The translations under genes and the position numbers were made by a program. This document shows, piece after piece, positions 1 through 64,000 of a stretch of DNA of 64,000 nucleotides. The stretch is taken from positions 740,978-804,977 of the forward strand of contig NZ_KQ031391.1 in NCBI RefSeq assembly GCF_000966285.1, in the 5' to 3' direction. The number at the start of each line of letters is the position of its first letter. Within the stretch, counting starts at the first letter, position 1. The DNA comes from Pseudofrankia sp. DC12 (GTDB lineage Bacteria > Actinomycetota > Actinomycetes > Frankiales > Frankiaceae). The notes below the pieces were generated by a model, which was given only the letters and a program-made list of their open reading frames with translations, made no database searches and was not told the origin of the DNA.

Positions 1-205
1 CTTTACGACATAATCGATGACTAAAAGTATCAGATCAACGATGCAGAGCTGGCCTCGGCAGCGGTGTGACGCGGCCTCGCGCCGATACGCCGATGGCGAG
101 TGTCGGTGCCTCACTCTCCGCATCCAGGATGCTTTCATTCTCGCTGCCAGCAGTTACCGCGGCGGCCATGCGTGCGCCGTCCCTGCCACCGTGACGGAGG
201 TCCGG

Positions 206-556
206 ATGCCGGATGCCAGCCAGCAGGCACCAGCGGGCCCGGGCCCGGCACGGGCCGACGACCACGACGAGATCCGGATCGGGCCCGGCGTGCAGGCCGC
301 CGACATCGGCGGCGAGATCGTCCTGCTGCACCCGGACGACGGCGCGTACTTCGCGCTGAACGAGACGGGCGCCCAGCTCTGGCGGCAGCTGAGCCCGACG
401 TGGGTGCCCCGTGGCGCCGCCGTCCGCCAGGCGGCGGCGACGGTCAGCGACGGCTGGCTCGTCGAGGCGCCGCACGCCGAGCGCGACCTGAGCGAGCCGC
501 TGGACGAGCTGGCGCGCCGCCGCCTCGTCAAGGTCACCCCCCGACCGGCGCCATGA
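206..556 (+). CDS. PqqD-like lasso peptide precursor-recognition protein (RRE, B1)
   Basis: Small winged-helix protein of the PqqD/RRE family, about 116 residues. In lasso peptide clusters this protein binds the leader of the precursor peptide and presents it to the B2 protease. Seen here: the typical PqqD core, with GGEIVLLHPDDGAYFALNET followed by a helix GAQLWRQL, and a C-terminal helix ending ELARRRLVKV. The ATG at 206 is preceded by GGAGG at 196-200 (5-base spacing); an in-frame GTG at 191 is a weaker alternative, and the open frame extending back to 17 has no coding character. The stop TGA overlaps an ATG (ATGA at 553-556). It is followed by B2 and the cyclase, which fixes its role; the precursor peptide gene is not in the window. 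Confidence 0.87.
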   Translation: MPDASQQAPAGPGPARADDHDEIRIGPGVQAADIGGEIVLLHPDDGAYFALNETGAQLWRQLSPTWVPRGAAVRQAAATVSDGWLVEAPHAERDLSEPLDELARRRLVKVTPRPAP

Positions 557-596
557 GCACGGCCGGCACCTTGGCGCCGGGCCGCGCGCTGGCGGG

Positions 597-1025
597 GTGG
601 AACGGGTGGTGCGGGCGCAGCTGTGGTTCGCGGCCGGCCTGCTGGAGACCGCGCTGCGCCACCGCCGGGTGCCGGACCTCGTGATGGCCGCCGGCCACGC
701 CGCCGGATCGCCCGCCGCGCGCTGGTACCCGGCGGGGCGCCTGGCGCTCACCGGCCCCCGCCTGGACGAGCTCGCCGCGGACGCCGGGGCGTTCTGGCGC
801 GGCGACTCCGCCTGCCTGTCCCGGTCGCTGCTGCGCGGCTGGCTCGCCGCGACCGCCGGTCGCAGCGTGGACCTCGTCGTCCGCGTGCGCCGCAGGCGGG
901 CGTTCGCGGCGCACACCTGGCTGGAGGTCGACGGAGCGGTGCACGCCGAGGAGCGCGAACCCACCCTCGTCTACCACCCGGTCGCCAGCTATCCGCTCAC
1001 CGACCAGCGGAGGCCACCTAGATGA
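597..1025 (+). CDS. Lasso peptide B2 leader protease (transglutaminase-like)
   Basis: Cysteine protease of the lasso B2 family (Transglut_core3), which cuts the leader from the precursor peptide before ring closure. The 142-residue product has the expected N-terminal hydrophobic helix (RVVRAQLWFAAGLLETAL), a catalytic Cys near residue 73 in GDSACLSRSLLRGWL and a His near 106 in FAAHTWLEVDG, followed by a probable third residue in the same strand. It overlaps the cyclase gene by ATGA at 1022-1025. The start is uncertain: the only in-frame start is GTG 597, while the ATG coupled to the preceding stop (553) is in another frame and would give a more typical B2 N-terminus if one base were missing between 553 and 597. 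Function is secure from motifs and neighbours. Confidence 0.85.
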   Translation: MERVVRAQLWFAAGLLETALRHRRVPDLVMAAGHAAGSPAARWYPAGRLALTGPRLDELAADAGAFWRGDSACLSRSLLRGWLAATAGRSVDLVVRVRRRRAFAAHTWLEVDGAVHAEEREPTLVYHPVASYPLTDQRRPPR

Positions 1026-3028
1026 CGTTCTGCGCCGAGCTGCGCCTCGACGGCCAGCCGCCGACGACCGCGCTCGTCGAGCGGATGCTCGCCGCCTCGG
1101 CGACCCCCGTCGGCCCCAGCGTGCACGCCTTCGTCGTCGGGCCACTCGCGGTCGCGGCGGCGGCGGGCCCGGCGCTCGGGCCCGCCGCGGACCTCACCCA
1201 CACCGCCGGCGGCCTGATCGCCGTCGTCGACGGGTGGTCACCGCCCGCAGGCGGGCTCGCGGCCCCCGCGCCGGGCGACCAGAGCGGGGCGGCGACGCAG
1301 CCCCGGTCCGCGTCTGGCCAGCTTTCCGCCGCGTGGACCCGGTACAGGGCGTTCGGCCTCGACCGGCTGCTCGGCGACTGGGCGGCGCTCGTCTTCGAGC
1401 AACGGACCCGCCGGCTGGTGCTCGCCCGGTCACCGCGCAGCATGCGCACCCTGGTGCTGCGCCACGGCGCCGGCCGGCTGCTGGTCGCCACCGGCCTCGC
1501 GCAGCTGTGCGCGGCCGGGCCGCCGTTCGAGGCGAACCAGACCGTGCTCGCGGAGATGCTCCTGCACGGCCCGACCACCGAGCACGAGACGCTGGTGCGC
1601 GGCGTCGAGCGGGTGCCGGCCGGCCACCTCGTGGAGATCGAGGCGCGGGCCGGCGAGCGGCCCAGGCGCCGGGCCTTCAGCTCGCTGTACGCGCTCGTCC
1701 CGCCGCTCGCGGCCGAGCCCGTCGAAGCGGCGGCCAGGCGGGCCCGACCAGCCCTCTGGGCCGCGGTCGCGGACGCCGCGCGGTGCGTCGAGGCGCCCGC
1801 CGGGCCGGACCAGCGTCCCGGCCCCGACCTGGCGGCGCCGAGCACCAGCCCGCCGCCGGCGGGGTCGAGCACCAGCCCCCGGTTCGCCGGGGCGGGCACC
1901 GGCTCGGTCGGCGTGGGGCTCTCCGGCGGGGTGGACTCGAGCGTCGTGACCGGGATCGCCGCCCAGCTCGCCCGCTCAGGCCGCCTTGGCCCCGGCGGCT
2001 CGGCGCGGCTGGTCCCGATCAGCATGGTCTTCCCGGGCGAGCCGCACGACGAGTCGCGCTGGATCGACGCGGTCGAGGAGCACACCGGGGTGCCCGTGCT
2101 GCGGGTGAAGCCGGACCCCTACGACTGGGACCGCTGGCGCGCCTGGACGGCCGCGACCGGCGAGCTGCCGCCCTGGGCCAACCTCGCCCTCGCCGACGCC
2201 GTCCGCGCGGCCGCGCGGCGGGAGGGTGTCGCGGTCCTGCTGTCCGGCGAGGGCGGCGACGACTGGTTCAGAGGCTGGCGCGGCCACTGGCCGGACCTGC
2301 TGCGGGCCGGCCGGCTGGGCTTGCTGCGCCGGCAGATCGGCCCGGTCGGCGGGCCACGCGGGCTGCTGGCCAAGGCACGCACGGCCCGCGCCCTGGCCGC
2401 CGCCGCGTCGACGGCCCACGCCGCCGGGCCGCAGTCCGTGGCGCCGCCGTGGATCCGGCCGGCATCGCTGCGCCCGCTGTACCTGACCGACCGGCTCGCG
2501 ATGGCGACCGCTGCCGACGCGGCGGCGTTCGCCTCGCGCGACCACCGGGCACGCTGGGTCCCAGCGGCCTACCGGGCCGCGGCGCCCCTGATCGACACCG
2601 CGCGGACGTTCTACGCGAGCGCCGGCCTCGACTGGCGCCATCCGCTGCACGACCGCCGGGTGATCGAGGCCGCGCTGTCGACCTCCGGCGCGACGATGTA
2701 CCGGCGCGGCCTGACCAAGCCGGTGCTGCGCGCCGCGGCGGGTGAGGTGCTGCCCGCGCGGGTCCGCCACCGCGCGGGCCGGACGCACTTCCTGCACGCG
2801 CTGGCCGACGCGGTGGACGGCGCGGGCGGGCTGCGGGCGCTGCTGGCCGGCGGGCCGCTGGACAACGCCGGCTGGGTCGACGTCGAGGCCGCGACCGGCT
2901 GCTGGGACACCGCCGTGGCCGCGCTGCGCCGCGGCCAGCCGCCGCCGGTGCCCGAGCACGGGCTGGCCGCGCTCTGGCCCGTCGTCGCGGCCGACACCTG
3001 GCTCGCGCACAGCGGCGTACGCCTGTAG
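1022..3028 (+). CDS. Lasso peptide cyclase (asparagine synthetase-like)
   Basis: ATP-dependent macrolactam synthetase of the asparagine synthase B superfamily (McjC/LasC type). It adenylates the side-chain carboxylate of an Asp or Glu in the core peptide and lets the N-terminal amine attack. The 668-residue protein has an N-terminal Ntn-like domain without the usual Cys-2 nucleophile (it begins MTFCAELRLDG), then the PP-loop SGGVDSS near residue 300 and the downstream LLSGEGGDDWFRGWRGHWPD motif that is characteristic of lasso cyclases. A Pro/Ser/Ala-rich stretch of about 40 residues (codons for 1790-1900) separates the domains. The ATG overlaps the stop of B2, so the three genes form one translationally coupled operon. 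The gene converges on hisH with 28 bases between them. Confidence 0.9.
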   Translation: MTFCAELRLDGQPPTTALVERMLAASATPVGPSVHAFVVGPLAVAAAAGPALGPAADLTHTAGGLIAVVDGWSPPAGGLAAPAPGDQSGAATQPRSASGQLSAAWTRYRAFGLDRLLGDWAALVFEQRTRRLVLARSPRSMRTLVLRHGAGRLLVATGLAQLCAAGPPFEANQTVLAEMLLHGPTTEHETLVRGVERVPAGHLVEIEARAGERPRRRAFSSLYALVPPLAAEPVEAAARRARPALWAAVADAARCVEAPAGPDQRPGPDLAAPSTSPPPAGSSTSPRFAGAGTGSVGVGLSGGVDSSVVTGIAAQLARSGRLGPGGSARLVPISMVFPGEPHDESRWIDAVEEHTGVPVLRVKPDPYDWDRWRAWTAATGELPPWANLALADAVRAAARREGVAVLLSGEGGDDWFRGWRGHWPDLLRAGRLGLLRRQIGPVGGPRGLLAKARTARALAAAASTAHAAGPQSVAPPWIRPASLRPLYLTDRLAMATAADAAAFASRDHRARWVPAAYRAAAPLIDTARTFYASAGLDWRHPLHDRRVIEAALSTSGATMYRRGLTKPVLRAAAGEVLPARVRHRAGRTHFLHALADAVDGAGGLRALLAGGPLDNAGWVDVEAATGCWDTAVAALRRGQPPPVPEHGLAALWPVVAADTWLAHSGVRL

Positions 3029-3048
3029 CGGGCCGACCACCGGCCTGC
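3028..3048. terminator. Candidate bidirectional terminator
   Basis: An inverted repeat with 8-base arms (GCGGGCCG / CGGCCTGC, one mismatch) and a 5-base loop occupies the short space between the convergent lasso cyclase and hisH genes. There is no T tract on either side, so this is a weak call. Confidence 0.4.
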
Positions 3049-3056
3049 GGCGACGG

Positions 3057-3671
3057 CTAGGCCAGCGTGCGCAGCCAGTTCGCCAGGACGTGCGCGCCCG
3101 CGTCACCGGACTTCTCCGGGTGGAACTGGGTGGCGCACAGGGCGCCGCGCTCGACGGCGGCGGCGAACGGCTCGCCGTGCTCGGCGGTCGTGTCCCTGGC
3201 CGACAGGTCGGGCTTGGCCGCGTAGGAATGCACGAAGTAGAACCGGGTCTCGGCGGGCAGCCCGGCGAACAGCGTGGAGCCGGCCGGCGCCGCGACGGTG
3301 TTCCAGCCCATGTGCGGCAGGATCGGGGCGGCCAGCCGGCGCACCTCGCCAGCCAGCAGCCCGAGGCCCTCGGTCCGCACGCCGTGCTCGTCGCCCAGCT
3401 CGTAGAGGATCTGCATGCCGACGCAGATCCCGAGCACCGGCCGCCCGGCCGCCACCCGCGCCCGGACCGCCGGCCCGGCGCCGATCCGTTCCACGCCGGC
3501 CATGCAGGCCGCGTACGCGCCGACCCCCGGCACCACGAGGCCGTCCGCGTCGGCCGCCGCGGCCAGGTCGGAGGTGACGGTGACGGCGGCGCCGACCCGC
3601 TCGACGGCCCGCTGGGCCGAGCGCAGGTTGCCAGACCCGTAGTCGAGCACGACGACGTTCGGCTGGCTCAC
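3057..3671 (-). CDS. hisH: Imidazole glycerol phosphate synthase, glutamine amidotransferase subunit
   Basis: Class I glutaminase subunit of IGP synthase; it supplies ammonia to HisF in the fifth step of histidine synthesis. The 204-residue protein matches the usual length. The nucleophile lies in GICVGMQ (Cys about residue 83), and the catalytic His and Glu in QFHPEKSGD near the C-terminus; the oxyanion strand PGVGAY is also present. It is the last gene of a minus-strand hisD-hisC-hisB-hisH run, 25 bases after hisB. In actinobacteria hisA/priA and hisF usually follow directly; here the convergent lasso cluster follows instead, so HisF must be encoded elsewhere. Confidence 0.96.
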   Translation of the reverse strand: MSQPNVVVLDYGSGNLRSAQRAVERVGAAVTVTSDLAAAADADGLVVPGVGAYAACMAGVERIGAGPAVRARVAAGRPVLGICVGMQILYELGDEHGVRTEGLGLLAGEVRRLAAPILPHMGWNTVAAPAGSTLFAGLPAETRFYFVHSYAAKPDLSARDTTAEHGEPFAAAVERGALCATQFHPEKSGDAGAHVLANWLRTLA

Positions 3672-3696
3672 CGCGCCGTCCCGGCCGGCCGACGGG

Positions 3697-4290
3697 TCAC
3701 AGGACGCCCTTGGTCGAGGGCACCCCGGTCACCCGGGCGTCGAACGCCACGGCGTCCCGCATCGCCCGGGCGACCGCCTTGAACTGCGCCTCGACGACGT
3801 GGTGGGCGTTGCGCCCGGAGAGCACCCGCACATGCAGCGCGATCCGGGCCGCCGCGGTGACCGACTCGAAGATGTGCCGGGTCAGGGTCGTGTCGTAGCT
3901 GCCGATCATCGGCGCCAGGTCGGGCTCGACGTGGACGCAGTACGGCCGCCCGGACAGGTCGACCGCCGCCTGCACCAGCGCCTCGTCGAGCGGCACCATC
4001 GCGTCGCCGAACCGGCGGATGCCGGCCTTGTCACCGAGCGCGGCCCGCAGCGCCTCACCGAACGCGATCGAGGTGTCCTCGACGGTGTGGTGGGCGTCGA
4101 TGTGCAGGTCGCCTCTGGTCCGCACGGTCAGGTCGAAGCCGCCGTGCTTGCCCAGCTGGGCGAGCATGTGGTCGTAGAAGCCCACCCCGGTCTCGACGGC
4201 GCAGACGCCGGCTCCGTCGAGGTCGAGCTCGACCAGGACGTCCGACTCCAGCGTCCTGCGCTCGATCCGGGCGGTCCGCTTTCCAGCCAT
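3697..4290 (-). CDS. hisB: Imidazoleglycerol-phosphate dehydratase
   Basis: Mn-dependent dehydratase converting imidazole glycerol phosphate to imidazole acetol phosphate. The 197-residue protein is of the monofunctional length used by actinobacteria, without the phosphatase domain of enterobacterial HisB. Both metal-binding His/Glu motifs are visible: [18 protein letters not shown] with [20 protein letters not shown] in the first half and [16 protein letters not shown] with [14 protein letters not shown] in the second. The ATG start lies 5 bases after the hisC stop, so the two genes are co-translated. Confidence 0.96.
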
Positions 4291-4295
4291 GTCCG

Positions 4296-5534
4296 CTACT
4301 CCCCGGCCAGCAGCGAGGGGCTCGCCGCCAGCACGGCCCGCAGCGCGTTGACGAAGGCGTCCATCTCGCCGGGCAGGCCGGCGGTGACCCGCAGCCAGCC
4401 GGGCAGGCCGAGGTCACGGACCAGCACTCCGGCGTCCAGCAGCCCCTGCCAGACCGCCCGCTGGTCGCTGAACAGCCCGAACAGCACGAAGTTCGCGTCC
4501 GACGGGACGACCCGCACGCCGAGAGCCGGCAGCTCGTCGACGATCCGGTCGCGCTGCGCCTTGACCGCCTCGACCGTGCCGAGCAGCTCGTCGGCGTGCG
4601 CGAGCGCGGTCCGCGCCACCGCCTGGGTGAACGACGACAGGTGGTAGGGCAGCCGGACGAGCTGCAGGGCGTCGACGACGGCCGGGTGGGCGGCCAGGTA
4701 GCCGACCCGGGCCCCGGCCAGCGCGAACGCCTTGCTCATCGTCCGGGTGACGACCAGCTTCGGCTGCTCGGGCAGCAGCGTCAGCGCGCTGGGCACACCT
4801 TCGCGGCGGAACTCGCCGTAGGCCTCGTCGACGACGACCATGCAGCCGCCGATCTCCTCGGCCGCGACGCAGACCGCCTTGACCACGTCGAGCGGCAGCG
4901 CCGTGGCCGTCGGGTTGTTCGGCGAGCACAGGAACACCAGCGACGGCCGGTGGCGGCGGACCGCGTCGGCCGCCGCGACCGGGTCGATCGTGTAGTCGCC
5001 GGACCGGTCCTCGGCGACCCACGCTGTCGCCGTGGCCAGCGAGATCAGCCGGTGCATCGAGTACGACGGCTCGAAGCCGAGGGCCCGCCGGCCCGGGCCG
5101 CCGAATGCCTGCAGGAGCTGTTGGAGGACCTCGTTGGAGCCGTTCGCCGCCCAGAGCTGGCTGGTGTGCAGGCCAAAGCCGGCATCCGGCGTCAGGTAGT
5201 AGGCCAGGTCGGCGCGCAGCGCCTCCGCCTCCCGATCCGGGTAGCGGTTGGCCTCGGTGGCGGCGAGCGTCGCCGCCTTGCCGAGCGCGTCCACCAGCTC
5301 GGCCGACGGGCTGTACGGGTTCTCGTTGGTGTTCAGCCGCACCGCGACGTCCAGCTGAGGCGCGCCGTAGGGCGAACGCCCGCGCAGGTCGTCCCGCAGC
5401 GGCAGGCTGTCGAGGGTCACCGGACGCCAGGGCCGGCCCGTCGACGTCGTCTCGTCCGGGCGCCGGGCGCTGACCCGCACCACCGGGCGGCCCGAACCGA
5501 ACACATCCACGTTTCCGTGGCTCAAGGAGCTCAC
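4296..5534 (-). CDS. hisC: Histidinol-phosphate aminotransferase
   Basis: PLP-dependent class I/II aminotransferase acting on imidazole acetol phosphate. Family marks: [15 protein letters not shown] near the N-terminus, [11 protein letters not shown], the substrate loop [16 protein letters not shown], and the PLP lysine in [18 protein letters not shown]. The GTG at 5534 is chosen because it forms GTGA with the stop of the small ORF just upstream, although it gives about 38 extra residues before the conserved [20 protein letters not shown]; the GTG at 5420 is the alternative that gives the length usual for the family. No strong ribosome-binding site precedes either, which fits translational coupling. 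Confidence 0.93.
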
Positions 5535-5638
5535 CGGGCCACCGCCTGCGTCTGCTGAGGTCCGAGCTGGGCGGGCGGCGGCGTCGCCGCCGCGTCGCCG
5601 GTGGCCTGGACTCGGGAACTGGTCGTGGGCCTCGTCAT
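5531..5638 (-). CDS. Small ORF (35 aa) coupled between hisD and hisC
   Basis: A 35-codon ORF beginning [15 protein letters not shown] and ending QQTQAVAR. Its ATG overlaps the hisD stop (ATGA at 5635-5638) and its stop overlaps the first possible hisC start (GTGA at 5531-5534), so ribosomes could pass from hisD to hisC through it without release. The sequence is rich in Ala, Thr, Pro and Gln with no motif or hydrophobic segment. It may be a real micro-protein, a coupling device, or a decayed extension; the reading frame and overlaps are seen, any function is unknown. Confidence 0.4.
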
Positions 5639-6981
5639 TGAGAGCGCACCTCCACCGCGTCTACGTGGGCAAGCAGGTCCTCGGCCGCGCCGAGCGCGGC
5701 GATGCGCGGCGCGACGGCCGCGAGTGCTTCCTTCGTGCACTCGACGACGTGCACCTGGCGCTGGAAGGCGCCGACGGCCAGCCCGCTGGAGTGGCGGGCG
5801 GTCGCGCCGGTGGGCAGCACATGGTTGGAGCCGGCGAGGTAGTCGCCGAGCGGGACGGGCGAGTACGGGCCGACGAACACCGCGCCCGCGTGCCGGACCC
5901 GGGCGGCGACCGCCGCCGCGTCCTGCGTATGGATCTCCAGGTGCTCGGCGGCCCAGGCGTCGACGATGCGCAGGCCGGCGTCGAGGTCGTCGACGAGCAC
6001 GACCGCGCCCTGGCCGGCGAGCGCCTCCTCGACCCGCTCGCGGTGGCGGGTCGCCGGCACCTGCTTGCCCAGCTCCACCTCGACGGCGTCGGCGAGGCCG
6101 GCCGAGGAGCTGACCAGCAGGCAGGCGGCCAGCGGGTCGTGCTCGGCCTGGGCGATCAGGTCGGCCGCCACATAGGCCGGGACGGCGGTGTGGTCGGCGA
6201 GGATCGCGACCTCGGTCGGCCCGGCCTCGGCGTCGATGCCGACGATCCCGCGCAACAGCCGCTTGGCCGCGGCCACGTACACGTTGCCCGGGCCGGTGAC
6301 CAGGTCGACCGGCGGGCAGCCCTCGGTGCCGTAGGCGAACATCGCGACCGCCTGGGCGCCGCCCACGGCGTAGACCTCGTCGACCTCCAGCAGCTGGCAG
6401 GCGGCGAGGACGACCGGGTGCGGCAGGCCGTCCCGGGGGCCGGGCGACCCGCCAGGGCCGGACAGGTCACGCTGCGGAGGCGACGCGACGGCGAGCGAGC
6501 CGACCCCGGCCTCCTGTGCTGGCACCACGTTCATCACCACGCTGCTCGGGTAGGCGACCCGCCCGCCCGGCACGTACAGCCCGACCCGGTCGACCGGCAC
6601 CCACTTCTCGGTGACGGTGGTACCCGGGGCGACCTCGACCGTCACGGCCTCGCGCAGCTGGGCCCGGTGGACCACACGGGTGCGCCGGACCGCCTCGACA
6701 AGGGCGTCCCGAACCGCCGGGTCGAGCTCGTCGAGCGCGCGGCGCAGCGCTTCGGCCGGCACCCGCAGGCTCGCGGGGCGAACCTGGTCGAACCGCTCGG
6801 TGTACTCCAGGACGGCGGCGTCGCCCCGGTCCCGGATGTCGTCACAGATCGGCTGCACCGTCTCGACCGCGACGTCGACGTCCAGCGCGGCGCGCGGCAG
6901 CCGCCTCCGGATCTCGACGGGTGACAGCTTGGTCACGGTGGCGGCGTCGCCGCGCAGGTCCAGCCTTCTCCACACGCACAC
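5635..6981 (-). CDS. hisD: Histidinol dehydrogenase
   Basis: Zinc enzyme that carries out the last two NAD-dependent oxidations from histidinol to histidine. The sequence carries the expected motifs in order: [59 protein letters not shown], the catalytic Glu-His of [17 protein letters not shown], and [18 protein letters not shown]. The start is set at GTG 6981 (or GTG 6975) so that the conserved opening WRRLDLRG is kept; the longer open frame to 7299 has no coding look. An insertion of about 15 residues rich in Gly, Pro and Ser (around 6440-6480) interrupts the region after SLAVASPPQ. First gene of the his run and divergent from the BpsA-like gene across about 200 bases. Confidence 0.95.
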
Positions 6982-7181
6982 GAGGGTATCGGCCGGCGCG
7001 CGCGAAACGCGGTTCTCGTGCGCAGCGGTATCACACAGTGGTCTCCAAGCGGGCACCGGTCGACCTTCCGCCGCCACCGCGAGAGGCCCCCAATCCCGTG
7101 GCACTGGGAGAAGTCGGGTATCCGACGCGCGGTGCGGGCACTCGGCACCTGTCCCGGCGGCGGGGGTGGCACGCTGGATGG

Positions 7182-9218
7182 GTGACCTCCGGCGATCGAC
7201 CAGCCACCGACCAGCCACCGACGGACGGTCCGGGCCGGCTGGCCGAGCTGCTCGGCGCCTGTGGCCCCTACGGGCGCCCCCTGCGGTCCCTGCTCGCACG
7301 GCTGGTCACCCCGACTGCGCTCGGCGGCTCGACCGGGGTCGGCCGGCTGGTGCGGGACGCGGGGCTTCCCCGGCGGACCGTCGAGGAGGTGCTCGCGGCG
7401 CTCGACGACGACGTCATCGAGGGCCCGGCCGGCGGGCCACGGCTGCGGCCCGACCGGGCGGACGCCTACCGCGAGCTGCTCGGCCCGGACCAGCGTCCTG
7501 CGGACGGGCAAGCCGCCGGGGCGCCGGGGCCACAGCCCGACGAGCACGCCCTGGTCGACGACCTGAGCGCGCTGATCGCCGCGGCACCGCGGCCGCGCGC
7601 CGACCTCGACCACGTGGCGGCGACCGCGCCGACCCTGCTGGCCAGGGCGGTCTGGCTGCGCGAGAGCTACGACCTCGCCGGGGCTCACCTGCTCTGCGTC
7701 GGCGATCATGACCTGACCTCGCTCGCCGCCACCAGCGTCATCCCGAGCCTGCGGGTGACCGTCGTCGACGTCGACGAGGACCTGCTCGACTTCGTCGGCG
7801 AGCAGGCGGCGCACCGCCGGCTGCCCGTCCGGACGCTGTTCGCCGACCTGCGGTTCGGCCTGCCGCCGTCGGTCGCCGGCGACGCGGACCTCGTCTTCAC
7901 CGACCCGCCGTACACCGCGGACGGCGTCGCGCTGTTCTGCGCGCGGGGCGCCGAGGGCCTGCGCGACCGCGAGCGCGGCCGGGTGCTGCTGGCCTACGGG
8001 TTCTCCGACCGGACGCCGACGCTCGGCTGGAAGGTGCAGCGGGCGCTGTCCGACGCCGGGTTCGTGATCGAGGCGATGCTCCCGGCGTTCCACGCCTACG
8101 ACGGAGCCGAGGCGATCGGCGCCCGGGCGGACCACTACGTCTGCCGGCCGACGACGCAGACCTGGCGCCAGCTCGACCGGGCCACCGGGCCCTGGGCCGG
8201 CCAGACCGCGATCTACACCCGAGGCCGGGCCGCGCTGGAGTCCGCCGCGGCACCGGGCGCCCTGGCCGGCCAACCGGTCGGCATCCTGCGCGACGCGGCG
8301 GCCGAGGCGACCGGTGCGGCACCCGGCGGGGAGCCTCGGCTGGTGGTCGTCGCGGACGCCCCACCGGCCGAGCTCGCGACCGCTGGCCACACTCGGCTGG
8401 CGACGGTGCTCGCGAAGGGCCTGCCGGCGGCGAAGGGGCCACGCCGGGTCGCCGTCGCCGCAGACCTGACCGACGACCCGGGTGGCTGGCTGGCCAGGCT
8501 GTTGCTCGCGGCCAACGCCGACGGCGTGGCCGCGCTCGTCCGGGCCGGCCATCCGGTCCTGGCGGCCGGCGGGACCCGCCCGTTCGCCCGGCCGGCCGGG
8601 CGCGAGCTGGCTTCGGCGAGCCCGGCCGTCACCGAGCATCTCAGCGCCCTGAGCGGCGCCGAGATCGCCCTGCTGGGCGGCCAGCCGTTGCTGGCGGCGA
8701 AGTGGCGGCCGCTGCCGCCCCGGCCGGCCGGCTCGGGCCAGGACCGGGCCGAGCCGCTGTGGGTGGTCTCGTACGCCGCCGTCGACGCGGGCGACCCCCG
8801 GGACCTTCCCGGGCTGGACGCGGGCCGCCTGGCGCGCTACCTGCTGGACCGCGCGCACGGCCGGGTCGGCAACGTCTGGCGGGAGGGCCTCGTGCGGCTC
8901 GCGCGGGAGGCGGCCGGCACCGAGCTGTCCCGCCGCGAGGCCGGCGACCGGGTCGCCGCCGCCGTGGCCAGCACGCCAGCCGCGGCCGACGGGCTGGCCG
9001 GCCGGCTGGTCGACCTGCCTCGCCGGACGCTTGGCGCCGTCCTCACCGCCGTGGCCCGCAGCGCCGACGCGCTGATCACCGACGCCGGCGGCGCCAGCGC
9101 TCAGGTCGCCGGCGCCGTGAGCGTCGGCGCGGCGGCGGGCGGGACCGAATCCGACAGGCACGCAACCATGGCCACCCCGCGCGGCGGCGCGCGGCCGAGC
9201 GAGGAGGACCGACCGTGA
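7182..9218 (+). CDS. Bis-aminopropyl spermidine synthase-like protein (BpsA/DUF43) with C-terminal extension
   Basis: Protein of about 678 residues whose first half matches the BpsA (DUF43) family, enzymes that add aminopropyl groups to make branched polyamines in thermophiles. Seen: an N-terminal winged helix (residues about 20-95), then a Rossmann fold with [13 protein letters not shown] (near 172), [14 protein letters not shown], and [15 protein letters not shown] (near 240), the DPPYT loop typical of the family. The C-terminal 300 residues are not recognised; they contain Ala/Leu helices and a stretch [14 protein letters not shown]. The GTG start at 7182 is favoured because the DUF43 N-terminus begins there. 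The stop overlaps the GTG of the response regulator, so it belongs to the same operon. Enzyme activity on polyamines in a mesophilic actinobacterium is inference. Confidence 0.75.
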
Positions 9219-10081
9219 CGGTGACGGGTCAGGTGCTGGATCTGGCGCCGCCGCAGCCCGCCGCGGGCCACGCGGCGGTGCTGGTCGTCGAGGACGACGA
9301 CGCGGTAGGCGTCCAGCTGGTGCGCGGGCTGGTCCGCGCCGGCTACACGGCGACGCGGGTCGCCACCGGGGCCGCCGCGCTGGCGGCGCTCGAGGGGCCC
9401 ACGCCACCGGAGGTCGTCCTGCTCGACCTGGGCCTGCCGGATCTGGACGGCACCGAGGTCTGCCGGCGGGTCCGCGCACACGGCGACATCCCGGTGATCG
9501 TCGTGACGGCCCGGGGCGACGAGTCCGACCGGGTCGAGGTGCTCGACCTCGGCGGCGACGACTACCTCGTCAAGCCGTTCGGGTTCGCCGAGCTGCTGGC
9601 CCGGATTCGGGCGGTCCGCCGGCGGTTCGCCCGCGCGGAGGCGCTCGCCGACGCGGCCCGCGCGGCGCGGGCCACCGGCTTCGTCGCCGTGCTGGCCGCG
9701 GCCGACGCGACACCGGCACCCGGCACCGGTGAGCCAGGCGGCACGGGCGGGCGCGGGAACGAGGGGGGCCTGGACCCGGATGTGATCCGCCATGGCGCAC
9801 TGGTCGTGGACCGGCGGACCCGGCGCATCACGCTGGCCGGCCGGCCCGTGGCCGCCACGGCGCGGGAGTTCGACCTGCTCGCCTACCTGGCCGCTGACCC
9901 GGGCCGGGTCCGCGCCCGCCGGGAGATCTTCCAGGCCATCTGGGGCCCGTGGTTCGGCTCGACGAAGGTGCTCGACGTCCACATCGGGTCGCTGCGCCGC
10001 AAGCTGGGCCGCCCCGAGCTGATCGAGACCGTCTACGGCGTCGGCTTCCGGCTGGCGGACCCGGCCGAGCCGGCCGGCTGA
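9215..10081 (+). CDS. OmpR/PhoB-family response regulator
   Basis: Two-component regulator with an N-terminal receiver domain and a C-terminal winged-helix DNA-binding domain. Receiver residues seen: acidic pair in VLVVEDDDAVG, phosphoacceptor Asp in LLDLGLPDLDG, Thr in VVTARGDE and Lys in YLVKPFGFAELLARI. The effector domain has the family signature TAREFDLLAYLAADPGRV and STKVLDVHIGSLRRKLG, ending YGVGFRLADP. The linker between domains is long (about 60 residues, Ala/Gly-rich). GTG 9215 has GAGGAGG at 9201-9207 and overlaps the stop of the BpsA-like gene (GTGA). The partner kinase starts 18 bases downstream. Confidence 0.93.
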   Translation: MTVTGQVLDLAPPQPAAGHAAVLVVEDDDAVGVQLVRGLVRAGYTATRVATGAAALAALEGPTPPEVVLLDLGLPDLDGTEVCRRVRAHGDIPVIVVTARGDESDRVEVLDLGGDDYLVKPFGFAELLARIRAVRRRFARAEALADAARAARATGFVAVLAAADATPAPGTGEPGGTGGRGNEGGLDPDVIRHGALVVDRRTRRITLAGRPVAATAREFDLLAYLAADPGRVRARREIFQAIWGPWFGSTKVLDVHIGSLRRKLGRPELIETVYGVGFRLADPAEPAG

Positions 10082-10099
10082 GCCGGGGAGGAGGAGGCC

Positions 10100-11527
10100 G
10101 TGAGCAAGCGGGTCATCGCGATCCAGCTCCTGCTGATCGCGTTGCTGCTGGTCGGCGTGTGCATCCCGTTGGGCATGGACGCGGCGGAGCACGACCGTGA
10201 CCTGCTGACGGCGCGCGCGGTGGCGGCCGCGGATGCCTACGCCTCTGAGGTGAAGTGGCGCCGGCTGTCCACCGGGACGTCGACACTGCCCAGCGAGGAG
10301 GACGACGACCTGGCGCTCTACAGCCCGGACAGCAAGCTGACCTCCTCGTCCGGCCGGCCCATCCCGCTGACGGCCGCCCAGCTGCGCTCGGCCTGCACCG
10401 GCCGGGTGGTGCTGTCACCGTCGGCCGCGGACGGCCGGCGCGTCATCGTCCTGACCCCGGTCACCGGCGACACCGGGGTCCTGTCGATCCTGGTGCTGGC
10501 CCGGTCCGACCACGCGACCCAGGTGGCGATCCGCAACCGCTGGATCCGGCTGTTCGGCGGCGCGGGTCTGGCGAGCCTGGTCGCCCTGGCGCTGTCGGTG
10601 CTGCTCGCCCAGTGGGTCAGCCGGCCGCTACGGCGGCTGGAGCGAGCCGCCGCGACGCTCGGCGACGGCGAGCTGTCGGCTCGCGCGCGGGCGGTCGGCG
10701 GCCCGAGCGAGGTGCGCCAGCTCGCGTCGAGCTTCGACGCGATGGCGGACCGGATCGAGGAGCTGGTCGGCAGCGAGCGGGCCTTCCTCGCCGACGTCTC
10801 CCACCAGATCCGCACCCCGCTGACCGCCATGCGGCTGCGCCTGGAGCTGCTCACCGAGGACCTGCTGGACAACCCGGTGGCCGCCATGGAGGTCAACGGC
10901 ACGCTGACCGAGGTGCACCGCCTGTCCAGGATGGTCGACGGCCTGCTCGCGATGGCCCGGGCACACGCCCGGGACACCGCCCGGCTGCCGGTGGCCGTCG
11001 ACGAGGTGGTGGCCCAGCGCGCGGTGATCTGGTGGCCGGTCGCCCAGGCCGCCGGCGTCGAGCTGTGGACCGACGTGCGTGACCCGAGCACGGCGCTGCT
11101 CACCCCCGGCCACCTGGAGCAGGTGCTGGACAACCTGCTCGCCAACGCGCTGGAGGCAAGCCCGCCCGGCGGCCGGGTGGTCGTCGCGACCGTCGCGGCC
11201 CCGGCAGGACAGGCACCGATGCTGCGGCTCACGGTGGCCGACGACGGGCCGGGAATGCCCGCGGCCGCCCGGGCCAGGGCCTTCGAGCGGTTCCGGACGG
11301 ACCTGGCGAGGTCCCGCGCGGTCCGGGCCGACCGGCGCGGGAACGGCCTCGGCCTCGCTGTCGTGCACGCGCTGGTGGCGGCCGACGGAGGCCAGGTCAG
11401 GCTGGTGGAGACGGAGTCGGGCGGGCTGCTGGTGGCGCTCGACCTGCCGGCCTCGCCCGCCGCGGCTCCAGACCCCGCCGCCGGCGTGGAGCGCGAGCGG
11501 CACGCGCGGGCGGCGGCCACCGGCTGA
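10100..11527 (+). CDS. Membrane sensor histidine kinase
   Basis: Sensor kinase of 475 residues that should phosphorylate the regulator encoded just upstream. Order: short cytoplasmic start, first membrane helix (residues about 4-25, VIAIQLLLIALLLVGVCIPL), a small extracytoplasmic sensor of about 120 residues, a second helix (about 152-175), HAMP (PLRRLERAAATLGDGELSARA), the H-box FLADVSHQIRTPLTAMRL, N-box DNLLANALEASPPGG, G1 VADDGPGMP and G2 GNGLGLAVVHALVAADGG. All catalytic boxes are intact. GTG 10100 is preceded by a run of GAGG repeats near 10087-10096. The sensory domain has no recognised fold, so the stimulus is unknown. Confidence 0.92.
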   Translation: MSKRVIAIQLLLIALLLVGVCIPLGMDAAEHDRDLLTARAVAAADAYASEVKWRRLSTGTSTLPSEEDDDLALYSPDSKLTSSSGRPIPLTAAQLRSACTGRVVLSPSAADGRRVIVLTPVTGDTGVLSILVLARSDHATQVAIRNRWIRLFGGAGLASLVALALSVLLAQWVSRPLRRLERAAATLGDGELSARARAVGGPSEVRQLASSFDAMADRIEELVGSERAFLADVSHQIRTPLTAMRLRLELLTEDLLDNPVAAMEVNGTLTEVHRLSRMVDGLLAMARAHARDTARLPVAVDEVVAQRAVIWWPVAQAAGVELWTDVRDPSTALLTPGHLEQVLDNLLANALEASPPGGRVVVATVAAPAGQAPMLRLTVADDGPGMPAAARARAFERFRTDLARSRAVRADRRGNGLGLAVVHALVAADGGQVRLVETESGGLLVALDLPASPAAAPDPAAGVERERHARAAATG

Positions 11528-11625
11528 CGGACGGAGTGCGCGTCGGCTGGCGCTGACCGCCGGAGCACGCCCCGGCAACCGGATGACACCCGCCGTGTGT
11601 TGTGCGGCCACCGGCTGACGGACGG
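11513..11625 (+). repeat. 22-bp direct repeat at the end of the kinase gene
   Basis: An identical 22-base segment occurs at 11513-11534 and 11604-11625 (start-to-start 91 bases). The first copy contains the stop codon of the histidine kinase gene, the second abuts the terminator. It looks like a local duplication of the 3' end of the gene. Confidence 0.8.
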
Positions 11626-11661
11626 CGCCGGCCCGCTCGGGCGCACCCGAGCGGGCCGGCG
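11626..11661. terminator. Strong hairpin terminator
   Basis: A perfect 16-base inverted repeat (arms starting CGCCGGCCCG and ending GGGCCGGCG) with a CGCA loop lies between the convergent kinase gene and membrane-protein gene. No T run follows, as is usual in very GC-rich actinobacteria. It probably serves both strands. Confidence 0.8.
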
Positions 11662-11694
11662 TCCCCGGGTACCGGTCAGGCTCACCGCCTCAGG

Positions 11695-12621
11695 TCACCG
11701 GTCCCAGTGCTGCTCGTTGCCTGGGTTGTCGCGCCTCACGGCATCCGGATCCGTGCTCGGGCCGGTGCCGTAGCCACCGCGGCTCTCCTCCTCCCCGTAG
11801 CCGCCGCCGCTCTCCGGGCCTCGATAGGCGCCGCGGGTCTCGGAGCCCGGGCCACCACGGCCCTCGGAGCCGTACCCGCCAGGGCTGTCGTAGCCGCCCT
11901 GGCTGTCGGAGCGGGGCCGCTCACCGGTCATGCCGGTGCGGCCGACCTCCTGAGGCTGGCTGTCCTGACCGGCGTACTCCCGGTCCCGGCCGATGACCCG
12001 GGCGCGCTCGGCGCCGCGGCCCGAGTAGCCCGACATCGACGCGTCCCGCTCGACCTGGCCCTTGCCAGGGACGTGCTCACCGCTGGCCCTGGCCCGAAGG
12101 ACGGCGAGCAGCGTCATCGCGAGCGCGCAGATGAGGCTCAGGATCAGGCCAACGCGCGCGCCCGAGGCCACGGCGACGTAGCCGTAGTTGGCGTCCACGT
12201 GCGGAAGGGAGATCCAGCGCACCGCGATCAGCAGCGCGGCGAGCGCACTGAGCGCCGCGATGGCGGTGGAGCTACCGATGCGGCCACCGGGCAGCTTGCC
12301 GCGGCCCATCAGGTGCGCCGCGGCCAGCCCGGCCGCGACGAGCATCAGCACGACCGGGATCCACGCCAGCGCGCCGGAATGCCACGCGTTCAGGCTGCCG
12401 CTCCAGCTGTGCAGTGTGCCGTAGCCGTAATTGTCGTAGGTATATCCCCGGTATCTCGTGCCGAACCACGGCAGGAAACTGAAGATCAGACCAAGAATCC
12501 CGAGGCCGATAATCGGGATGTCATGGGACGCGGCACCGTCTCCCTTACCGCGGCCGGCCTTGGTCGCGGTGGTTCCGGGGCCATCATGGGTCGCAGGACC
12601 GCGACCGGCCATATTCGCCAT
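11695..12621 (-). CDS. Four-helix membrane protein with Gly/Ser/Tyr-rich tail
   Basis: Unrecognised integral membrane protein of about 308 residues. Four hydrophobic helices are visible: IPIIGLGILGLIFSFLPWFG, a segment after the first loop (LAWIPVVLMLVAAGLAAAHL), STAIAALSALAALLIAVRWI and VGLILSLICALAMTLLAVL. The C-terminal 100 residues are hydrophilic with repeated GGY motifs (GGYDSPGGYGSEGRGG and similar). The loop between the first two helices is Tyr/Gly-rich. The start is placed at ATG 12621 (MANMAGRG); the frame upstream has no coding character. It is a paralogue of the protein at 19516-20226, which shares the FSFLPW/SSFLPWYG opening, the third-helix IRWATLP/VRWISLP motif and the SGARxGL motif. 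Such proteins are common in Frankia-like genomes but have no known role. Confidence 0.75.
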   Translation of the reverse strand: MANMAGRGPATHDGPGTTATKAGRGKGDGAASHDIPIIGLGILGLIFSFLPWFGTRYRGYTYDNYGYGTLHSWSGSLNAWHSGALAWIPVVLMLVAAGLAAAHLMGRGKLPGGRIGSSTAIAALSALAALLIAVRWISLPHVDANYGYVAVASGARVGLILSLICALAMTLLAVLRARASGEHVPGKGQVERDASMSGYSGRGAERARVIGRDREYAGQDSQPQEVGRTGMTGERPRSDSQGGYDSPGGYGSEGRGGPGSETRGAYRGPESGGGYGEEESRGGYGTGPSTDPDAVRRDNPGNEQHWDR

Positions 12622-12853
12622 TGACGACAACCTCGTCTCTCCCGAGCCATCTTCTGGCGTCGGCTCTCGCCGTGCCCGGAAGCTCGTGGTCGGAGGGTTT
12701 CCTCGATCGAGCCGTCCACCATCGTTTCGGGTCAGCTTGAAACCGCGAGGTGGCGTAGGGGAACTCCCCGAGTTCCGGCGCGCAGAAACCAGGCCGGACA
12801 CGCGGCCGCGGCATTTCCGGCCGGACCGTCCCGTTTTCTGCCGGGCTGGGGCG

Positions 12854-13393
12854 TCAGCCGCCGAGGCCGGGCCCCGTGCCCGCGGTGGCGTGCCGCACCG
12901 CCAACGCGAGGACGTACGGGTCGAGGCGGGTGGCGGCGAAACCGAAGTGCCGGTAGAAGCTCCTGGCCTGGCCGGAGACGGCGTGCGCCAGCAGCAGCGG
13001 CAGGCCGGCGGTCCGGTAGACGGTCGCCGCGCGCATGACCGCGTCCCTCAGCAGCCGGGCCCCGACGCCGCGGCCCTGCGCGGTCTCGTCGACCGCGAGC
13101 CGGCCGACCACCAGTGCCGGCAGCGGTCCGAACGTGGCGGCCGGCGGCCGGCGCGAGCGCCACCGTGACGCCAACGGTGCCCGGCTGGGCTCGACCGCGC
13201 CACGGGTGAGGCAGTAGTAGCCGATGACCCGACCACCGTCGGCCGCGAGGACGAACGTCGTCACGCCCTCCTCCTGCTGCTCCAGCGCGTGATGGCGCAG
13301 CCAGCTGTCGAGGACCTCCTCGCCGCCGCGGAAGCCCCTCGTGTCGTGCTGGTCGGTGAGCCTGGTCGGTGAGCCTGCCGGGCGCCCGCTCAC
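12854..13393 (-). CDS. GNAT acetyltransferase, probable TacT-type toxin
   Basis: GNAT-fold acetyltransferase of 179 residues resembling TacT/AtaT toxins, which acetylate aminoacyl-tRNA. Seen: an opening LTDQHDTRGFRGGEEVLDSW (toxin family proteins begin with a similar short 'F.cG...LD.fL' segment), VIGYYCLTRGAVEP, the acetyl-CoA loop VGRLAVDETAQGRGVGARLL and the C-terminal SFYRHFGFAATRLDP. The ATG overlaps the stop of the preceding DUF1778 gene (13390-13393), the standard antitoxin-first arrangement. Not fully canonical: the stretch between beta-4 and beta-5 carries an Arg-rich insertion (SRWRSRRPPAATFG). Confidence 0.85.
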   Translation of the reverse strand: MSGRPAGSPTRLTDQHDTRGFRGGEEVLDSWLRHHALEQQEEGVTTFVLAADGGRVIGYYCLTRGAVEPSRAPLASRWRSRRPPAATFGPLPALVVGRLAVDETAQGRGVGARLLRDAVMRAATVYRTAGLPLLLAHAVSGQARSFYRHFGFAATRLDPYVLALAVRHATAGTGPGLGG

Positions 13394-13695
13394 CGGGCTT
13401 CCTCGTCCGGGCCGTCCTCCAGCAGCTCGCGCAGCCGCCCCGCCTCGTCGGGCGCCGGGCCGCCGAGCAGCTCGGCGAGCTCCTTCCAGGCGACGTCGGT
13501 GGCCCCGAACAGCCGCCGGTCCGCCAGCGTGTCGGCCGCGTGGCGCCGCATCGCTTCCGCGCCGAAGTCCTCCAGCGTCACGCCCAGGCTGTCGGCGGCC
13601 GAGCGCACCAGCTCAGCGGCCTCCCCCGTCAGCCGCACCGTGACCTGCTCGCCCTCGTCGGTTGCACCCACGCCCGCCAGTCTGCCTTGTCCCAC
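13390..13695 (-). CDS. DUF1778 antitoxin (TacA-like)
   Basis: Ribbon-helix-helix antitoxin of the DUF1778 family, about 93-101 residues. The N-terminal half gives the DNA-binding RHH fold (QVTVRLTGEAAELVRSAADSLGVTLEDFGAEAM) and the C-terminal half the toxin-neutralising tail with the family motif DTLADRRLFGATDVAWKELAELL. Starts possible at GTG 13695 or GTG 13671; the conserved part begins soon after the latter. By family knowledge the toxin-antitoxin complex would repress this promoter. Confidence 0.85.
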   Translation of the reverse strand: MGQGRLAGVGATDEGEQVTVRLTGEAAELVRSAADSLGVTLEDFGAEAMRRHAADTLADRRLFGATDVAWKELAELLGGPAPDEAGRLRELLEDGPDEEAR

Positions 13696-13975
13696 TCCCA
13701 GACCGGCACCGACCCGAGTGAACCACCCATCGGCGGGGCCGGGGGGTGGCCGGGGGGTGGCCGGGAATCAGCGAAGAACGCAGCGCAAGTCAACTACGCG
13801 GTGCTAGCCTGCGCGTCGCGATGCCGCCATGTCCGGAACATCCACACGATCCCGACCTGCCCGGGGCCGGATCCGGCGGAGCGCAACAGTTCAGGGCCGC
13901 GCGCCGGCCGGAGCGGGCCCTCGGCGCGCGACGCCGGCTGGTCGCGCGCCACGGGCGGCACAGAGGAGAACGTGC

Positions 13976-14842
13976 ATGGGGGACGCCGACGGGCGGGTGG
14001 CCTTGGTCACGGGCGCTAGCCGTGGCACCGGCGCCGCCATCGCGATCCGGCTGGCCGCCGAGGGCGCGGCGGTCGCGCTGACGGCGCAGGCCGCACACGA
14101 GGGCGACCCGGGGGACCCGGGGTCGCTGGCCGGGGTGCTCGCCCGGATCTCGGCGGCCGGCGGAACGGCGATCGCGCTGGCCGCCGACCTGTCCCGGCCG
14201 GACGGCGGCCGGGCCGGGCTCGTCGCCGCCGTGGAACGGCGGCTCGGGCCGCTCGACATCCTGGTCAACAACGCCGGGATGGGCGGCTACATGCCGTTCC
14301 TGGACATCGCCGACCAGCGGATCGACACGGTCTTCGAGGTGAACCTGCGCACCCCCTGGGAGCTGTGCCACCAGGCGCTGCCCGGGATGCGCGCCCGCGG
14401 GCACGGCTGGATCATCAACATCGGCAGCGCGGCGGCGGAGGCACCGGTCGGCCCGCCGTACGGCGACAGCGTGGTCGACCTCCAGAGCTCGCTCTATGGC
14501 AGCTCGAAGGCGGCGCTGCACCGGCTGACCATGTCGCTGGCCGCCGAGGCGTACGCCGACGGCATCGCCGTCAACGTGCTCGCGCCGGACGCGGCCGTGC
14601 GGACGCGAGACGACTGGCCGTCGCCCGAGGCGAGCCCGGAGCCGGTGGAGACCATGGCCGAGGCCGCGCTGGCACTGGCGACCTGCTCCCCCGACGAGCT
14701 GACCGGCCGGGTGGCCTACAGCCTGTCGCTGCTCGTCGAGCTGGGCCGTACCGTGCGCGGCCTCGACGGCGTCTCCAAGCTGGCCGGCTGGCAGCCACAC
14801 GAGATCCCGCTCTCCCGACTGCGCCAGCCGCCGGTGGGCTGA
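13976..14842 (+). CDS. Short-chain dehydrogenase/reductase (SDR)
   Basis: NAD(P)-dependent oxidoreductase of the classical SDR family, 288 residues. Motifs: cofactor loop TGASRGTGAAIA near residue 14, NNAGMGGYMPF, the catalytic Ser region IINIGSAAAEAP and Tyr-Lys pair in LYGSSKAALHRL. The C-terminus is longer than usual and ends in a Gln/Arg-rich tail. ATG 13976 has AGAGGAGA at 13962-13969. It is divergent from the toxin-antitoxin pair over about 280 bases and ends 28 bases before a convergent gene. Substrate unknown; no pathway neighbours. Confidence 0.85.
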   Translation: MGDADGRVALVTGASRGTGAAIAIRLAAEGAAVALTAQAAHEGDPGDPGSLAGVLARISAAGGTAIALAADLSRPDGGRAGLVAAVERRLGPLDILVNNAGMGGYMPFLDIADQRIDTVFEVNLRTPWELCHQALPGMRARGHGWIINIGSAAAEAPVGPPYGDSVVDLQSSLYGSSKAALHRLTMSLAAEAYADGIAVNVLAPDAAVRTRDDWPSPEASPEPVETMAEAALALATCSPDELTGRVAYSLSLLVELGRTVRGLDGVSKLAGWQPHEIPLSRLRQPPVG

Positions 14843-14870
14843 CGCCAGCCCGGCGCGGGCCGGACGCGGC

Positions 14871-15860
14871 TCAGGCGCTGTGGGCGGCGTCCAGGCCGAG
14901 GACGGCGGCCGCCTCGGCGAGGACCTCCTGCTCGACGGGCGGGAAGGCCCCGTCGACGCGTCCCATCACCTCGCCGAGCCGCAGGACGGCGGTCGCCTCG
15001 GCCGGCCGGCCGCGCACCTTCGCGATCTCGCCGAGCGCGGCGCGCTTGCCCGCCTCGAAGTCGGCGGCCAACGCGGCCAGCCGCTGGTCGAACACCCGCT
15101 CCAGCTCGTCCGTCGGGAAGTAGGCCATCACGGGGTCGGTCGCCAGGAACGCCCGCAGGCCCTCCCACTCGGCCGGGTCGATCCGGCCGTCGGCGGCGGC
15201 CACCAGGGCGCACATCGCCACCGCCGCGTCCCGGAACCGTCGGCCGCGCAGCTGGTCGCGCCGGGCGGCCAGCTGGGCCCGGACGGCCGCGACCGGCGGC
15301 CGGCCGCCGCCGTACCAGGCCGCCTCGGCCGCCGCCGGCGCGAGCCGGCGCCAGCCTGGCCGGGCGTTGGCGAGCCAGTGCCGCGCGGCCCAGGCCACGG
15401 GCAGCGGCGCGAGCCGCGTCACCGCCAGCTCGTCGACGCCGACGAGGCTCACCTGCCGGCTTCGCCAGGTCGGCGGTAGCTCGTCGCAGGCGGGCCACTC
15501 GGCCGCGAAGAGCAGGGTCAGTACATGCTCCACACCCGGGGTGCCGTAGGCCCAGGAGCCGCCAGCCGGGTCCGGATCGGCCCGCTCGGTGGCGGCCTCG
15601 CCGGGCCCGGACGAGCCAGCCGCGGCCTCGCCCGCGTCACCGGTGTGCTCGACGGCGCCCGCGAAGGCGAAGGACCCGGCCGCGGGTGCCAGCAGCCCGT
15701 CGACGTGGCGGGCAAGCGCCCGTTCCGCGCCCTCGGCCGCCCCGACCGGCCCGCCGGGCAGGGCATGCCAGAGCTCGGCCGCCGGCCGGGTCAGCAGCAC
15801 CTTGTCCTCGATGAGCAGGACGAGTCTCACGTCGAGCCGGATGGCGGGTGGCATGGCCAT
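14871..15860 (-). CDS. Nudix-like domain fused to TerB-like domain
   Basis: Protein of 329 residues with an N-terminal Nudix-like fold (LDVRLVLLIEDKVLLTRP, WHALPGGPVGAAEGAERALA) and a C-terminal helical TerB-like domain (residues about 200-329: AAVAMCALVAAADGRIDPAEWEGLRAFLA, where acidic residues of the TerB metal site DGxID are kept). The Nudix box has the opening GG.....E but lacks the REUxEE catalytic glutamates (it reads ARHVDGLLA), so hydrolysis is unlikely. TerB domains belong to tellurite/stress systems. A Gly/Ala/Glu-rich insertion (residues about 70-110) interrupts the Nudix part. The next gene on the same strand encodes a paralogous Nudix-like protein. Role unknown. Confidence 0.7.
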   Translation of the reverse strand: MAMPPAIRLDVRLVLLIEDKVLLTRPAAELWHALPGGPVGAAEGAERALARHVDGLLAPAAGSFAFAGAVEHTGDAGEAAAGSSGPGEAATERADPDPAGGSWAYGTPGVEHVLTLLFAAEWPACDELPPTWRSRQVSLVGVDELAVTRLAPLPVAWAARHWLANARPGWRRLAPAAAEAAWYGGGRPPVAAVRAQLAARRDQLRGRRFRDAAVAMCALVAAADGRIDPAEWEGLRAFLATDPVMAYFPTDELERVFDQRLAALAADFEAGKRAALGEIAKVRGRPAEATAVLRLGEVMGRVDGAFPPVEQEVLAEAAAVLGLDAAHSA

Positions 15861-15941
15861 GTCCCCTCTCTCAGGTGCAGGCGTCTGACTGGTTGCCGGC
15901 GGCTGTCCGCGTCCGCGTGAGCGCCGGCCGGCCCCGGGCCG

Positions 15942-16388
15942 TCACCCGGCGGGCAGGCTGCTCCGCCAGGCGGGCCGGGCGTCCAGGATCCAGTCGAAGA
16001 TCATATTCTTGAGCGCGGCGGGGCGCAGATCGAGGCGATCGAGTTCGCCGAGGCCGACGGCGAACAGGTGCAGCTCTGGATCGTGGCTGATGATCTGCGC
16101 GGCCCACGGCAACGGCGCGGCGAAAACCGTCATCAGCTCGTGGACCTTGTCCGGGCCGACGGAGTAGTCGTGCTCGACGCACCCGACGAAATCCAGCGCG
16201 CGGATGTCGAAGCCGGTCTCCGCACCGGTCCCGCGGCGCAGCGCGTGCTCGACGGTCTCCCCCGGCCCGAGCTGGCCGCCTGGCAGGAAATACCAGCTCC
16301 GGCCGCGATGACCGGCCAGCAGCACCCGGTCCTCGGTGAGGATCAGGAGCCGCGCGCTGATCTCGGTCCGGTCGGCAGAGGGGGCCAT
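15942..16388 (-). CDS. Nudix hydrolase-like protein with degenerate Nudix box
   Basis: Nudix fold protein of about 148 residues starting at ATG 16388 (MAPSADRTEISARLL). The Nudix box begins well (GGQLGPGETVEHALR) but continues RGTGAETGF where REUxEExGU is expected, so only one of the three catalytic acidic residues remains. It resembles the N-terminal part of the neighbouring Nudix-TerB gene (ISARLLILTEDRVLLAG / LDVRLVLLIEDKVLLTR), 81 bases downstream on the same strand. Probably a nucleotide-binding rather than hydrolysing protein, or one with altered metal use. Confidence 0.75.
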   Translation of the reverse strand: MAPSADRTEISARLLILTEDRVLLAGHRGRSWYFLPGGQLGPGETVEHALRRGTGAETGFDIRALDFVGCVEHDYSVGPDKVHELMTVFAAPLPWAAQIISHDPELHLFAVGLGELDRLDLRPAALKNMIFDWILDARPAWRSSLPAG

Positions 16389-16503
16389 GAACACTCCGCT
16401 GTGAGGCGCCGCGCACCGCCTGGCCGTGACCGTCCGGGCTAGGCCGTGCGGCCGCGGGCGGCATCGCGACCAGCGTCCCACATGGTGGGCCTGTCCGTAC
16501 ATC

Positions 16504-17496
16504 TCATTGTTTGCGAGCGTTCGAAAAATCGCCCACGCGTTGGCACTGGCGTTCCCGTTGGCGCTGAGCGCCGATTGCTCCGTTTACGTTTCTCCTGGCG
16601 TCCCCGGACCGCGTGTATTGGGTCAGGGCGACGCAGGCGAGGACGAGCGCTGAGACGGCGAGCGCGGCCGGGCTGACGTGCTCACGCAGGAGCAGCGCCG
16701 ACCAGGCCAGCGTGAGGACCGGCTGGGCGAGCTGGAGCTGGCCGGTCCGGGCGACACCACCGCGGGCAAGGCCCGCGTACCAGGCGAAGAAGCCCAGGAA
16801 CATCGACACGACGGTCACGTAGGCGAACCCGAGCCAGCTGACCGGCGCGGCGCGCGGCGGGTCGATGATCATCACGACCACGGTCGCGGGCACGGTCAGC
16901 GGAAGTGAACCGACCAGCGCCCAGCAGATGGTGCGAGCGCCGCCCAGCTCACGGGCCAGCCGGCCGCCTTCGGCGTAGCCGAGCCCGCACAGGCCGACGG
17001 CTCCGAGCAGAGCCACGTCCGCCGGCCCGACGCCACCCGACACGGCTCCCGAGGCCACGAGAAACGCGAGCACCGCGACGAGCCCGGCCAACGCCGCGGC
17101 CCAGAACAGCGGCGGCGGACGCTCGCGGCCACGCAGGACCGCGAACACGGCCGTGGACGCCGGCAGCACCGCGATGACGACGGCCGCGTGCGCCGCGGTC
17201 TGGGACGTCAGCGCGAGCGACGTCAGCAGCGGGAACCCGAACACGACGCCCAGCGCCACCGCCGCCAGCCGCCGCCACTGGTCGCGGGTCGGCCGGGGTG
17301 ACCCGGTCAGCCCGAGGTAGCCGGACCCGAGCAGGCCCGCGCCCACCGCCCGCGCGAAGGCCACGAACCACGGGTTCAGGTCCTCGACGGCGACCCGGGT
17401 CGCCGGCAGCGACATGCTGAACGCCAGCACCCCCGCGCCGCCGAGAACGCGGCCCGATACCCACCAGCGCGAAGTAGCGCTATTCAGGCTCCTCAT
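16504..17496 (-). CDS. EamA-family (DMT) exporter
   Basis: Drug/metabolite transporter of the EamA type with ten hydrophobic helices arranged as two five-helix repeats; about 330 residues. Characteristic segments: WVSGRVLGGAGVLAFSMSLP, NPWFVAFARAVGAGLL, AVVIAVLPASTAVFAVL, and in the second half FAYVTVVSMFLGFFAWYAGL with QLQLAQPVLTLAWSALLL. Likely exports small metabolites or amino acids. Start at ATG 17496; GTG 17520 is possible. The C-terminus continues into a charged Arg/Gln-rich tail (QRQRERQCQRVGDF) which is unusual for the family. Confidence 0.87.
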   Translation of the reverse strand: MRSLNSATSRWWVSGRVLGGAGVLAFSMSLPATRVAVEDLNPWFVAFARAVGAGLLGSGYLGLTGSPRPTRDQWRRLAAVALGVVFGFPLLTSLALTSQTAAHAAVVIAVLPASTAVFAVLRGRERPPPLFWAAALAGLVAVLAFLVASGAVSGGVGPADVALLGAVGLCGLGYAEGGRLARELGGARTICWALVGSLPLTVPATVVVMIIDPPRAAPVSWLGFAYVTVVSMFLGFFAWYAGLARGGVARTGQLQLAQPVLTLAWSALLLREHVSPAALAVSALVLACVALTQYTRSGDARRNVNGAIGAQRQRERQCQRVGDFSNARKQ

Positions 17497-17633
17497 GGTG
17501 AACGATAGCGGAGCTTTCACGTCCCGCGCGCCGCCGCCATCGCCGGACCCGGCGGCGACGGAGGCCTGCGGGCGGTCATCCCCGCGAGCCGATGGCGATC
17601 CCCGCCGAGCGGGCAGGCACGGCCGCGGCGCCC

Positions 17634-17678
17634 GCACCGGAACCCGGCACCCGGCACCGGAACCCGGCACCCGGCACC
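17634..17678. repeat. 20-bp tandem repeat
   Basis: Two perfect copies of a 20-base unit starting GCACCGGAAC and a short third copy, in the 430-base space between the EamA exporter and the lipase. No coding frame runs through it. Confidence 0.85.
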
Positions 17679-17838
17679 AAAGTGCCAGGGATTTGGGGAC
17701 ATCCAGCGCGCAAATAGGCGGTCCAGCGACTGGTTCACCGGACCGCTGCCCGCCAGATCTTCCTGGTCAGCCTCCGGCGACCGAGAACGAGGCCGACCGC
17801 GGGCCACGACGCGGCAGCAAGATTTCCTGGACATTTCC

Positions 17839-17854
17839 TACCTACCAGTAGGTA
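17839..17854. promoter_or_regulatory. TetR-type operator upstream of the lipase gene
   Basis: Perfect palindrome TACCTACCAGTAGGTA: 7-base arms around a CA centre. Its length, symmetry and high A+T relative to surroundings are typical of TetR-family operators in actinobacteria. It sits 70 bases before the lipase ATG. No TetR gene is adjacent, so the regulator would act from a distance. Confidence 0.65.
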
Positions 17855-17924
17855 ACTATGTCCACCCACCAGACCCGCACCGGCCCGGGGCCCCGCCCGG
17901 GCGGCAGCACCCGGGAGGTCACTC

Positions 17925-18875
17925 ATGCTGGTCAACCGCCTTCGCCGCCGATTACCCCGACGCGCCGCGCTGATCGCGCTGCCGGCGGCGCTGGTCACGG
18001 CCCTGTTCGCCGGCGGAGCGTCGACGGCCGCATCGGCGGCGGCGCCGCTGCCCGTCCTCTACAACTTCCCGGCGGCGGTCGCGATCTCGCTGGCGAAGCC
18101 GAACGCCGACCCGCCCGGCGCCAACGACTTCTCCTGCCGGCCGAGCGCGGCCCATCCGAGGCCGGTCGTCCTCGTCCACGGCACGCTCGCGGACAAGACC
18201 AACGAATGGCAGGCCCTCGCGCCGCTGCTGAAGAACGACGGCTACTGCGTCTTCGCGCCCAACATCGGTGGCGCCTCGCCAGACGCCTACATCCAGGCGG
18301 CCGCCCCGATCGAACAGAGCTCGGCCCAGCTCGCCACCTTCGTCGACCAGGTGCTCGCCGCCACCGGCGCCTCCAAAGTCGACCTCGTCGGCCACTCCCA
18401 GGGCGGCATGCTGCCGCGCTACTACATCAACAACCTCGGCGGCGACGCGAAGGCCAACTCGTTGATCGGCCTCGCACCCTCCAACCACGGCACGACCCTC
18501 AACGGCCTGGCCCAGATCGCCCAGGCCCTCGGCCTGTCCAGCACCGTCGCCTCGGCCTGCGCCTCGTGCGCGGAACAGATCATCGGATCACAGTTCCTCA
18601 CGGCGCTCAACGCCGACGGCGGCACCCGGGCCAGCGTCCACTACACCGTCATCGAGACCAGGTACGACGAGATCGTCACGCCCTATACCTCGGCGTTCCT
18701 GTCCGGTTCCAACGTCAAGAACATCACCCTGCAGGACACCTGCATCCTCGACGGCTCCGACCACATCTCGATCGCCTATGACCGCGTGGCCCTGCGCTTC
18801 GTCGAGAACGCGCTCGATCCCCAACACCCCAAGCCGCTGATCTGCGTCCCGGTCCTGCCGGTCGTCGGCGGCTGA
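17925..18875 (+). CDS. Secreted lipase/esterase, alpha/beta hydrolase
   Basis: Secreted triacylglycerol lipase-like protein of 316 residues (lipase class 2/EstA type). A Sec signal peptide is evident: RRRLPRRAALIALPAALVTALFAGGASTAASAAAP, cleaved after an AxA near residue 38. Mature domain: the oxyanion strand VVLVHGTLADK, nucleophile elbow LVGHSQGGMLPRYYI, and candidate Asp (YDEIVTPY) and His (DHISIAYD) later. Four Cys in CASCAEQ and TCILDG could form disulfides. ATG 17925 has GGGAGG at 17913-17918. A TetR-type palindrome lies upstream and a strong hairpin ends the gene, so it is a single-gene unit. Two overlapping plus-strand frames are shadows. Confidence 0.92.
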   Translation: MLVNRLRRRLPRRAALIALPAALVTALFAGGASTAASAAAPLPVLYNFPAAVAISLAKPNADPPGANDFSCRPSAAHPRPVVLVHGTLADKTNEWQALAPLLKNDGYCVFAPNIGGASPDAYIQAAAPIEQSSAQLATFVDQVLAATGASKVDLVGHSQGGMLPRYYINNLGGDAKANSLIGLAPSNHGTTLNGLAQIAQALGLSSTVASACASCAEQIIGSQFLTALNADGGTRASVHYTVIETRYDEIVTPYTSAFLSGSNVKNITLQDTCILDGSDHISIAYDRVALRFVENALDPQHPKPLICVPVLPVVGG

Positions 18876-18911
18876 GTCAGCCCGCCCGGCACGGCAGGCC
18901 GCCCAGCACGG

Positions 18912-18947
18912 CACGAAGCCCCGCGTCGGGAGACGCGGGGCTTCGTG
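18912..18947. terminator. Strong hairpin terminator after lipase
   Basis: Perfect 16-base inverted repeat (arms CACGAAGCCCCGCGTC and its complement) with a 4-base GGGA loop, 37 bases after the lipase stop. No long T tract follows. It also lies just downstream of the remnant on the opposite strand. Confidence 0.85.
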
Positions 18948-18979
18948 AATGTCCGGTCGGCGCCGACTAGGCGCGAGGC

Positions 18980-19051
18980 TCAGATCTTGTGGCCCCAGCA
19001 GCCCTTCGAGGCGTACCACGGGCTGGTGCCGGACATGGAGTACAGCTTCCC
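18980..19051 (-). pseudogene. Truncated 3' end of an unidentified gene
   Basis: On the minus strand a frame ending at 18980 encodes KLYSMSGTSPWYASKGCWGH followed by KI and a TGA stop. For these 22 codons every degenerate third position is G or C, as in true genes of this DNA, and the strand's reading ends at a hairpin. Upstream of about 19047 the frame loses this bias and has no start. I read it as the surviving tail of a deleted gene. The family is not recognised; the Trp/Cys/Tyr-rich tail suggests a secreted or small cell-wall protein. Confidence 0.4.
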
Positions 19052-19515
19052 GGTCCCTGCCAAACAGGTCCGAAGAAAAACGCCGTAACGCGGGGGCAAA
19101 GAAAGGCGTCCCGCCCGGCGTGTGCCCCACCGTCCAGCGCGGCACGAGAACCACCATGGCAGCCAGAACCCAGCCCTGGCAAACCCCGAAAATCCCGGTA
19201 ACCCGGCTCACAGACCAGAACCGGGGAATCAGCGGCCGGACAAATCCCGACACGGTCCGCCGCCCTCGCCACTCACCGCCACCGGCCCGGCACCCAGGCC
19301 GACGGACGCACCGGGGCGTGACCAGGCCGCCTGCACCGGGCACGCCCCGGCGACGAGACGCTCACCCAACGTCGGTCACTGTGACGACAGACACCGCGCC
19401 CCGGAGGCCGGACATCGCGCGTCGGAGCCGGCACGGGTGCAGCACCCGGCGTTGCTGTCGCGCGGTGCATGCCGCCGCCGCGGTCCCGCCTGAGCGGGAC
19501 CGCGGCCAGCGGACC
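19052..19515. other. Non-coding spacer
   Basis: About 460 bases without a convincing gene on either strand. The open frames here have random third-position composition. The stretch 19060-19260 is richer in A and C than its surroundings and may be debris from the deleted gene whose tail lies at 18980-19051. Confidence 0.5.
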
Positions 19516-20226
19516 TCAGCCCTGCGGGTACTGCGGCCAGCCGCCCTGCTGCTGGCCCTGCTGCGGCGGGTACTGCTGCCAGCCGGTCTGCGGGTCGCCG
19601 CCCTGCGGCTGGCCCTGCTGCCAGCCAGCGGGCGCCTGGCCCTGCGGCTGCCCCTGCTGCCACCCACCCTGCGGCGGCTGCTGCCAGGCTCCCGGCTGCG
19701 GGGCTCCCGGCTGCTGGCCCTGCGGCCAACCGGGCTGCGGCGGGCCGTACGGGTACCCGGGCGGGCCGGCGGGTGGGGTCTGGCCGGCGCCGGACACGTG
19801 GCGCAGCGCGGTGAACGCGGTCAGCGCGAGCGCCGCGAACAGTCCGAGGAACAGCCCGGCGCGCGCGCCCGACTTGACGTCGGAGTCGAGAAAGTTCGGC
19901 ACATCCGGCAGCGTGGCCCAACGGATCACGATCAGCAGCAGCGCGAACGCGCTGGCAATCGTGAACACGAGCGCCGGCGGGATCGGTCCCACGGCCGGCA
20001 TCCGGAAGCGCCCGAGGGCCTGGGCGGCGACCAGCCCCGCGATCGCGAGGCACAGCAGGATGGGGAACCACGCGAGGAAGCCGGAGTGCCAGCCGCTCGC
20101 GGTGAAGTTGTGGTGGTCGATCTTCACGCCGTACCACGGCAGGAAGCTCGAGATGAAGACGACGAGGCCAGCCCCTAGAACCCCGATGTCGTAGGTCGCG
20201 ACATCGCGACCTCCGATGCGTGCCAT
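19516..20226 (-). CDS. Four-helix membrane protein with Pro/Gly/Gln-rich tail
   Basis: Paralogue of the membrane protein at 11695-12621. About 236 residues from ATG 20226 (MARIGGRDVATYDIGVLG). Four helices: GVLGAGLVVFISSFLPWYG, FLAWFPILLCLAIAGLVAAQ, PPALVFTIASAFALLLIVIRW and AGLFLGLFAALALTAFTAL. The last 85 residues are low complexity with repeated GWQQGQPQG and PQGxxxG motifs, probably a disordered cytoplasmic tail. An SD-like GAGGGG lies 12-17 bases before the ATG. Function is unknown; the shared SFLPW motif after helix one and the xRWxxLP motif after helix three define the family. Confidence 0.78.
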   Translation of the reverse strand: MARIGGRDVATYDIGVLGAGLVVFISSFLPWYGVKIDHHNFTASGWHSGFLAWFPILLCLAIAGLVAAQALGRFRMPAVGPIPPALVFTIASAFALLLIVIRWATLPDVPNFLDSDVKSGARAGLFLGLFAALALTAFTALRHVSGAGQTPPAGPPGYPYGPPQPGWPQGQQPGAPQPGAWQQPPQGGWQQGQPQGQAPAGWQQGQPQGGDPQTGWQQYPPQQGQQQGGWPQYPQG

Positions 20227-20563
20227 AACGTGAAAACCCCTCTTCACTAGCGACGAACGATGTGGGCGTGCTCGCTCGGCCCATGGCCAGCCCGCCAGGA
20301 CCGGTCCGTGCCGCGTCCTGCCCCCCCCAAGCCCGCCCCCATGAACGAGAGCGCCACAACGTACCAAACGGGCATTTCTCGTGCGGTTGGGGTGAGACTT
20401 TCAGAGCGCGAACCCAGGTCACGCCAATGTCCGGAAGCCGACAGCGGCTTTCCCGTGGTCCGGAACATCCGCCATCCGAAGCGTTCGGGCGGCGCCGCTG
20501 TGCGGCCGGCGGCACGGACACGGCCCGCGAGGGAGCAAGGTAGGTCCGGGAGGGGCCTCCCGC
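20227..20563. other. Intergenic region upstream of membrane protein
   Basis: 337 bases between two minus-strand genes (the exporter stop at 20564 and the membrane-protein start at 20226). It must hold the membrane-protein promoter; an A/T-richer patch at 20350-20380 is the best candidate on composition. No gene or strong hairpin was seen. Confidence 0.45.
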
Positions 20564-21505
20564 TTAGGCCAGCTCGCCGGGCGCCGCCGCGGGACCGCTC
20601 TCGCGGCCGGCGGAACGCCGGGCCCCATCGGCCGACAGCGCGCCAGACCTCGAGGTCGCGCCGTAGAGCACACCACCCACGACGAGGACAGCACCGGCGA
20701 TCTCGACGGCCGACAGCCGCTCGCCGACCAGGACCGCCGAGGCGGACAGCCCGACGACGGGCACGAGCATCGAGAACGGCGCGACCAGGCCGGCGGGGTG
20801 GCGGGCCATCAGCCAGCTCCAGATGCCCGAGCCCAGCAACGTGCCGATCAGGACCGTGTAGGCGAGGCCGGCGAGGGAGCTCCAGAGGTGGCCGGCCGTG
20901 GTGAACGCGCCGGCGACCCGCTGCGGCCCCTCGACGACCAGGGACAGCGCCAGCATCGGCACCGGCGGGACAACCGACATCCACAAGGTGAGGTGGAACG
21001 GGTTCGGCGCGTGCGCCCGGGCATTGCAGACGTTCCCGATGGCCCAGCCGAAGCCGCCGGCGAGCACCAGCAGGAACGGGCCGAGCGCAGCCGAGTCGTG
21101 CGCCCGGGTCCAGCCGACGACGCCGAGGCCGAGGGCGGCCACGAGCAGCCCGGCCAGCCGGCGAGGGGTGATCCGCTCGCGGAACCCGACCGCCCCGAGC
21201 AGCACGGTGAACGGCGCCGAGGATTGCAGTACCAGGGACGCGAGCCCCGGCTGGATGCCGGTGTGCATGGCCCAGTAGAGGAAGAGGAACTGCAGCGTCC
21301 CGAAGCCGATTCCATAGCCGAGCAGCAGGCGCGCCGGGACGGCGGGCCGGGGCACCAGGAGCAGCGTCGGGATGGCGATGACGGTGAATCGCACCGCCGC
21401 CAACAAGAACGGCGGGAAGTGCCGGAGTGAGGCGTCGATGGCGAGGAAGTTCAGGCCCCAGGCAATAGCGACGACGACGGCGAGCAGGCGGTGGCGCGGC
21501 GGCAT
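20564..21505 (-). CDS. EamA-family (DMT) exporter
   Basis: Ten-helix transporter of 313 residues with two EamA repeats: LAVVVAIAWGLNFLAIDASL with FPPFLLAAVRFTVIAIPTLL in the first, and SSLAGLAYTVLIGTLLGSGI with PAGLVAPFSMLVPVVGLSAS and AGAVLVVGGVLYG in the second. The HFPPFLLAAVRF motif is typical of the YdcZ/RhaT-like amino-acid exporter subgroup. It is divergent from the LysR gene at 21578 with 72 bases between them, the usual pattern for an exporter controlled by that regulator. Confidence 0.9.
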   Translation of the reverse strand: MPPRHRLLAVVVAIAWGLNFLAIDASLRHFPPFLLAAVRFTVIAIPTLLLVPRPAVPARLLLGYGIGFGTLQFLFLYWAMHTGIQPGLASLVLQSSAPFTVLLGAVGFRERITPRRLAGLLVAALGLGVVGWTRAHDSAALGPFLLVLAGGFGWAIGNVCNARAHAPNPFHLTLWMSVVPPVPMLALSLVVEGPQRVAGAFTTAGHLWSSLAGLAYTVLIGTLLGSGIWSWLMARHPAGLVAPFSMLVPVVGLSASAVLVGERLSAVEIAGAVLVVGGVLYGATSRSGALSADGARRSAGRESGPAAAPGELA

Positions 21506-21563
21506 ACCGCGACTGTCCCCGAAGCCCTCATATTAGGACAATTGAAATATAGTTCATCGTCTC

Positions 21564-21578
21564 TGTAGGCTGCCTACA
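21564..21578. promoter_or_regulatory. Palindromic operator abutting the LysR start codon
   Basis: TGTAGGCTGCCTACA, 7-base arms around a single T, ending in the first base of the LysR ATG. It could be the autoregulatory site for the LysR protein and/or for the divergent exporter promoter. The A/T-rich stretch at 21530-21556 beside it probably contains the promoters. Confidence 0.6.
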
Positions 21579-22546
21579 TGGACGTCCGTCACCTGGAGCT
21601 TCTGCGCGACCTGGCCGAACGCGGCAGCGTCACCGCCGTCGCCGCCGCGACCCATCGCACGCCGTCGGCGGTCTCCCAGCAGCTGCGCACCGCCCAGCGC
21701 GAGTTCGGCGTCGGGCTGGTCGAGCCGCACGGGCGCGGAGTCCGGCTGACGGAGGCCGGCCGGCTGCTCGCCGAGGCCGGCCGGGGCGTCGCCCGGGTGC
21801 TCGCCGAGGTGCAGGCCCAGTTCGACGAGTTCTGCGGCGAGCCGGCCGGGCTGGTGCGGGTGGCCGCCCTGCCGAGCGCCGCGACGCTGCTGCTGCCGGG
21901 GGTGCTGGCCGAGCTGGAGACGACGGCGATCCGGCTGGAGTGTGACGACGTCGACCTGCCGGAGCAGGAGTACGGCCGGCTGGTGACCGACTACGACATC
22001 GTGATCGGGCACAGCCTGCGCGCGGGCCCGCCGCCCGGCGCGGGCGGCCTGGTCACCGAGCCGCTGGCCAGGGAGCCGCTCGACATCGCCATGCGGGCCG
22101 GCCATCCGCTCGCCGGCGGACCCACGGTGACGGCCGGCCAGCTGGTCGACGTCGAGTGGTACGGCGTGCCGCTTGGCTACCCCTTCGACGTCGTTCGCCT
22201 GGCGGTCGAGGCGGCAGCCGGGAGGCCGGTCACGGTCGTCCAGCGGCTGCGGGACAACCGGCTGGTCGAGGCGCTGGTCGCCCACGGCGACCGGGTCGCG
22301 GTCCTCCCCCGGTTCACGACGCCGACCGGCGCCGGCCTCGCGCTGCGGGAGCTCGCCGGGCTGGACACCGGCCGCCACCTGCTCGCGCTGCTGCGCCCGG
22401 ACCGGGCCGAGCGCCTCGCCGTCCGGCGCGTTCTCGCCAGCTTCCGCCGCCATGCCGCGGCCGTGGCCGCCCGCCACGGCCGGGGAACGGCGTCAGACGC
22501 TGGCCTCACCGGCCACGAGCCAGCGGGAGCCGAAGGCGCGCAGTGA
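21578..22546 (+). CDS. LysR-family transcriptional regulator
   Basis: LTTR of 322 residues: N-terminal winged HTH (VRHLELLRDLAERGSVTAVAAATHRTPSAVSQQLRTAQREFG) and a periplasmic-binding-like effector domain from about residue 90 (LVRVAALPSAATLLLPGVLAEL). It belongs to the subgroup that senses amino acids or related metabolites (ArgP/IciA-like by context with an EamA exporter; inference). No ribosome-binding site precedes the ATG, and a palindrome touches it, so the transcript is probably leaderless. Its last 54 bases overlap the end of the convergent MATE gene. Confidence 0.92.
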   Translation: MDVRHLELLRDLAERGSVTAVAAATHRTPSAVSQQLRTAQREFGVGLVEPHGRGVRLTEAGRLLAEAGRGVARVLAEVQAQFDEFCGEPAGLVRVAALPSAATLLLPGVLAELETTAIRLECDDVDLPEQEYGRLVTDYDIVIGHSLRAGPPPGAGGLVTEPLAREPLDIAMRAGHPLAGGPTVTAGQLVDVEWYGVPLGYPFDVVRLAVEAAAGRPVTVVQRLRDNRLVEALVAHGDRVAVLPRFTTPTGAGLALRELAGLDTGRHLLALLRPDRAERLAVRRVLASFRRHAAAVAARHGRGTASDAGLTGHEPAGAEGAQ

Positions 22547-23872
22547 GAGCGTGCCGGCGCGGGCCGCGAGGAAGCCGGCCGCGTTGGCGCCCATCAGGCA
22601 GATCACGCCCCACTGGCCGTGCGGCGCCCAACGCAGGACCGCGCCGGCCAGCACCCCGAACGCGGCCAGGTTGGTCAGGCTCGTCCAAGCGAGGTAGCGG
22701 TTGTCACCGGCGCCGATGAGCACGCCGTCCAGTACGAAGACCAGGCCGCCCAGCGGCTGGGCCGCGGCGAGCACCAGCACCGCGGGAACGATGAGCCGGG
22801 CGACCGCGGCCGAGCTGGTGAACGCCGGCCCGAGCACCCAGGCCAGGCTCGCGAGGACCGCGCCCAGGACGACGCCGCTGCCCACCCCCCAGGCGACGCA
22901 GCGGCGCAGCACCACCCGCACACCGGCGACATCACCGGCACCCAGCCGGTCGCCGACGAGCACCTGCGCCGCGATCGCCAGCGCGTCGAGCGCAAACGCG
23001 GTGGTGGTGAACAGCGTCATCGCGACCTGGATCGCGGCGAGCTCGTCCGACCCGAGCGCGGCCGCCGTGTACGTGACCAGCAGCAGCCCGGCCCGCAGGC
23101 TCGCCGTCCGCAACAGCAGCCAGCAGCCGGCCCGCGCACCGCGCAGCACCCCGGCCCCGCGCGGGCGGCCGCTCGCGCCGACCCGGCGCGCGTGGCCGGC
23201 GACCACCCCCAGGTAGGCGGCGGCCATCGCCCACTGGGCGAGCACCGTCCCGGTCGCCGAGCCCGCGATCCCCCAGCCCGCGCCGTAGATGAGGGCCGCG
23301 TTCAGCGCGGCGTTCGCGCCGAAACCGAGGGCCGCCACGACGAGCGGCGTGCGGGTGTCGTGCAGGCCGCGCAGCAGGCCGGCCGCGGCGTAGACGAGCA
23401 GCATCGCCGGCAGGCCCGCCATCGAGATCGACAGGTAGCGGGCGGCCTGCGCCTCGACCGCCTGGTCCGCGCCGAAGGCACCGACCAGCGCTGGCGTCAC
23501 CCACCAGCCCACCAGCGCCAGCACCGTGCCCAGCCCGGCCGCAAGCCACAGCCCGTCCAGCCCGGCCGTGACCGCGGCCTGCTCGTCACCGGCGCCGCGC
23601 AGCCGGGCGACCGTCGGCGTGGTCGCGTAGGCGAGGAAGACCATCAGGCCGACGGCCGTCCCGAGGACCGATGACGCGAGGCTCAGCCCGGCCAACGGCG
23701 CGGTTCCCAGATGCCCGACCATCGCGGTGTCGGCCAGCAGAAACAGCGGCTCGGCGACCAGCGCGCCCAACGCAGGCAGCGCCAGCCGCAAGATCGCCTG
23801 ATCCAGCCGCGGGTCCGGCCCGGCCTCCTGCCCGGCCTCCCGCGCCGGCGACGTGTCATCTGCCAGCTCCAC
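22493..23872 (-). CDS. MATE-family efflux transporter (DinF-like)
   Basis: Multidrug and toxin extrusion protein of 459 residues with twelve hydrophobic helices in two halves. Family marks: ILRLALPALGALVAEPLFLLADTAMVGHLG at the start of the first half, GLLRGLHDTRTPLVVAALGF, ALDALAIAAQVLVGDRLGAGD in the second half, and GVLIGAGDNRYLAWTSL. It most resembles the DinF subgroup by the opening 'aDTAMVGHLGT..LAGL' pattern. It should couple Na+ or H+ entry to export of cationic or reactive compounds. The 3' end overlaps the LysR gene tail-to-tail. Confidence 0.92.
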   Translation of the reverse strand: MELADDTSPAREAGQEAGPDPRLDQAILRLALPALGALVAEPLFLLADTAMVGHLGTAPLAGLSLASSVLGTAVGLMVFLAYATTPTVARLRGAGDEQAAVTAGLDGLWLAAGLGTVLALVGWWVTPALVGAFGADQAVEAQAARYLSISMAGLPAMLLVYAAAGLLRGLHDTRTPLVVAALGFGANAALNAALIYGAGWGIAGSATGTVLAQWAMAAAYLGVVAGHARRVGASGRPRGAGVLRGARAGCWLLLRTASLRAGLLLVTYTAAALGSDELAAIQVAMTLFTTTAFALDALAIAAQVLVGDRLGAGDVAGVRVVLRRCVAWGVGSGVVLGAVLASLAWVLGPAFTSSAAVARLIVPAVLVLAAAQPLGGLVFVLDGVLIGAGDNRYLAWTSLTNLAAFGVLAGAVLRWAPHGQWGVICLMGANAAGFLAARAGTLSLRAFGSRWLVAGEASV

Positions 23873-24489
23873 ACCGCGAGCCTGCCTCCGGCCGGCCGCG
23901 GCCGGGGCCGTCGATGACCAGTCTCACGTCCTCCTGAGCGCCCGTCTCTGAGAGTGCGTCGGCCTGACGGGCCCGCCGTCCGTTCAGGCCTCGTGGTCGC
24001 TAGTTTGGGCCAGCCCGTGGCCACGGTGTGTGGGCGAGCCGAGGGCGGCACAGGACACACGGAAATCAGGCGTCGCCCGGAGCTCGCCCCGCACGTTCCA
24101 CGTGCCCTGGAACGGACCCAGCCTCGGCTCATACCGTCTGGTCACCGATCACGCACCACAGTCATGGCGGGATGAGTGAAGCAGCGCGGCCCGCGGGGAG
24201 GGCTGTGCGGCGGGGCGCTCAGGGCGTGACGCTCGGCGGGCCCGTCTGACGATCAGCGGCCGCCCACGCGGCACCGGTTCCGGCGGATCAGCGATCGCCT
24301 CCTCCAGCCGCGCCCGGGGGCGCCTCGGCGAGCGAACGGGTGTTCGAGGATAATTCGGGATCGCGACCCGCGCGAAGACCGAATTTCAACGGAAGTGCGG
24401 GAAAAGCGGTCTTCGGTGGGTATGTCGACGGCGCGCCGCAGGGGAGTCGCGGTGCGGTCGGTCCTGAGCACATGAGGTGGGTTTTGGGG
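23873..24489. other. Divergent promoter region with two inverted repeats
   Basis: About 617 bases between the MATE and Snf2 genes, with no gene seen. It holds two inverted repeats: CGTTCCA/TGGAACG (24094-24114, 7-base arms, 7-base centre) and GAAGACCG/CGGTCTTC (24374-24414, 8-base arms, 25-base centre). The second lies 76 bases before the Snf2 start and could be an operator or a leader hairpin. A relatively A/T-rich patch at 24340-24400 may contain the Snf2 promoter. Confidence 0.5.
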
Positions 24490-26904
24490 ATGGCGTTTCG
24501 ACTGCCCTTGCGTACGGCGCCGACGCGCCAGGACGCCGGACAAAGACCGGACTCGGCCGTACCGACGCCGCCGGACGACGACCCGTCCGCCGGCGGCCCG
24601 GCGCCGGCCGACGCTCCGGGCCCGGTACCGCCCGGAAGCGCGGAGGCGCGGCGGCTGCTGGACGACGCCGCCGCGCTGCGGGTCCTGGCGGACGAGGCCC
24701 TGGCCCAGGAGGAGGACGCCCGCGCCGAGGTCGCGCGGCGCTTCCAGGCGGTGCGCGCGTCGCTCGCGCGGCGCGACCTGGCGACCATGGACGTCGAGCG
24801 GCTGAAGGACACCGCCAGCGACAGGCTGCCGTTCCCGGCGCTGCGCCGGGCCGGCTACCGGACGGTGGCCGACCTCGTCGACGAGCGGCCGGAGGCTCTT
24901 GCGACGCATCCGGGCGTCGGCGGGCTGTCGGCGACCCGGGCGATCGGCGCCGCGCGAGCGCTCGAGGCGGCCGCACGGGAACGGCTCGGCCTGCGGGTCG
25001 CGCTGGACCCGAGCGACGAGCGGGCCACCGACCTGCTGCGCTGGCTGCGCCGCGTGGTGGCGCTCGCGGACGCGCTCGACGACGTGCGCGGCCCGGCCGG
25101 GGTGCTGGCGAACGGTCTGCCACCCCTGCTCGCGGCGGCGGCGCCGGCCCGCGGCTGGACCCGGATGCTGCTGGCCGGTGAGCGCCGCCGTGTCGCGGCC
25201 CGCCAGGCCCTCGACCGGGTCCAGCGGCTGCTGGCCGACGCCACGGCCGGCGGGATCGCCGAGCGGCTGACGGCGGCGGACCGGCTGGCCAGTTCGGCCC
25301 CGGGTGACACCGGCGTCTGGGGCGGCTTCGAGCGGGCGGCGGTCCGGTACTACGGGCTGCTGGGCGAGATCGTCGGCATCCGGGACACCGCCGACGCGGC
25401 CGCCGGGCAGCTGCCGGAGGACATCGCGGCCCGGGTCCGGGAGCAGCGCCTCGACGGCGAGTTCCGGACCGTGTCGCTGCGTGGCTACCAGGCCTTCGGC
25501 GCGAAGTTCGCGCTCGCGCAACGCCGGGTGATCCTCGGCGACGAGATGGGCCTGGGCAAGACCGTCCAGGCGATCGCCGCGCTCGCCCACCTGCGCGCGC
25601 TCGACCAGACCCACTTCCTGGTCGTCTGCCCGACGTCGGTGCTGGTCAACTGGCTGCGCGAGACCGCCCGGCACAGCACCCTGACCGCGCACCGCCTGCA
25701 CGGCCCGGACCGCGCCGACGCTGTGCGGCGCTGGGTGGCCGAGGGCGGTGTCGGCGTCACCACGTTCGACACCCTGGCCGCGCTCGCGCTCCCGACGGCG
25801 CTGCGGTCCCGCGTCGAGGTGCCGACGCAGCGGGACCGGGTGCGCCGCAGGCGGACCGTCGCCGCCGGGCCGGCCGGGCCGCGGATCGCCATGCTGGTCG
25901 CCGACGAGGCCCACTATGTGAAGAACCCGGCGACGAAGCGGGCCGAGGCACTGCGGGCGCTGGTCAACCGGGCCGACCTCGTGGACCGGGTGCTGTTCCT
26001 GACCGGCACGCCGATGGAGAACCGCGTCGAGGAGTTCCGCCGGCTGGTCGGCTACCTGCAGCCGAGCCTGCTGCCCGTCAACCCCGCCACCCGCCGGCCG
26101 CGGGACGCCCCCGAGCTGTCCCCCGCCCGGTTCCGGACCCTGGTCGCGCCGGTCTACCTGCGCCGCAACACCCAGGACGTGCTGTCCGAGCTGCCCGAAC
26201 GGGTGGCGACCGACGAGTGGGTCGAGCTTGGCTCACGCGCCGAGCAGGCCGCGTACCGCAAGGCGGTGCTCGACCGGCAGTTCATGGCGATGCGCCGGGT
26301 CGCGTTCACCGGCGACCCGGAGCACTCGGCGAAGCTCGACCGGCTGGTCGACATCGCCAGGGAGGCGGCGGAGAACGCCCAGCGGGTGGTCGTCTTCTCG
26401 TTCTTCCTCGACGTGCTGGACGTCGTCGGCCGGCGGCTGCGCGCGGACCCGGGCTGCGGCGCGGTGTTCGGGCCGATCACCGGCTCGGTCCCCGCCGAGG
26501 AACGCCAGCAGCTGGTGGACGACTTCGGCGCCCAGCCCGCGCCGGCCGTGCTGCTCAGCCAGATCGCCGCCGGCGGGACCGGGCTGAACATGCAGGCGGC
26601 GTCGGTGGTCATCCTGTGCGAGCCGCAGGTGAAGCCGACCCTGGAGGAGCAGGCGATCGCCCGCCTGCACCGGATGGGCCAGATCCGCACCGTGCAGGTG
26701 CACCGGCTGCTGACGACCGACAGTGTCGACCAGCGGCTCGTCGAGATCCTGGCCGCGAAGCGGGTCGAGTTCGACGCGTACGCCCGCCGCAGCGACCTGG
26801 CCGACGCGGGCCCGGAGGCACTCGACGTGTCCGACGAGGTGCTCACCAAGCAGGTCCTCGAGGAGGAGTACGCCCGGATAGCGAAGACCGGCGCCCGCGC
26901 CTGA
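24490..26904 (+). CDS. Snf2/SWI2-family DNA helicase with N-terminal helix-hairpin-helix
   Basis: Double-stranded DNA translocase of about 804 residues. The N-terminal half contains a helix-hairpin-helix-like segment (FPALRRAGYRTVADLVDERP followed by HPGVGGLSATRAIGAARALE), which should contact DNA. The Snf2 core follows: Walker A LGDEMGLGKTVQAIAALAHL, DEAH box LVADEAHYVKNPATKRAEAL, TGTPMENRVEEFRRLVGYL, and the helicase C-terminal motifs VVFSFFLDVLDVV, SQIAAGGTGLNMQAASVVI and EQAIARLHRMGQIRTVQVHR. All are intact. ATG 24490 has GAGGTGGG at 24475-24482; ATG 24472 is another possibility. Bacterial Snf2 proteins act in DNA repair or RNA polymerase recycling; no nuclease partner is next to it. Confidence 0.92.
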   Translation: MAFRLPLRTAPTRQDAGQRPDSAVPTPPDDDPSAGGPAPADAPGPVPPGSAEARRLLDDAAALRVLADEALAQEEDARAEVARRFQAVRASLARRDLATMDVERLKDTASDRLPFPALRRAGYRTVADLVDERPEALATHPGVGGLSATRAIGAARALEAAARERLGLRVALDPSDERATDLLRWLRRVVALADALDDVRGPAGVLANGLPPLLAAAAPARGWTRMLLAGERRRVAARQALDRVQRLLADATAGGIAERLTAADRLASSAPGDTGVWGGFERAAVRYYGLLGEIVGIRDTADAAAGQLPEDIAARVREQRLDGEFRTVSLRGYQAFGAKFALAQRRVILGDEMGLGKTVQAIAALAHLRALDQTHFLVVCPTSVLVNWLRETARHSTLTAHRLHGPDRADAVRRWVAEGGVGVTTFDTLAALALPTALRSRVEVPTQRDRVRRRRTVAAGPAGPRIAMLVADEAHYVKNPATKRAEALRALVNRADLVDRVLFLTGTPMENRVEEFRRLVGYLQPSLLPVNPATRRPRDAPELSPARFRTLVAPVYLRRNTQDVLSELPERVATDEWVELGSRAEQAAYRKAVLDRQFMAMRRVAFTGDPEHSAKLDRLVDIAREAAENAQRVVVFSFFLDVLDVVGRRLRADPGCGAVFGPITGSVPAEERQQLVDDFGAQPAPAVLLSQIAAGGTGLNMQAASVVILCEPQVKPTLEEQAIARLHRMGQIRTVQVHRLLTTDSVDQRLVEILAAKRVEFDAYARRSDLADAGPEALDVSDEVLTKQVLEEEYARIAKTGARA

Positions 26905-26968
26905 GGCTGGCGCCCGGTCCGAGAAGGGGCGTCTCGGCGCGGGCGGGCGTACCTCGCCGGCCCGCGCC

Positions 26969-27010
26969 GAATGCCCTCCCGAACGTTCCCGAATGCCCTC
27001 CCGAACGTTC
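26969..27010. repeat. 20-bp tandem direct repeat with GAACGTTC palindromes
   Basis: Two identical 20-base copies (26969-26988 and 26991-27010, period 22), each ending with the 8-base palindrome GAACGTTC. They lie between the convergent Snf2 gene and zinc-ribbon gene and touch the stop codon of the latter. Confidence 0.85.
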
Positions 27011-28138
27011 TCAGTGTCTTTTCGTGGTGCCCGTGTGGTGACCGCCGTGGCCGGCGACGAGGAAACCGATCACGCCGATGACGACCAGCGCGGCGACCAC
27101 CGCGAAGAAGATCTTCAGCTTGCTGTACGGCCGCTCGCCCTGGATCTCCCCGGTCATGCCGTTGACGAGGATCTGCCAGCTGCGCCCCGCGTAGAGGAAC
27201 GTGGCGATCCACAGCGGCAGCAGCATCAGCTTGAACGTGACGTTGTTGTGCTGCGTGTTCACGCGGTGAATCCGCTGCTCGTCGCCGCCGATGTCGTGCC
27301 TGACGTCGTCGGCGATGACCTTGGCCATCCGGTTCTTCGCCTCCTCGAAGCCGGACTCCGGCTCGAGGTCGTAGCGCAGCGCGAAATGCCCGGCGAGGAA
27401 CTGCTGCTGGAACGGCTGGGCGGCGTCCAGCGGCCAGGGCGCCAGGTCGTCGACCTTTTTCGGCGGCAGCACCGAGCTGCCGGGCACCAGCACGTCGTCG
27501 AAGACCCGGTCGACGTTGCCCTGCGCGTGGTGCCAGCGGGTCTTCTGCACCTGGCGGGTCTGCTGCCTGCCCTCGCTGTCGGTGTAGGACTCGGTGACCC
27601 AGTAGTGATCGCCGCGTTCGCCGTCGTAGCCGGAGAAGGTCTGCGAGTCGAACGTCCAGTGCGGGACGTACGTGCTCTTCATCGACTCGGTCTCGGTGAC
27701 CTTCTTCAGCGCCTTCGGCGCGAACCACCGGGACGACGTCCACTTGCGGACGGCGTCGCGGACGGCGCTTCGGTCCAGGCCGAACGGCAGCACGCCCTCG
27801 GGCACGATCTGCCCGGTCGCGGCCGGGTCGATCACCAGTGGCGAGCCGCAGAACTGGCAGAGCGTCGCCGTCTCGTTCGACTCGCTGCGGGCCGCGCAGC
27901 GCTGGCAGACGTAGACGTAGGCGCCGATGCTGCCGACCGGCTTGCGGGGCAGCGTCGCCAGGTTCTCGATCGCGATCTCGTGGATCTCCCGGTCACCCGC
28001 GGCGATCTCCTGGCGGAAACCGCAGTACGGGCACTGCATCGACGTCGAGCCCGGCGCGAACTCGAGCCGCGCGCCACACCCACCGCAGGGATAGGTCGCC
28101 GACGCGACCGATGCCTGCTGGAACCCTTGATCGGTCAT
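27011..28138 (-). CDS. Zinc-ribbon membrane protein (YdjG-like)
   Basis: Protein of 375 residues with two N-terminal zinc ribbons (CGGCGARLEF...CPYCGF near residues 18-42, and CQRCAARSE...CQFCG near 78-98), a large middle domain (PFGLDRSAVRDAVRKW, VPHWTFDSQTFSGYDGERGDHY), and a C-terminal membrane helix (KIFFAVVAALVVIGVIGFLVAG) preceded by a second hydrophobic stretch (LMLLPLWIATFLYAG). This architecture matches Bacillus YdjG, which with YdjH and YdjI recruits the PspA homologue YdjF to the membrane. The upstream gene encodes the YdjI-like SPFH protein, as expected for that system. The start ATG 28138 has no strong SD; GGAAGCAATG precedes it. The assignment to membrane-stress response is by homology and context. 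Confidence 0.78.
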   Translation of the reverse strand: MTDQGFQQASVASATYPCGGCGARLEFAPGSTSMQCPYCGFRQEIAAGDREIHEIAIENLATLPRKPVGSIGAYVYVCQRCAARSESNETATLCQFCGSPLVIDPAATGQIVPEGVLPFGLDRSAVRDAVRKWTSSRWFAPKALKKVTETESMKSTYVPHWTFDSQTFSGYDGERGDHYWVTESYTDSEGRQQTRQVQKTRWHHAQGNVDRVFDDVLVPGSSVLPPKKVDDLAPWPLDAAQPFQQQFLAGHFALRYDLEPESGFEEAKNRMAKVIADDVRHDIGGDEQRIHRVNTQHNNVTFKLMLLPLWIATFLYAGRSWQILVNGMTGEIQGERPYSKLKIFFAVVAALVVIGVIGFLVAGHGGHHTGTTKRH

Positions 28139-28163
28139 TGCTTCCTCAGCTGTGGTGACGCGC

Positions 28164-29312
28164 TCAGGCCTGCGGCGGGAGCGGCGGGGGGACGCTGCCG
28201 AACAGCGGCGCGAGCTCGGCGACCTGCGCCGCCGCCGTCCAGGCCGCCATGCCGTTCTTCCAGACCAGCGTGTCGGGCCGCAGCTGGCCACCGGAGACCT
28301 GAAGCGCGAGCTGGGCGCGGTCGAACGGGCCGAGCTGCTGGCCACCGACGCCGAGGAACCACTGCTCGGGCGTCGGCAGCGGCGGCGGCGCCGACGGCGC
28401 CTGCGGCTGACCAGGCTGCTGGTAACCGGGCTGCTGGAACCCGGGCTGCTGGAACCCGGGCTGGCCGACGCCGCCCGCGGCGCGCTGGCCCAGCGCCATC
28501 CCGAGCCCGATCCCGAGGCCCTCGCCGGCGCCGCCCTGGTTCTGCGCCGCGGCCTCGATGGCGTTCGCGGTCTGGAACTGGGTGTACTGGTCGAGATTCC
28601 CGAGAATGCCCATCTGGCTGCGCTTGTCGATGGCCTCCTCGACCTCGGGCGGCAGCGAGATGTTCTCGATGACGAACTTGGGAATGGCGATGCCGTACGG
28701 AGCGAGCTCCTCCGTCAGCGCCTTCGCGAGCGTCCCGCCGAGCTGGTCCTGCCGGGTGGCCAGGTCGAGCATCGGCACGTGGGCGTTCGCGAGCGCGCCG
28801 CCGAGCCGGCCGACAATCAGCTGGCGCAGGAACTCGGAAACCTCTTCGGTGCGGAACTGCGGGTCGGTGCCGGCCAGTTCCTTGAGGAGCAGCGAAGGGC
28901 TCACCACCCGCATCGCGAAGGCCCCGAACGCCCGCAGCCGGACCATGCCGAACTCGGGGTCCCGGACGATCACCGGGTTCTGGGTGCCCCACTTCAGGTC
29001 GGTGAACTGCCGTGTCGTGACGAAGTAGACCTCGGCCTTGAAAGGCGAGTTGAAGCCGTACTTCCAGCCCTTGAGGGTCGACAGGACCGGCATGTTCTGC
29101 GTCTCGAGGGTGTACATGCCGGGCGGGTACGCGTCGGCTATCTGGCCCTCGTTGACGAAGACGGCCGCCTGCGACTCCCGCACGGTGAGCTTGGCGCCCA
29201 TCTTGATTTCGTTCTCATAGCGCGGGAAACGCCACACAATGGTATCCCGGCTGTCGTCGGTCCATTCAATGATGTCGACGAACTCGCCGCGGATCCGGCC
29301 CATGATATCCAC
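28164..29312 (-). CDS. SPFH-domain protein with C-terminal GYF_2 domain (YdjI-like)
   Basis: SPFH/band-7 protein of the virion-core/YdjI subgroup, about 382 residues. The SPFH domain spans residues about 10-285 (FVDIIEWTDDSRDTIVWRFP, LTVRESQAAVFVNEGQIADA, PPEVEEAIDKRSQMGILGNL). A Gly/Gln-rich linker with PGFQQPGFQQPGYQQPGQ follows, then a GYF_2 domain (PEQWFLGVGGQQLGPFDRAQ ... LVWKNGMAAWTAAAQVAEL). GTG 29312 has GGGGGTGG 8 bases upstream; ATG 29303 is the alternative. The downstream gene, 25 bases away, is the YdjG-like zinc-ribbon protein. The pair probably forms a membrane-associated complex; a fusion with GYF_2 suggests binding of a proline-rich partner (inference). Confidence 0.85.
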   Translation of the reverse strand: MDIMGRIRGEFVDIIEWTDDSRDTIVWRFPRYENEIKMGAKLTVRESQAAVFVNEGQIADAYPPGMYTLETQNMPVLSTLKGWKYGFNSPFKAEVYFVTTRQFTDLKWGTQNPVIVRDPEFGMVRLRAFGAFAMRVVSPSLLLKELAGTDPQFRTEEVSEFLRQLIVGRLGGALANAHVPMLDLATRQDQLGGTLAKALTEELAPYGIAIPKFVIENISLPPEVEEAIDKRSQMGILGNLDQYTQFQTANAIEAAAQNQGGAGEGLGIGLGMALGQRAAGGVGQPGFQQPGFQQPGYQQPGQPQAPSAPPPLPTPEQWFLGVGGQQLGPFDRAQLALQVSGGQLRPDTLVWKNGMAAWTAAAQVAELAPLFGSVPPPLPPQA

Positions 29313-29463
29313 GTTCGCACCACCCCCGGAGCCTTCGGCGCCTGTCGCCACACCACCTGTGGCGCCAACTTCGTGGCGAACCATACCTTCCGGTCGCCGT
29401 GCGGGTGGATCGTGTCCGCTAGTTGTCAGGGCGCAGAGAACTCAGGGGACGGCGCGAACGGGC

Positions 29464-30270
29464 CTAGCGCCCGGTGAACCGGGGCGGCTGCTTGGCGAGG
29501 AAGGCCTCGACGGCGGCCCGGTGGTCATCGGCCTCGCCCTGCGCCGCGGGGTCCCGGCCCTCGGCGGCCAGGACCTGCGCCAACGAGGCGGCCCAGGCCT
29601 GCCGCATGGCGTGCTTGGCGATCGCGTAGGCACGGGCGGGGCCGCCGGCCAGCCGCCGAGCCAGAGCAGCCGCGGCGGGCAGCAGCTCCTCGGCGGGCAG
29701 GACCCGCCCGACCAGCCCCCAGCCGAGCGCGTCGTCGGCGGTGAACGGCTCGGCCAGCAGCACCAGCTCGCTGGCCCGGGCGGCGCCGACCACCTTGACC
29801 AGGCTCGCAGACAGGCCTGTGTCCGGGGTGAGGCCGCTGCCGGTGAACGCGGTGGTGAACCGGGCGCCGGCCGCGGCCAGGCGGACGTCGCAGGACAGGG
29901 CGAGGCCCAGGCCCGCGCCCGCGCACGTGCCGTTGACCGCCGCGACCACCGGTTTCGGCATCGTCGCGAGGGCCGCGACCACCGTGCCGTAGTGGTCGGC
30001 GGTGGTGTCGAAGGCGTCGCGGCCCTCGGCGCGCACGGCGGCGGTGTGCTCACGCAGGTCCCGTCCCGCCGAGAAGACCCCGCCGGTGCCGGTGAGCAGG
30101 ACGGCGCGCACCGCGTCGTCCTGGGCGACCCGCTCGACCGCCTCGCGCAGCGCGATCCTCGCGGCGCCCGTAAGGGAGGGCGTGGTCATCGTGAGCGTCG
30201 CGACCTCGTCGGTAACCGTGCAGGTCACGGCGCCAAGCGTGCCGGGCTCACTGCGGTGGCGACCATCCAT
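29464..30270 (-). CDS. Enoyl-CoA hydratase/isomerase (crotonase) family
   Basis: Crotonase-fold protein of 268 residues. Oxyanion-hole segments: GVFSAGRDLREHTA and NGTCAGAGLGLALSCDVRLAA; the second active-site region is FTGSGLTPDTGLSASLVKVVG. An Asp (PDTG) stands where PaaG-type enzymes carry Asp, and no Glu is found at the usual first catalytic position, so isomerase rather than hydratase activity is possible. It is a lone gene on the minus strand, divergent from the GNAT gene at 30352. Substrate unknown, probably in fatty-acid or aromatic acyl-CoA breakdown. Confidence 0.88.
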   Translation of the reverse strand: MDGRHRSEPGTLGAVTCTVTDEVATLTMTTPSLTGAARIALREAVERVAQDDAVRAVLLTGTGGVFSAGRDLREHTAAVRAEGRDAFDTTADHYGTVVAALATMPKPVVAAVNGTCAGAGLGLALSCDVRLAAAGARFTTAFTGSGLTPDTGLSASLVKVVGAARASELVLLAEPFTADDALGWGLVGRVLPAEELLPAAAALARRLAGGPARAYAIAKHAMRQAWAASLAQVLAAEGRDPAAQGEADDHRAAVEAFLAKQPPRFTGR

Positions 30271-30338
30271 GCCGGCAGACTACTGTCTGTCATCGAATCT
30301 TGGACATCCGTAGTCCGGGATGGGACGAGCCGCGCCCG

Positions 30339-30344
30339 TAGAAT
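30339..30344 (+). promoter_or_regulatory. Extended -10 element of a probable leaderless promoter
   Basis: TAGAAT at 30339-30344 lies 8 bases before the GTG start of the GNAT gene, so transcription would begin at or next to the start codon. No clear -35 was seen at 16-18 bases. Confidence 0.45.
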
Positions 30345-30351
30345 CCGCCCG

Positions 30352-31158
30352 GTGCATGTGGTCTCGCTCGGATTTCGTACCGACCTGATGCTGCGCCGGC
30401 TGGCCGGCGCCGTCATCACCGAGCAGCCGTCCTACCTGGCAGTCCGCACCCCGGCCAATCCCGGCTTCTGGTGGGGCAACTTCGTGCTGGTCGACCGGCC
30501 GTTCGGGCCGGGCGACGCGGACCGCTGGGCGGACGTCTTCGCCCGCGAGATCCCCGGCGCCACCCACCTCACGCTGGGCGTGGACGGCACCGAAGGCGAC
30601 GCGGGCGACGCCGCCGAGCTGGCCCGGCTCGGGGTGACCGTCGAGGTGGACACGGTTCTGACCGCCACCCGGCTGACCCCGCCCGCCAGGCCGCCGGCCG
30701 GCGCCACGATCCGGCCGCTGGCCGGTGACGACGACTGGGGAGCGGCCTTCGAGCTGCGGCTGGCCGCCCACGGCGAACAGGACGCACCCGCTGACCAGCG
30801 CCAGTACGTGCGGCGCAAGCTCGCCGAGGAACGCGCGCTCTGCGACGCCGGCCACGGCGTCTGGTTCGGGGTGTTCGTCGACGGCCGGCTCGGCGCCAGC
30901 GCCGGGCTGTTCGCCGACGCCGACGGCCTGGGCCGCTTCCAGAGCGTCGAGACCCATCCCGAGCACCGCCGCCGTGGCCTCGCCTCGGCCCTGGTCCACC
31001 GCCTGGGCGGCTGGGGCCGCACCGAGCTGGGCGCCCGCACGCTGGTCATCGTCGCCGACCCCGAATACCACGCGCTCCGCCTCTACCGGGCGCTCGGCTT
31101 CACCGACACCGAGAAGCAGGTACAGCTCTACCGGGAGCCCCCGCCGGCCGAGGCCTGA
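30352..31158 (+). CDS. GNAT-family N-acetyltransferase
   Basis: Acetyltransferase of 268 residues with the GNAT fold in its C-terminal half: acetyl-CoA loop VETHPEHRRRGLASALVHRLG and the motif YHALRLYRALGFTDTEKQVQLY. The N-terminal half (LAVRTPANPGFWWGNFVLVD) resembles a second, degenerate GNAT-like module, so the protein may be a tandem GNAT. GTG 30352 is the start with conserved HVVSLGFRTDLMLRRL; a TAGAAT -10 just upstream suggests a leaderless mRNA. Substrate unknown. The frame is open far upstream but without coding character. Confidence 0.85.
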   Translation: MHVVSLGFRTDLMLRRLAGAVITEQPSYLAVRTPANPGFWWGNFVLVDRPFGPGDADRWADVFAREIPGATHLTLGVDGTEGDAGDAAELARLGVTVEVDTVLTATRLTPPARPPAGATIRPLAGDDDWGAAFELRLAAHGEQDAPADQRQYVRRKLAEERALCDAGHGVWFGVFVDGRLGASAGLFADADGLGRFQSVETHPEHRRRGLASALVHRLGGWGRTELGARTLVIVADPEYHALRLYRALGFTDTEKQVQLYREPPPAEA

Positions 31159-31231
31159 CCGCCGGCAGCCGGCATGGGCGGGGCCATGGGCGGGGGCATG
31201 GGCGGGGCCGCGTCGCGGCGGGGTGGGCTGT

Positions 31232-32338
31232 GTGAGAGTTACGGACATGCCCGTCACGCCGAGCGTCCCGTTGCCGGCCGCCCTCGCCGCGTACCACGGG
31301 CCGCCGGCCTTCGGCTGGCCGTCGGCGGCGGGCCGGTGGACGTTCGACCCGGCGCTGGTGGTGTTCGCCGCGGCCGCCGCGACGGGCTACCTGCTCGCCG
31401 TCGCGCGGGTCCACCGGGCGGGTGGGCGCTGGCCGGTGGCCCGCACGGTCAGTTTCCTCGTGCCGGGAGTCGGCCTGGCCGCGCTCGCCGGGGTGTGGTG
31501 GGTCGGCGCGTACGCGCAGGTGCTGTTCTGGGACTTCACCGTGCAGGTCCTGCTGCTTCTGCTGGTCGCGCCGATCTTCCTCGCGTTCGGCCGGCCCCTG
31601 TCGCTCGTGTACGCGGCCGGCGGCCGGCCGGGCCGGTTCGTCGGCCGGGTGCGCGCGAGTGGCCCGTTCCGGGTGGCGTCCCATCCGGCGTTCGGGCCGC
31701 TGCTGGTCCCGATCGTCGTGTTCGCCGTGTACTTCACCGGGCTGTTCACGGCGGCGCAGCGGGACGTCGCGGTCGGGGAGACCGTCCAGATCGCCCTTGT
31801 CCTCGTGGGTTTCGTCGTCGCGCTGCCGCTGGCCGGTGACGACCTGGCGACCTCGACGACCAGCCTGGCGATCGCCGGCGGCATGTTCTTCGGGGTGCTG
31901 GAGCTGCTGCTGGACGCCGCCCCGGGCATCTTCGTGCGACTGCGCCATGGGCTGCTCGCGCCCGGCTACTACGCCTCCGTGCACCGGCCCTGGGGACCGT
32001 CGCCGCTGAACGACCAGCATGTCGGCGGGACGATCCTCTGGACGGTCGCCGAGGTCGTCGACCTGCCCTTCCTCGTCCTGCTGGTCCGGCGCTGGATCAA
32101 GGTGGACGCCGAGGAGGCGGCCCGCGTCGACCGGGAGCTCGACGCCCTGGCGCTGGCCCGGCCCGCCTCCACCGGGTCGCCCTTCTCGGGCGACGGCGAG
32201 ACCGTCAGCGCTGCCGCGGCCCAGGAGGCCGAGCGGACCCGGCCCTGGTGGGAGACCGACGCCGACTACTTCGGCGGCTCCCGCGCCGCCCGGTTCCGCC
32301 GCGCCAGCACCGAGGACAAGCGGACCGAGCCCTCCTGA
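31232..32338 (+). CDS. ctaG: Cytochrome c oxidase assembly protein CtaG (caa3 type)
   Basis: Membrane protein of about 368 residues with seven or more helices, of the caa3_CtaG family involved in building the CuB site of caa3-type oxidases. Marks: YHGPPAFGWPSAAGRW, VLFWDFTVQVLLLLLVAPIFLAFGRPLSL, a His pair region (VASHPAFGPLLVPIVVFAVYFTGL), LPLAGDDLATSTTSLAIAGGMFFG and the conserved HVGGTILWTVAEVVDLP. The C-terminal soluble tail is long (about 75 residues, ending DKRTEPS). GTG 31232 follows GGGGTGGG (31219-31226); ATG 31247 is also possible. No oxidase subunit genes lie nearby. Confidence 0.85.
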   Translation: MRVTDMPVTPSVPLPAALAAYHGPPAFGWPSAAGRWTFDPALVVFAAAAATGYLLAVARVHRAGGRWPVARTVSFLVPGVGLAALAGVWWVGAYAQVLFWDFTVQVLLLLLVAPIFLAFGRPLSLVYAAGGRPGRFVGRVRASGPFRVASHPAFGPLLVPIVVFAVYFTGLFTAAQRDVAVGETVQIALVLVGFVVALPLAGDDLATSTTSLAIAGGMFFGVLELLLDAAPGIFVRLRHGLLAPGYYASVHRPWGPSPLNDQHVGGTILWTVAEVVDLPFLVLLVRRWIKVDAEEAARVDRELDALALARPASTGSPFSGDGETVSAAAAQEAERTRPWWETDADYFGGSRAARFRRASTEDKRTEPS

Positions 32339-32490
32339 CGCTAACCGTCCGTAGGGGCGGTCTTCGCCGTTCTTGTTGCCGCTTGCGGTCTGGTAAAGGC
32401 ACGATCCCCACGGTTACGTCGCCGGCTCGACGCCCGTAGTGGCGCGCCGGGGCCGAACGGCCAGGGCGTGACCGGACCCCGGGGGCCGGT

Positions 32491-33786
32491 GTGACGCTGC
32501 TGCGCGACCGCAGGTTCCGGCTCCTGTGGTCGGGCCAGCTGCTGTCGAACATCGGCGACTGGTTCCTCCTCGTCGCCGTCCCGGTGTACGTGTTCGGGCT
32601 GACCGGCTCGACGCTGGGCACCGGGCTCGCCTTCGTCACCCAGATGCTGCCGGCCCTCATCTGGCCGCCGGTCGCGGGCGTCCTGGTGGACCGGATGGAC
32701 CGGTTCACCGTGATGATCGTCGCCGACGTGGCCCGCGCCGGGATCATGCCCCTGCTGGTCCTCGCCGACGGGGACCGGCTCTGGCTGGTCTACGTCGTGC
32801 TGCTCGTACAGGCGTCGTTCGCGCAGTTCTTCCTGCCGGCCCGCCAGGCCGTCATCCCGGAGGTCGTCGGGCGCGGCCGGGAGCTCGAACGCGCGAACGC
32901 GTGGTTCTCCCTGTCCAGCGGGCTCATGCGGCTCGCCGGCGCCCCGCTGGGCGGCCTGGTCTACGCGGCGGCCGGCTTCCACGCCGCCGTGCTCGCCGAC
33001 AGCACGACCTACGCCATCTCCGCGTCGACGCTCGTCGGGGTGCGCGCGCTGAGCCGGCGCCCAGGGTGCCCAGGGCCCGGCCCCGTCGCGCCGGCGCCCG
33101 GCCCCGGCCAGGCAGCGGTGTACCTGCGCGAGGCGGTCGACTTCCTGCGCGGCCACCGCGTCCTGTCGGGGCTGCTGCTCGTCTCGGCCGTCTTCGAAGG
33201 GGTGGACGGCGCGCTCAACGTCCTGTTCGTGCCTTACGCGGTCCACACCCTGGGCAGCGGTTCCGGCGGAGTCGGCCTGCTGTTCGCCGCGCTGGGCGTC
33301 GGCTTCCTGCTGAGCGCCCCGGTGGGGCGGCGGGTGGCCGAGGCCCGGCGGCTGCGGGTCGGCCTGGCCGGGTGCCTCGCCGTGATCGATGCGTGCCTCG
33401 CGGTGTTCTTCCACACCCACGCGTTCGTCGTCGCGCTCGTCGCGATGGGGATCGTGGGCGTGCCGGGCGGCGCGTTCGCCCTGGTCGTCCAGGTCGAGCT
33501 GCAGCGCGGAACGCCGTCGGCGCTGCTCGGGCGGATCAGCTCGGCGTTCGCGGCCGGCCAGATGATCGCGGCGCTGCTGGGTGCCACCCTGTCCAGCGTC
33601 GCCGTGCGGCCGCTGGGCCTGACCGTGGTCGCCGACGCGGCCATGGTGGTCCTCCTGCTGGGCGCGGTCGGGGCCGTGGCCCTTCTCCCCGCCGGCCGGG
33701 TCCGGGAGAAGGCCGACCCGGCCCGGCGGACCAGAGCCCACCCGATGCCGGCGACGCCACCCGGCGAGGCCGACGCTCCCGGCTGA
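32491..33786 (+). CDS. MFS transporter (EntS/MFS_3-like)
   Basis: Major facilitator of 431 residues with twelve helices. Opening LLRDRRFRLLWSGQLLSNIGDWFLLVAVPV and the cytoplasmic motif GVLVDRMDRFTVMIVADVARAG are typical of the MFS_3 group that includes the enterobactin exporter EntS. A cytoplasmic loop after helix six is Pro/Gly-rich. The GTG start at 32491 has no strong SD (GGGGGCC near 32481). It ends 42 bases before the convergent QueA-like gene. Substrate unknown. Confidence 0.9.
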   Translation: MTLLRDRRFRLLWSGQLLSNIGDWFLLVAVPVYVFGLTGSTLGTGLAFVTQMLPALIWPPVAGVLVDRMDRFTVMIVADVARAGIMPLLVLADGDRLWLVYVVLLVQASFAQFFLPARQAVIPEVVGRGRELERANAWFSLSSGLMRLAGAPLGGLVYAAAGFHAAVLADSTTYAISASTLVGVRALSRRPGCPGPGPVAPAPGPGQAAVYLREAVDFLRGHRVLSGLLLVSAVFEGVDGALNVLFVPYAVHTLGSGSGGVGLLFAALGVGFLLSAPVGRRVAEARRLRVGLAGCLAVIDACLAVFFHTHAFVVALVAMGIVGVPGGAFALVVQVELQRGTPSALLGRISSAFAAGQMIAALLGATLSSVAVRPLGLTVVADAAMVVLLLGAVGAVALLPAGRVREKADPARRTRAHPMPATPPGEADAPG

Positions 33787-33827
33787 CCGGCCACCCCGGC
33801 GCCGTGCCTGCCGCGCCTCGCGCGGGA

Positions 33828-34931
33828 TCAGGGCAGCAACAGGCAGCTGTCGCCGAACTCGTGCCAGAGGTAGCGGGCCCGTACCGCCTCCCGGTAGGCG
33901 TCGGCGACCAGGTCCCGGCCGGCGACGGCGACGAGCAGCTCCAGGTGCGACGCTCCGGGCACGTGCCAGCCGGTGACCAGCCCGGTGACGGCGCGGGCGG
34001 GCCGGTCCGGCCCGAGGACGAGGCCGGTCCAGCCGGCCGCCGGGCGCACCGACCCGTCCGGCCCGGCCGCCGACTCCAGCGCACGGGTGACGGTGGTGCC
34101 GACCGCGACCACCCGGCCGCCCCACCGGCGGGCCGCGTTCACCAGCCGCGCGGTGTGCGGGCCGACCTGGAACCGCTCCGGCTGCGGTGGCTCGCCGGGC
34201 TCCTGCGAGGAGATGCCGGTGTGCAGCAGGACCGGCGCCACACCGATGCCCCGGCTGACGAGGTCGGTCACCAGCTCGGCGGAGAACGGGCGCCCGGCGC
34301 TCGGCATCTCCGCACTGCCCGGGTCGCGGCCGAACACCGTGCGGTAGGCCTCGATCGGCTGCGGCTCGGGAACGTAGGAGTAGCGGATCGGCCGGCCCAC
34401 CCGGGCCAGGTAGGCGACCACACCACCCTCGACCGGGACGTGCGCCTGCCACAGCCGGCGCTGGCCGGCCGGGTGCTGGGCCACGGCCGTCAGCCGGACA
34501 CCGGCCGGCAGCGCGAGCTGCTCCCCCGGGCGCAGGTCGGTGACCGGGCCGGTGACCGCCTCGCCCGCCGGGCGCACCTCGACGACCCAGTCGCCGTCGT
34601 CCAGGGCCGTGGCGAAATGGACGGCCACCGTCTGGCCGCCCGCGCGAACGCCGGTGACCGCCGCGGGCAGCGTCCCCGAGGTGTTGACGACCACCAGGTC
34701 GCCCGGGGCGAGGTGGTCGCCGAGCTCGCTGAACCGGGCGTGCCGAAGGTCGCCTGGCCGGGCGGCGAGCAGCCGAACGCCGTCCCGCCGGGGCGGCGGA
34801 GCGGCCGCCTCCAGGCCCGCGGGCAGCTCGAACACCACCGCGCTCGCCGCGTCCCGGGCCTGCTCGGCCACGTCGTGCTCAGCCCGGTCCCGCGGCGTCC
34901 TGGCGACCGCGGGCGTGCGCGGGCCGGTCAT
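33828..34931 (-). CDS. QueA-family (SAM:tRNA ribosyltransferase-isomerase-like) protein, divergent
   Basis: Protein of 367 residues with the overall QueA fold order: LRHARFSELGDHLAPGDLVV, a long beta-rich middle, YSYVPEPQPIEAYRTVFG, and a C-terminal domain VRARYLWHEFGDSCLLLP that matches the end of QueA (KYRFYSFGDAMLI). The motifs that define queuosine enzymes are altered: NDTKVxPAR reads NTSGTLPAAV, AAPTAGLHFT reads EMPSAGRPFSAEL and HVGxGTFxPV reads HTGISSQEPG. It may therefore do a different SAM-dependent reaction. Its ATG overlaps the SDR stop (34928-34931), so both are in one SoxR-controlled operon. Confidence 0.75.
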   Translation of the reverse strand: MTGPRTPAVARTPRDRAEHDVAEQARDAASAVVFELPAGLEAAAPPPRRDGVRLLAARPGDLRHARFSELGDHLAPGDLVVVNTSGTLPAAVTGVRAGGQTVAVHFATALDDGDWVVEVRPAGEAVTGPVTDLRPGEQLALPAGVRLTAVAQHPAGQRRLWQAHVPVEGGVVAYLARVGRPIRYSYVPEPQPIEAYRTVFGRDPGSAEMPSAGRPFSAELVTDLVSRGIGVAPVLLHTGISSQEPGEPPQPERFQVGPHTARLVNAARRWGGRVVAVGTTVTRALESAAGPDGSVRPAAGWTGLVLGPDRPARAVTGLVTGWHVPGASHLELLVAVAGRDLVADAYREAVRARYLWHEFGDSCLLLP

Positions 34932-35638
34932 CGGTCCGCCCCCATCGGCTCCAGTTCCGCGGGGGCCCCGGCGCGGTAGCGGCCGCTGGGTGGGCGGGTC
35001 TCCAGCAGGCGCAGGATGGCCGGCACGACCTGCTCCGGGCGCGGCCGGTCGGAGATGTCCTCGCCTGGGAAGGCCCGCTGGTACATCTCGGTCCGCATGT
35101 CGCCGGGGTCGACGGCGTAGGCGCGTATCGCCGGCTCCTCCTGGCCGAGGACGGCGGTGAGGTGGTCGAGCGCGGCCTTCGACGGCCCGTACACGCCCCA
35201 GCCGGGAAAGGCCTCGACCGCGGCGTCCGAGCTGATCGCGAGCCACGTCCCACCACTCGCGCGCAGCGCCGGCAGCGTCAGCTGGGCCAGCGCTAGCGCG
35301 GCGAGGACGTTGGTCTCGTAGACGGCCCGGACCGCCTCCAGCGGCGCGGCCGCGAGCGCCGGCAGCGGGCTCGGGCCCAGGTCGCTGGCGTTGGCGACGA
35401 CGAGGTCGAGGCGGCCGAGGCCGGTCGTCGCGTCGACGACGGCCTGCCGGTGCGCCGGGTCGGCCACGTCGCCGGCGACCGCCACGAGGGAGGGTCGCGC
35501 GCGGACCGCCTCGTCGAGCCGCGTGGCGTCCCGGCCGTCGATGACGACCCGCCAGCCGCCGTCGGCGAGCGCGCCGGCCAGCGCGCGGCCGAGCCCCCGG
35601 GAACCTCCGGTGATCAGTGCTACTGGGTTGGTTGGCAT
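34928..35638 (-). CDS. Short-chain dehydrogenase, SoxR-controlled
   Basis: Classical SDR of 236 residues: cofactor loop ITGGSRGLGRALAGALA, VANASDLGPSP, Ser region LAISSDAAVEAFPGWGVYG with the catalytic YGPSK, and DPGDMRTEMYQRAFPGEDI. The ATG at 35638 coincides with the start point predicted from the SoxR-type promoter at 35645-35675, so the mRNA should be leaderless. The gene is divergent from soxR and is coupled to the QueA-like gene. A quinone or aldehyde reductase role during redox stress is inferred from the SoxR control only. Confidence 0.88.
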   Translation of the reverse strand: MPTNPVALITGGSRGLGRALAGALADGGWRVVIDGRDATRLDEAVRARPSLVAVAGDVADPAHRQAVVDATTGLGRLDLVVANASDLGPSPLPALAAAPLEAVRAVYETNVLAALALAQLTLPALRASGGTWLAISSDAAVEAFPGWGVYGPSKAALDHLTAVLGQEEPAIRAYAVDPGDMRTEMYQRAFPGEDISDRPRPEQVVPAILRLLETRPPSGRYRAGAPAELEPMGADR

Positions 35639-35644
35639 GCCGCG

Positions 35645-35675
35645 ATCGTCATTCTTAAAGTTAACTTGAAGTCAA
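35645..35675 (-). promoter_or_regulatory. SoxR box between -35 and -10 of the SDR operon
   Basis: Minus-strand promoter: -35 TTGACT (35675-35670), a 19-base spacer TCAAGTTAACTTTAAGAAT, and -10 GACGAT (35650-35645). The spacer contains the 18-base near-palindrome CTTAAAGTTAACTTGAAG (35654-35671, one mismatched pair). The E. coli soxS promoter has the same layout, a 19-base spacer with TCAAGTTAACTTGAGGAAT. The predicted start point falls on the SDR ATG. This is the spacing that MerR-family activators correct by twisting DNA. Confidence 0.85.
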
Positions 35676-35712
35676 GCGGGCGGGGCGGCTCCGTCGGAGG
35701 CGAGGAGATGGC

Positions 35713-36183
35713 ATGCAGGCGGCCGATCTGCTGACCGTCGGCGAGGTGTCCGAGCGCAGCGGCGTCGCGGCGTCCGCCCTGCGCTACTACGAGGCCCAGG
35801 GCCTGCTGGCGGCGACCAGGACGACCGGCAACCAGCGGCGCTACCCGCGCCATGTGCTGCGCCGGCTGTCGTTCATCCGGGCGGCGCAGAACGTCGGCCT
35901 GTCGCTGGAGGAGATCAGGTCCGCGCTGGCGGCGCTGCCGGACGGCCGCACCCCGACCCGGGACGACTGGGCCCGGCTCTCCCGGGCCTGGCACCAGCGG
36001 CTCGACGACCAGATCGTCGCCCTGCGCAAGCTGCGCGACGGCCTGGAGTCGTGCATCGGCTGCGGCTGCCTGTCCCTGGACCGGTGCGCGATCTCGAACC
36101 CGGGCGACATCATGGCCGGCAACGGCCCGGGTGCCGCGTACTTCCCGCGCGCGCTGCGGGGCACCCCCACGCACCACGGCTGA
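35713..36183 (+). CDS. soxR: Redox-sensitive transcriptional activator SoxR
   Basis: MerR-family regulator of 156 residues: N-terminal winged helix (LLTVGEVSERSGVAASALRYYEAQGLL), a dimerisation helix, and the [2Fe-2S] cluster motif CIGCGCLSLDRC (CxxCxCx5C), which identifies SoxR. Oxidation of the cluster by redox-cycling compounds turns on transcription. ATG 35713 has GAGGAG at 35702-35707. It is divergent from an SDR gene, and a matching SoxR box lies between. In streptomycetes SoxR controls genes for redox-active compounds rather than soxS; the SDR-QueA-like operon fits that pattern. Confidence 0.96.
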   Translation: MQAADLLTVGEVSERSGVAASALRYYEAQGLLAATRTTGNQRRYPRHVLRRLSFIRAAQNVGLSLEEIRSALAALPDGRTPTRDDWARLSRAWHQRLDDQIVALRKLRDGLESCIGCGCLSLDRCAISNPGDIMAGNGPGAAYFPRALRGTPTHHG

Positions 36184-36202
36184 CCTGCGCAGGAACTTGT
36201 TC

Positions 36203-36230
36203 TTGCCCGCGGGGCCGATCCGGTTATAGA
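36203..36230 (+). promoter_or_regulatory. Candidate sigma-70-type promoter
   Basis: TTGCCC (36203-36208), 16-base spacer and TATAGA (36225-36230), about 115 bases upstream of the ATG at 36348. The A/T-rich -10 stands out from the background. Confidence 0.5.
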
Positions 36231-36347
36231 TGTCGTGTGACGTAGCTAACCTCGGTCCGGTCGGATCGAGATGGCAGTCGGATCGAGGCGGCGCAGGCCG
36301 GCCGGGTCACGGTCGGCGGTACGCCCGCGCGGGACAGGAGCAGGCTG

Positions 36348-36839
36348 ATGATCGCGCTTGAGCAGCGGCGAGACGCGACCGCCGGGACCGCGGCCAGGAG
36401 AAAAGGCGTGCTGGGCCTCGCCCGGATCGCGGAGTTAGCCGAGACCGGCACGGTCCTCAACGACCAGCCGGAGGTCAGGCTCAGCCTCCAGGTGACCGGG
36501 CCGGGCCTCACCTTCGCCACCGCGGCCCGCGTCGCCGTCGGGGGCGCCCGGCGGGCCAACGTGGACGCCGGGCAGCTTGTCGTTCTCGTTGACCCGGCCA
36601 GCCGCGGGTACCAGATCGACTGGGACCGCAGCGCCCTCGTGAACGGGCTGGTGCCCGCGCGGTTCGCCTTGTCCGGCGGCGGGGTCCGCGACCTGACCGG
36701 CCAGACCGGCCCGATCATGGAGATCCTCCAGATCCTCTGGGCGCACAACGTGTCGCTGAGCCGGATGTCGGAGCCCGGCACCGACCCGGCGGTGGGCGAG
36801 CAGGTCCAGGCCGTCCTGCGCCGACCCATGGCGCAATAG
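36348..36839 (+). CDS. Hypothetical protein, beta-rich domain
   Basis: Unrecognised soluble protein of 163 residues. The pattern LARIAELAETGTVLNDQPEVRLSLQVTGPG, followed by PASRGYQIDWDRSAL, resembles the beta-barrel domain often found in actinobacterial membrane or SHOCT proteins, which describe a wanted 'NDQPEVxLxLxV' strand; here no membrane helix is present. The C-terminus carries the short LTGQTGPIMEILQILWAHNV. ATG 36348 has CAGGAG at 36334-36339. The gene has its own promoter and stands between soxR and a PhzF-like gene. No function can be given. Confidence 0.65.
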   Translation: MIALEQRRDATAGTAARRKGVLGLARIAELAETGTVLNDQPEVRLSLQVTGPGLTFATAARVAVGGARRANVDAGQLVVLVDPASRGYQIDWDRSALVNGLVPARFALSGGGVRDLTGQTGPIMEILQILWAHNVSLSRMSEPGTDPAVGEQVQAVLRRPMAQ

Positions 36840-36859
36840 GACTACACGGATGGGCGCGG

Positions 36860-37771
36860 ATGCCGCACGATGGGCCAGTGGCGAAGACCCTTGACGTCCT
36901 GACTGCCGCCGCCTGCGTCCGCGACGGCGCCGGCGGCAGCCCGACGGCGGTCCTCACCGGCAGCCACGACCTGGGCGACGCGGACCTCGCGCGCATTCCG
37001 GCCCGGCTGGGCGCCTCACACCTCGCCGTCGTCCGCCCGGGTGACGGCGTCCGGGAGCTCCGCTTCTTCACCACGGCCGGCGAGCTGCCCAACTGCGGGC
37101 ACGGCACGATCGCCGCGGTCGCCGTGCTGGCTCTCGCCGACCCGCGCGACGGTTTCGACGGCCCGCTACGCGCGGCCGGTCGGGAGTTCGAGGCGGCCGG
37201 CACCGTCCGACCGCCGCCCGGGGGTGACGGCCCGCTCCTGGTCGACGCCTGGTTCGACCAGGGCGCGGTGGAGACCCGTGCCGCGACGGCGCCGGAACGC
37301 GACGCGTTCCTGGCCGCACTCGGGCTGTCCCCCGACGCGCTGCATCCCGACGACGAGGTGTCGGTCGCCTCCCCCGGCCGGGAACGCCTGATGGTCCCGG
37401 CCGCCGGTCGCGCCACCCTGGCCGCCCTGCGTCCCGATCAGGACCGGCTGGCCGCCGCGAGCCGCCGTCACGGCCAGCTCGGCTGTTTCGTCTACGTCCC
37501 GCCCTCCGCCGGGCAGCCGGCGGCGGCGCGCATGTTCGCCCCCGCGATCGGGGTGCCCGAGGACGTCGCGAACGCGAACAGCACCGGCTGCCTCGCCGCC
37601 CATCTCCTCGCCACCGGCCGCGGCCCGGCCGTCACCGTCGACCAGGGCGACGCGCTCGGCCATCCGTCGACGGTGCGGGCGACCGCGGCCCGGACCACCC
37701 GCGGTATCGCGACCCGCGTCGGCGGGGCCGTACACGTGCGGCGCGCCGGCCGCGTCGCCGACTCGCTCTGA
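36860..37771 (+). CDS. PhzF-family protein lacking the catalytic glutamate
   Basis: PhzF/YddE-type isomerase-fold protein of 303 residues with the twin barrel motifs RELRFFTTAGELPNCGHGTIA and, in the second half, FAPAIGVPEDVANANSTGCL (the ED(P)xTG region). In canonical PhzF a Glu in an 'SETTF' motif is the catalytic base; here the corresponding segment reads RLGASHLAVV, so that Glu is missing. The paralogue at 39699-40595 keeps it. GTG 36878 is an alternative start. The gene is 20 bases after the hypothetical gene; function in metabolism unknown. Confidence 0.8.
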   Translation: MPHDGPVAKTLDVLTAAACVRDGAGGSPTAVLTGSHDLGDADLARIPARLGASHLAVVRPGDGVRELRFFTTAGELPNCGHGTIAAVAVLALADPRDGFDGPLRAAGREFEAAGTVRPPPGGDGPLLVDAWFDQGAVETRAATAPERDAFLAALGLSPDALHPDDEVSVASPGRERLMVPAAGRATLAALRPDQDRLAAASRRHGQLGCFVYVPPSAGQPAAARMFAPAIGVPEDVANANSTGCLAAHLLATGRGPAVTVDQGDALGHPSTVRATAARTTRGIATRVGGAVHVRRAGRVADSL

Positions 37772-37792
37772 CCGCCACGCGGCCGCCGGACG

Positions 37793-37830
37793 ACGATGTG
37801 CGGAAAACAAACGATGTGTGGAATACATCG
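37793..37830 (+). promoter_or_regulatory. Tandem 18-bp repeats upstream of the MFS gene
   Basis: Two imperfect 18-base copies, ACGATGTGCGGAAAACAA (37793-37810) and ACGATGTGTGGAATACAT (37811-37828), in an A/T-rich patch about 100 bases before the MFS start. The second copy also forms an inverted repeat CGATGT/ACATCG. Likely a regulator binding region; the regulator is unknown. Confidence 0.55.
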
Positions 37831-37926
37831 GCACAGGTCGAGCGTTCCACCGGAGTTTGCGGCGGCTCTTGTGGGGCCGTTCGTCCTCGCAGCGCCATCC
37901 GAGCCCTCCGATCTGAAGGACCCGAG

Positions 37927-39474
37927 TTGACCGCTTCCCTGGACACCGACGGCCCCACCAGCTCCGCCGGCGGCCTCGCGCCGGCCGCGCCGGCCGCCGG
38001 TCTTGATGACGCCCGCGGTCGCACCCCGCTCGTGATCAAGCTCCTGGTCGGCGCCACGTTCACGGTCATCCTCAACGAGACGATCATGACGAACGCCGTG
38101 CCGCGACTGATGGTCGACTTCGACATCAGCCCGCGGGCCGCGCAGTGGCTCTCGACCGTCTTCATGCTGACCCTGGCCGCGCTCATCCCGGTGACCGGCT
38201 GGTTCCTGCAGCGGGTCACCACCCGGATGGCGTACGGCGTCGCGATGGCGACCTTCTGCGCCGGGACGGTGATCGGCGCGACCGCGCCCATCTACGCGGT
38301 CCTGCTGGTCGGCCGGGTCGTGCAGGCCGCCGGCACCGCCGTGATGATGCCGCTGCTCATGACGACGCTGATGACCGTCGTCCCCGAGCGCGACCGCGGC
38401 CGGGTGATGGGCACCGTGACCATGGCGATGTCCTGCGCCCCCGCGCTCGGCCCGGCCGTGTCCGGCGTCATCCTGCAGCTCGGGTCGTGGCGGCTGATCT
38501 TCGTCTTCATGCTGCCGATCGCGGCCGTCGTCGGCCTCGTCGGGCTGCGCCTGCTGGAGAACATCGGCGAGACCCAGGCCACCCCGGTCAGCTGGGTCAG
38601 CGTCGTGCTCGCGGCGGCCGGCTTCGGCGGCTTCCTGTTCGGGCTCAGCGAGGCCGGCGCCCTCAACAGCGTCTACGTCGGCCTGATCATCGCGGGCGGG
38701 CTCGCGCTGGTCGCGGCGTTCATCGGCAAGCAGCTGCGCCTGCAGCGGGTCGGCAGCCCGCTGCTGGACCTGCGCACGTTGAAACACCGCACGTTCAGCG
38801 CCTCGCTGCTGCTGCTGGCCGCCGTGGACATGGCGTTCCTCGGGTCGATGTTCCTGCTGCCGCTGTACCTGCAGGACACTCGCCACCTCAGCTCGCTGGA
38901 GACCGGCCTGCTGGTGATGCCCGGCGGCCTGGCGATGGGTGTGCTCGGCCCTCCGGTCGGTCGCCTCTACGACCGGTATGGCGCCCGGCCACTGGTCATC
39001 CCCGGCGCCGCCTGCTCGGTCGTCGCGCTCGGCACACTCAGCCAGATCGGCACCCACACGCCGTACCTGCTGGTGCTGGCCGCGCACATCGTGCTGATGG
39101 CCTCGCTGGCCGCGGTCATGACGCCGGTCTTCTCGGTCGGCCTCGGAGACCTGCCGGCCGACCTCTACGCCCACGGCAGCTCGCTGTTCGGCACGATCAT
39201 GCAGGTCTCGGGCGCCATCGGCACGGCCCTGCTGGTCGTCATCTCCCAGGCCCGCCAAAGCAGCCTGATCCACGCGGGCGTGGCGTCCGCCGAGGCCACG
39301 GTGGGTGGGCTGCGCTGGGCCTTCGCCGGTGGCGCCGCGTGCGCCATCGCCACGACCCTGCTCGGTCTGCTCCTCCCCCGAGCCGCCAGCAGAACCCCCG
39401 ACCCCGACCTCGCACAGTCCGCGACCGAGGCCGAGCTGGCCGAGCCCGCCACCCCCGAGGCCAGCCTGGCCTGA
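37927..39474 (+). CDS. MFS multidrug transporter, DHA2 (EmrB/QacA) family
   Basis: Fourteen-helix exporter of 515 residues. Marks: LNETIMTNAVPRLMVDFDIS (the EmrB 'D.TI.N.A.P' motif with Asp replaced by Asn-Glu), LMTTLMTVVPERDRGRVMGT, and GPAVSGVILQLGSWRLIFVF (motif C). The TTG at 37927 is chosen because GAAGGA lies 6 bases before it (37915-37920); the longer frame to 37798 lacks coding bias. The C-terminal tail is acidic. A pair of tandem repeats upstream suggests regulation. Substrate unknown; the neighbouring PhzF-like gene may make or modify it (inference). Confidence 0.9.
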   Translation: MTASLDTDGPTSSAGGLAPAAPAAGLDDARGRTPLVIKLLVGATFTVILNETIMTNAVPRLMVDFDISPRAAQWLSTVFMLTLAALIPVTGWFLQRVTTRMAYGVAMATFCAGTVIGATAPIYAVLLVGRVVQAAGTAVMMPLLMTTLMTVVPERDRGRVMGTVTMAMSCAPALGPAVSGVILQLGSWRLIFVFMLPIAAVVGLVGLRLLENIGETQATPVSWVSVVLAAAGFGGFLFGLSEAGALNSVYVGLIIAGGLALVAAFIGKQLRLQRVGSPLLDLRTLKHRTFSASLLLLAAVDMAFLGSMFLLPLYLQDTRHLSSLETGLLVMPGGLAMGVLGPPVGRLYDRYGARPLVIPGAACSVVALGTLSQIGTHTPYLLVLAAHIVLMASLAAVMTPVFSVGLGDLPADLYAHGSSLFGTIMQVSGAIGTALLVVISQARQSSLIHAGVASAEATVGGLRWAFAGGAACAIATTLLGLLLPRAASRTPDPDLAQSATEAELAEPATPEASLA

Positions 39475-39698
39475 CGCGGCAACTTCACTGGCCCCGGCCT
39501 CGTCCTGCTTTGCGGCCGCGGGACCAAGCCATGCCACAACCACGACGTGGGACTCGAGCCCCACACGCCCGAGTCGGGCCTCGCCTGGCCTGACACCCCG
39601 CTGTCCCCGACGGAGACCTACCTCCTGGTCGCGATGCGAAGCGCCGCCGCAACCACGGCGTAGGACCCGGACGGTGCCGGGCGGGACTGGGCGCTGGG

Positions 39699-40595
39699 CT
39701 AGATCCTGACGGTGCCGGCGATCGTGGTGTGGGCGTCGCCGCCGACCCAGATGGTGCCGTCCTCGGCCTTCTCGACATGGACCCGGCCGCGGCGGCCGAG
39801 GGCGGTGCCCTGCGAGGCGACGTAGGACGTGGGCAGCACGTCGCCCGCGAGCCACTGGCCCAGGCTCGCGTTGAGGCTCCCGGTCACCGGGTCCTCGGTG
39901 ATGCCCAGGTGCGGCGCGCAGAACGCCCGTACCTCGACGGCGCACTCGCCGCCTTCCGGGTAGGGCCCGACCACCCCGGTGTCCTGCTCGATCGCCGCGA
40001 AGTCGGGAGCCAGGGCGAGGACCTGGCGGGCGGAGGCCAGCCTCAGTCCGACCCAGCCGGGGCCGTTGTCGCACCATTTCGCGTCGACGACGTCGGCGGG
40101 CTCAATGCCGAGCGGAGCGGTCAGCCGGGCGAGAAGATCGTCGTCGACCGGACCGTCCCGCAGCAGCGGCGGCGCGGCGAACGCGAGCCGGCTGACTCCG
40201 CCGGGCACCGGGGTCGTGCCACCGGGCGGCGAGGCCGGCTGCGTTCCGCCGGCCGGGTCGGCTGCGAGCCGGCGCAGCGGCACCAGCCCGGCGGCGCACT
40301 CCTGGACGACGTACTCGCCGCGGGGCACGCCGCCGGCCTCCAGCCAGGCGTGGGCGCTGCCGATGGTCGGGTGCCCGGCGAACGGCAGCTCGCCGCCTGG
40401 AGTGAAGATCCGCAGCCGGTAGTCGGCCGTGGGAACGGTCGGCGTGAGCAGGAAGGTCGTCTCGCTCAGGTTGGTCCAGCGCGCGAACGTGGCCAGTTCC
40501 GCGTCGGTCAGCTCGCCTGCGTCATGCACCACCGCCACCGGGTTGCCCAGGAGCCGCTCGCGGGAGAACACATCGACCTGGCGGAAAGGCAGCAT
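39699..40595 (-). CDS. PhzF-family isomerase
   Basis: PhzF/YddE protein of 298 residues starting at MLPFRQVDVF (ATG 40595). Twin-barrel motifs are complete: WTNLSETTFLLTPT with the catalytic Glu, RIFTPGGELPFAGHPTIGSA, and GITEDPVTGSLNASLGQWL. The length and C-terminus (GRRGRVHVEKAEDGTIWVGG) match the family. It probably isomerises an amino-acid-like substrate; PhzF itself acts in phenazine synthesis but most family members are of unknown function. Paralogue of the gene at 36860. Confidence 0.9.
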   Translation of the reverse strand: MLPFRQVDVFSRERLLGNPVAVVHDAGELTDAELATFARWTNLSETTFLLTPTVPTADYRLRIFTPGGELPFAGHPTIGSAHAWLEAGGVPRGEYVVQECAAGLVPLRRLAADPAGGTQPASPPGGTTPVPGGVSRLAFAAPPLLRDGPVDDDLLARLTAPLGIEPADVVDAKWCDNGPGWVGLRLASARQVLALAPDFAAIEQDTGVVGPYPEGGECAVEVRAFCAPHLGITEDPVTGSLNASLGQWLAGDVLPTSYVASQGTALGRRGRVHVEKAEDGTIWVGGDAHTTIAGTVRI

Positions 40596-40700
40596 TGCCT
40601 CACGGTAGCGAGGCCGGGCCCGGCGTCGCACGGATCGGAGGAGGCCGCGTCCAGCGCGGCCGGCCTCGGCTGGAAACAGCAGGGCCGGTCCCGTACTGGC

Positions 40701-40772
40701 GGCACGGGACCGGCCGTCGGCCTGGAACCGGCCATCGGCACGGGACCGGCCATCGGCCTGGAACCGGCCGCT
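40701..40772. repeat. 36-bp tandem repeat (four 18-bp units)
   Basis: Two near-identical 36-base copies, 40701-40736 and 40737-40772; each copy is itself a pair of 18-base units (GGCACGGGACCGGCCGTC and GGCCTGGAACCGGCCATC). It lies in the decayed space between phzF and the gntR pseudogene, directly beside the amidohydrolase scrap. Confidence 0.85.
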
Positions 40773-40816
40773 GTCGCGTGGCCAGGCCCGCTTCTGGGAC
40801 CGGCCGATGTCGCCGG

Positions 40817-40915
40817 ACCGGCGCCGCTCTCGACGGAGACCAATTTCAGGTTGGGGAACCGGTCGAACATCCGGGAGTACGCGCTGTTGAGCAGCAGCCG
40901 GGAATGGTTCTCATT
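40817..40915 (-). pseudogene. Fragment of an amidohydrolase-2 family gene
   Basis: A minus-strand frame reads NENHSRLLLNSAYSRMFDRF followed by PNLKLVSVESGAG, the conserved segment of metal-dependent amidohydrolases (pattern 'FDRFPxLKxVSVESGxGW'). Codon third positions are almost all G/C. The sequence then runs into the tandem repeats at 40701-40772, and no start, remaining TIM barrel or metal motifs are found. A short fossil of a deleted gene. Confidence 0.6.
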
Positions 40916-40941
40916 GACGAAAGAAGGCCGTTGTCGCCACG

Positions 40942-41638
40942 ATGGGCGACGTGCTGGCCGAGCCCATGGTGCGACGGACGAAGACAAGCGCGGTCGTCGT
41001 CGAGTACGTCCACCGCGAGATCTTCGACGGGCGGCTGCGCGCCGGCGACCGGGTCGACGTCGAACGGATCGGCGCTGCCCTCGACGTGAGCCCCACCCCG
41101 GTCCGCGAGGCCCTCGTCTGCTCGAACGCGACGGCCTGGTCGCGACCCGGGTGCACCGCGCGGCGTCCGTGCAGCATTTCGACGCCCGCACGCTGCGCGC
41201 GGACTTCCACGTCCTCGGCCTGCTCGGCGGCGTGGCGGCCGCGCGAGCCGCGATGAACCGTGACCCGGTCGTCCTCGCCCAACTGCGGGGCCTCCTCGAT
41301 GAGCTGGCGGCCGGCGACCCCACGCCCGATCGAAGCCACGACCTGGCCGCCGAGATCGTCCGCGTCCAGCACGAGGCCGGCGCGACGCCCCGCCTGCTCG
41401 CCGAGCTGCGCGGGCTGGGCGGCTTCCTGGAGTGGGCGGCCCGTCAGAGCGACCGGCGCGGCCATAGCGACCTCGTCGACGCCCACCGGCGCGTCATCGA
41501 CGCCATCGCCGCCGGCGAGACCAGCGGGCCTCCACGGCCAGGCTCGCGGATGCCCGGGCCGCCGCCGAAGCGCTGATCCGCGAGCTGACCCGGCGCGGCG
41601 TGCTGCGCGCCGACGGCACCAACGCCGCGACCCCCTGA
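40942..41638 (+). pseudogene. GntR-family regulator, twice frameshifted
   Basis: FadR-subfamily GntR regulator. The first part (from ATG 40942) gives the winged helix VEYVHREIFDGRLRAGDRVD with SPTPVREAL, then a one-base loss near 41117 switches frame; the continuation LLERDGLVATRVHRAASVQH and the FCD-domain helices (LVDAHRRVIDAIAAG) follow. A second loss near 41530 switches again into STARLADARAAAEALIRELT and the natural stop TGA at 41636-41638. Each shift needs one base restored. Either a true pseudogene or assembly errors; the adjacent fossil and repeats favour decay. Confidence 0.8.
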
Positions 41639-41701
41639 GCTGATCCGCCGCCGGGCCCCACGGCCGCGGGGCGCGCGGCGCCGCCGGCCGGGCCGCGGCG
41701 G

Positions 41702-42514
41702 CTAGCGCAGGCGCGTGCCGCTGATGACGACCGCGATCACGTCCGCGGCGGCGATCGCCATCGCGACACGGAAGGCCTGGCGGTCGTTCGGCCGCAGGCC
41801 GAAGGCCACGGTCAGCGCGGCCACGGCGACCAGCACGGCCACCCGCCAGGCGCTGACGCCCGCGGGGCCGAGCAGGGCGACGACCGAGCCCGCCACGAGC
41901 AGCAGCACGGCCGACCAGCGCGCCCCACCGACTCCGACGCGGTGCGGCAGCCCCTGAATCCCGGTCCACTCGTCCGTCGCCAGGTCGGGCAGCGTGTTCG
42001 CGAAGTGCGCGCCGCACCCGAGCAGGGCCCCGGCGAGCGGCAGCCACCAGGGCGGCAGCGGGTGGCCCGCCAGCCCGAGCACGACGAAGGTGGGCAGCAG
42101 CCCGAACGAGACCGCATAGGGCAGCACCGACAGCGGCGTGGCCTTGAGCCCGAGGTTGTACGCCCAGGCGCTCGCGACCGCCGCGAGGTGGGCCCAGCCC
42201 GCCGGTGAGCCCGACCAGAAGGAAAGCGGCACGCACGCGAGGAACGCGCCCGCGGCGCCGCGGGCGACCAGCGCGGGCCGCACGCCGCCGGCGACGATCG
42301 GCTTCTCGGCCCGCCCGCCGGTCTCGTCCCGCCGACGGTCGATGAAGTCGTTGCTCCAGCCGACCGACAGCTGGCCCGCCAGGACCGCCGCGGCGACCGC
42401 CACCACACCCACGGCGGCCCGCCCGACGGAGATCGCCAGCGCCGTGGCGAACAACGTCACCGCGACGGTCGGCTCCGGATGACAGGCCCGCACCAGCGCG
42501 CCGAACCGCCTCAT
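41702..42514 (-). CDS. UbiA-family prenyltransferase
   Basis: Integral membrane prenyltransferase of 270 residues with eight or nine helices. The two Asp-rich metal sites are present: SNDFIDRRRDETGGRAEKPI (NDxxDxxxD) near residue 55 and DLATDEWTGIQGLPHRVG near 177. The relatives at this length include menaquinone and homogentisate-type enzymes and secondary-metabolite transferases. It stands alone on the minus strand, with 275 bases to the dehydrogenase gene. Substrate unknown; the neighbours (dehydrogenase, ProB-like kinase, ABC transporter) may be parts of an old biosynthetic locus (inference). Confidence 0.88.
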   Translation of the reverse strand: MRRFGALVRACHPEPTVAVTLFATALAISVGRAAVGVVAVAAAVLAGQLSVGWSNDFIDRRRDETGGRAEKPIVAGGVRPALVARGAAGAFLACVPLSFWSGSPAGWAHLAAVASAWAYNLGLKATPLSVLPYAVSFGLLPTFVVLGLAGHPLPPWWLPLAGALLGCGAHFANTLPDLATDEWTGIQGLPHRVGVGGARWSAVLLLVAGSVVALLGPAGVSAWRVAVLVAVAALTVAFGLRPNDRQAFRVAMAIAAADVIAVVISGTRLR

Positions 42515-42789
42515 AGCCGCAAGCGTCGCAGACCGCCCCGGCCCACATAACCCAGTCCCCGCGGACAGACGGTCCCGCGTCAGGCGCGCCCGCCCGTGCC
42601 CAGGATGCCGGTCGCCGATCTGGCCCTGGCGTGGTCGTGATCAGGGCGTGCCTGAAACCACCCGAAGGCCAAGACGACGGTCACCCGCACGAAGGTGACG
42701 GTGCGCGACCGGGCCCCAAAGGGACCAGCGGTCTGGCGTCCCGGCGACCTGCGGCGGCGTGGCTGGTGGCTGGACGGCGGGGACCGGCG

Positions 42790-43899
42790 TCAGCCGGCCT
42801 GGCCGGTCACCGGCCGGTTACGGTAGCGCTCGACCAGCTCACGGGCGCCGGGCTGCATCCGCACTGGCGGGAGACCGCGCGCGAGCAGCAGGAGGTCGTC
42901 GCGGACCATCTCGCCGATCTCCCGGAACGCGGCCGGAATGCCGCCGGCCCGATGCCCGGACAGCACGAGTCCGTCGAGCGCCCGGGCCGGATGGTCCAGA
43001 GCGAGTGGTTCCTCGGGCCAGACGTCGACCGCCGCCATCAGGTGACCTCCCGCCACACGTTCGAGCAGGGCCTCGTAATCGACCACCGGGGCTCGGCTGA
43101 CCAGGACGAGCCGGGCGCCGAGCGGCGCCAGGGCCAGCTCGGCGGCCCCGAGCAGGTGCCTGTTCTCCGTTGTCGCCGCCGCGAGCACGAACAGGAACTG
43201 GCTCCGGCTCACCGTCTCGTCCAGGCTCGCCGGCGCCAGGCCGCGCTCGCGCAGCACCGAGGCCGGCAGCCACGGGTCGTACACCCGAATCGTCGGTCGG
43301 AACGGAGCGAGCAGCGGGTGCAGCGCACGTCCCAGGCTGCCGAACCCGAGGAGGCCGATATCGGCGCCGCGCAGCAGCACTCCCCTCGACCCGCCGTACG
43401 TCACCCGGCCCTCCTCGCCTGCCCGGAAGGCCCGGTCCTCCCGGCTGATGCCGCGGGCAAGGTCGAGCGCGAGCCCGAGGGCGTACTCGGCGACCGGTTG
43501 CGCGAACGCCGGGCCGGCGGACAGGACGTGGATCCCTCGCTCGAAACAGGCCCGGTAGTCGACGTTCGGCAGGAAGTTGCCCTCGACGTTGAGCACCGCC
43601 CGCAGCCGGGGCGCCCGCGCGATCCGCTCCCTTGGCAGCGCCGGCTGCCCCACGATCGCGAACACCTCCGGCAGTGCCACGTCGAGCAGCTCCTCGTCCG
43701 CGACGCGATCGATCCCCGGGAGATCGACGATCTGGAAGACCTGATCCAGCTCGGCGCGCGCAGCGGCGTCGAACAGCTCGTCGTGGCGACGCGGCGCGGG
43801 CCGCAGCACGACGATCGGCCGCCCGCCCGAGCCGGCCGGAGCCCCGGTCCCGAGACCGAGACCGCCGGCCCCCGCCACGTCCACCAGACGATCTTTCAT
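42790..43899 (-). CDS. D-isomer-specific 2-hydroxyacid dehydrogenase
   Basis: NAD-dependent dehydrogenase of about 369 residues, related to hydroxypyruvate/phosphoglycerate dehydrogenases. Rossmann motif GLLGFGSLGRALHPLLAPF, LVLVSRAPVVDYEAL and the C-terminal VDVWPEEPLALDHPARALDGLVLSGHRAGG with catalytic His. The catalytic Glu/Arg positions lie in the expected places. The N-terminal 30 residues (DVAGAGGLGLGTGAPAGSGG) are Gly-rich and unusual. A 17-base tandem repeat has duplicated its ribosome-binding site and start. It is divergent from the ProB-like gene (44010). Confidence 0.88.
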   Translation of the reverse strand: MKDRLVDVAGAGGLGLGTGAPAGSGGRPIVVLRPAPRRHDELFDAAARAELDQVFQIVDLPGIDRVADEELLDVALPEVFAIVGQPALPRERIARAPRLRAVLNVEGNFLPNVDYRACFERGIHVLSAGPAFAQPVAEYALGLALDLARGISREDRAFRAGEEGRVTYGGSRGVLLRGADIGLLGFGSLGRALHPLLAPFRPTIRVYDPWLPASVLRERGLAPASLDETVSRSQFLFVLAAATTENRHLLGAAELALAPLGARLVLVSRAPVVDYEALLERVAGGHLMAAVDVWPEEPLALDHPARALDGLVLSGHRAGGIPAAFREIGEMVRDDLLLLARGLPPVRMQPGARELVERYRNRPVTGQAG

Positions 43900-43926
43900 C
43901 TCACTCCGTCTTTCATCTCACTCCGT
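43893..43926 (-). repeat. 17-bp tandem duplication of RBS and start codon
   Basis: Two perfect 17-base copies (43893-43909 and 43910-43926). On the minus strand each copy reads ACGGAGTGAGATGAAAG, containing a GGAG-type ribosome-binding site and an ATG. Translation from the upstream ATG (43916) gives MKDGVR and stops at a TGA that overlaps the true ATG (43899) as ATGA. Confidence 0.9.
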
Positions 43927-44009
43927 ATCTGTCATGACGGGCTGGCCACCAATGGTCGCTCGCACGCCGGGTTTGATGGAGACCGTCAGGCCACGAGGAG
44001 CAGCCGAGG

Positions 44010-45326
44010 ATGAAGATCCTGGTCGTCAAGCTGGGTTCGAGCTCTGTCACGCGCGCGAGCGGCCCGGACCCCCGGCTGCTCACGAACACGCTCGATTCCG
44101 CTCTGGAGGCGCACGGCCTCGGCTGGGGTGTCGTGATCGTCTCGTCCGGGGCCGTGTCGTCCGGCACGGCCCATCTGGCCAGGACCGGGGTACCGGAGTT
44201 CAGCGGCCGGCTCGCGGCGGCGGTCGGGCAGCCCTATCTGCTCGCGATCTACCGGTCCGTCGCCGACATGTCCGGGCGCAACGTCGCGCAGATCCTGCTG
44301 GCCGACCAGGACCTGCGCAATCCGCGCAAGATGGCCGTCATCGCACAGGTGCTGCGTGAGTCCGTCGAGAACGGCGTCATCCCGATCGTCAACGGGAACG
44401 ACGCGACCGACGAGGCCGCCTCGGACAACGACGCGATCGCGGCCGGTGTCGCGGTGATGACGGGCGCGGACAAGCTCCTGCTGCTCACGGACGTGGACGG
44501 GGTCTACGAGCACTCGCCGGCGGTCGACGGGGCGCCGATCCCCGAGATCAATGCCCATGAGATCCATGAGGTGACCACCTACCGCGGCGGCACCGGACGG
44601 GGCGGCATGCGCTCCAAGGTCCGGGCCGCCGAGCTGGCCGCCCACAACGGGATCGAAACCATGATCGCCAGCGCGCGCCGACCGAGCGCGGTCATCGACT
44701 TCATCAAGGACGAACCGCGTGGGACGCGGGTGCGGCCGACCAACAAAAGGTTCGACGCCGACAGGCGGTGGATCGCCGGCGTGGCGGTCAGTCACGGCGC
44801 GCTCGTCGTGAACCTCGCGGCCGAGACCGGCATCGGCTGGGGGTCGAGCCTGTTCGCCTCCGGGATCAAACGGGTCCGCGGCACCTTCCGGCCCGGCGAC
44901 GTGGTGGACATCGTCAGCCCGCAGGGACGGCTGCTCGGGCGTGGGGTCTCCCGGACCTCGGCGCTGCTCGTGGAGCTGGTCCGCTCCATGAGCATCGAGG
45001 AGATCGCCCTGGTCCTGGTTGGCGTACTGCGCCGGTTCGCCGATGCCGGGACCCAGCTCGCCGCGACGAGCCCGGCGCGACCGGTCGTCCGCAACGCTCT
45101 GGCGAGGCTGGACCGCATGAGCCGCGAGAACATCCGGACGCTCGCGATCGAGATCCTCACGCTCTATCCCTCGGCGGCCGTGGCGGCGGTGCTGCCGAAC
45201 GGGCAGCGGACCGCGTCGGACCGGCTTCTCGAGCGATTCGTCCACCTCGTCGGCGATCTCAGCTTCGTCGACCGCTCCCGTCTGGTGGTCTACCACCCCT
45301 TCCCGCCCAGCCCGGCGACCGACTGA
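44010..45326 (+). CDS. Glutamate 5-kinase-like protein with PUA and extra C-terminal domain
   Basis: Protein of 438 residues. The amino-acid-kinase domain has the nucleotide loop MKILVVKLGSSSVT, VVIVSSGAVSSGTAHL, IPIVNGNDATDEAASDNDAI and the GGTGRGGMRSKVRAAELAAHNGIETMI motif of ProB. A PUA domain follows (residues about 255-335, LVVNLAAETGIGWGSSLFASGIKRVRG). After that comes an additional helical domain of about 95 residues (SIEEIALVLVGVLRRFADAG onward) not present in normal ProB. The usual proBA partners are not here. It may phosphorylate glutamate or a related acid in a special pathway. ATG 44010 has GAGGAG about 8 bases upstream (43997-44002). Confidence 0.8.
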   Translation: MKILVVKLGSSSVTRASGPDPRLLTNTLDSALEAHGLGWGVVIVSSGAVSSGTAHLARTGVPEFSGRLAAAVGQPYLLAIYRSVADMSGRNVAQILLADQDLRNPRKMAVIAQVLRESVENGVIPIVNGNDATDEAASDNDAIAAGVAVMTGADKLLLLTDVDGVYEHSPAVDGAPIPEINAHEIHEVTTYRGGTGRGGMRSKVRAAELAAHNGIETMIASARRPSAVIDFIKDEPRGTRVRPTNKRFDADRRWIAGVAVSHGALVVNLAAETGIGWGSSLFASGIKRVRGTFRPGDVVDIVSPQGRLLGRGVSRTSALLVELVRSMSIEEIALVLVGVLRRFADAGTQLAATSPARPVVRNALARLDRMSRENIRTLAIEILTLYPSAAVAAVLPNGQRTASDRLLERFVHLVGDLSFVDRSRLVVYHPFPPSPATD

Positions 45327-45353
45327 TCTGTGTGCCGGCGGCCGGTCCGGTGG

Positions 45354-46208
45354 TCAGCGGCGGGCGGCGTAGATCCGGCGGACGACGTCCTCGATGTCAG
45401 GTTCCTCGACGGTGAAGTCGAGGACCTCGGCCCGCTCGGCGACCGCCGCGAAGACCCTGGCGGCGGTGGTCGCCTCCGCGTCGAACGCGAGCCGCTGGCG
45501 CAGGCCGTGCGCCTCGCTGGACAGATGGCGGGTCGCGGGGATCCCGGCCAGATCCGGCGATGGCTCTGAGAGGTCGAGGACGAGTACCCGCTCGGCGCCG
45601 GTGGTCCGCCCGAGGCCAGCCAGGTCACCGTCGTACGCCAGCCGGCCGCGGTCGATGACGAGAACCCGGTCGCACAGCCGCTCGACGTCGCCCATGTCGT
45701 GGGTGGTCAGCAGCAGCGTCGTACCGTGGGTGCGCCGTTCGGCGATGAGGAACTCCCGCAGCCGCTGCTTGGACAGGACGTCGAGGCCGATCGTGGGCTC
45801 GTCGAGGATGACCAGCCGGGGAGCGTGCAGCAGCGCGGCCGCGACCTCGGCACGCATCCGCTGGCCCAGGGAGAGCTGACGGACCGGGGTGGCGAGGAAG
45901 TCGGCCAGCTCCAGGCACTCGACCAGCTCGTCGGTCCGGGCCCGCTCGGTAGCGGCGGTCAGGCTGTGGATGGCGGCCAGGATGCGGAACGACTCGCGCG
46001 CCGGAAGGTCCCACCACAGCTGGGACCGCTGCCCGAACACGACCCCCAAAGGCTGTGCCGGCACGACCGCGTGCATGCCGTTGCGCCACCCTGACCACGG
46101 CCGGTCGCGCCCGTTCTCCCGCCGCTCGGCAACAACAACAGGTGGCGGTGTCGACTCACCTTCAGCAAAGGCGGCCGACACCTCCGCCAGCGCGCCGTCC
46201 ATGATCAT
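45354..46208 (-). pseudogene. ABC transporter ATP-binding protein, lacking Walker A
   Basis: ATPase of the ABC-2 (DUF990-linked) type: Q-loop segment LGVVFGQRSQLWWDLPARES, signature RQLSLGQRMRAEVAAALL, Walker B LVILDEPTIGLDVLS, H-loop THDMGDVERLCDRVLVI, and a C-terminal domain. The first 70-80 residues, which should carry Walker A (GPNGAGKST), are replaced by an unrelated stretch MIMDGALAEVSAAFAEGEST. The N-terminus has evidently been lost in a rearrangement, so the protein cannot bind ATP normally. The permease genes at 47520-48629 are its probable partners. Confidence 0.7.
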
Positions 46209-46341
46209 GATTGGCCGGGCCGCCCTGGGCTAAGCTGTGCACTCTAGGTACCCCGACATCACCGGTGAAGCGGGCCTGGCGAAGGCTGTGGCTGATGTCA
46301 GACTGCGATGGTCACATCGTTCCTTGGAGAGGACACCGTAA

Positions 46342-46455
46342 GTGGCGCGAACGCTAGTGCGTGATCTGGCCGCGCACATCAACCAGTCTGTGACGATTTA
46401 TGGCTGGGTCGATACCGCGCGTCTGCAGCGAAGCGGCGGCATCAAACGGTCGTAG
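46342..46455 (+). pseudogene. 5' stub of an aspartyl-tRNA synthetase-like gene
   Basis: The frame opens with GTG 46342 (GGAGAGG at 46326-46332) and encodes MARTLVRDLAAHINQSVTIY followed by GWVDTARLQR, which matches the N-terminal OB-fold of class IIb aspartyl/asparaginyl-tRNA synthetases. After 30 codons it enters the IS30 left end and stops at TAG 46455. The rest of the gene is absent from the window. It may have been a second, nondiscriminating or resistance-type synthetase (inference). Confidence 0.6.
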
Positions 46456-47519
46456 CGACGCCCCGATAGGATGATCGCGATGGTGTCGAGGGGCTGGATG
46501 GTGGATGGGCGTACGGGAGCGGTTGACGGTGGAGGACCGCGAGGTCATCTCGCGGGAGTTGAGTCAGGAGCGTTCGGCTCGGTATATCGCCGCTGTGCTC
46601 GGTCGTCATCATTCGGGGATCTCCCGGGAGATCGAGCGTAACGGCGGTGCCGCGGCGTATCGGGCGGTGGATGCGCAGGCACGGTGTGATCTGATGTGCG
46701 CCCGCCCGAAGGAACGGAAACTCGTCGCGTCGAAGGAGCTGCACGACGCGGTGAACACCGGCCTGGTCGAGAAGTGGTCGCCGAAGCAGATCAGCGAGAG
46801 ACTGCGCACGGACTTTCCCGACGACGAGAGCATGCGCGTGAGCCACGAAACAATCTACGAGTGCCTCTACCTCCAGGCGCGCGGCGAGCTGCGGACGGAA
46901 CTGAAGATCGCGCTGCGTAAGGGCCGGGCCAGGCGGGTCAACCGGTCGCGCAGCACCCTGACCAGGGGCGGGATCGTCGGCATGGTCAACATCAGCGAGC
47001 GGCCGAAGGAGGCCGAGGACCGCGCCGTCCCCGGTTTCTGGGAGGGCGACCTGATCATCGGGAAGGGCAACGAGTCGCAGATCGCCACGCTGGTCGAGCG
47101 CACGACCCGGTTCGTGATGTTGGTGCGAATACCGTACGACCGTAACGCCGACAAGGTCGCCTACCTGCTGGGCAAGAAGATGGAGACCCTGCCCGAGTTC
47201 ATGCGGAACTCGGTGACCTGGGACCAGGGAAAGGAGATGGCCCGGCACGCCGATTTCACCGTCCGCACCGGTATTCCCGTGTATTTCTGCGACCCGCACT
47301 CACCGTGGCAGCGCGGCTCGAACGAGAACACCAACGGGTTGCTGCGCCAGTACTTCCCGAAGGGCACAGACCTGTCCTTGCACACGCAGGAAGAACTTGA
47401 TATGGTGGCCACGCAGCTGAATGGGCGGCCACGGCAGACGCTCAAATGGGCGACGCCGCTCGAGGTCTTTACCGAGCTGCTGGAAAGTCATGTGTCGCCA
47501 TGACCGCTTGATTCCGCCG
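46434..47519 (+). mobile_element. IS30-family insertion sequence
   Basis: About 1.09 kb element with terminal inverted repeats of about 26 bases: the left end begins CGGCGGCATCAAACGGTC and the right end, read inward, CGGCGGAATCAAGCGGTC. One transposase gene fills it. Codon third positions are less GC-rich than in neighbouring genes, a mark of recent arrival. The left flank is the cut AspRS-like gene, the right flank a cut permease gene; I see no matching short target duplication, so the insertion was probably followed by a deletion or inversion. Confidence 0.85.
46505..47503 (+). CDS. IS30-family transposase
   Basis: DDE transposase of 332 residues. N-terminal HTH LTVEDREVISRELSQERSAR and SGISREIERNGGAAAYRAVD are typical of IS30. 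The catalytic triad is present: Asp in FWEGDLIIGKGNESQIATLV, Asp in SVTWDQGKEMARHADF, and Glu in DPHSPWQRGSNENTNGLLRQ, with YFPKGTDLSLHTQEELDMVA after it. Intact, so the element may be mobile. GTG/ATG choice: the ATG at 46505 is the first in-frame start within the element. Confidence 0.94.
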   Translation: MGVRERLTVEDREVISRELSQERSARYIAAVLGRHHSGISREIERNGGAAAYRAVDAQARCDLMCARPKERKLVASKELHDAVNTGLVEKWSPKQISERLRTDFPDDESMRVSHETIYECLYLQARGELRTELKIALRKGRARRVNRSRSTLTRGGIVGMVNISERPKEAEDRAVPGFWEGDLIIGKGNESQIATLVERTTRFVMLVRIPYDRNADKVAYLLGKKMETLPEFMRNSVTWDQGKEMARHADFTVRTGIPVYFCDPHSPWQRGSNENTNGLLRQYFPKGTDLSLHTQEELDMVATQLNGRPRQTLKWATPLEVFTELLESHVSP

Positions 47520-47833
47520 TCCAGGGTGCCGGCGCGCAGGTAGACGGGCAGGTTGTCACAATGACCGACGGCCAGGTCGGCGACCGAGAAGGCCAGGTCG
47601 GCCAGGCCGAACACGAGCAGGATCTGGTGGAACTCCAGACCGCCGAGCCGGGTCACCGCGTGGAAGAGCACCCAGACCTCGGCCAGCTCGACCAACGCCG
47701 CCAGCAGCGAGCTCACCAGGTCGAGCGCGAAGTTCGACCGGTAGGACGTCTGGGACCGCACCCGGGAGGCGAGCACCATCCGATAGGGCCGTAGCCGGGT
47801 CCGCGGAAGGTCGGCTGTCTGCGCCGCAGCCAC
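47520..47833 (-). pseudogene. ABC-2 permease (second subunit), cut by the IS
   Basis: Starts at GTG 47833 with PRTRLRPYRMVLASRVRSQT and continues through VWVLFHAVTRLGGLEFHQIL and FGLADLAFSVADLAVGHCDN to VYLRAGTLD, then runs into the IS right end. About 104 of an expected 265 residues remain. It overlaps the reading-through end of the first permease. Family: ABC-2 permease DUF990, usually paired with a first permease and an ATPase. Confidence 0.75.
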
Positions 47834-48629
47834 CCTGCACCTCCAGGCGGCGCCGGCCGGCCCGGGTCAGCACCTGGCCGAGTCCGGCGACGCCGACCAG
47901 CCAGCCGACCTGTACCGCGAGCAGCCCCAGCGCGCCGGCGAGATCGACCCGACCCGCGAGGACGTCGATGGGGTACATCATCATCGACGGGAACGGCGTG
48001 GCCTCGGCGATGACCAACAGCCAGCGCGGAAACAGCCCGATGGGAACGAACAGCCCGGCCAGAAATCCCGAGATGACCATGTAGAAGACCTGCAGGCCCC
48101 GGGTCTCCACCAGCCAGAACCCAGCGACCCCGACCAGGTAGGCAGTCCCCACGGAGATCACGATCCCGAGCAGCAGGCTGCCGGCACCGAGTGGATAGGC
48201 CGCGAGCGAGCCCGGCGGCACCATGCCGACGAAGACGCCGATCACGAGCATCGGGATCCCGCGCGGAATCAGCGCGAACATGGATCGCCCGACCTCGGTC
48301 ACGATCTCGGCGGCCCGCACGTCGAGCGGGCGCAGGAAGTCGACCGCGACCCGACCATCCTTGATCCGTTCGGCGATGTCCGTGCGGCCGTTGAGGTTGA
48401 GTGAGCCGAGCATCGCCTGGGAGAGCCAGATGTAGGTGCTCATCCGCCCGACGTCGTACCCGGCCAGCTCACCGCCTGCCGCGTGCACCGTCGCGACGAG
48501 CACCGCCACCTTCAGCAGGCCGAACGTCGCGTTCGCCACCACCCCGCCGACCGCCGCGAGCCGATAGGTGGACTGGCGCCGGAACCCGGCCCCCAGTAAC
48601 CGCCAGTAGACCCGAGCAATCCCACGCAT
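47556..48629 (-). CDS. ABC-2 permease (first subunit), stop codon lost
   Basis: Six-helix permease of the DUF990 type starting MRGIARVYWRLLGAGFRRQS (ATG 48629). Conserved residues: FVGMVPPGSLAAYPLGAG, YLVGVAGFWLVETRGLQVFYMVISGFL, LFPRWLLVIAEATPFPSMMMYPIDVLAG. Homologues end RRLEVQGG-stop; here QGG (about 47829) is followed by Cys instead of a stop and the frame runs 90 codons further, out of phase over the second permease gene. The membrane part is complete, but the transporter as a whole is broken. Confidence 0.75.
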   Translation of the reverse strand: MRGIARVYWRLLGAGFRRQSTYRLAAVGGVVANATFGLLKVAVLVATVHAAGGELAGYDVGRMSTYIWLSQAMLGSLNLNGRTDIAERIKDGRVAVDFLRPLDVRAAEIVTEVGRSMFALIPRGIPMLVIGVFVGMVPPGSLAAYPLGAGSLLLGIVISVGTAYLVGVAGFWLVETRGLQVFYMVISGFLAGLFVPIGLFPRWLLVIAEATPFPSMMMYPIDVLAGRVDLAGALGLLAVQVGWLVGVAGLGQVLTRAGRRRLEVQGGCGADSRPSADPATALSDGARLPGAVPDVLPVELRARPGELAAGGVGRAGRGLGALPRGDPARRSGVPPDPARVRPGRPGLLGRRPGRRSL

Positions 48630-48734
48630 TGGACGCCAAAGGCTATGTGTCGCCGCAAGTCTTGTGCAACTCCGGCAACCACCCAGGCCGTGCCGGAACC
48701 CCGGCGCTCACCCGGCCGTCGCTCCCGTCGGGGT

Positions 48735-49298
48735 TCACTGGGCGATGCGCTGACCTCGATCCGGCACGGGAGACCAGGCCCGGGCAAGCTCGGCGAGCAC
48801 GGCCTGGGCGTGCCGGAGCTGGCCGAGCTCGTAGGCCCGGGCCTCCCCCGGCGTCACCCCGCCGCCGTGCAGCCCGGTGAGGGGTACGGGCTCCAGCGCG
48901 AGCAGCGCGATGATCGCGCGCCGGTACTCGGCCAGCAGTCTGGCCCGTTCGCCGGCCGCGACGTCCGCGTGCTGGGTGTCGCCCTGAGCAGGGCCAGCCG
49001 GCCCGGACGGGGGCGCGGCGACGGGACGGCCACGTCGGTCCGGCCCGGCGGGCCCGGTCGCGCCGCCGGCCACCGGGCACTCGCCCACTCGCGGTGGGCC
49101 GGGCACGGCGACGGGACGGCGCCCGCCCCAGGCCGGGCCCGCACCGGCGGCCAGCCCGGCGCCGGCAAGCGGGGTACGGCTGGCGGGGTCGGCCGGGCAG
49201 CCGGTGTCGAAGACGATCGGGCTGATGACGTGGCGGCCGAGCTCATGTCGGTACACAAAGGCGGCGGCGGCCTCGGCGGACTCGAACGCGACGATCAC
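48735..49298 (-). CDS. Hypothetical protein with Pro/Gly/Ala-rich middle
   Basis: Unrecognised protein. From GTG 49298 it encodes 187 residues: a short beta/alpha start VAFESAEAAAAFVYRHELGR followed by HVISPIVFDTG, a low-complexity middle (residues about 40-105), and a C-terminal helical part (ERARLLAEYRRAIIALLALE, GVTPGEARAYELGQLRHAQA). The same frame continues 23 codons upstream with coding bias to a CTG (49367) that has GGGAGG 6 bases before it, so translation may really start there (adding SPPDQLFAVVALAEDD). No function can be given. Confidence 0.6.
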   Translation of the reverse strand: MIVAFESAEAAAAFVYRHELGRHVISPIVFDTGCPADPASRTPLAGAGLAAGAGPAWGGRRPVAVPGPPRVGECPVAGGATGPAGPDRRGRPVAAPPSGPAGPAQGDTQHADVAAGERARLLAEYRRAIIALLALEPVPLTGLHGGGVTPGEARAYELGQLRHAQAVLAELARAWSPVPDRGQRIAQ

Positions 49299-49379
49299 CC
49301 TCGCGGCCTCGGGTTGATCGTCCTCGGCGAGGGCGACGACGGCGAACAGCTGGTCTGGCGGGCTCAGCTGGTACCTCCC

Positions 49380-50253
49380 TCAGGTCATCAGGCGCGCGGG
49401 CCCAGGCTCGCCCGCCGCGGGCTGGACGCGGCGGGCTGGTGCGAGGTTCCGCGTTGCCCAGAAGTGCATTGCTTCGGAGTACGGCGAAGGGCGGAGCGGG
49501 CGGTCGGCGGGGATGACGGCCGGTACCGGCGCGGCGCGGGTCGGCGCGGGCCAGCAAAGGGCTTCACCGCGCGCGGCCGACCGTGCCAGAAGTGCCCTCT
49601 GGCGGCCGCGCGGACGACTGCCGGACCCATCGGCGCAGCCCCGGCCCCACCTCGTCGCTCGGCGAGCCCAGACCAGGCTCGCGGGCGCCGCAGATCCCAA
49701 ACCATGCCGAATGTTCGGAGCCCCGGCGGGACGGCACTCCAAAGCACCCGGACGACCGGCCGGATATATTGTTCTGCCTGGCTGCTCTGCGCCAAAAGAT
49801 TGGACGCAGAAAGGCGCGATATGTCGGGACGACCGCAGGCCGGCGAAAACGCGCGTCCGGGTGGGCCCGCGTCCTCGGGCGCGACACGCGCCAGTCACTG
49901 TATGTCTCGGTTACTTCACGCTCTGGGTACCACGGTCTTAGCTGCTCGCTACCTCTACATGCTATCCGGCTCGGCTATCCAGCGCATTCGTTGCCCGGCC
50001 CGCCAGTTGCCTGGCGTGTTGGCGTGTTAGTCAATCAGCAAGCTAGCCACTCGGCACATCAGTTCACCGGCGCCGCGGCAGCCCCACGCCTCAGTTGTCG
50101 CACCTAAGCCGCCTGGCAGCTATGCCGCCCAGACGCTCAGTCAGGCGACAGCAAGCCGCCGACACTGTGCGGCCGCCCAGCAGGATGCTGGCACATGAAC
50201 AGCACCGTTGGGTTCACCCGGTCAAGCGGGCACAGGCCGGGGCCGAGGCCGGC
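49380..50253. other. Long intergenic region, no gene recognised
   Basis: About 870 bases between the hypothetical gene and the phosphoribosyltransferase gene. Open frames have no coding bias. The part 49890-50060 is noticeably lower in G+C than the genome and contains TATATT at 49765-49770 as a possible -10. Either a foreign remnant or a regulatory/ncRNA region; nothing more can be supported. Confidence 0.5.
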
Positions 50254-50730
50254 TCACAGGTCGACGACCGGCGGCTCGGTGCTCCACGGAAAGTTGATCC
50301 ACCGGTCGGTCCGCCGCCACACGTACTGGCACTTCACCAGGGAACGCGGCTTCTCGTAGATGACCGCCGTACGCACCTCGGCCACCTGGTCCTGGATGAA
50401 GTCCTGTACAAGCTCGATGGTCTTGCCGGTGTCCGCGACGTCGTCGGCGATCAGCACCTTCTTCGCCGAGAAGTCCACCGTGCTGGGCACCGGTGGCAGC
50501 ATCACCGGCATATCCAGGGTCGCACCTACTCCGTTGTAGAACTCGACGTTCATCACGTGCAGGTTCTTCACCGCCAGTGCGTAGCCGAGCGCGCCGGCCA
50601 CGAACAGGCCACCCCGCGCGATCGCCAGGATCAGGTCCGGCCGGTACCCGTCGGCGGCCACCGTCCGGGCCAGCTGCCGCGAGGCGTCGCCGAAGGTTCG
50701 CCAGTCGAGAATCTCCCGATCGTCCACCAT
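50254..50730 (-). CDS. Phosphoribosyltransferase
   Basis: Type I phosphoribosyltransferase of 158 residues starting at ATG 50730 (MVDDREILDWRTFGDASRQL). The PRPP loop VLIADDVADTGKTIELV (near residue 90) is intact, and ILAIARGGLFVAGALGYAL forms the first loop. The C-terminus VWRRTDRWINFPWSTEPPVV matches the small xanthine/hypoxanthine-like phosphoribosyltransferases of actinobacteria. Probably salvages a purine base (xanthine or guanine) to its nucleotide. Confidence 0.88.
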   Translation of the reverse strand: MVDDREILDWRTFGDASRQLARTVAADGYRPDLILAIARGGLFVAGALGYALAVKNLHVMNVEFYNGVGATLDMPVMLPPVPSTVDFSAKKVLIADDVADTGKTIELVQDFIQDQVAEVRTAVIYEKPRSLVKCQYVWRRTDRWINFPWSTEPPVVDL

Positions 50731-51360
50731 GCGACCGAACAGTACCGTTCCAGCCACCCCGGCCGAACAGCCCTGGGGCAAGGGTCGCCAGACCGGCGCG
50801 AACCCGGCCGGGATCCCCATCGGCCGCGAACGATCGCCTTCAGCGGCCAGGACGGCTGCTCGCCAGGACGGCGGCAGCGGGGCCGGGAAGCCGGTCCGCA
50901 CAGACCGGTTCCCCGCTGGTCTGACGGCTCGCCCCCGCCGCGGCCAAGCGCGTCACCTCCAAGGCCAGGGGCACCACGCCGGGCACCTCCGCCATCTCCC
51001 ATCGAGTCCTGCCTCGTGGTGGCTGTACCAGGCGATCTCGCGACCACCGCGTAGGACTCGATGGCGCTGTGCCGCAATGCGCGATGGCATTCACCATTCC
51101 CAGGCACCACGGCGCGGCGCCATCACGCGAGCATCCCGCATGACCGCGGACAGGCCGCGGACATCGGACCGCCGGCCGCGGCGGAACTATCGGCCGAGCG
51201 GCCTGGGCCGGCAACACGATTCACCGGGACCTGTTTCGGCTGTGTCGCTGCGACAGTCGATCGCCCGCCCATGTGAGGCTCGGCGCGAATATCGACCGCC
51301 GGAGCTCGCCGTGGCGGACACCATCAATGTTTCTACGCAATTCGAAGGGGTGTGGAGGGA
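50731..51360. other. Intergenic region without a gene
   Basis: About 630 bases. Frames in all six phases show no coding bias. The last 100 bases before the WPY-repeat gene are lower in G+C and should hold its promoter; no clear -35/-10 pair stands out. Confidence 0.45.
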
Positions 51361-52239
51361 ATGCGACCGGCAAGATTTGCGACCGCCGTTGGCGGAGTAC
51401 TTCTGGCCTGCGGGACGATCATCCCGCTCGCGACGCCCGCGCTCGCCGCCGGATCGCCGGTAGGGCTGGACAGCTGGCCCAGGACCGTGCCCGGCGCGGG
51501 AGCGTCGTCGCTGGGATGGCCGTATGACACCGGCTGGCCCATCGGTCAGACCGGGCTGGACACCTCGTCCACGGCCTGGCCGTACAGCACGGCCTGGCCC
51601 AGCGGCGTGACCGGCACGGACCCGTCGTCGACGTGGCCGTACGCCTCGAGCTGGCCGAGCAGCCAGACCGCCACGGACCCGTCATCCACGACCTGGCCGT
51701 ACACCAGCTGGCCCACCGCCCAGACCGGCACGGACCCGTCGACCACGACCTGGCCGTACAGCAACTGGCCCACCGGCCAGACCGGCACGGACCCGGCATC
51801 CACCTCGTGGCCGTACAACACAGGCTGGCCCACCGACCCGACCGCGATGGATCCGGCCTCGACACAGTGGCCCTACGGCACCGGCTGGCCCACCAGCCAG
51901 ACCGGCACCGGCACACCGGCGACTGACCCGACGAACACCGGCTCGACCGAGACCGACTCAACCGGCACTGACCCGACGGACACGGGCTCGACGGGCACGT
52001 CGACGGATCAGACAGACACGAGCGTCCCGTCGTCGAACTCCAGCGACTCGTCCACGGACCAGACCGACCCGGAGGCGCCCACCTCCAGCATGGCCGGCGG
52101 CCCGACCGACCAGAGCGACCCGACCGGCCAGGCCCTGCCCTGGTCAGGCCTGCCAGGCTGGCTCTCCGGCCAGGGGGACCCGGCTACCTCGTTCTGGAAC
52201 CCGATGAGCTGGCTGCGAAACATCCAGCAGTGGTTCTAG
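51361..52239 (+). CDS. Secreted protein with tandem WPY repeats
   Basis: Secreted protein of 292 residues, family not recognised. A signal peptide opens it (MRPARFATAVGGVLLACGTI followed by IPLATPALAA, cleavage near residue 30). From residue about 53 come seven tandem repeats of 19-20 residues with consensus WPYxxxWPxxQTGTDPSST (for example WPYTSWPTAQTGTDPSTTT), followed by a Thr/Asp/Ser-rich low-complexity region (TDSTGTDPTDTGSTGTSTDQ) and a C-terminal segment ending MSWLRNIQQWF. No anchor is seen. A GTG at 51352 is an alternative start. Reverse-strand frames here are antisense shadows of the repeats. Function unknown; possibly an extracellular adhesive or surface-coat protein (inference). 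Confidence 0.75.
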   Translation: MRPARFATAVGGVLLACGTIIPLATPALAAGSPVGLDSWPRTVPGAGASSLGWPYDTGWPIGQTGLDTSSTAWPYSTAWPSGVTGTDPSSTWPYASSWPSSQTATDPSSTTWPYTSWPTAQTGTDPSTTTWPYSNWPTGQTGTDPASTSWPYNTGWPTDPTAMDPASTQWPYGTGWPTSQTGTGTPATDPTNTGSTETDSTGTDPTDTGSTGTSTDQTDTSVPSSNSSDSSTDQTDPEAPTSSMAGGPTDQSDPTGQALPWSGLPGWLSGQGDPATSFWNPMSWLRNIQQWF

Positions 52240-52335
52240 CCGTTGGCGGGCCGGCCCTGGCCGGCCGGCCCGCACCACGGCCGCCCACTCGCGACGAACC
52301 GCCTCACAGCGGCAGCGCCGGGACCGCGCAGGCGC

Positions 52336-52935
52336 TCAGGACCGCGCAGGACGGCCAGTGGGCTGGCGGCGGCGGCGCAGCAGCCGGTGCGCACAGTCGA
52401 GGATGTAGGTGCGCAGCTCGGCGTCGGCGATGCCCGCCGCCCCGCCCGAGCCGACGCTCTTGAGGCCGGCGAGGAACAGGTTGGCGGCCACGACCTGGCC
52501 GGGATCGGGGCCCGGGCCGACGAGCGCTTCGACGAGCCGCTCGCCCAGCGGGGCGAGCAAGGGGTCGGTAGCGAGGATCTGCGCCACGGCGAGGTCGCCC
52601 TCGAGGATCGCGTAGAGCCGCCGGTTGCGGATCAGCAGGTCGACGAGGCCGACGAGCAGCAACTCGGTCCGCACGGCCTGGGACCGCTCCCGCTCGGCGT
52701 CCTCGACGACCGTCGCGAGCTCCGCGAGCGCGGGCCGCACGACGGCGAGGACGATGTCCCGCTTGGCCTTGAAGTGGTAGTACACGGCGGCCTTCGTGAC
52801 ACCCAGGCGATCCGCGATCATCTGGAGCGAGGTGCCGCTGACGCCGCGTTCCGCGAACAGGTCGAGGGCCGCGGCCACCACCTTCTCGCGGCCGGCGCCG
52901 GCGCGGTGCGTCGTGGCGTCCAGCTGCGTGGTCAT
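52336..52935 (-). CDS. TetR-family transcriptional regulator
   Basis: TetR regulator of 199 residues: N-terminal HTH VVAAALDLFAERGVSGTSLQ with MIADRLGVTKAAVYYHFKAK, then an all-helical ligand domain. Divergent from the MmpL-like gene; two operator-like repeats lie in between. By this arrangement it most likely represses mmpL and itself until a hydrophobic ligand binds. Start ATG 52935. Confidence 0.93.
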   Translation of the reverse strand: MTTQLDATTHRAGAGREKVVAAALDLFAERGVSGTSLQMIADRLGVTKAAVYYHFKAKRDIVLAVVRPALAELATVVEDAERERSQAVRTELLLVGLVDLLIRNRRLYAILEGDLAVAQILATDPLLAPLGERLVEALVGPGPDPGQVVAANLFLAGLKSVGSGGAAGIADAELRTYILDCAHRLLRRRRQPTGRPARS

Positions 52936-53132
52936 CGCGTTCCCCCTCGCTCACCACCGCGGATCGGCTGGCGGGCCATGGCGGAAGGCCGGACCGATGC
53001 GCGCCTCCGCTGTCGTGTCACCGGTCACGGCAGCCTACGTGACGAGGGCCACCGGCCTCAGGCGAGCGCGGAACGCCGCGGACCGGGCATTTGATCCCGC
53101 CTCCGAGTGTTAGCCGAACGACAAGGCAGATC

Positions 53133-53171
53133 CTAGCCGGTCGGCTGGTCAACTCCTAGTCGATCGGCTAG
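53133..53171. promoter_or_regulatory. Pair of TetR-type operators
   Basis: Two copies of a 16-base near-palindrome: CTAGCCGGTCGGCTGG (53133-53148) and CTAGTCGATCGGCTAG (53156-53171; one mismatch from perfect symmetry), spaced 23 bases start-to-start, in the 299-base space between tetR and the MmpL gene. Two helical turns apart, they suit binding of two TetR dimers. Confidence 0.75.
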
Positions 53172-53234
53172 CGTTGGGCGGGACGAAGGACTACTACCCA
53201 CCGGCTGTTCGCCGCCGACCCGAGGAGACATCCG

Positions 53235-55634
53235 TTGGCCACCTACCTGTACCGGCTAGGGCGAGCGGCGTACCGGCGCCGGCGCCTGGTGGTCGCGCTG
53301 TGGGTCCTGCTTCTCGCCCTCGCGGGGGTCGGCGCCGCGACGCTGTCCGGGCCCACCTCGGACGCGCTGTCCATCCCGGGGACCGAGTCCCAGAAGGCCA
53401 TCGACCTGCTCAACGAGCGGATGCCCGGCGCCGGCGCGGACACCGCCGCGGCCCGGGTCGTCTTCACCGTCCCGGCTGGCTCGACCGGCACGCTGGCCGA
53501 GCCCACCCGGCAGCGGGCGATCGAGCACGCGGTCCAAGAGCTGTCCCACGCGCCGCAGGTCGGCCGGGTCACCGACCCGTTCACGGCCGTCGGCGGGAAG
53601 TGGGCGGCCGTGTCCCCCGACGGCCGGACCGCCTACGCGAGAGTGAGCTACACCGTCCAGCAGCGCGACGTCACCGACGCCGCCCGCAACGCGCTGTTCG
53701 CGGCGGCCGGCCCGGTGCGGGCAGCCGGCGTCGGCGTCGAGTTCGGCGGCACGGCCACGCAGGGCTCGGCGGCCCAGAGCGCGACCGAGGTGATCGGCAT
53801 CGCCGTCGCCGCGGTCGTCCTGCTGGTCACGTTCGGGTCGTTCGTCGCCGCCGGCCTGCCACTGCTGACCGCACTGCTGGGCGTGGCGATCGGCGTCTGC
53901 GGGATCGCGATCGCCACCGGGTTCCTGCACCTGAGCGCCAGCACGTCGACGCTCGCCCTGATGATCGGCCTGGCCGTCGGCATCGACTACGCCCTGTTCA
54001 TCACCTCGCGGTTCCGCGACGAGCTCGCGGCGGGTCAGGACGGTGAGCAGGCCGCCGGGCGCGCGGCCGGCACCGCCGGGTCGGCCGTGGTCTTCGCCGG
54101 CCTCACCGTCGTCATCGCGCTGGCCGCGCTCACGGTGGCGGGCATTCCCTTCCTCACCGAGATGGGGCTCGCCGCCGCGGCGACCGTCGCCGTCGCCGTC
54201 GCGATCGCGCTGACCCTGCTGCCGGCCGTCTTCGGGTTCGCGGGCCGGCGGCTCGCGCCCGCACAGCCGGCGAACGACACGACGAAGGGCACCCGGCGGC
54301 GCGGGCGCCACCTGTCCCGCCGTTTCGCCGGCCTGCGGTCCCGGGACCCGGAGACCGACGGAAACCGGCCGACGATGGGCGAGAGGTGGGCCCGGCTCGC
54401 GGTACGGCACCGTGGCTGGGTGGTCGCGACCGCGGTACTCGCGCTCGGGCTCGTCGCGGCCCCGGTCACCAGCCTGCGCCTCGGCCTGCCCGACGACAGC
54501 ACGGCGGCGCCGGCCAGCACCCAGCGGGTCGCCTACGACCAGCTCAGCTCCGGTTTCGGCGCCGGGTTCAACGGGCCGCTGCTGCTCGTCGTCGACCTGA
54601 CCCACGCCGGCGACCGCACCGCGGCCGTGGCCCAGGTGGCCGCGACCATCCGAGCGCTGCCGGACGTCACGTCGGTCGGGCCCGCGAGCTTCGACGCGGC
54701 GCGGGACACGGCGACGTTCTCCGTCACCCCCGGCAGCGGTCCCAGCGAGGCCGCGACCGAGCACCTGGTGCACAACATCCGGGCGCAGGCCGGCACGCTC
54801 GCGGCCACCACCGGGGCCATCACCATGGTGACGGGAGCGACCGCGGTCAACATCGACATCTCCGAGAAGCTCTCGGCCGCGCTCATCCCCTACCTCACGG
54901 TGGTCGTCGGCCTCGCCTTCGTGCTGCTCCTGCTGGTCTTTCGCAGCGTCCTGGTACCGCTCAAGGCGACCCTCGGGTTCCTGCTGAGCGTGGTCGCGAC
55001 GTTTGGCGCCGTCGTCGCCGTCTTCCAGTGGGGCTGGCTGAAGGACCTGTTCGGGGTCAGCTCCACCGGCCCGATCGTGAGCATGCTGCCGATCTTCCTC
55101 GTCGGCGTCCTGTTCGGTCTCGCCATGGACTACGAGGTCTTCCTGGTCACCAGGATGCGTGAGGAGTACATGCACGGGCGAGGCCCGGACGACGCGGTGA
55201 CCCTGGGCTTCCGGCACGGCGCCCGGGTCGTGACGGCGGCCGCGATCATCATGATCAGCGTGTTCGCCGGCTTCATCCTGTCCAGCGAGGCGATCATCCA
55301 GTCCATCGGCTTCGCGCTCGCCTTCGGTGTGCTCGTCGACGCCTTCGTGGTCCGGATGACCCTCGTGCCGGCCGTGATGGCGCTGCTCGGCCGGCGCGCC
55401 TGGTGGCTGCCACGCTGGCTGGACCGGCTGCTGCCGGACATCGACGTCGAGGGCAAGCGTCTGGTCGGCGTGACGGGACCCGCCACCGCGGGGGTCGACC
55501 AGCCGTCCGGGGCCGCCGGGCCGCACGGGCGCGCCGCCCAGGCCGACGGCACCGCCCAAGAGCCGGCGGGGCCTGGGACCGACGCGGGGCTGCCCAGCCA
55601 GCGGCGGGCCAGCAGCGGGGTCACGGCCGGGTAG
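53235..55634 (+). CDS. MmpL/RND-family transporter
   Basis: RND transporter of 799 residues with twelve helices and two extracytoplasmic loops. MmpL marks: LSIPGTESQKAIDLLNERMPG after the first helix, GIAVAAVVLLVTFGSFVAAGLPLLTALLGV, the Asp-rich transmembrane motif LMIGLAVGIDYALFITSRFR and, in the second half, LFGLAMDYEVFLVTRMREEY. Actinobacterial MmpL proteins export lipids or siderophore-like compounds. TTG 53235 has GAGGAG at 53222-53227 (7-base spacing). The C-terminal 60 residues are soluble and low in complexity. Regulated by the divergent TetR. Confidence 0.93.
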   Translation: MATYLYRLGRAAYRRRRLVVALWVLLLALAGVGAATLSGPTSDALSIPGTESQKAIDLLNERMPGAGADTAAARVVFTVPAGSTGTLAEPTRQRAIEHAVQELSHAPQVGRVTDPFTAVGGKWAAVSPDGRTAYARVSYTVQQRDVTDAARNALFAAAGPVRAAGVGVEFGGTATQGSAAQSATEVIGIAVAAVVLLVTFGSFVAAGLPLLTALLGVAIGVCGIAIATGFLHLSASTSTLALMIGLAVGIDYALFITSRFRDELAAGQDGEQAAGRAAGTAGSAVVFAGLTVVIALAALTVAGIPFLTEMGLAAAATVAVAVAIALTLLPAVFGFAGRRLAPAQPANDTTKGTRRRGRHLSRRFAGLRSRDPETDGNRPTMGERWARLAVRHRGWVVATAVLALGLVAAPVTSLRLGLPDDSTAAPASTQRVAYDQLSSGFGAGFNGPLLLVVDLTHAGDRTAAVAQVAATIRALPDVTSVGPASFDAARDTATFSVTPGSGPSEAATEHLVHNIRAQAGTLAATTGAITMVTGATAVNIDISEKLSAALIPYLTVVVGLAFVLLLLVFRSVLVPLKATLGFLLSVVATFGAVVAVFQWGWLKDLFGVSSTGPIVSMLPIFLVGVLFGLAMDYEVFLVTRMREEYMHGRGPDDAVTLGFRHGARVVTAAAIIMISVFAGFILSSEAIIQSIGFALAFGVLVDAFVVRMTLVPAVMALLGRRAWWLPRWLDRLLPDIDVEGKRLVGVTGPATAGVDQPSGAAGPHGRAAQADGTAQEPAGPGTDAGLPSQRRASSGVTAG

Positions 55635-55711
55635 CCCGGGCGGGCGCCAGGCGCCGGTGGCGTGTGACCTGTCACGCCGCCGGCAATACTGGCCCGGAGG
55701 GGGGGCCGCCC

Positions 55712-58501
55712 ATGCGATCCAGCAACGTCGACCCCGGGAGTCTGGACACGCAGGAGGTTCGCCCGATTTCGGAGGGTGCATTCCGAATGGTGGCGGCCGG
55801 CGTCGCGGCGCTGATCGTGCTGGCCTTCGTGCCGCTGCTGTTGGACGGACAGCAGCGGCTGATCGCCCAGGCGGTCTCGGTGGCGGCGTCCAGCCTCGCC
55901 GCGGCGGTGATCGCCGGCGTGGGCGTGGTCCGCACCAGGGGCGCCGATCAGCGCTGGCGGCTGCTGACCTGGGTGACGCTGGTGTGCCAGCTCGGCGCAG
56001 CCGCCGACTGGATCGGCCACTATTCGGTACACCATCTCCGGCGGGTCGCGCTAGGCCCGGCCGACATCCTCTATCTGGTGCCCTTCCTTATCCTCTCCGT
56101 CGCGCTGCTGCTGATCCCGATGGAGCCGGACCGCGACAAGCGGGGCCTGGCCCGCGATCCCGGCAGCCGGCCGCGGTACTCGAACGCTCTCGTCGCGCTG
56201 GACGGCCTGGTGGTCGTGGTCTCCACGCTGTTGATCATCTGGACCACCACGCTCAGCAGGATCGTCGCCAGCGACGTCGGCGGGATGGCGTTCTTCCTCG
56301 CCATGGCCCTCCCACTGTGGGGAATGCTCATCGTGGTGCTGGCGCTGCTGCTGGCGGCCTTCCGCCGGCCGCGCAACGGGCGGTCGATGGCACTGCTCAT
56401 CGCGGGGCTCGCCGTGCTGGTCGCCCCGGACACCGCCGTGGTCGCCCTGACCCTCGGCAGTACGGAGAGCCTCGCGCGGACGGCACCCTACTGGATCGGC
56501 GTGGCCGTCGGACTGCCCCTGGTCGCGCTGGCGGTCGTCGTTCCGGAGCGCCGCGGACGGGCCGGTGACGAGGAGAGCACCGCGACGACGCCGTTGCGGC
56601 GAGGCCTGGCCTGGCCCTGGGCCCATGTCTACGTGCCGTACCTCCCGCTCGGCGCCGCCGCGCTGCTCATCGTCGGGCTGGCGGTCAGCGGAACGGCGCT
56701 CGGCGGCGCCTCCCTCTACCTGGCCCTGCTGCTGGCGACGCTGGTCACGCTCCGCCAGCTTGTCACGATGGCCGAGAACGTCCGGCTGCTTGCCACCCTG
56801 CAGACGGCGCACGAGCGGCTGCGCTACCAGGCGTTCCATGACCAGCTCACCAGCCTGCCGAACCGCGCGCTGTTCACCGGCGAGCTCGAGCGCGCCGTCG
56901 AGGCCCACCGCGCCGACCGGCGGGCGGTGACCGTGCTGTTCTGCGACCTCGACGGCTTCAAGAACATCAACGACACCCTGGGGCACGCCGCCGGCGACGA
57001 CCTGCTGCGGGCCGTCGCCGGCCGGCTGCACGGCGCGGTCCGGGACAAGGACCTCGCGGCCCGGCTCGGCGGCGACGAGTTCGCCGTCCTGCTCACCGAC
57101 CTGGCCGGCGCGGGCGAACCGCGGATCGCCGGCGAGCGCACCGGACAGCGGATCCTCGCCGCCATGCGCCAGCCGTTCACCGTCCGCGGGAACCGGCGCC
57201 TTTTGCGGATCAGCATCGGCCTCGCGGTCGCCGACAGCCAGGAGCCAGTGGACGACGCCGAGCAGCTGCTCCACCGCGCGGACACCGCGATGTACACCGC
57301 GAAGCACGGCCACCATGGCGGTCTCGTCCTGTCGCGTGGCGGCAGGACCGTGGCCACGAGCGGGCCGTCGCTCACGCTCAGGCTGGCCACCGATGCCACG
57401 GCCGGTGAGCTCGCCGTCTGCTACCAGCCGATCAGCAGCCTCTGCGACGGCCAGGACTTCGGGGTCGAGGCGCTGCTGTGCAGGGTGCGGCCCTCCGGGT
57501 ACCCCATGCCGGCCCACGAGCTGCTCACTGCCGCCGAGCGGGACGGCTCCATCGACGAGCTGAACACCCATCTGCTCGAACGGGCCTGCCGAGATCTGCC
57601 CGCGGTCCGCGACCGCCTGGGGGCCCCGGTCCGGATGCACGTCAACGTGTCCCCGAGCCGGGTGGGCAACCGGGAGCTCGCGGATCACGTCGAGCGCGCG
57701 CTGCGCCGCCACGGCCTGGACGCCGCCGCGCTGGTCCTGGAGGTCGCAGGCACCGCCCACATCCCGGACCTGGCCGCCGCCGGGACGACGCTGCGCCAGC
57801 TCGCCGACGCCGGCGTCGACGTCGCGCTGGACGAGGTCGGCGTCGCCGACACGTCGCTCGCCGCGCTCTACCAGCTGCCGGTCCGCCTCCTGAAACTGGA
57901 CGCGATCCTGTCCGCCGACCTGGTGGCCCCGCGGCGGGCGCACTGGCCCAGCCTGCCGTGTGCCCGCGCCGCCGTCATCGACTTCGCCATCGCGACCGGG
58001 CTGAAGGTGGGCGCCGGCGGCATCGAGATGTCCTCGCAGCTGGACGCCCTGCGCGCGGCCGGCTGCGGCTTCGGGCAGGGCAGCCTGATCGGGCCGCCGC
58101 AGACGCTGGAGCTCCTGACGGCCACGCGTGCTCGCTGGCACCCAGCCCCAGACGGGCGCGGCGCCGGGCGGTCGGCCCAGGCCCGGGCCTGGGAGACAGA
58201 ACGACCGGGCCGCCGCGGCCGCGCGCCGCCGCGACGCTGCCAGCTCGCGGCGCCAGCCCCTGCGCGCCGGACCGTCCCGTCGATACTCACGGCCGGGCCT
58301 GTGGGAGCCGGGCCTGTGGGAGCCGGGCCTGTAGGAGCCGGCTTGACACCACCTGCCCCGGCCTGCGCCACCCCTCGTAGACTGTCCCCGGCCACCAGAG
58401 ACAGCGGGGGTGTCGCCTGTGCGCCGGCTTGGTTCCCAGTACGTCCTGCACACGCCGTTGGGCCGGGGCGCCAGTGGCGAGGTCTGGCGTGGCAGCCGTG
58501 A
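55712..58501 (+). CDS. Membrane GGDEF-EAL protein with degenerate EAL domain
   Basis: About 929 residues. N-terminal membrane region with eight or nine helices (residues about 15-345), then a GGDEF domain with intact signature RLGGDEFAVLL (near residue 455) and DGFKNINDTLGHAAGDDLLR, a probable active diguanylate cyclase. The EAL domain keeps VEALL and LEVAG but has DEVGVADTS for DDFGTGYSS and VGAGGIEM for AEGVE, losing residues needed for phosphodiesterase activity. ATG 55712 has GGAGGGGG upstream. The last 70 codons are low complexity, contain a 15-base triplication, and overlap the kinase start by about 80 bases; the natural end may be near 58290 if a slippage frameshift happened. Confidence 0.85.
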   Translation: MRSSNVDPGSLDTQEVRPISEGAFRMVAAGVAALIVLAFVPLLLDGQQRLIAQAVSVAASSLAAAVIAGVGVVRTRGADQRWRLLTWVTLVCQLGAAADWIGHYSVHHLRRVALGPADILYLVPFLILSVALLLIPMEPDRDKRGLARDPGSRPRYSNALVALDGLVVVVSTLLIIWTTTLSRIVASDVGGMAFFLAMALPLWGMLIVVLALLLAAFRRPRNGRSMALLIAGLAVLVAPDTAVVALTLGSTESLARTAPYWIGVAVGLPLVALAVVVPERRGRAGDEESTATTPLRRGLAWPWAHVYVPYLPLGAAALLIVGLAVSGTALGGASLYLALLLATLVTLRQLVTMAENVRLLATLQTAHERLRYQAFHDQLTSLPNRALFTGELERAVEAHRADRRAVTVLFCDLDGFKNINDTLGHAAGDDLLRAVAGRLHGAVRDKDLAARLGGDEFAVLLTDLAGAGEPRIAGERTGQRILAAMRQPFTVRGNRRLLRISIGLAVADSQEPVDDAEQLLHRADTAMYTAKHGHHGGLVLSRGGRTVATSGPSLTLRLATDATAGELAVCYQPISSLCDGQDFGVEALLCRVRPSGYPMPAHELLTAAERDGSIDELNTHLLERACRDLPAVRDRLGAPVRMHVNVSPSRVGNRELADHVERALRRHGLDAAALVLEVAGTAHIPDLAAAGTTLRQLADAGVDVALDEVGVADTSLAALYQLPVRLLKLDAILSADLVAPRRAHWPSLPCARAAVIDFAIATGLKVGAGGIEMSSQLDALRAAGCGFGQGSLIGPPQTLELLTATRARWHPAPDGRGAGRSAQARAWETERPGRRGRAPPRRCQLAAPAPARRTVPSILTAGPVGAGPVGAGPVGAGLTPPAPACATPRRLSPATRDSGGVACAPAWFPVRPAHAVGPGRQWRGLAWQP
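58292..58336 (+). repeat. 15-bp tandem triplication
   Basis: Three copies of a 15-base unit (GCCGGGCCTGTGGGA; the last copy has one change), in frame within the end of the GGDEF-EAL gene as AGPVG repeats. Replication slippage here probably altered the C-terminus. Confidence 0.9.
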
Positions 58502-60176
58502 GGCGGACGGCAGCCCGGTCGCCGTCAAGATCTTACGCGCGGAGCTCACCGAGGACGCCGACGTCGTCGACCGGTTCCTGCGCGAACGCCGGGTGCTGCT
58601 CGGCTTCGAGCACCCGCACCTCGTCAGGGTCCGCGACCTGGTCGCCGAGGGTGGCACCCTGGCGATCGTCATGGACCTGGTCGAGGGCACCGACCTGCGC
58701 CGCTACCTGCGCGCGTCCGGGCCGCTCGACCCGGTGGCCGCGGTCACGCTGACCGACCAGGTGCTGGACGCGCTCACCGTCGTGCACGGCCAGGGCGTGG
58801 TCCACCGGGACGTCAAGCCGGAGAACATCCTCGTCGACACGACCGACCCGGGCCGCCCCCAGGCGATGCTCACCGACTTCGGGATCGCCAGGCTCACCTA
58901 CGGCGCCGCGATCACCCGGCGCACCGGCCTGATCGGTACCCCGCGGTACATGGCCCCGGAGCTGTCCGGGCAGACGCGGGCCACCCCCGCCGCCGACCTG
59001 TACAGCCTCGGCATCGTCCTCTACGAGCTGCTCAGCGGCCGGGCGCCTTTCGACGCCGACCACCCGGTCGCGATCCTGCGGGCACACCTGGAGCAGGCGC
59101 CCGAGCCGCTCGACGGCCTGCCCGGGACGCTGTGGCCGACGCTCGCGCGGCTGCTCGCCAAGTCGCCGGCCGACCGCCCGGCGACGGCCGGCGACGCCCG
59201 CGCCGAGCTCACGACCGCGCTCACCGCGACCCCCAGCCCCGGCCGCGCCGCCTCCGCGGCCGACCCGGCCGCGAGATCCGCCCCGCGGCGCGACACGGCG
59301 GTGCAGGACACCCCCGGCCTGACACCCCAGCACGACGAGACGATCCTCTCGCCCCGGCCCGACGGGTTCCCGCCGCCGCTCGGCGAGGTCACGTCGCGGA
59401 CCGAGTTCGCGTCGATGGCACCCGCGGCCCTCGACGCCGAGGCCGGCCCCGCGGCCGCGCGGCGACCCGGCCCGAAGCGCCCCGCCCGGCTGACCGCGGT
59501 CGCGGTCGTCGCGGCGGCCGTCCTGCTCACCGCCGGTTCGTGGGCCCTCGCGGCGGCCGTCGGCAGCCGCCACGGCTCGGGCGGCACCACTCCCCTTGCC
59601 GCCACGCGCGCCGCCACGACGAGCCCGCCGACGGCGGCCTCGGCTGGCGCCGCGGTGCCAGCCGTTGGGCCGAGCGCCTCGGTCGCCGCCAGTCCCACCG
59701 ACCGGCCCAACGACGCGCCGGCCGCCGGCGCCTCAGCGCCCGGCCAGGTCCAGCCGGCCGACGACAGCCGCGCCACCGTGCCCGACGTGCGCAAGCTGGC
59801 CCTCGACCAGGCGGCGGCCACCCTGAAACAGGCCGGGTTCGACAACATTCCCTACCTGTACGGCTGCTACTCGGACAGCCCCGCCGGCACCGTCGTCCGC
59901 CAGGATCCGGCGTCCGGCGCCCGCGCGGCGCGCACCGACCCCGTCCACCTCTACCTGGAGGCGAACAACTGCGGGACGGTGCCCGACGTCCGCGGCCTGA
60001 CGCTCGACGGCGCGGCCGCCGCCCTCAAGGCCCGCGGCCTCAGCAACATCCCGTACGTCTACGAGTGCCTGGGCTCAACGGACCTCGGCGTCGTCGTCCG
60101 CCAGTCCCCCGCCCCCGGCACCACCCAGACAGCCACCGACCCGGTCAACCTGGAGCTCCAGGCCAACGACTGCTGA
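58419..60176 (+). CDS. Ser/Thr protein kinase with two PASTA domains (PknB-like)
   Basis: Kinase of about 585 residues. Catalytic domain: LGRGASGEVWRG, VAVKILRAEL (Lys), VVHRDVKPENILVD (HRD), DFGIARLTYGA (DFG), TGLIGTPRYMAPELSG. A Pro/Ala-rich juxtamembrane linker, one membrane helix (AVAVVAAAVLLTAGSWALAAAVG) and two extracellular PASTA domains follow (VPDVRKLALDQAAATLKQAG, VPDVRGLTLDGAAAALKARG). Each PASTA domain contains Cys pairs (YLYGCYSDSP...NNC; YVYECLGSTD...NDC), likely disulfides. It should sense peptidoglycan fragments. GTG 58410 is an alternative start. The neighbouring diguanylate cyclase and phosphodiesterase genes suggest shared control of cell-surface functions. Confidence 0.92.
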   Translation: MRRLGSQYVLHTPLGRGASGEVWRGSREADGSPVAVKILRAELTEDADVVDRFLRERRVLLGFEHPHLVRVRDLVAEGGTLAIVMDLVEGTDLRRYLRASGPLDPVAAVTLTDQVLDALTVVHGQGVVHRDVKPENILVDTTDPGRPQAMLTDFGIARLTYGAAITRRTGLIGTPRYMAPELSGQTRATPAADLYSLGIVLYELLSGRAPFDADHPVAILRAHLEQAPEPLDGLPGTLWPTLARLLAKSPADRPATAGDARAELTTALTATPSPGRAASAADPAARSAPRRDTAVQDTPGLTPQHDETILSPRPDGFPPPLGEVTSRTEFASMAPAALDAEAGPAAARRPGPKRPARLTAVAVVAAAVLLTAGSWALAAAVGSRHGSGGTTPLAATRAATTSPPTAASAGAAVPAVGPSASVAASPTDRPNDAPAAGASAPGQVQPADDSRATVPDVRKLALDQAAATLKQAGFDNIPYLYGCYSDSPAGTVVRQDPASGARAARTDPVHLYLEANNCGTVPDVRGLTLDGAAAALKARGLSNIPYVYECLGSTDLGVVVRQSPAPGTTQTATDPVNLELQANDC

Positions 60177-60188
60177 CCCCGGCCCGCC

Positions 60189-60320
60189 ACCCGTGCCGGC
60201 GAGCACGAGACGCACGACCAGGTCGGCGTCGTCGGCGGTTGGCGGTGCCTGCCGGCTCAGGACGCGGTAGAGCAGGGAGCCGATCAGCACGCCCGCTATC
60301 GTCGCCACCGAGTCGGGCGC
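60189..60320 (-). pseudogene. C-terminal scrap of a TetR-family gene
   Basis: Minus-strand frame PDSVATIAGVLIGSLLYRVL followed by SRQAPPTADDADLVVRLVLAG looks like the ligand-domain end of TetR regulators, with G/C third positions. No HTH part remains; it is bounded by the kinase stop and the GGDEF scrap. Confidence 0.45.
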
Positions 60321-60333
60321 CGGCAGGCGCGCC

Positions 60334-60663
60334 ATGGTGGCGGCCTCCGGGACCGGCTGGCTCGGCTCGGCCGGTCGGATCGTCGCCGCGCTGGACCGGC
60401 CGCTGCGGGCCCAGGCGGGCACGCTGACGGTCGGGGCGGCGGTCTCCACCGCCTACCCCGGCCCGCTGCGGACGGTCCGGGCCGCCGACCTGGCGATGTA
60501 CGACGCCAAGCGGCACGGCCGGGTCCGCGTCGCCCTCGGCGGCGCGGACGGGTCCGTCCGGCCGATCGACGCCGCGGCCCGGCCGGCCGGCGACGAGCCC
60601 GAGAATCCGGGCGACGACCCGGATGAGCCCGACAAAGCCGGCGAGCGTCCCGGGGCCAACTGA
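60334..60663 (+). pseudogene. C-terminal fragment of a GGDEF domain
   Basis: Encodes RIVAALDRPLRAQAGTLTVG followed by AAVSTAYPGPLRTVRAADLA and MYDAKRHGRVRVALGG, the last third of a GGDEF domain ('xGxAxSxxxG...ADxAMYxAKxxGR'). The active GGDEF signature and any upstream part are missing, so this is a fossil between two intact signalling genes. Confidence 0.7.
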
Positions 60664-60839
60664 ACGTTTGAGTGAGCGGGGCCAGCGGGCGGGCATAACG
60701 GTGACGCGGGCCGGCTGGCCGCCGATTGGCCGTCAACCTCCGAGGAAATCAACAACAGCTCCCGTCGCATTCGGGACAACACGATATCGAGGACATTCAG
60801 GAAAAGGCCGCCTCGGCCCGACGGGCCGCTCGGGAAGAA

Positions 60840-62057
60840 ATGGGCATGAGGACGATGGATTCTGATATCTCGCCGCGGCCCACCGAAGGCTCGGGCACGG
60901 AGCAGAGCGTGCTGGCCCTGCTTTCCGTGGCGCGCCACCGGCTCGGCATGGAGGTCTCCTGGCTGGACCGGCGGACCCAGGACCACGGCCTCGTCACCGA
61001 CCTCGTCGACGCCCCAGGCCCGCCGCCCGGAATCATCCCCGGGTTCGCCGACTGCTCACCCGGGACGACCGCCGGGAACGCGATGCACCACCGCGAGCCC
61101 TTCGTCGTCGCGATGGCCGACCGGTGCGCCTGGCCGGACGTGCGGGAGCTGGCCAGCCGCAACGGCGCGCGTGCGTATGCCGGCGCCCCGGTGGTGCTGT
61201 GCAACGGCTCGGTCTACGGGATCCTCGGCTGCGCCAGCCGGTCGCACCTGCCCGTCCCGCGTGACCGTGACGCGCATCTTCTCGCCCTGCTCGCCGGTGT
61301 CCTCGCCGACTGCCTGTGGCCAAGCCCCGCGACCGCCCAGACCCGGGACCAGGTGTGGCTGCGGGTCCAGACGCTGATAGACGACGGCGGCCCGGACATC
61401 GTCTACCAGCCGGTCTACGACGTCATCGACGGCTCCGTCGCGGTCGTCGAGGCGCTCTCCCGCTTCCCGGCCGGCTCCGGCGGTCCCGAGCAATGGTTCC
61501 TCGACGCCGAGTCGGTCGGCCTCGGCCGCGAGCTGGAGACGGCCGCCGTCCGCAACGCCCTGCGCGTGCTGCCCGACCTGCCGGCGCCGGCGGTGCTGTC
61601 GGTCAACGCCTCCCCGTCCGTGATCACCTCGCGCGGCCTGGCCGACCTGTTCGCGGCCGTCCCCGCCGGGCACCTGGCCGTCGAGGTGACCGAGCACGCC
61701 CGCATCGACGACTACGCCACGGTCCGCACGATCCGGGAGGAGCTGCGCGGCCAGGGCATCCGGATCGCCCTGGACGACTTCGGCGCCGGCTACTGCGGCC
61801 TGCAGCGGATGCTGGAGCTGCGGCCGGACTACGTCAAGATCGACCGGGCGCTGATCTCCAGGATCGACGTCGACCCCGCGTACGAGGTGCTGGCCCGCGC
61901 GGTGGTCACGCTGAGCCGGGAGATCGGGGCGTTGGTCATCGCCGAGGGGATCGAGACCGCGGCACAGCTCGACCGCGTCTCCAGGGTCGGCATCCGGTAC
62001 GCGCAGGGCTTCCACCTGGCCCGGCCGTCACCTCGGCTGGTCCTCGCCAGCCGGTGA
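60840..62057 (+). CDS. GAF-EAL protein, c-di-GMP phosphodiesterase
   Basis: About 405 residues. The N-terminal GAF-like domain (residues about 20-165; SVLALLSVARHRLGMEVSWL, YAGAPVVLCNGSVYGILGCA) precedes a complete EAL domain: VVEALSRFP, LSVNASPSVITS, VEVTEHARI, IALDDFGAGYCGLQRMLELR, YVKIDRALI and VIAEGIETAAQL with QGFHLARPS. All catalytic residues are kept, so it should degrade c-di-GMP. The start ATG 60840 (or 60846, 60855) is preferred because the codons between 60726 and 60840 lack G/C bias. Confidence 0.88.
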   Translation: MGMRTMDSDISPRPTEGSGTEQSVLALLSVARHRLGMEVSWLDRRTQDHGLVTDLVDAPGPPPGIIPGFADCSPGTTAGNAMHHREPFVVAMADRCAWPDVRELASRNGARAYAGAPVVLCNGSVYGILGCASRSHLPVPRDRDAHLLALLAGVLADCLWPSPATAQTRDQVWLRVQTLIDDGGPDIVYQPVYDVIDGSVAVVEALSRFPAGSGGPEQWFLDAESVGLGRELETAAVRNALRVLPDLPAPAVLSVNASPSVITSRGLADLFAAVPAGHLAVEVTEHARIDDYATVRTIREELRGQGIRIALDDFGAGYCGLQRMLELRPDYVKIDRALISRIDVDPAYEVLARAVVTLSREIGALVIAEGIETAAQLDRVSRVGIRYAQGFHLARPSPRLVLASR

Positions 62058-62060
62058 GTC

Positions 62061-62213
62061 CTAGGGGTTCCCGGCGGGCTCGACCAGGATCTTCGCGCCC
62101 GCGTTGGCGTGGGCCAGGTCGTCGTACGCCTCGTTCACGTGGTCGAGGCGGACCCGGCGGGCCAGCAGCGGCGACGGGTCCAGCTGGCCGTCGGCGAACG
62201 CGGCGACGACGGT
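62061..62213 (-). pseudogene. C-terminal fragment of a zinc alcohol dehydrogenase
   Basis: Minus-strand frame TVVAAFADGQLDPSPLLARR followed by VRLDHVNEAYDDLAHANAGA and KILVEPAGNP with a natural TAG stop (62061-62063). This is the end of an MDR-type dehydrogenase ('VxLDxVNEAYDDLxxxNxGAKILV'). The rest of the gene is deleted. Confidence 0.7.
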
Positions 62214-62331
62214 GGGACGGCCGGCGGCGCCGCCGTGGCGGCAGCCGGTCCGTTGCGCCCGCCGAACGGCCGTCGATACGCTGTTACCTCTAGATGTTTC
62301 GGTCGAGTCGACGGTGGGTGGCGGCGTTCCG

Positions 62332-62693
62332 ATGCGGTTCAGCTTCGACGAGGGCCAGCTGGCGGTCCGCGACGCCGTGGGCGCGTTCGGCGCCGGCGCC
62401 GGGACCGGGGACGCGTCACCCGGGGATGCGTCCCCGGGGACGCGTCACCCGAGAGCGCCGCGGTGGACGAGGCCGCCCAGGCCGCCAGCACGGCCAAGCT
62501 GCTGGCTGGCGAGGCCGGCCTCGCCGGGGGCCGGGCCGCCGTGCAGATCCTCGGCGGGATGGGCTTCACCTGGGAGATGCTTCCCCACTACTTCCTCAAG
62601 CGGGCCTGGGTGCTGGAGCACCAGTTCGGCACCACGTCGTGGCACGCCGCCCGGCTCGCCGAGTCCCTGGCGGCCGAGATCGCGGCGCCATGA
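62332..62693 (+). pseudogene. Acyl-CoA dehydrogenase with large internal deletion
   Basis: ATG 62332 encodes MRFSFDEGQLAVRDAVGAFG, the start of an acyl-CoA dehydrogenase. The frame then passes an 18-base direct repeat and the C-terminal part resumes in another frame: AAQAASTAKLLAGEAGLAGG followed by RAAVQILGGMGFTWEMLPHY and FLKRAWVLEHQFGTTSWH, with a stop at 62693. Some 250 residues are gone. The repeat makes a recombination deletion likely. Confidence 0.75.
62405..62451. repeat. 18-bp direct repeat at the deletion point
   Basis: CCGGGGACGCGTCACCCG occurs at 62405-62422 and 62434-62451 (period 29) at the point where the acyl-CoA dehydrogenase remnant changes from its 5' to its 3' part. Confidence 0.85.
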
Positions 62694-62746
62694 TCGTGAG
62701 TGCGGCCGGCGCCGGCGTCTGCATCGATCGTCTCAAGGAGCAGAAC

Positions 62747-62800
62747 GTGACGGGTCTCGTCAGTCGTACCGCCGCGGCGACCGGAGCGGGGTCCCGCTGA
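62747..62800 (+). CDS. Small ORF (17 aa) coupled to acyl-CoA synthetase
   Basis: MTGLVSRTAAATGAGSR, with GTG 62747 after AAGGAG at 62735-62740 and stop TGA overlapping the ATG of the next gene (TGATG, 62798-62802). The same frame is open from ATG 62690. It may be a leader peptide, a coupling ORF, or a fossil; there is no motif. Confidence 0.3.
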   Translation: MTGLVSRTAAATGAGSR

Positions 62801-64000
62801 TGGGCGACCCGAATCCCGCGCTCAGCGGCCGCCTCGGCCAGGTGTTCGCACTGGACCCGGCGGCTCCCGCGGTCGAGTTCGAGCGTCACTGGCACAGCTG
62901 GGGCGAGCTGGCCGCCACCGCGGACGCGGTCGAGCCGCACGTGGCGGCCGGCGAGCGCGTCGCGCTGCTGCTGCGCAACCGGCCCGCCCAGCTCGGCCTG
63001 CTGCTCGGCCTGCTGCGGGCCGGGGCCTGCGTCGTCGCGGCCAGCCCGGGACGCGGCGTCGACCGGGTCCGCGCCGACCTCGACGGCCTCGCCGTCGCGA
63101 CCGTCGCGGGCGCACCCGAGGACCTTGAGACCTTCGCCCCTCGGGTGCGCTGGTTCGCCAGCGGCGCCCTCGGCACCGTCAGCGTCACCGGCGGGCCCGC
63201 GGCGACGGCTGAGGCGGACCTGCGCCCCGGCGTCGCCGTCGAGATGCTCACCAGCGGCACGACCGGGCCGCCCAAGCGAGTGCCGCTGAGCTACGAGACG
63301 TTCGCCCGCGTGCTCGCCGGCGCCAAGCACTACGAGCGCGGCACCGACACCCGGGTCCGGCTGCGCACCGGGGCCGTCATCGTCAACGCGCCGCTGGTGC
63401 ATCTCGGCGGCCTGTTCCGGGTGCTGCAGTGCGTCAACGACGGCCGGGCGTTCTGCCTGCTCGAACGGTTCCGCGTCGACGAGTGGCTGGACGCGGTCCG
63501 CCGCCACCGGCCGGCGACCGTCAGCCTGGTGCCGGCCGCGCTGCGGATGGTCCTCGACGCAGGCCTCGACCGCGCCGACCTCGCCTCGGTCCGCTCGGTC
63601 ATCTCCGGCACCGCGCCGCTGGCGCCCGAGGACGCCGACGCCTTCCAGGAGCGGTACGGCATACCGGTGCTGACCTCCTATGCCGCGACCGAGTTCGGCG
63701 GCGGGGTCGCCGGCTGGAACCTCGCCGACCACGAGCGGTACTGGGCGACCAAGCGCGGCAGCGTCGGGCGGGCGCACGCGGGCTGCCGGCTGCGCGTCGT
63801 CGACGCCGACACCGGGGCCGAGCTCGGGCCCGGCTCCCCCGGCCTGCTGGAGATCCAGGCGCACCAGCTCGGCGACGGCGCCGGGTGGGTCCGGACCACC
63901 GACCTCGCCCGCCTCGACGCCGACGGCTTCCTGTGGATTCTCGGGCGCGCCGACCAGGCCATCATCCGCGGCGGCTTCAAGGTGCACCCGGGCGACGTCC
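62800..64000 (+). CDS. Acyl-CoA synthetase (AMP-binding), partial
   Basis: ANL-superfamily adenylating enzyme, N-terminal 400 residues; the gene continues past the window edge. Marks: MLTSGTTGPPKRVPLSYETF (P-loop), ATEFGGGVAGWN (aromatic/AMP-binding loop), VRTTDLARLDADGFLWILGR (the TGD equivalent) and ADQAIIRGGFKVHPGDV (hinge region). The ATG overlaps the stop of a tiny ORF. Next to remnants of acyl-CoA and alcohol dehydrogenases, it was probably part of a fatty-acid or xenobiotic acyl degradation set. Confidence 0.88.
   Translation, partial: MGDPNPALSGRLGQVFALDPAAPAVEFERHWHSWGELAATADAVEPHVAAGERVALLLRNRPAQLGLLLGLLRAGACVVAASPGRGVDRVRADLDGLAVATVAGAPEDLETFAPRVRWFASGALGTVSVTGGPAATAEADLRPGVAVEMLTSGTTGPPKRVPLSYETFARVLAGAKHYERGTDTRVRLRTGAVIVNAPLVHLGGLFRVLQCVNDGRAFCLLERFRVDEWLDAVRRHRPATVSLVPAALRMVLDAGLDRADLASVRSVISGTAPLAPEDADAFQERYGIPVLTSYAATEFGGGVAGWNLADHERYWATKRGSVGRAHAGCRLRVVDADTGAELGPGSPGLLEIQAHQLGDGAGWVRTTDLARLDADGFLWILGRADQAIIRGGFKVHPGDV

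Follow-up and report, generated by a model that had tools for sequence, protein, structure and literature searches.

The window, a stretch of 64,000 nucleotides, corresponds to C1:740978-804977 of a single-contig genome of 6,884,336 bp, here called G000 (the prefix “C1:” marks contig coordinates; C1 and C2 otherwise denote cyclases), and it opens with three coupled plus-strand genes for lasso-peptide enzymes. Searches against Pfam and NCBIfam identify the first, B1 (206..556), as a PqqD-like RRE protein of 116 aa (PF05402 PqqD, 1.7e-10; NF033530, 1.2e-8, which is below the cut-off of that model), the second, B2 (553..1025), as a transglutaminase-like leader protease (PF13471/NF033537, 3e-13, over the cut-off), and the third, C1 (1022..3028), as a lasso cyclase of 668 aa related to asparagine synthetases (PF00733, 7.5e-31). 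The top NCBIfam match of the cyclase is the lasso cyclase model NF033535, yet it lies under the cut-off of that model. Both the PqqD-fold RRE of B1 and the ATP motif of the cyclase (SGGVDSS, together with SGEGGDD) are as expected of a lasso system, and B2 retains its active-site Cys and His (SACLSRS, AAHTW). Positions 1..205, which align with the region upstream of B1 in the sister genome G001, are the upstream region, probably a promoter, that separates B1 from the divergent remnant of an NTP_transf_5 gene. On the other side, after a spacing of 28 bp (3029..3056), lies hisH (3057..3671, minus strand), the last gene of the upstream part of an interrupted his operon.

The preliminary description of this DNA had the RRE, the protease and the cyclase all present and coupled, and the family matches agree with this; B1 and C1 are intact, but B2 is not entirely so. 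In an alignment with the two sister species, G001 and Frankia sp. AgB1.9 (G002), the G000 gene lacks 1 bp at ~602/603, so that the ancestral start, ATG 553, where B2 overlaps B1 by ATGA, no longer leads into the B2 frame. The B2 frame opens only from GTG 597, and ~18 residues N-terminal to the conserved domain are lost. Judged from the alignment, this is probably a genuine frameshift; a sequencing error is an alternative cause, and a start at GTG 597 could rescue the protein.

The same description had placed the lasso genes tail-to-tail with hisH and proposed that the cluster was inserted into the his operon, and both points hold: C1 stops at 3028 and hisH at 3057, and hisA (C1:739495-738761) and hisF (about C1:738.6-737.8 kb) lie to the left of the lasso genes, on the strand of hisH and not directly adjoining it. 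Insertion is indicated because hisH is separated from hisA/hisF by only 4.5 kb, and the lasso genes lie in this interval. As at the actinobacterial hisH-priA junction, hisD-C-B-H and hisA-hisF keep their usual order and strand; the difference in G000 is that 4.5 kb interrupt this order and that the lasso genes run the other way. In other Frankiaceae the gap between hisH and hisA can be 0-181 bp, the range in the family being 0 or 33 bp to about 23 kb, and the gene content of the junction varies between genera. Since both gap size and gene content differ, the junction is a variable site, of which the lasso cluster is one occupant. Among the junctions compared (L104-L121), some are empty, several of genus g2 hold ABC-transporter-like genes, and that of G012 holds ~23 kb of mixed genes. 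Besides the lasso genes, the interval in G000 contains a low-complexity gene of 381 aa with no Pfam match (L009:14506-15651), which stands directly before hisA and has a counterpart in G001; its product has a GPRLATDDA repeat at the N-terminus and probably a single membrane span.

What a complete cluster looks like at this site can be seen in G006, where a secreted protein, NTP_transf_5, an ABC exporter, B1, B2, C, the precursor and an HprK-like kinase are followed by hisH. The G006 precursor has 56 aa, its leader ending in ..YEKPALVCHGSLAMRTA and its core being GGLGLNFDGALPLDFTSG. Pseudofrankia asymbiotica NRRL B-16386 (G004) carries the same gene set adjoining hisA, while its hisH lies at the end of a separate contig, and related clusters are found away from the his operon in Frankia sp. 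QA3 (G029) and in G008. The precursor is downstream of C in G006, NRRL B-16386, QA3 and G008. A profile of the precursor family gives strong matches in G001, G002, G004, G006, G008 and G029 and none in G000. The six aligned precursors share the leader elements YxxP, Gly-Ser-x-Ala and Thr, plus Asp at core position 8-9; Ser is the last residue of five of them, the other one has a Ser-Gly terminus, and all six genomes also have the HprK-like kinase, which is absent from G000. If the Thr is at position -2, the cores of G029, G008 and G004 would begin with Asp or Asn (DNSGPPTTD, DIGPLLIFD and NLGLSLNPD), which are unusual first residues for lasso peptides. The secreted protein, of ~200-210 aa, accompanies the lasso cluster at both loci (L058:9858-10484, L061:11224-11832, L062:2359-2994), and its G006 copy has no Pfam match.

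In the two sister species, the gene set is divided. At the his site of G001 and AgB1.9 only NTP_transf_5, B1, B2 and C1 are present. A second locus in G001, which is a single-contig genome, holds the exporter, a further cyclase (C2), the precursor (..AVRTA / GQPGLLLDAIIQIAQPS), the kinase and the secreted protein; in AgB1.9 it comprises the exporter, C2 and the precursor, just past which the contig ends, and the kinase is found at the start of another contig. The predicted cores of the G001 and AgB1.9 precursors are GQPGLLLDAIIQIAQPS and GQPGLLLDAIISIGTIS, that is, peptides of the form GQPGLLLDAII...S. NTP_transf_5 and the kinase each occur once in either genome, the former at the his locus and the latter, in G001, at the C2 locus; B2 is found only at the his locus and in one other place, as a separate lasso-type B2 that in G000 belongs to a third lasso cluster.

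The two cyclases are ~60% identical, and in a tree C1 groups with the cyclase of NRRL B-16386 at a support of 100/100, with C2 outside; C2 may or may not join G006 (AU p 0.31). The identity and the grouping together rule out C2 as a recent duplicate of C1. From the grouping it follows that the second locus is either old or acquired, and that the losses at the his locus postdate the split from NRRL B-16386. The reading we somewhat favour is that one lasso pathway became divided over two loci by reciprocal gene loss in two Pseudofrankia species, that the his-operon enzymes act in trans on the distant precursor, and that the window holds the half that has outlived its partner. It is unlikely that the divided state in the sisters is a chance overlap of two independently decaying clusters that makes nothing. 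In all three species C1 has diverged more quickly than C2 and the his genes have, and in AgB1.9 a GC-rich insert of ~61 bp interrupts C1 near codon 50-60 (L059), as decay would have it; against this, B1, B2, NTP_transf_5, the precursor and the kinase are each retained exactly once in two species, all of B1, B2, C1 and C2 are open in G001, and the AgB1.9 insert is likely an assembly artefact. In the sisters, B1 and B2 of another lasso cluster could also serve the C2-locus precursor instead.

Maps of the his and C2 loci of G000 against G001 as the reference reveal a series of deletions. At the his locus, ~0.96 kb is gone with most of NTP_transf_5, leaving an ORF of 58 aa (C1:740707-740883, minus strand, just outside the window). 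At the C2 locus, a deletion of ~1.17 kb took most of the kinase and all of the precursor but its first ~14 bp, two others of ~0.2 and ~0.77 kb broke the exporter, and one of ~0.83 kb removed the secreted-protein gene. Neither the HprK-like kinase nor NTP_transf_5, apart from the 58-aa remnant, is found by a search of the G000 genome. Where the relatives have their precursor and kinase genes, between C and hisH, G000 has only the 28 bp of 3029..3056. No lasso precursor is present in positions 1-205, as the preliminary description had noted from the reading frames there, and across the whole G000 genome the precursor profile finds nothing significant, the best matches (E 0.03 or worse) lying within other long frames. 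A precursor for these enzymes with a YxxP leader, Thr at -2 and Asp or Glu at core position 7-9, present in the six relatives, is thus not found in G000, and a strongly diverged one could escape the profile.

The lasso genes of the window are quite probably the half that survives of a paeninodin/pseudomycoidin-type pathway, with a precursor ending in Ser, an HprK-like kinase and NTP_transf_5, that was orphaned by gene loss. On the G000 branch, B1, C1 and C2 have about as many amino-acid changes per silent change as in the sisters, with no clear excess, and therefore either the genes were lost recently or the enzymes still serve some purpose. Relaxed selection along this branch was considered for B1, B2 and C1 and set aside, there being no clear signal and few sites for B1 and B2. 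It is improbable that the his-locus enzymes of G000 still work on some unrecognised precursor encoded at another locus, such as the third lasso cluster at C1:3.05 Mb. B1, C1 and C2 have open, largely conserved frames, and the precursor of the third cluster has a YxxP leader, but that cluster is equipped with a B1, B2 and C set to itself, no G000 precursor of the matching leader family is found, and the exporter, kinase and NTP_transf_5 genes of the pathway are all broken or gone. The proposal that the precursor simply lies outside the window to the left can be dismissed, since the relatives have it on the opposite side of C, and the sole small coding-like ORF there, the minus-strand 58-aa frame, which adjoins the operon and has a GRVDYPNE stretch with Gly1 and Glu8, has no YxxP leader, matches the start of G001 NTP_transf_5 in its first 15 residues and spans the ~0.96 kb deletion. 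An orphaned and recently disabled pathway for a lasso peptide with a C-terminal Ser, similar to paeninodin and pseudomycoidin, is the most likely account of the operon.

Under this account, a complete cluster would once have stood at the hisH-hisA junction, and its copy there would have lost the exporter, precursor, kinase and secreted-protein genes in the ancestor of G000 and its two sisters. The second locus, where the cyclase is the diverged C2, would have kept those genes and would be without B1, B2 and NTP_transf_5. In the sisters, the his-locus B1 and B2 would act in trans: by homology, B1 may bind and present the YxxP leader and B2 may cut after it, C1 and/or C2 would close a Gly1-Asp8 ring, and, by analogy with paeninodin and pseudomycoidin, the kinase would phosphorylate the C-terminal Ser, which the NTP_transf_5 enzyme would modify with further groups. 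In G000, later deletions would have taken the precursor and the kinase and broken the exporter, leaving B1, B2, C1 and C2 with no substrate and, as far as the gene content indicates, no product made at present.

Genome mining usually presumes that a lasso precursor adjoins its enzymes. The sister strains go against this assumption, with precursor and protease far apart, and the operon of G000, probably without any product, would still be reported as a cluster by mining. The pathway occurs whole, divided and orphaned within a single genus, which offers a natural series of cluster break-up as well as a concrete test case for a lasso protease working on a remote precursor. No relevant case emerged from a literature search for lasso clusters some of whose genes stand alone at other genomic sites.

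Two kinds of system are useful for comparison. The third lasso cluster of G000 (L065:6850-10200) likewise has C, B1, B2 and a precursor with YxxP, but it is complete and self-contained, with a very distant cyclase; its precursor of 70 aa continues beyond the core GRWGWGRDWLWRSFPRYY with a long glycine-rich tail. The other kind is the pseudomycoidin (psm) and paeninodin (pade) clusters. In these, the C-terminal Ser is the phosphorylation site of PadeK and PsmK, and PsmN adds hexose (PMC9266682). The relatives of G000 share with them the precursor with a conserved C-terminal Ser, the HprK-like kinase, NTP_transf_5, the split B1/B2, C and the ABC exporter, whereas in the sister species this gene set is divided between two loci, and in G000 the genes for precursor, kinase and exporter have been lost or damaged and NTP_transf_5 is a remnant.

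Follow-up and report, generated by a model that had tools for sequence, protein, structure and literature searches.

The window analysed here, a stretch of 64,000 nucleotides from Pseudofrankia sp. DC12, a soil bacterium akin to nitrogen-fixing Frankia (assembly GCF_000966285.1, contig NZ_KQ031391.1, positions 740,978 to 804,977), contains a gene whose product repeats a Trp-Pro-Tyr (WPY) motif seven times. This locus raised a question: what kind of protein is built from such repeats, and what might it do for the bacterium?

Architecture of the gene and the encoded chain

A reading made from the DNA letters alone (the sequence-only reading) had described an open reading frame with seven WPY repeats and a Thr/Ser/Asp tail. 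Indeed, the frame is present with both of these parts (Table 1). Its start codon, the ATG at 51361, is common in the alignment to all three orthologues that we detected. The list of open reading frames also offered an in-frame GTG at 51352, nine bases upstream; this codon is not common to the orthologues, because both of the others have one base fewer between the GTG and the ATG. Owing to the same one-base difference, an earlier in-frame ATG that lies 11 codons upstream in both orthologues is out of frame in DC12.

Table 1. Features of the WPY locus (window coordinates) and the evidence on which each is placed.
Feature	Coordinates	Strand	Basis
5' flank, candidate promoter/leader region; SD-like AAGGGG at 51345-51350	51211..51360	+	Similarity to orthologues; SD by eye
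Gene for WPY-repeat protein, 292 aa + stop	51361..52239	+	ORF list, orthologues, frame-preserving gaps, dN/dS 0.42-0.57
Probable signal peptide, residues 1-29; AxA site ending at 29; Cys17 lipobox-like	51361..51447	+	Pattern tests and alignment; cleavage site inferred
Short N-terminal segment of mature protein, residues 30-52, conserved	51448..51516	+	Orthologue alignment
Seven WPY...WP... repeats, residues 53-189	51517..51927	+	Tandem Repeats Finder, shuffles, column invariance
Acidic Thr/Ser/Asp/Gly tail, residues 190-256; length differs among orthologues	51928..52128	+	Alignment and sequences
Trp-rich C-terminus, residues 257-292, conserved in three orthologues	52129..52236	+	Alignment
Predicted amphipathic helix, residues 281-291	52201..52233	+	Low-confidence AlphaFold2 model; hydrophobic moment
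Strong G+C hairpin separating the WPY gene from the convergent TetR gene	52239..52281	+	RNA fold -37.8 kcal/mol, z -3.27

The WPY units start at residues 53, 73, 92, 112, 131, 150 and 170, a spacing of 19–20 residues, and Tandem Repeats Finder reported a 57-base period with 75% matches in the gene. The mature part contains 7 WPY and 15 WP motifs; in 100,000 shuffles of its residues, the counts never exceeded 2 and 10, respectively. The mature chain is 7.6% Trp, 20.2% Thr and 13.4% Pro, bears a net charge of -21, and is devoid of Lys, His and Cys. By comparison, Trp accounts for 0–2.5% of five neighbouring proteins.

The repeat had been put forward as an unrecognised one that should be sought in databases. 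No profile matched the protein in Pfam or NCBIfam (E up to 1) or in PHROGs or PADLOC (E up to 0.1), and no PDB sequence matched it at E up to 1; these four libraries and the PDB sequences thus bear out the claim. Literature listings (titles and the beginnings of abstracts) yielded no paper on the protein and nothing on its expression. Judged from its sequence, the protein is apparently a lineage-restricted orphan whose repeat, of a known general style, has no record in the libraries searched.

Structure prediction, another check that had been suggested, yielded disorder except for a low-confidence C-terminal helix. In the AlphaFold2 model, built on a three-sequence alignment, the mean pLDDT was 36.8, 267 of the 292 residues fell below 50, and residues 281-291 formed the sole helix; the three sequences are close, and a shallow alignment can also give a poor model.

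These results bear on the possibility that the Trp-Pro-Tyr repeats constitute a binding module for a specific ligand, such as an aromatic compound or a polysaccharide of plant or microbial origin, in an adhesin or capture protein. Exposed aromatic pairs at a fixed spacing would suit stacking on sugars, and members of the genus have been isolated from root nodules, as recounted in parts of PMC9680954 and PMC4541282. However, the repeats show no similarity to described binding repeats in Pfam, NCBIfam or the PDB sequences, and AlphaFold2 predicts no fold that would fix the aromatic rings. We consider a binding module rather improbable.

Probable export signal and termini

All three orthologues display, by pattern and by eye, the features of a Sec-type signal: a positive n-region, a hydrophobic core and an AxA site. 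The pattern match, in which the AxA site ends at residue 29, agrees with the signal peptide that the sequence-only reading had proposed. The same N-terminus might instead belong to a lipoprotein, whose signal would be cut before Cys17 and whose repeats would form a stalk tethered to the membrane by the lipidated residue. Cys17 is the single Cys of the protein, is invariant and is preceded by LLA or LVA. Of two lipobox patterns, the looser, PROSITE-like one is found at Cys17 in all three sequences, but the stricter G+LPP one in only one of the three. Furthermore, the hydrophobic stretch continues beyond Cys17 to the AxA site at residue 29, and the invariance of Cys17 says little, because most of the N-terminus is invariant in three such close sequences. 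A lipoprotein appears unlikely to us, and we favour a signal that would be cleaved after residue 29.

The protein had also been described as lacking an anchor. This description holds with respect to sortase, as no LPXTG-like sorting motif was seen by eye in the translation, which ends QQWF. It is less secure in other respects, since the chain could be retained via the lipobox-like Cys17 or an amphipathic C-terminus. In each of the three orthologues, the final ten residues form an amphipathic stretch, with a hydrophobic moment exceeding that of 98.8–99.3% of shuffles; this stretch was picked after the AlphaFold2 model had been viewed. The notion that the C-terminus is a sorting signal common to other proteins of the genome was rejected; elsewhere in the genome, the 40 C-terminal residues had nothing better than a match with an E of 0.078.

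Distribution, age and constraint of the repeat array

The DC12 genome (6,884,336 bases in one contig) carries the gene in single copy. DC12 belongs, with EuI1c, to the cluster 4 Frankia that were moved to the genus Pseudofrankia, as described in part of PMC9680954. The gene was found in three of eight genomes of this genus, i.e., DC12 and the two designated G001 (8,815,781 bases) and G002, and in three of 393 genomes of the class, with six candidates scored per genome. In the family set of 35, for which up to 74 candidates were scored, no genome beyond the three carriers remained once two false rows were dropped. A scan of a collection of genome contigs returned one record with the gene, from Frankia sp. 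AgB1.9 (45,216 bases); it missed the 75%-identical copy of G001, and records near the query's own genome may be omitted from it. Because that copy was missed and the candidates per genome were limited, absence of the gene elsewhere is not proven by these searches. The DC12 gene is 75% identical to both orthologues over aligned columns; tblastn, whose alignment includes gaps, gives 61–62%.

The three carriers share one arrangement: the WPY gene lies between a phosphoribosyltransferase gene and that of a TetR regulator, and an MMPL transporter gene comes after the latter. Among the five genomes of the genus with no detected copy, G003 keeps the TetR and MMPL genes with different genes beside TetR; it was read beside TetR and to the contig end 254 bases from the phosphoribosyltransferase gene. 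The latter gene is kept among different neighbours in G004, G005 and G006, which were read beside it, and neither flanking gene was found in G007 at E 1e-40. The stretches read from G003–G006 contained matches to the WPY gene of only 29 bases (G003) and 38 bases (G005).

This neighbourhood also informs the idea that the protein is a multi-core precursor, to be cleaved into small peptides of repeated sequence. The near-regularity of the repeats and their Asp-Pro steps would be in keeping with such a precursor. However, the nearest genes encode the phosphoribosyltransferase, TetR and MMPL proteins rather than a modifying enzyme or peptidase, and the MMPL gene also occurs in G003, where no WPY gene was found. 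A precursor of this type is, in our estimation, highly improbable.

Several other candidates were rejected. A match in G019 (E 4e-4) comprises repetitive open frames devoid of WPY, with no profile match; one in G022 (E 1e-4) is a WPAGTA run in a frame opposite another long ORF; and in G007 (E 0.006) the ORFs of the locus lack the WPY repeat. A phage or plasmid origin was likewise discarded: at E up to 0.01 the gene had no match in plasmid and phage records, 32 viral candidates all failed confirmation, and no PHROGs family was found.

A DNA pattern for consecutive repeats matched four of 396 genomes of the phylum, namely DC12 and three others (G001 and G002 are not among the genomes listed in that search). 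Six of the seven forward matches in DC12 lie in the WPY gene, and the seventh (L057) has no WPY repeat frame. The matches in the three other genomes were opposite-strand readings of proteins rich in PYGQ or QYGQ. When read on the opposite strand, such genes (L048, L050, L051) spell WPY-like DNA repeats and are a trap for pattern searches. A backward version of the pattern, used as a control, matched in eight listed genomes, including DC12; single matches are thus at chance level.

How old is the array? Strong similarity between the repeats at the DNA level had been taken as a sign of recent expansion. The similarity is, instead, moderate: repeat-to-repeat identity in DC12 is 67–88%, with a mean of 78%. 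The corresponding means are 73% and 78% within the two orthologues, and comparisons between strains average 75–78%. The first repeats of the three strains pair with one another, and pairing between G001 and G002 also holds for repeats 2 and 3. This cross-strain pairing, along with the equal means, speaks for an array that would be older than the split of the strains. On the other hand, repeats 2, 3, 4, 5 and 7 of DC12 are each closest to another repeat of the DC12 array (0.86–0.88, vs. 0.82–0.86 elsewhere), a lead of 1–4 points over the best match elsewhere, and such margins are small at ~57–60 bases per repeat. The closest pair overall consists of two adjacent repeats of G002 (0.92). The number of repeats, which the sequence-only reading had suggested comparing among strains, does vary: seven in DC12 vs. 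six in each of the two orthologues. The claim of recent expansion thus meets with mixed evidence, as five of seven repeats are nearest to their own array but mean identity within strains is no higher than between them. We read the array as probably old and later subject to a degree of turnover or homogenisation; the identities do not demonstrate a strong recent burst, and single units may be of recent origin.

Over the whole gene, dN/dS between the three orthologues was 0.42, 0.57 and 0.47, and the alignment gaps preserve the frame. The neighbouring phosphoribosyltransferase, TetR and MMPL genes had lower values (0.07–0.28), and short segments of the WPY gene gave erratic ones (0.19–1.29) on few changes. 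The repeat region has 111 ungapped columns; 37 of these have a Trp, Pro or Tyr majority, and 35 of the 37 were invariant, vs. 39 of the 74 others (Fisher p 4e-6), a contrast that is somewhat inflated by the aligner's preference for matching Trp and by the dropping of gapped columns. All 13 Trp columns were invariant, even though no substitution in a Trp codon is silent. From this alignment, the periodic aromatic pattern looks like a constrained feature of the protein.

The flanks of the gene were scrutinized as well. Over the 150 bases upstream of the start, 129 and 130 columns are identical to the two orthologues (86–87%), with one gap in this interval, and identity drops further upstream. 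Four-fold sites of the neighbours are 77–87% identical by comparison, and the flank hints only weakly, if at all, at a conserved promoter or leader. No unusual RNA fold was found in it (z +1.44; 189 of 200 shuffles folded as well or better). A riboswitch was rejected, with no Rfam match at the gathering score and four chance-level matches, as was a repeated element, the closest other match of the flank having an E of 0.09. Downstream, each of the three carriers has the hairpin just after the stop codon (z -3.27 in DC12, -3.16 and -2.54 in the orthologues); it is G+C-rich, has no U run, and is perhaps a terminator shared by the convergent genes.

One could view the gene as a fast-changing orphan that has little function beyond being tolerated. 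It is single-copy and was detected in three close genomes only, its dN/dS exceeds that of the three neighbours tested, and some short segments are near or above 1, on few changes. Yet the overall ratio lies below 1, the frame and the aromatic columns are kept, and so are the 5' flank and the 3' hairpin. We therefore judge such an orphan distinctly improbable.

Proposed role and surroundings of the gene

Our preferred reading, which is tentative and held at somewhat less than even confidence, is that the gene product is an exported, intrinsically disordered sticker-and-spacer protein of the surface or matrix, with its function inferred. It is based on the signal-like N-terminus (3/3), the predicted disorder, the preserved Trp/Pro/Tyr periodicity and the C-terminal amphipathicity (3/3). 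The Sec-type signal would direct export of a chain in which Trp-Pro pairs are evenly spaced by flexible Thr/Ser/Gly/Asp/Gln spacers. After export, the chain may be retained at the envelope by its C-terminal helix or by aromatic contacts. There the repeats, as stickers, could make weak, multivalent contacts with one another and with glycans or aromatic surfaces, and these contacts would produce a sticky, hydrated coat. Surface coating, adhesion and the binding of aromatic ligands, the candidate functions offered in the sequence-only reading, are all plausible. The neighbouring phosphoribosyltransferase, TetR and MMPL genes say nothing specific about a coat.

Coat and stalk proteins of other bacteria offer comparisons. 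Streptomyces, a filamentous actinobacterium, secretes chaplins and rodlins as small coat proteins. The WPY protein would be alike in being a small secreted coat protein; it differs in repeat, in composition and in having no mature Cys, and no Pfam family, the chaplin domain included, was matched at E up to 1. In staphylococci, surface proteins with Ser-Asp repeats have a low-complexity, acidic, stalk-like stretch. The WPY protein shares an acidic low-complexity stretch with them, but is without LPXTG and without a predicted folded ligand domain. Resilin is composed of disordered repeats with regular aromatic residues. Both it and the RNA polymerase II CTD (as treated in part of PMC11502803) resemble the WPY protein in placing regular aromatics and prolines in flexible polar spacers. 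There is no known sequence relation to either, and the WPY protein is bacterial, probably exported, and dominated by Trp rather than Tyr.

During export, Thr and Ser residues of the chain may be O-mannosylated by the genome's putative Pmt-like enzyme. A Pmt-type protein is encoded in DC12, with PF02366 and PF16192 above their cut-offs; it scores far under the NCBIfam equivalog cut-off (257.9 vs. 800 bits), and PF02366 alone is unspecific, exceeding its cut-off at five places in the DC12 genome and in seven of 14 control genomes. In M. tuberculosis, Pmt mannosylates unfolded proteins during their Sec passage, according to part of PMC6593405; by analogy, such modification would suit a disordered, Thr-rich chain. 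The Pmt-modified exported proteins of actinobacteria (S. coelicolor glycoproteome, PMC6593405) are alike in having a Thr/Ser-rich, signal-bearing chain and a Pmt-like protein encoded in the genome. In contrast, that class is not defined by Trp content or a WPY period, and glycosylation of the WPY protein is putative.

If the sticker-and-spacer reading is true, an unrecorded repeat would be added to the exported disordered proteins of bacteria, one whose aromatic periodicity is apparently under selection. The orthologues would provide a natural seven/six/six series for probing the role of regular extracellular Trp-Pro spacing, and the protein would also mark one sub-lineage of Pseudofrankia.

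Two other parts of the window deserve mention. At 53235-58501, the MMPL transporter gene is divergent from the TetR gene, and its end is overlapped by the listed frame of the next gene, which codes for a GGDEF-EAL protein; the best NCBIfam match of the MMPL protein is MmpL3, far under its cut-off (227.7 vs. 1400 bits). At 45354-48629, a minus-strand ABC-2 exporter operon contains a transposase ORF (46505-47503, HTH_38 and rve domains) that we take to be IS30-like. In this operon the second permease is shortened and the match of the ATPase ORF to the ABC profile is confined to the profile's second half, while the counterparts of these ORFs in the two orthologous loci are longer; in DC12, the exporter looks interrupted.
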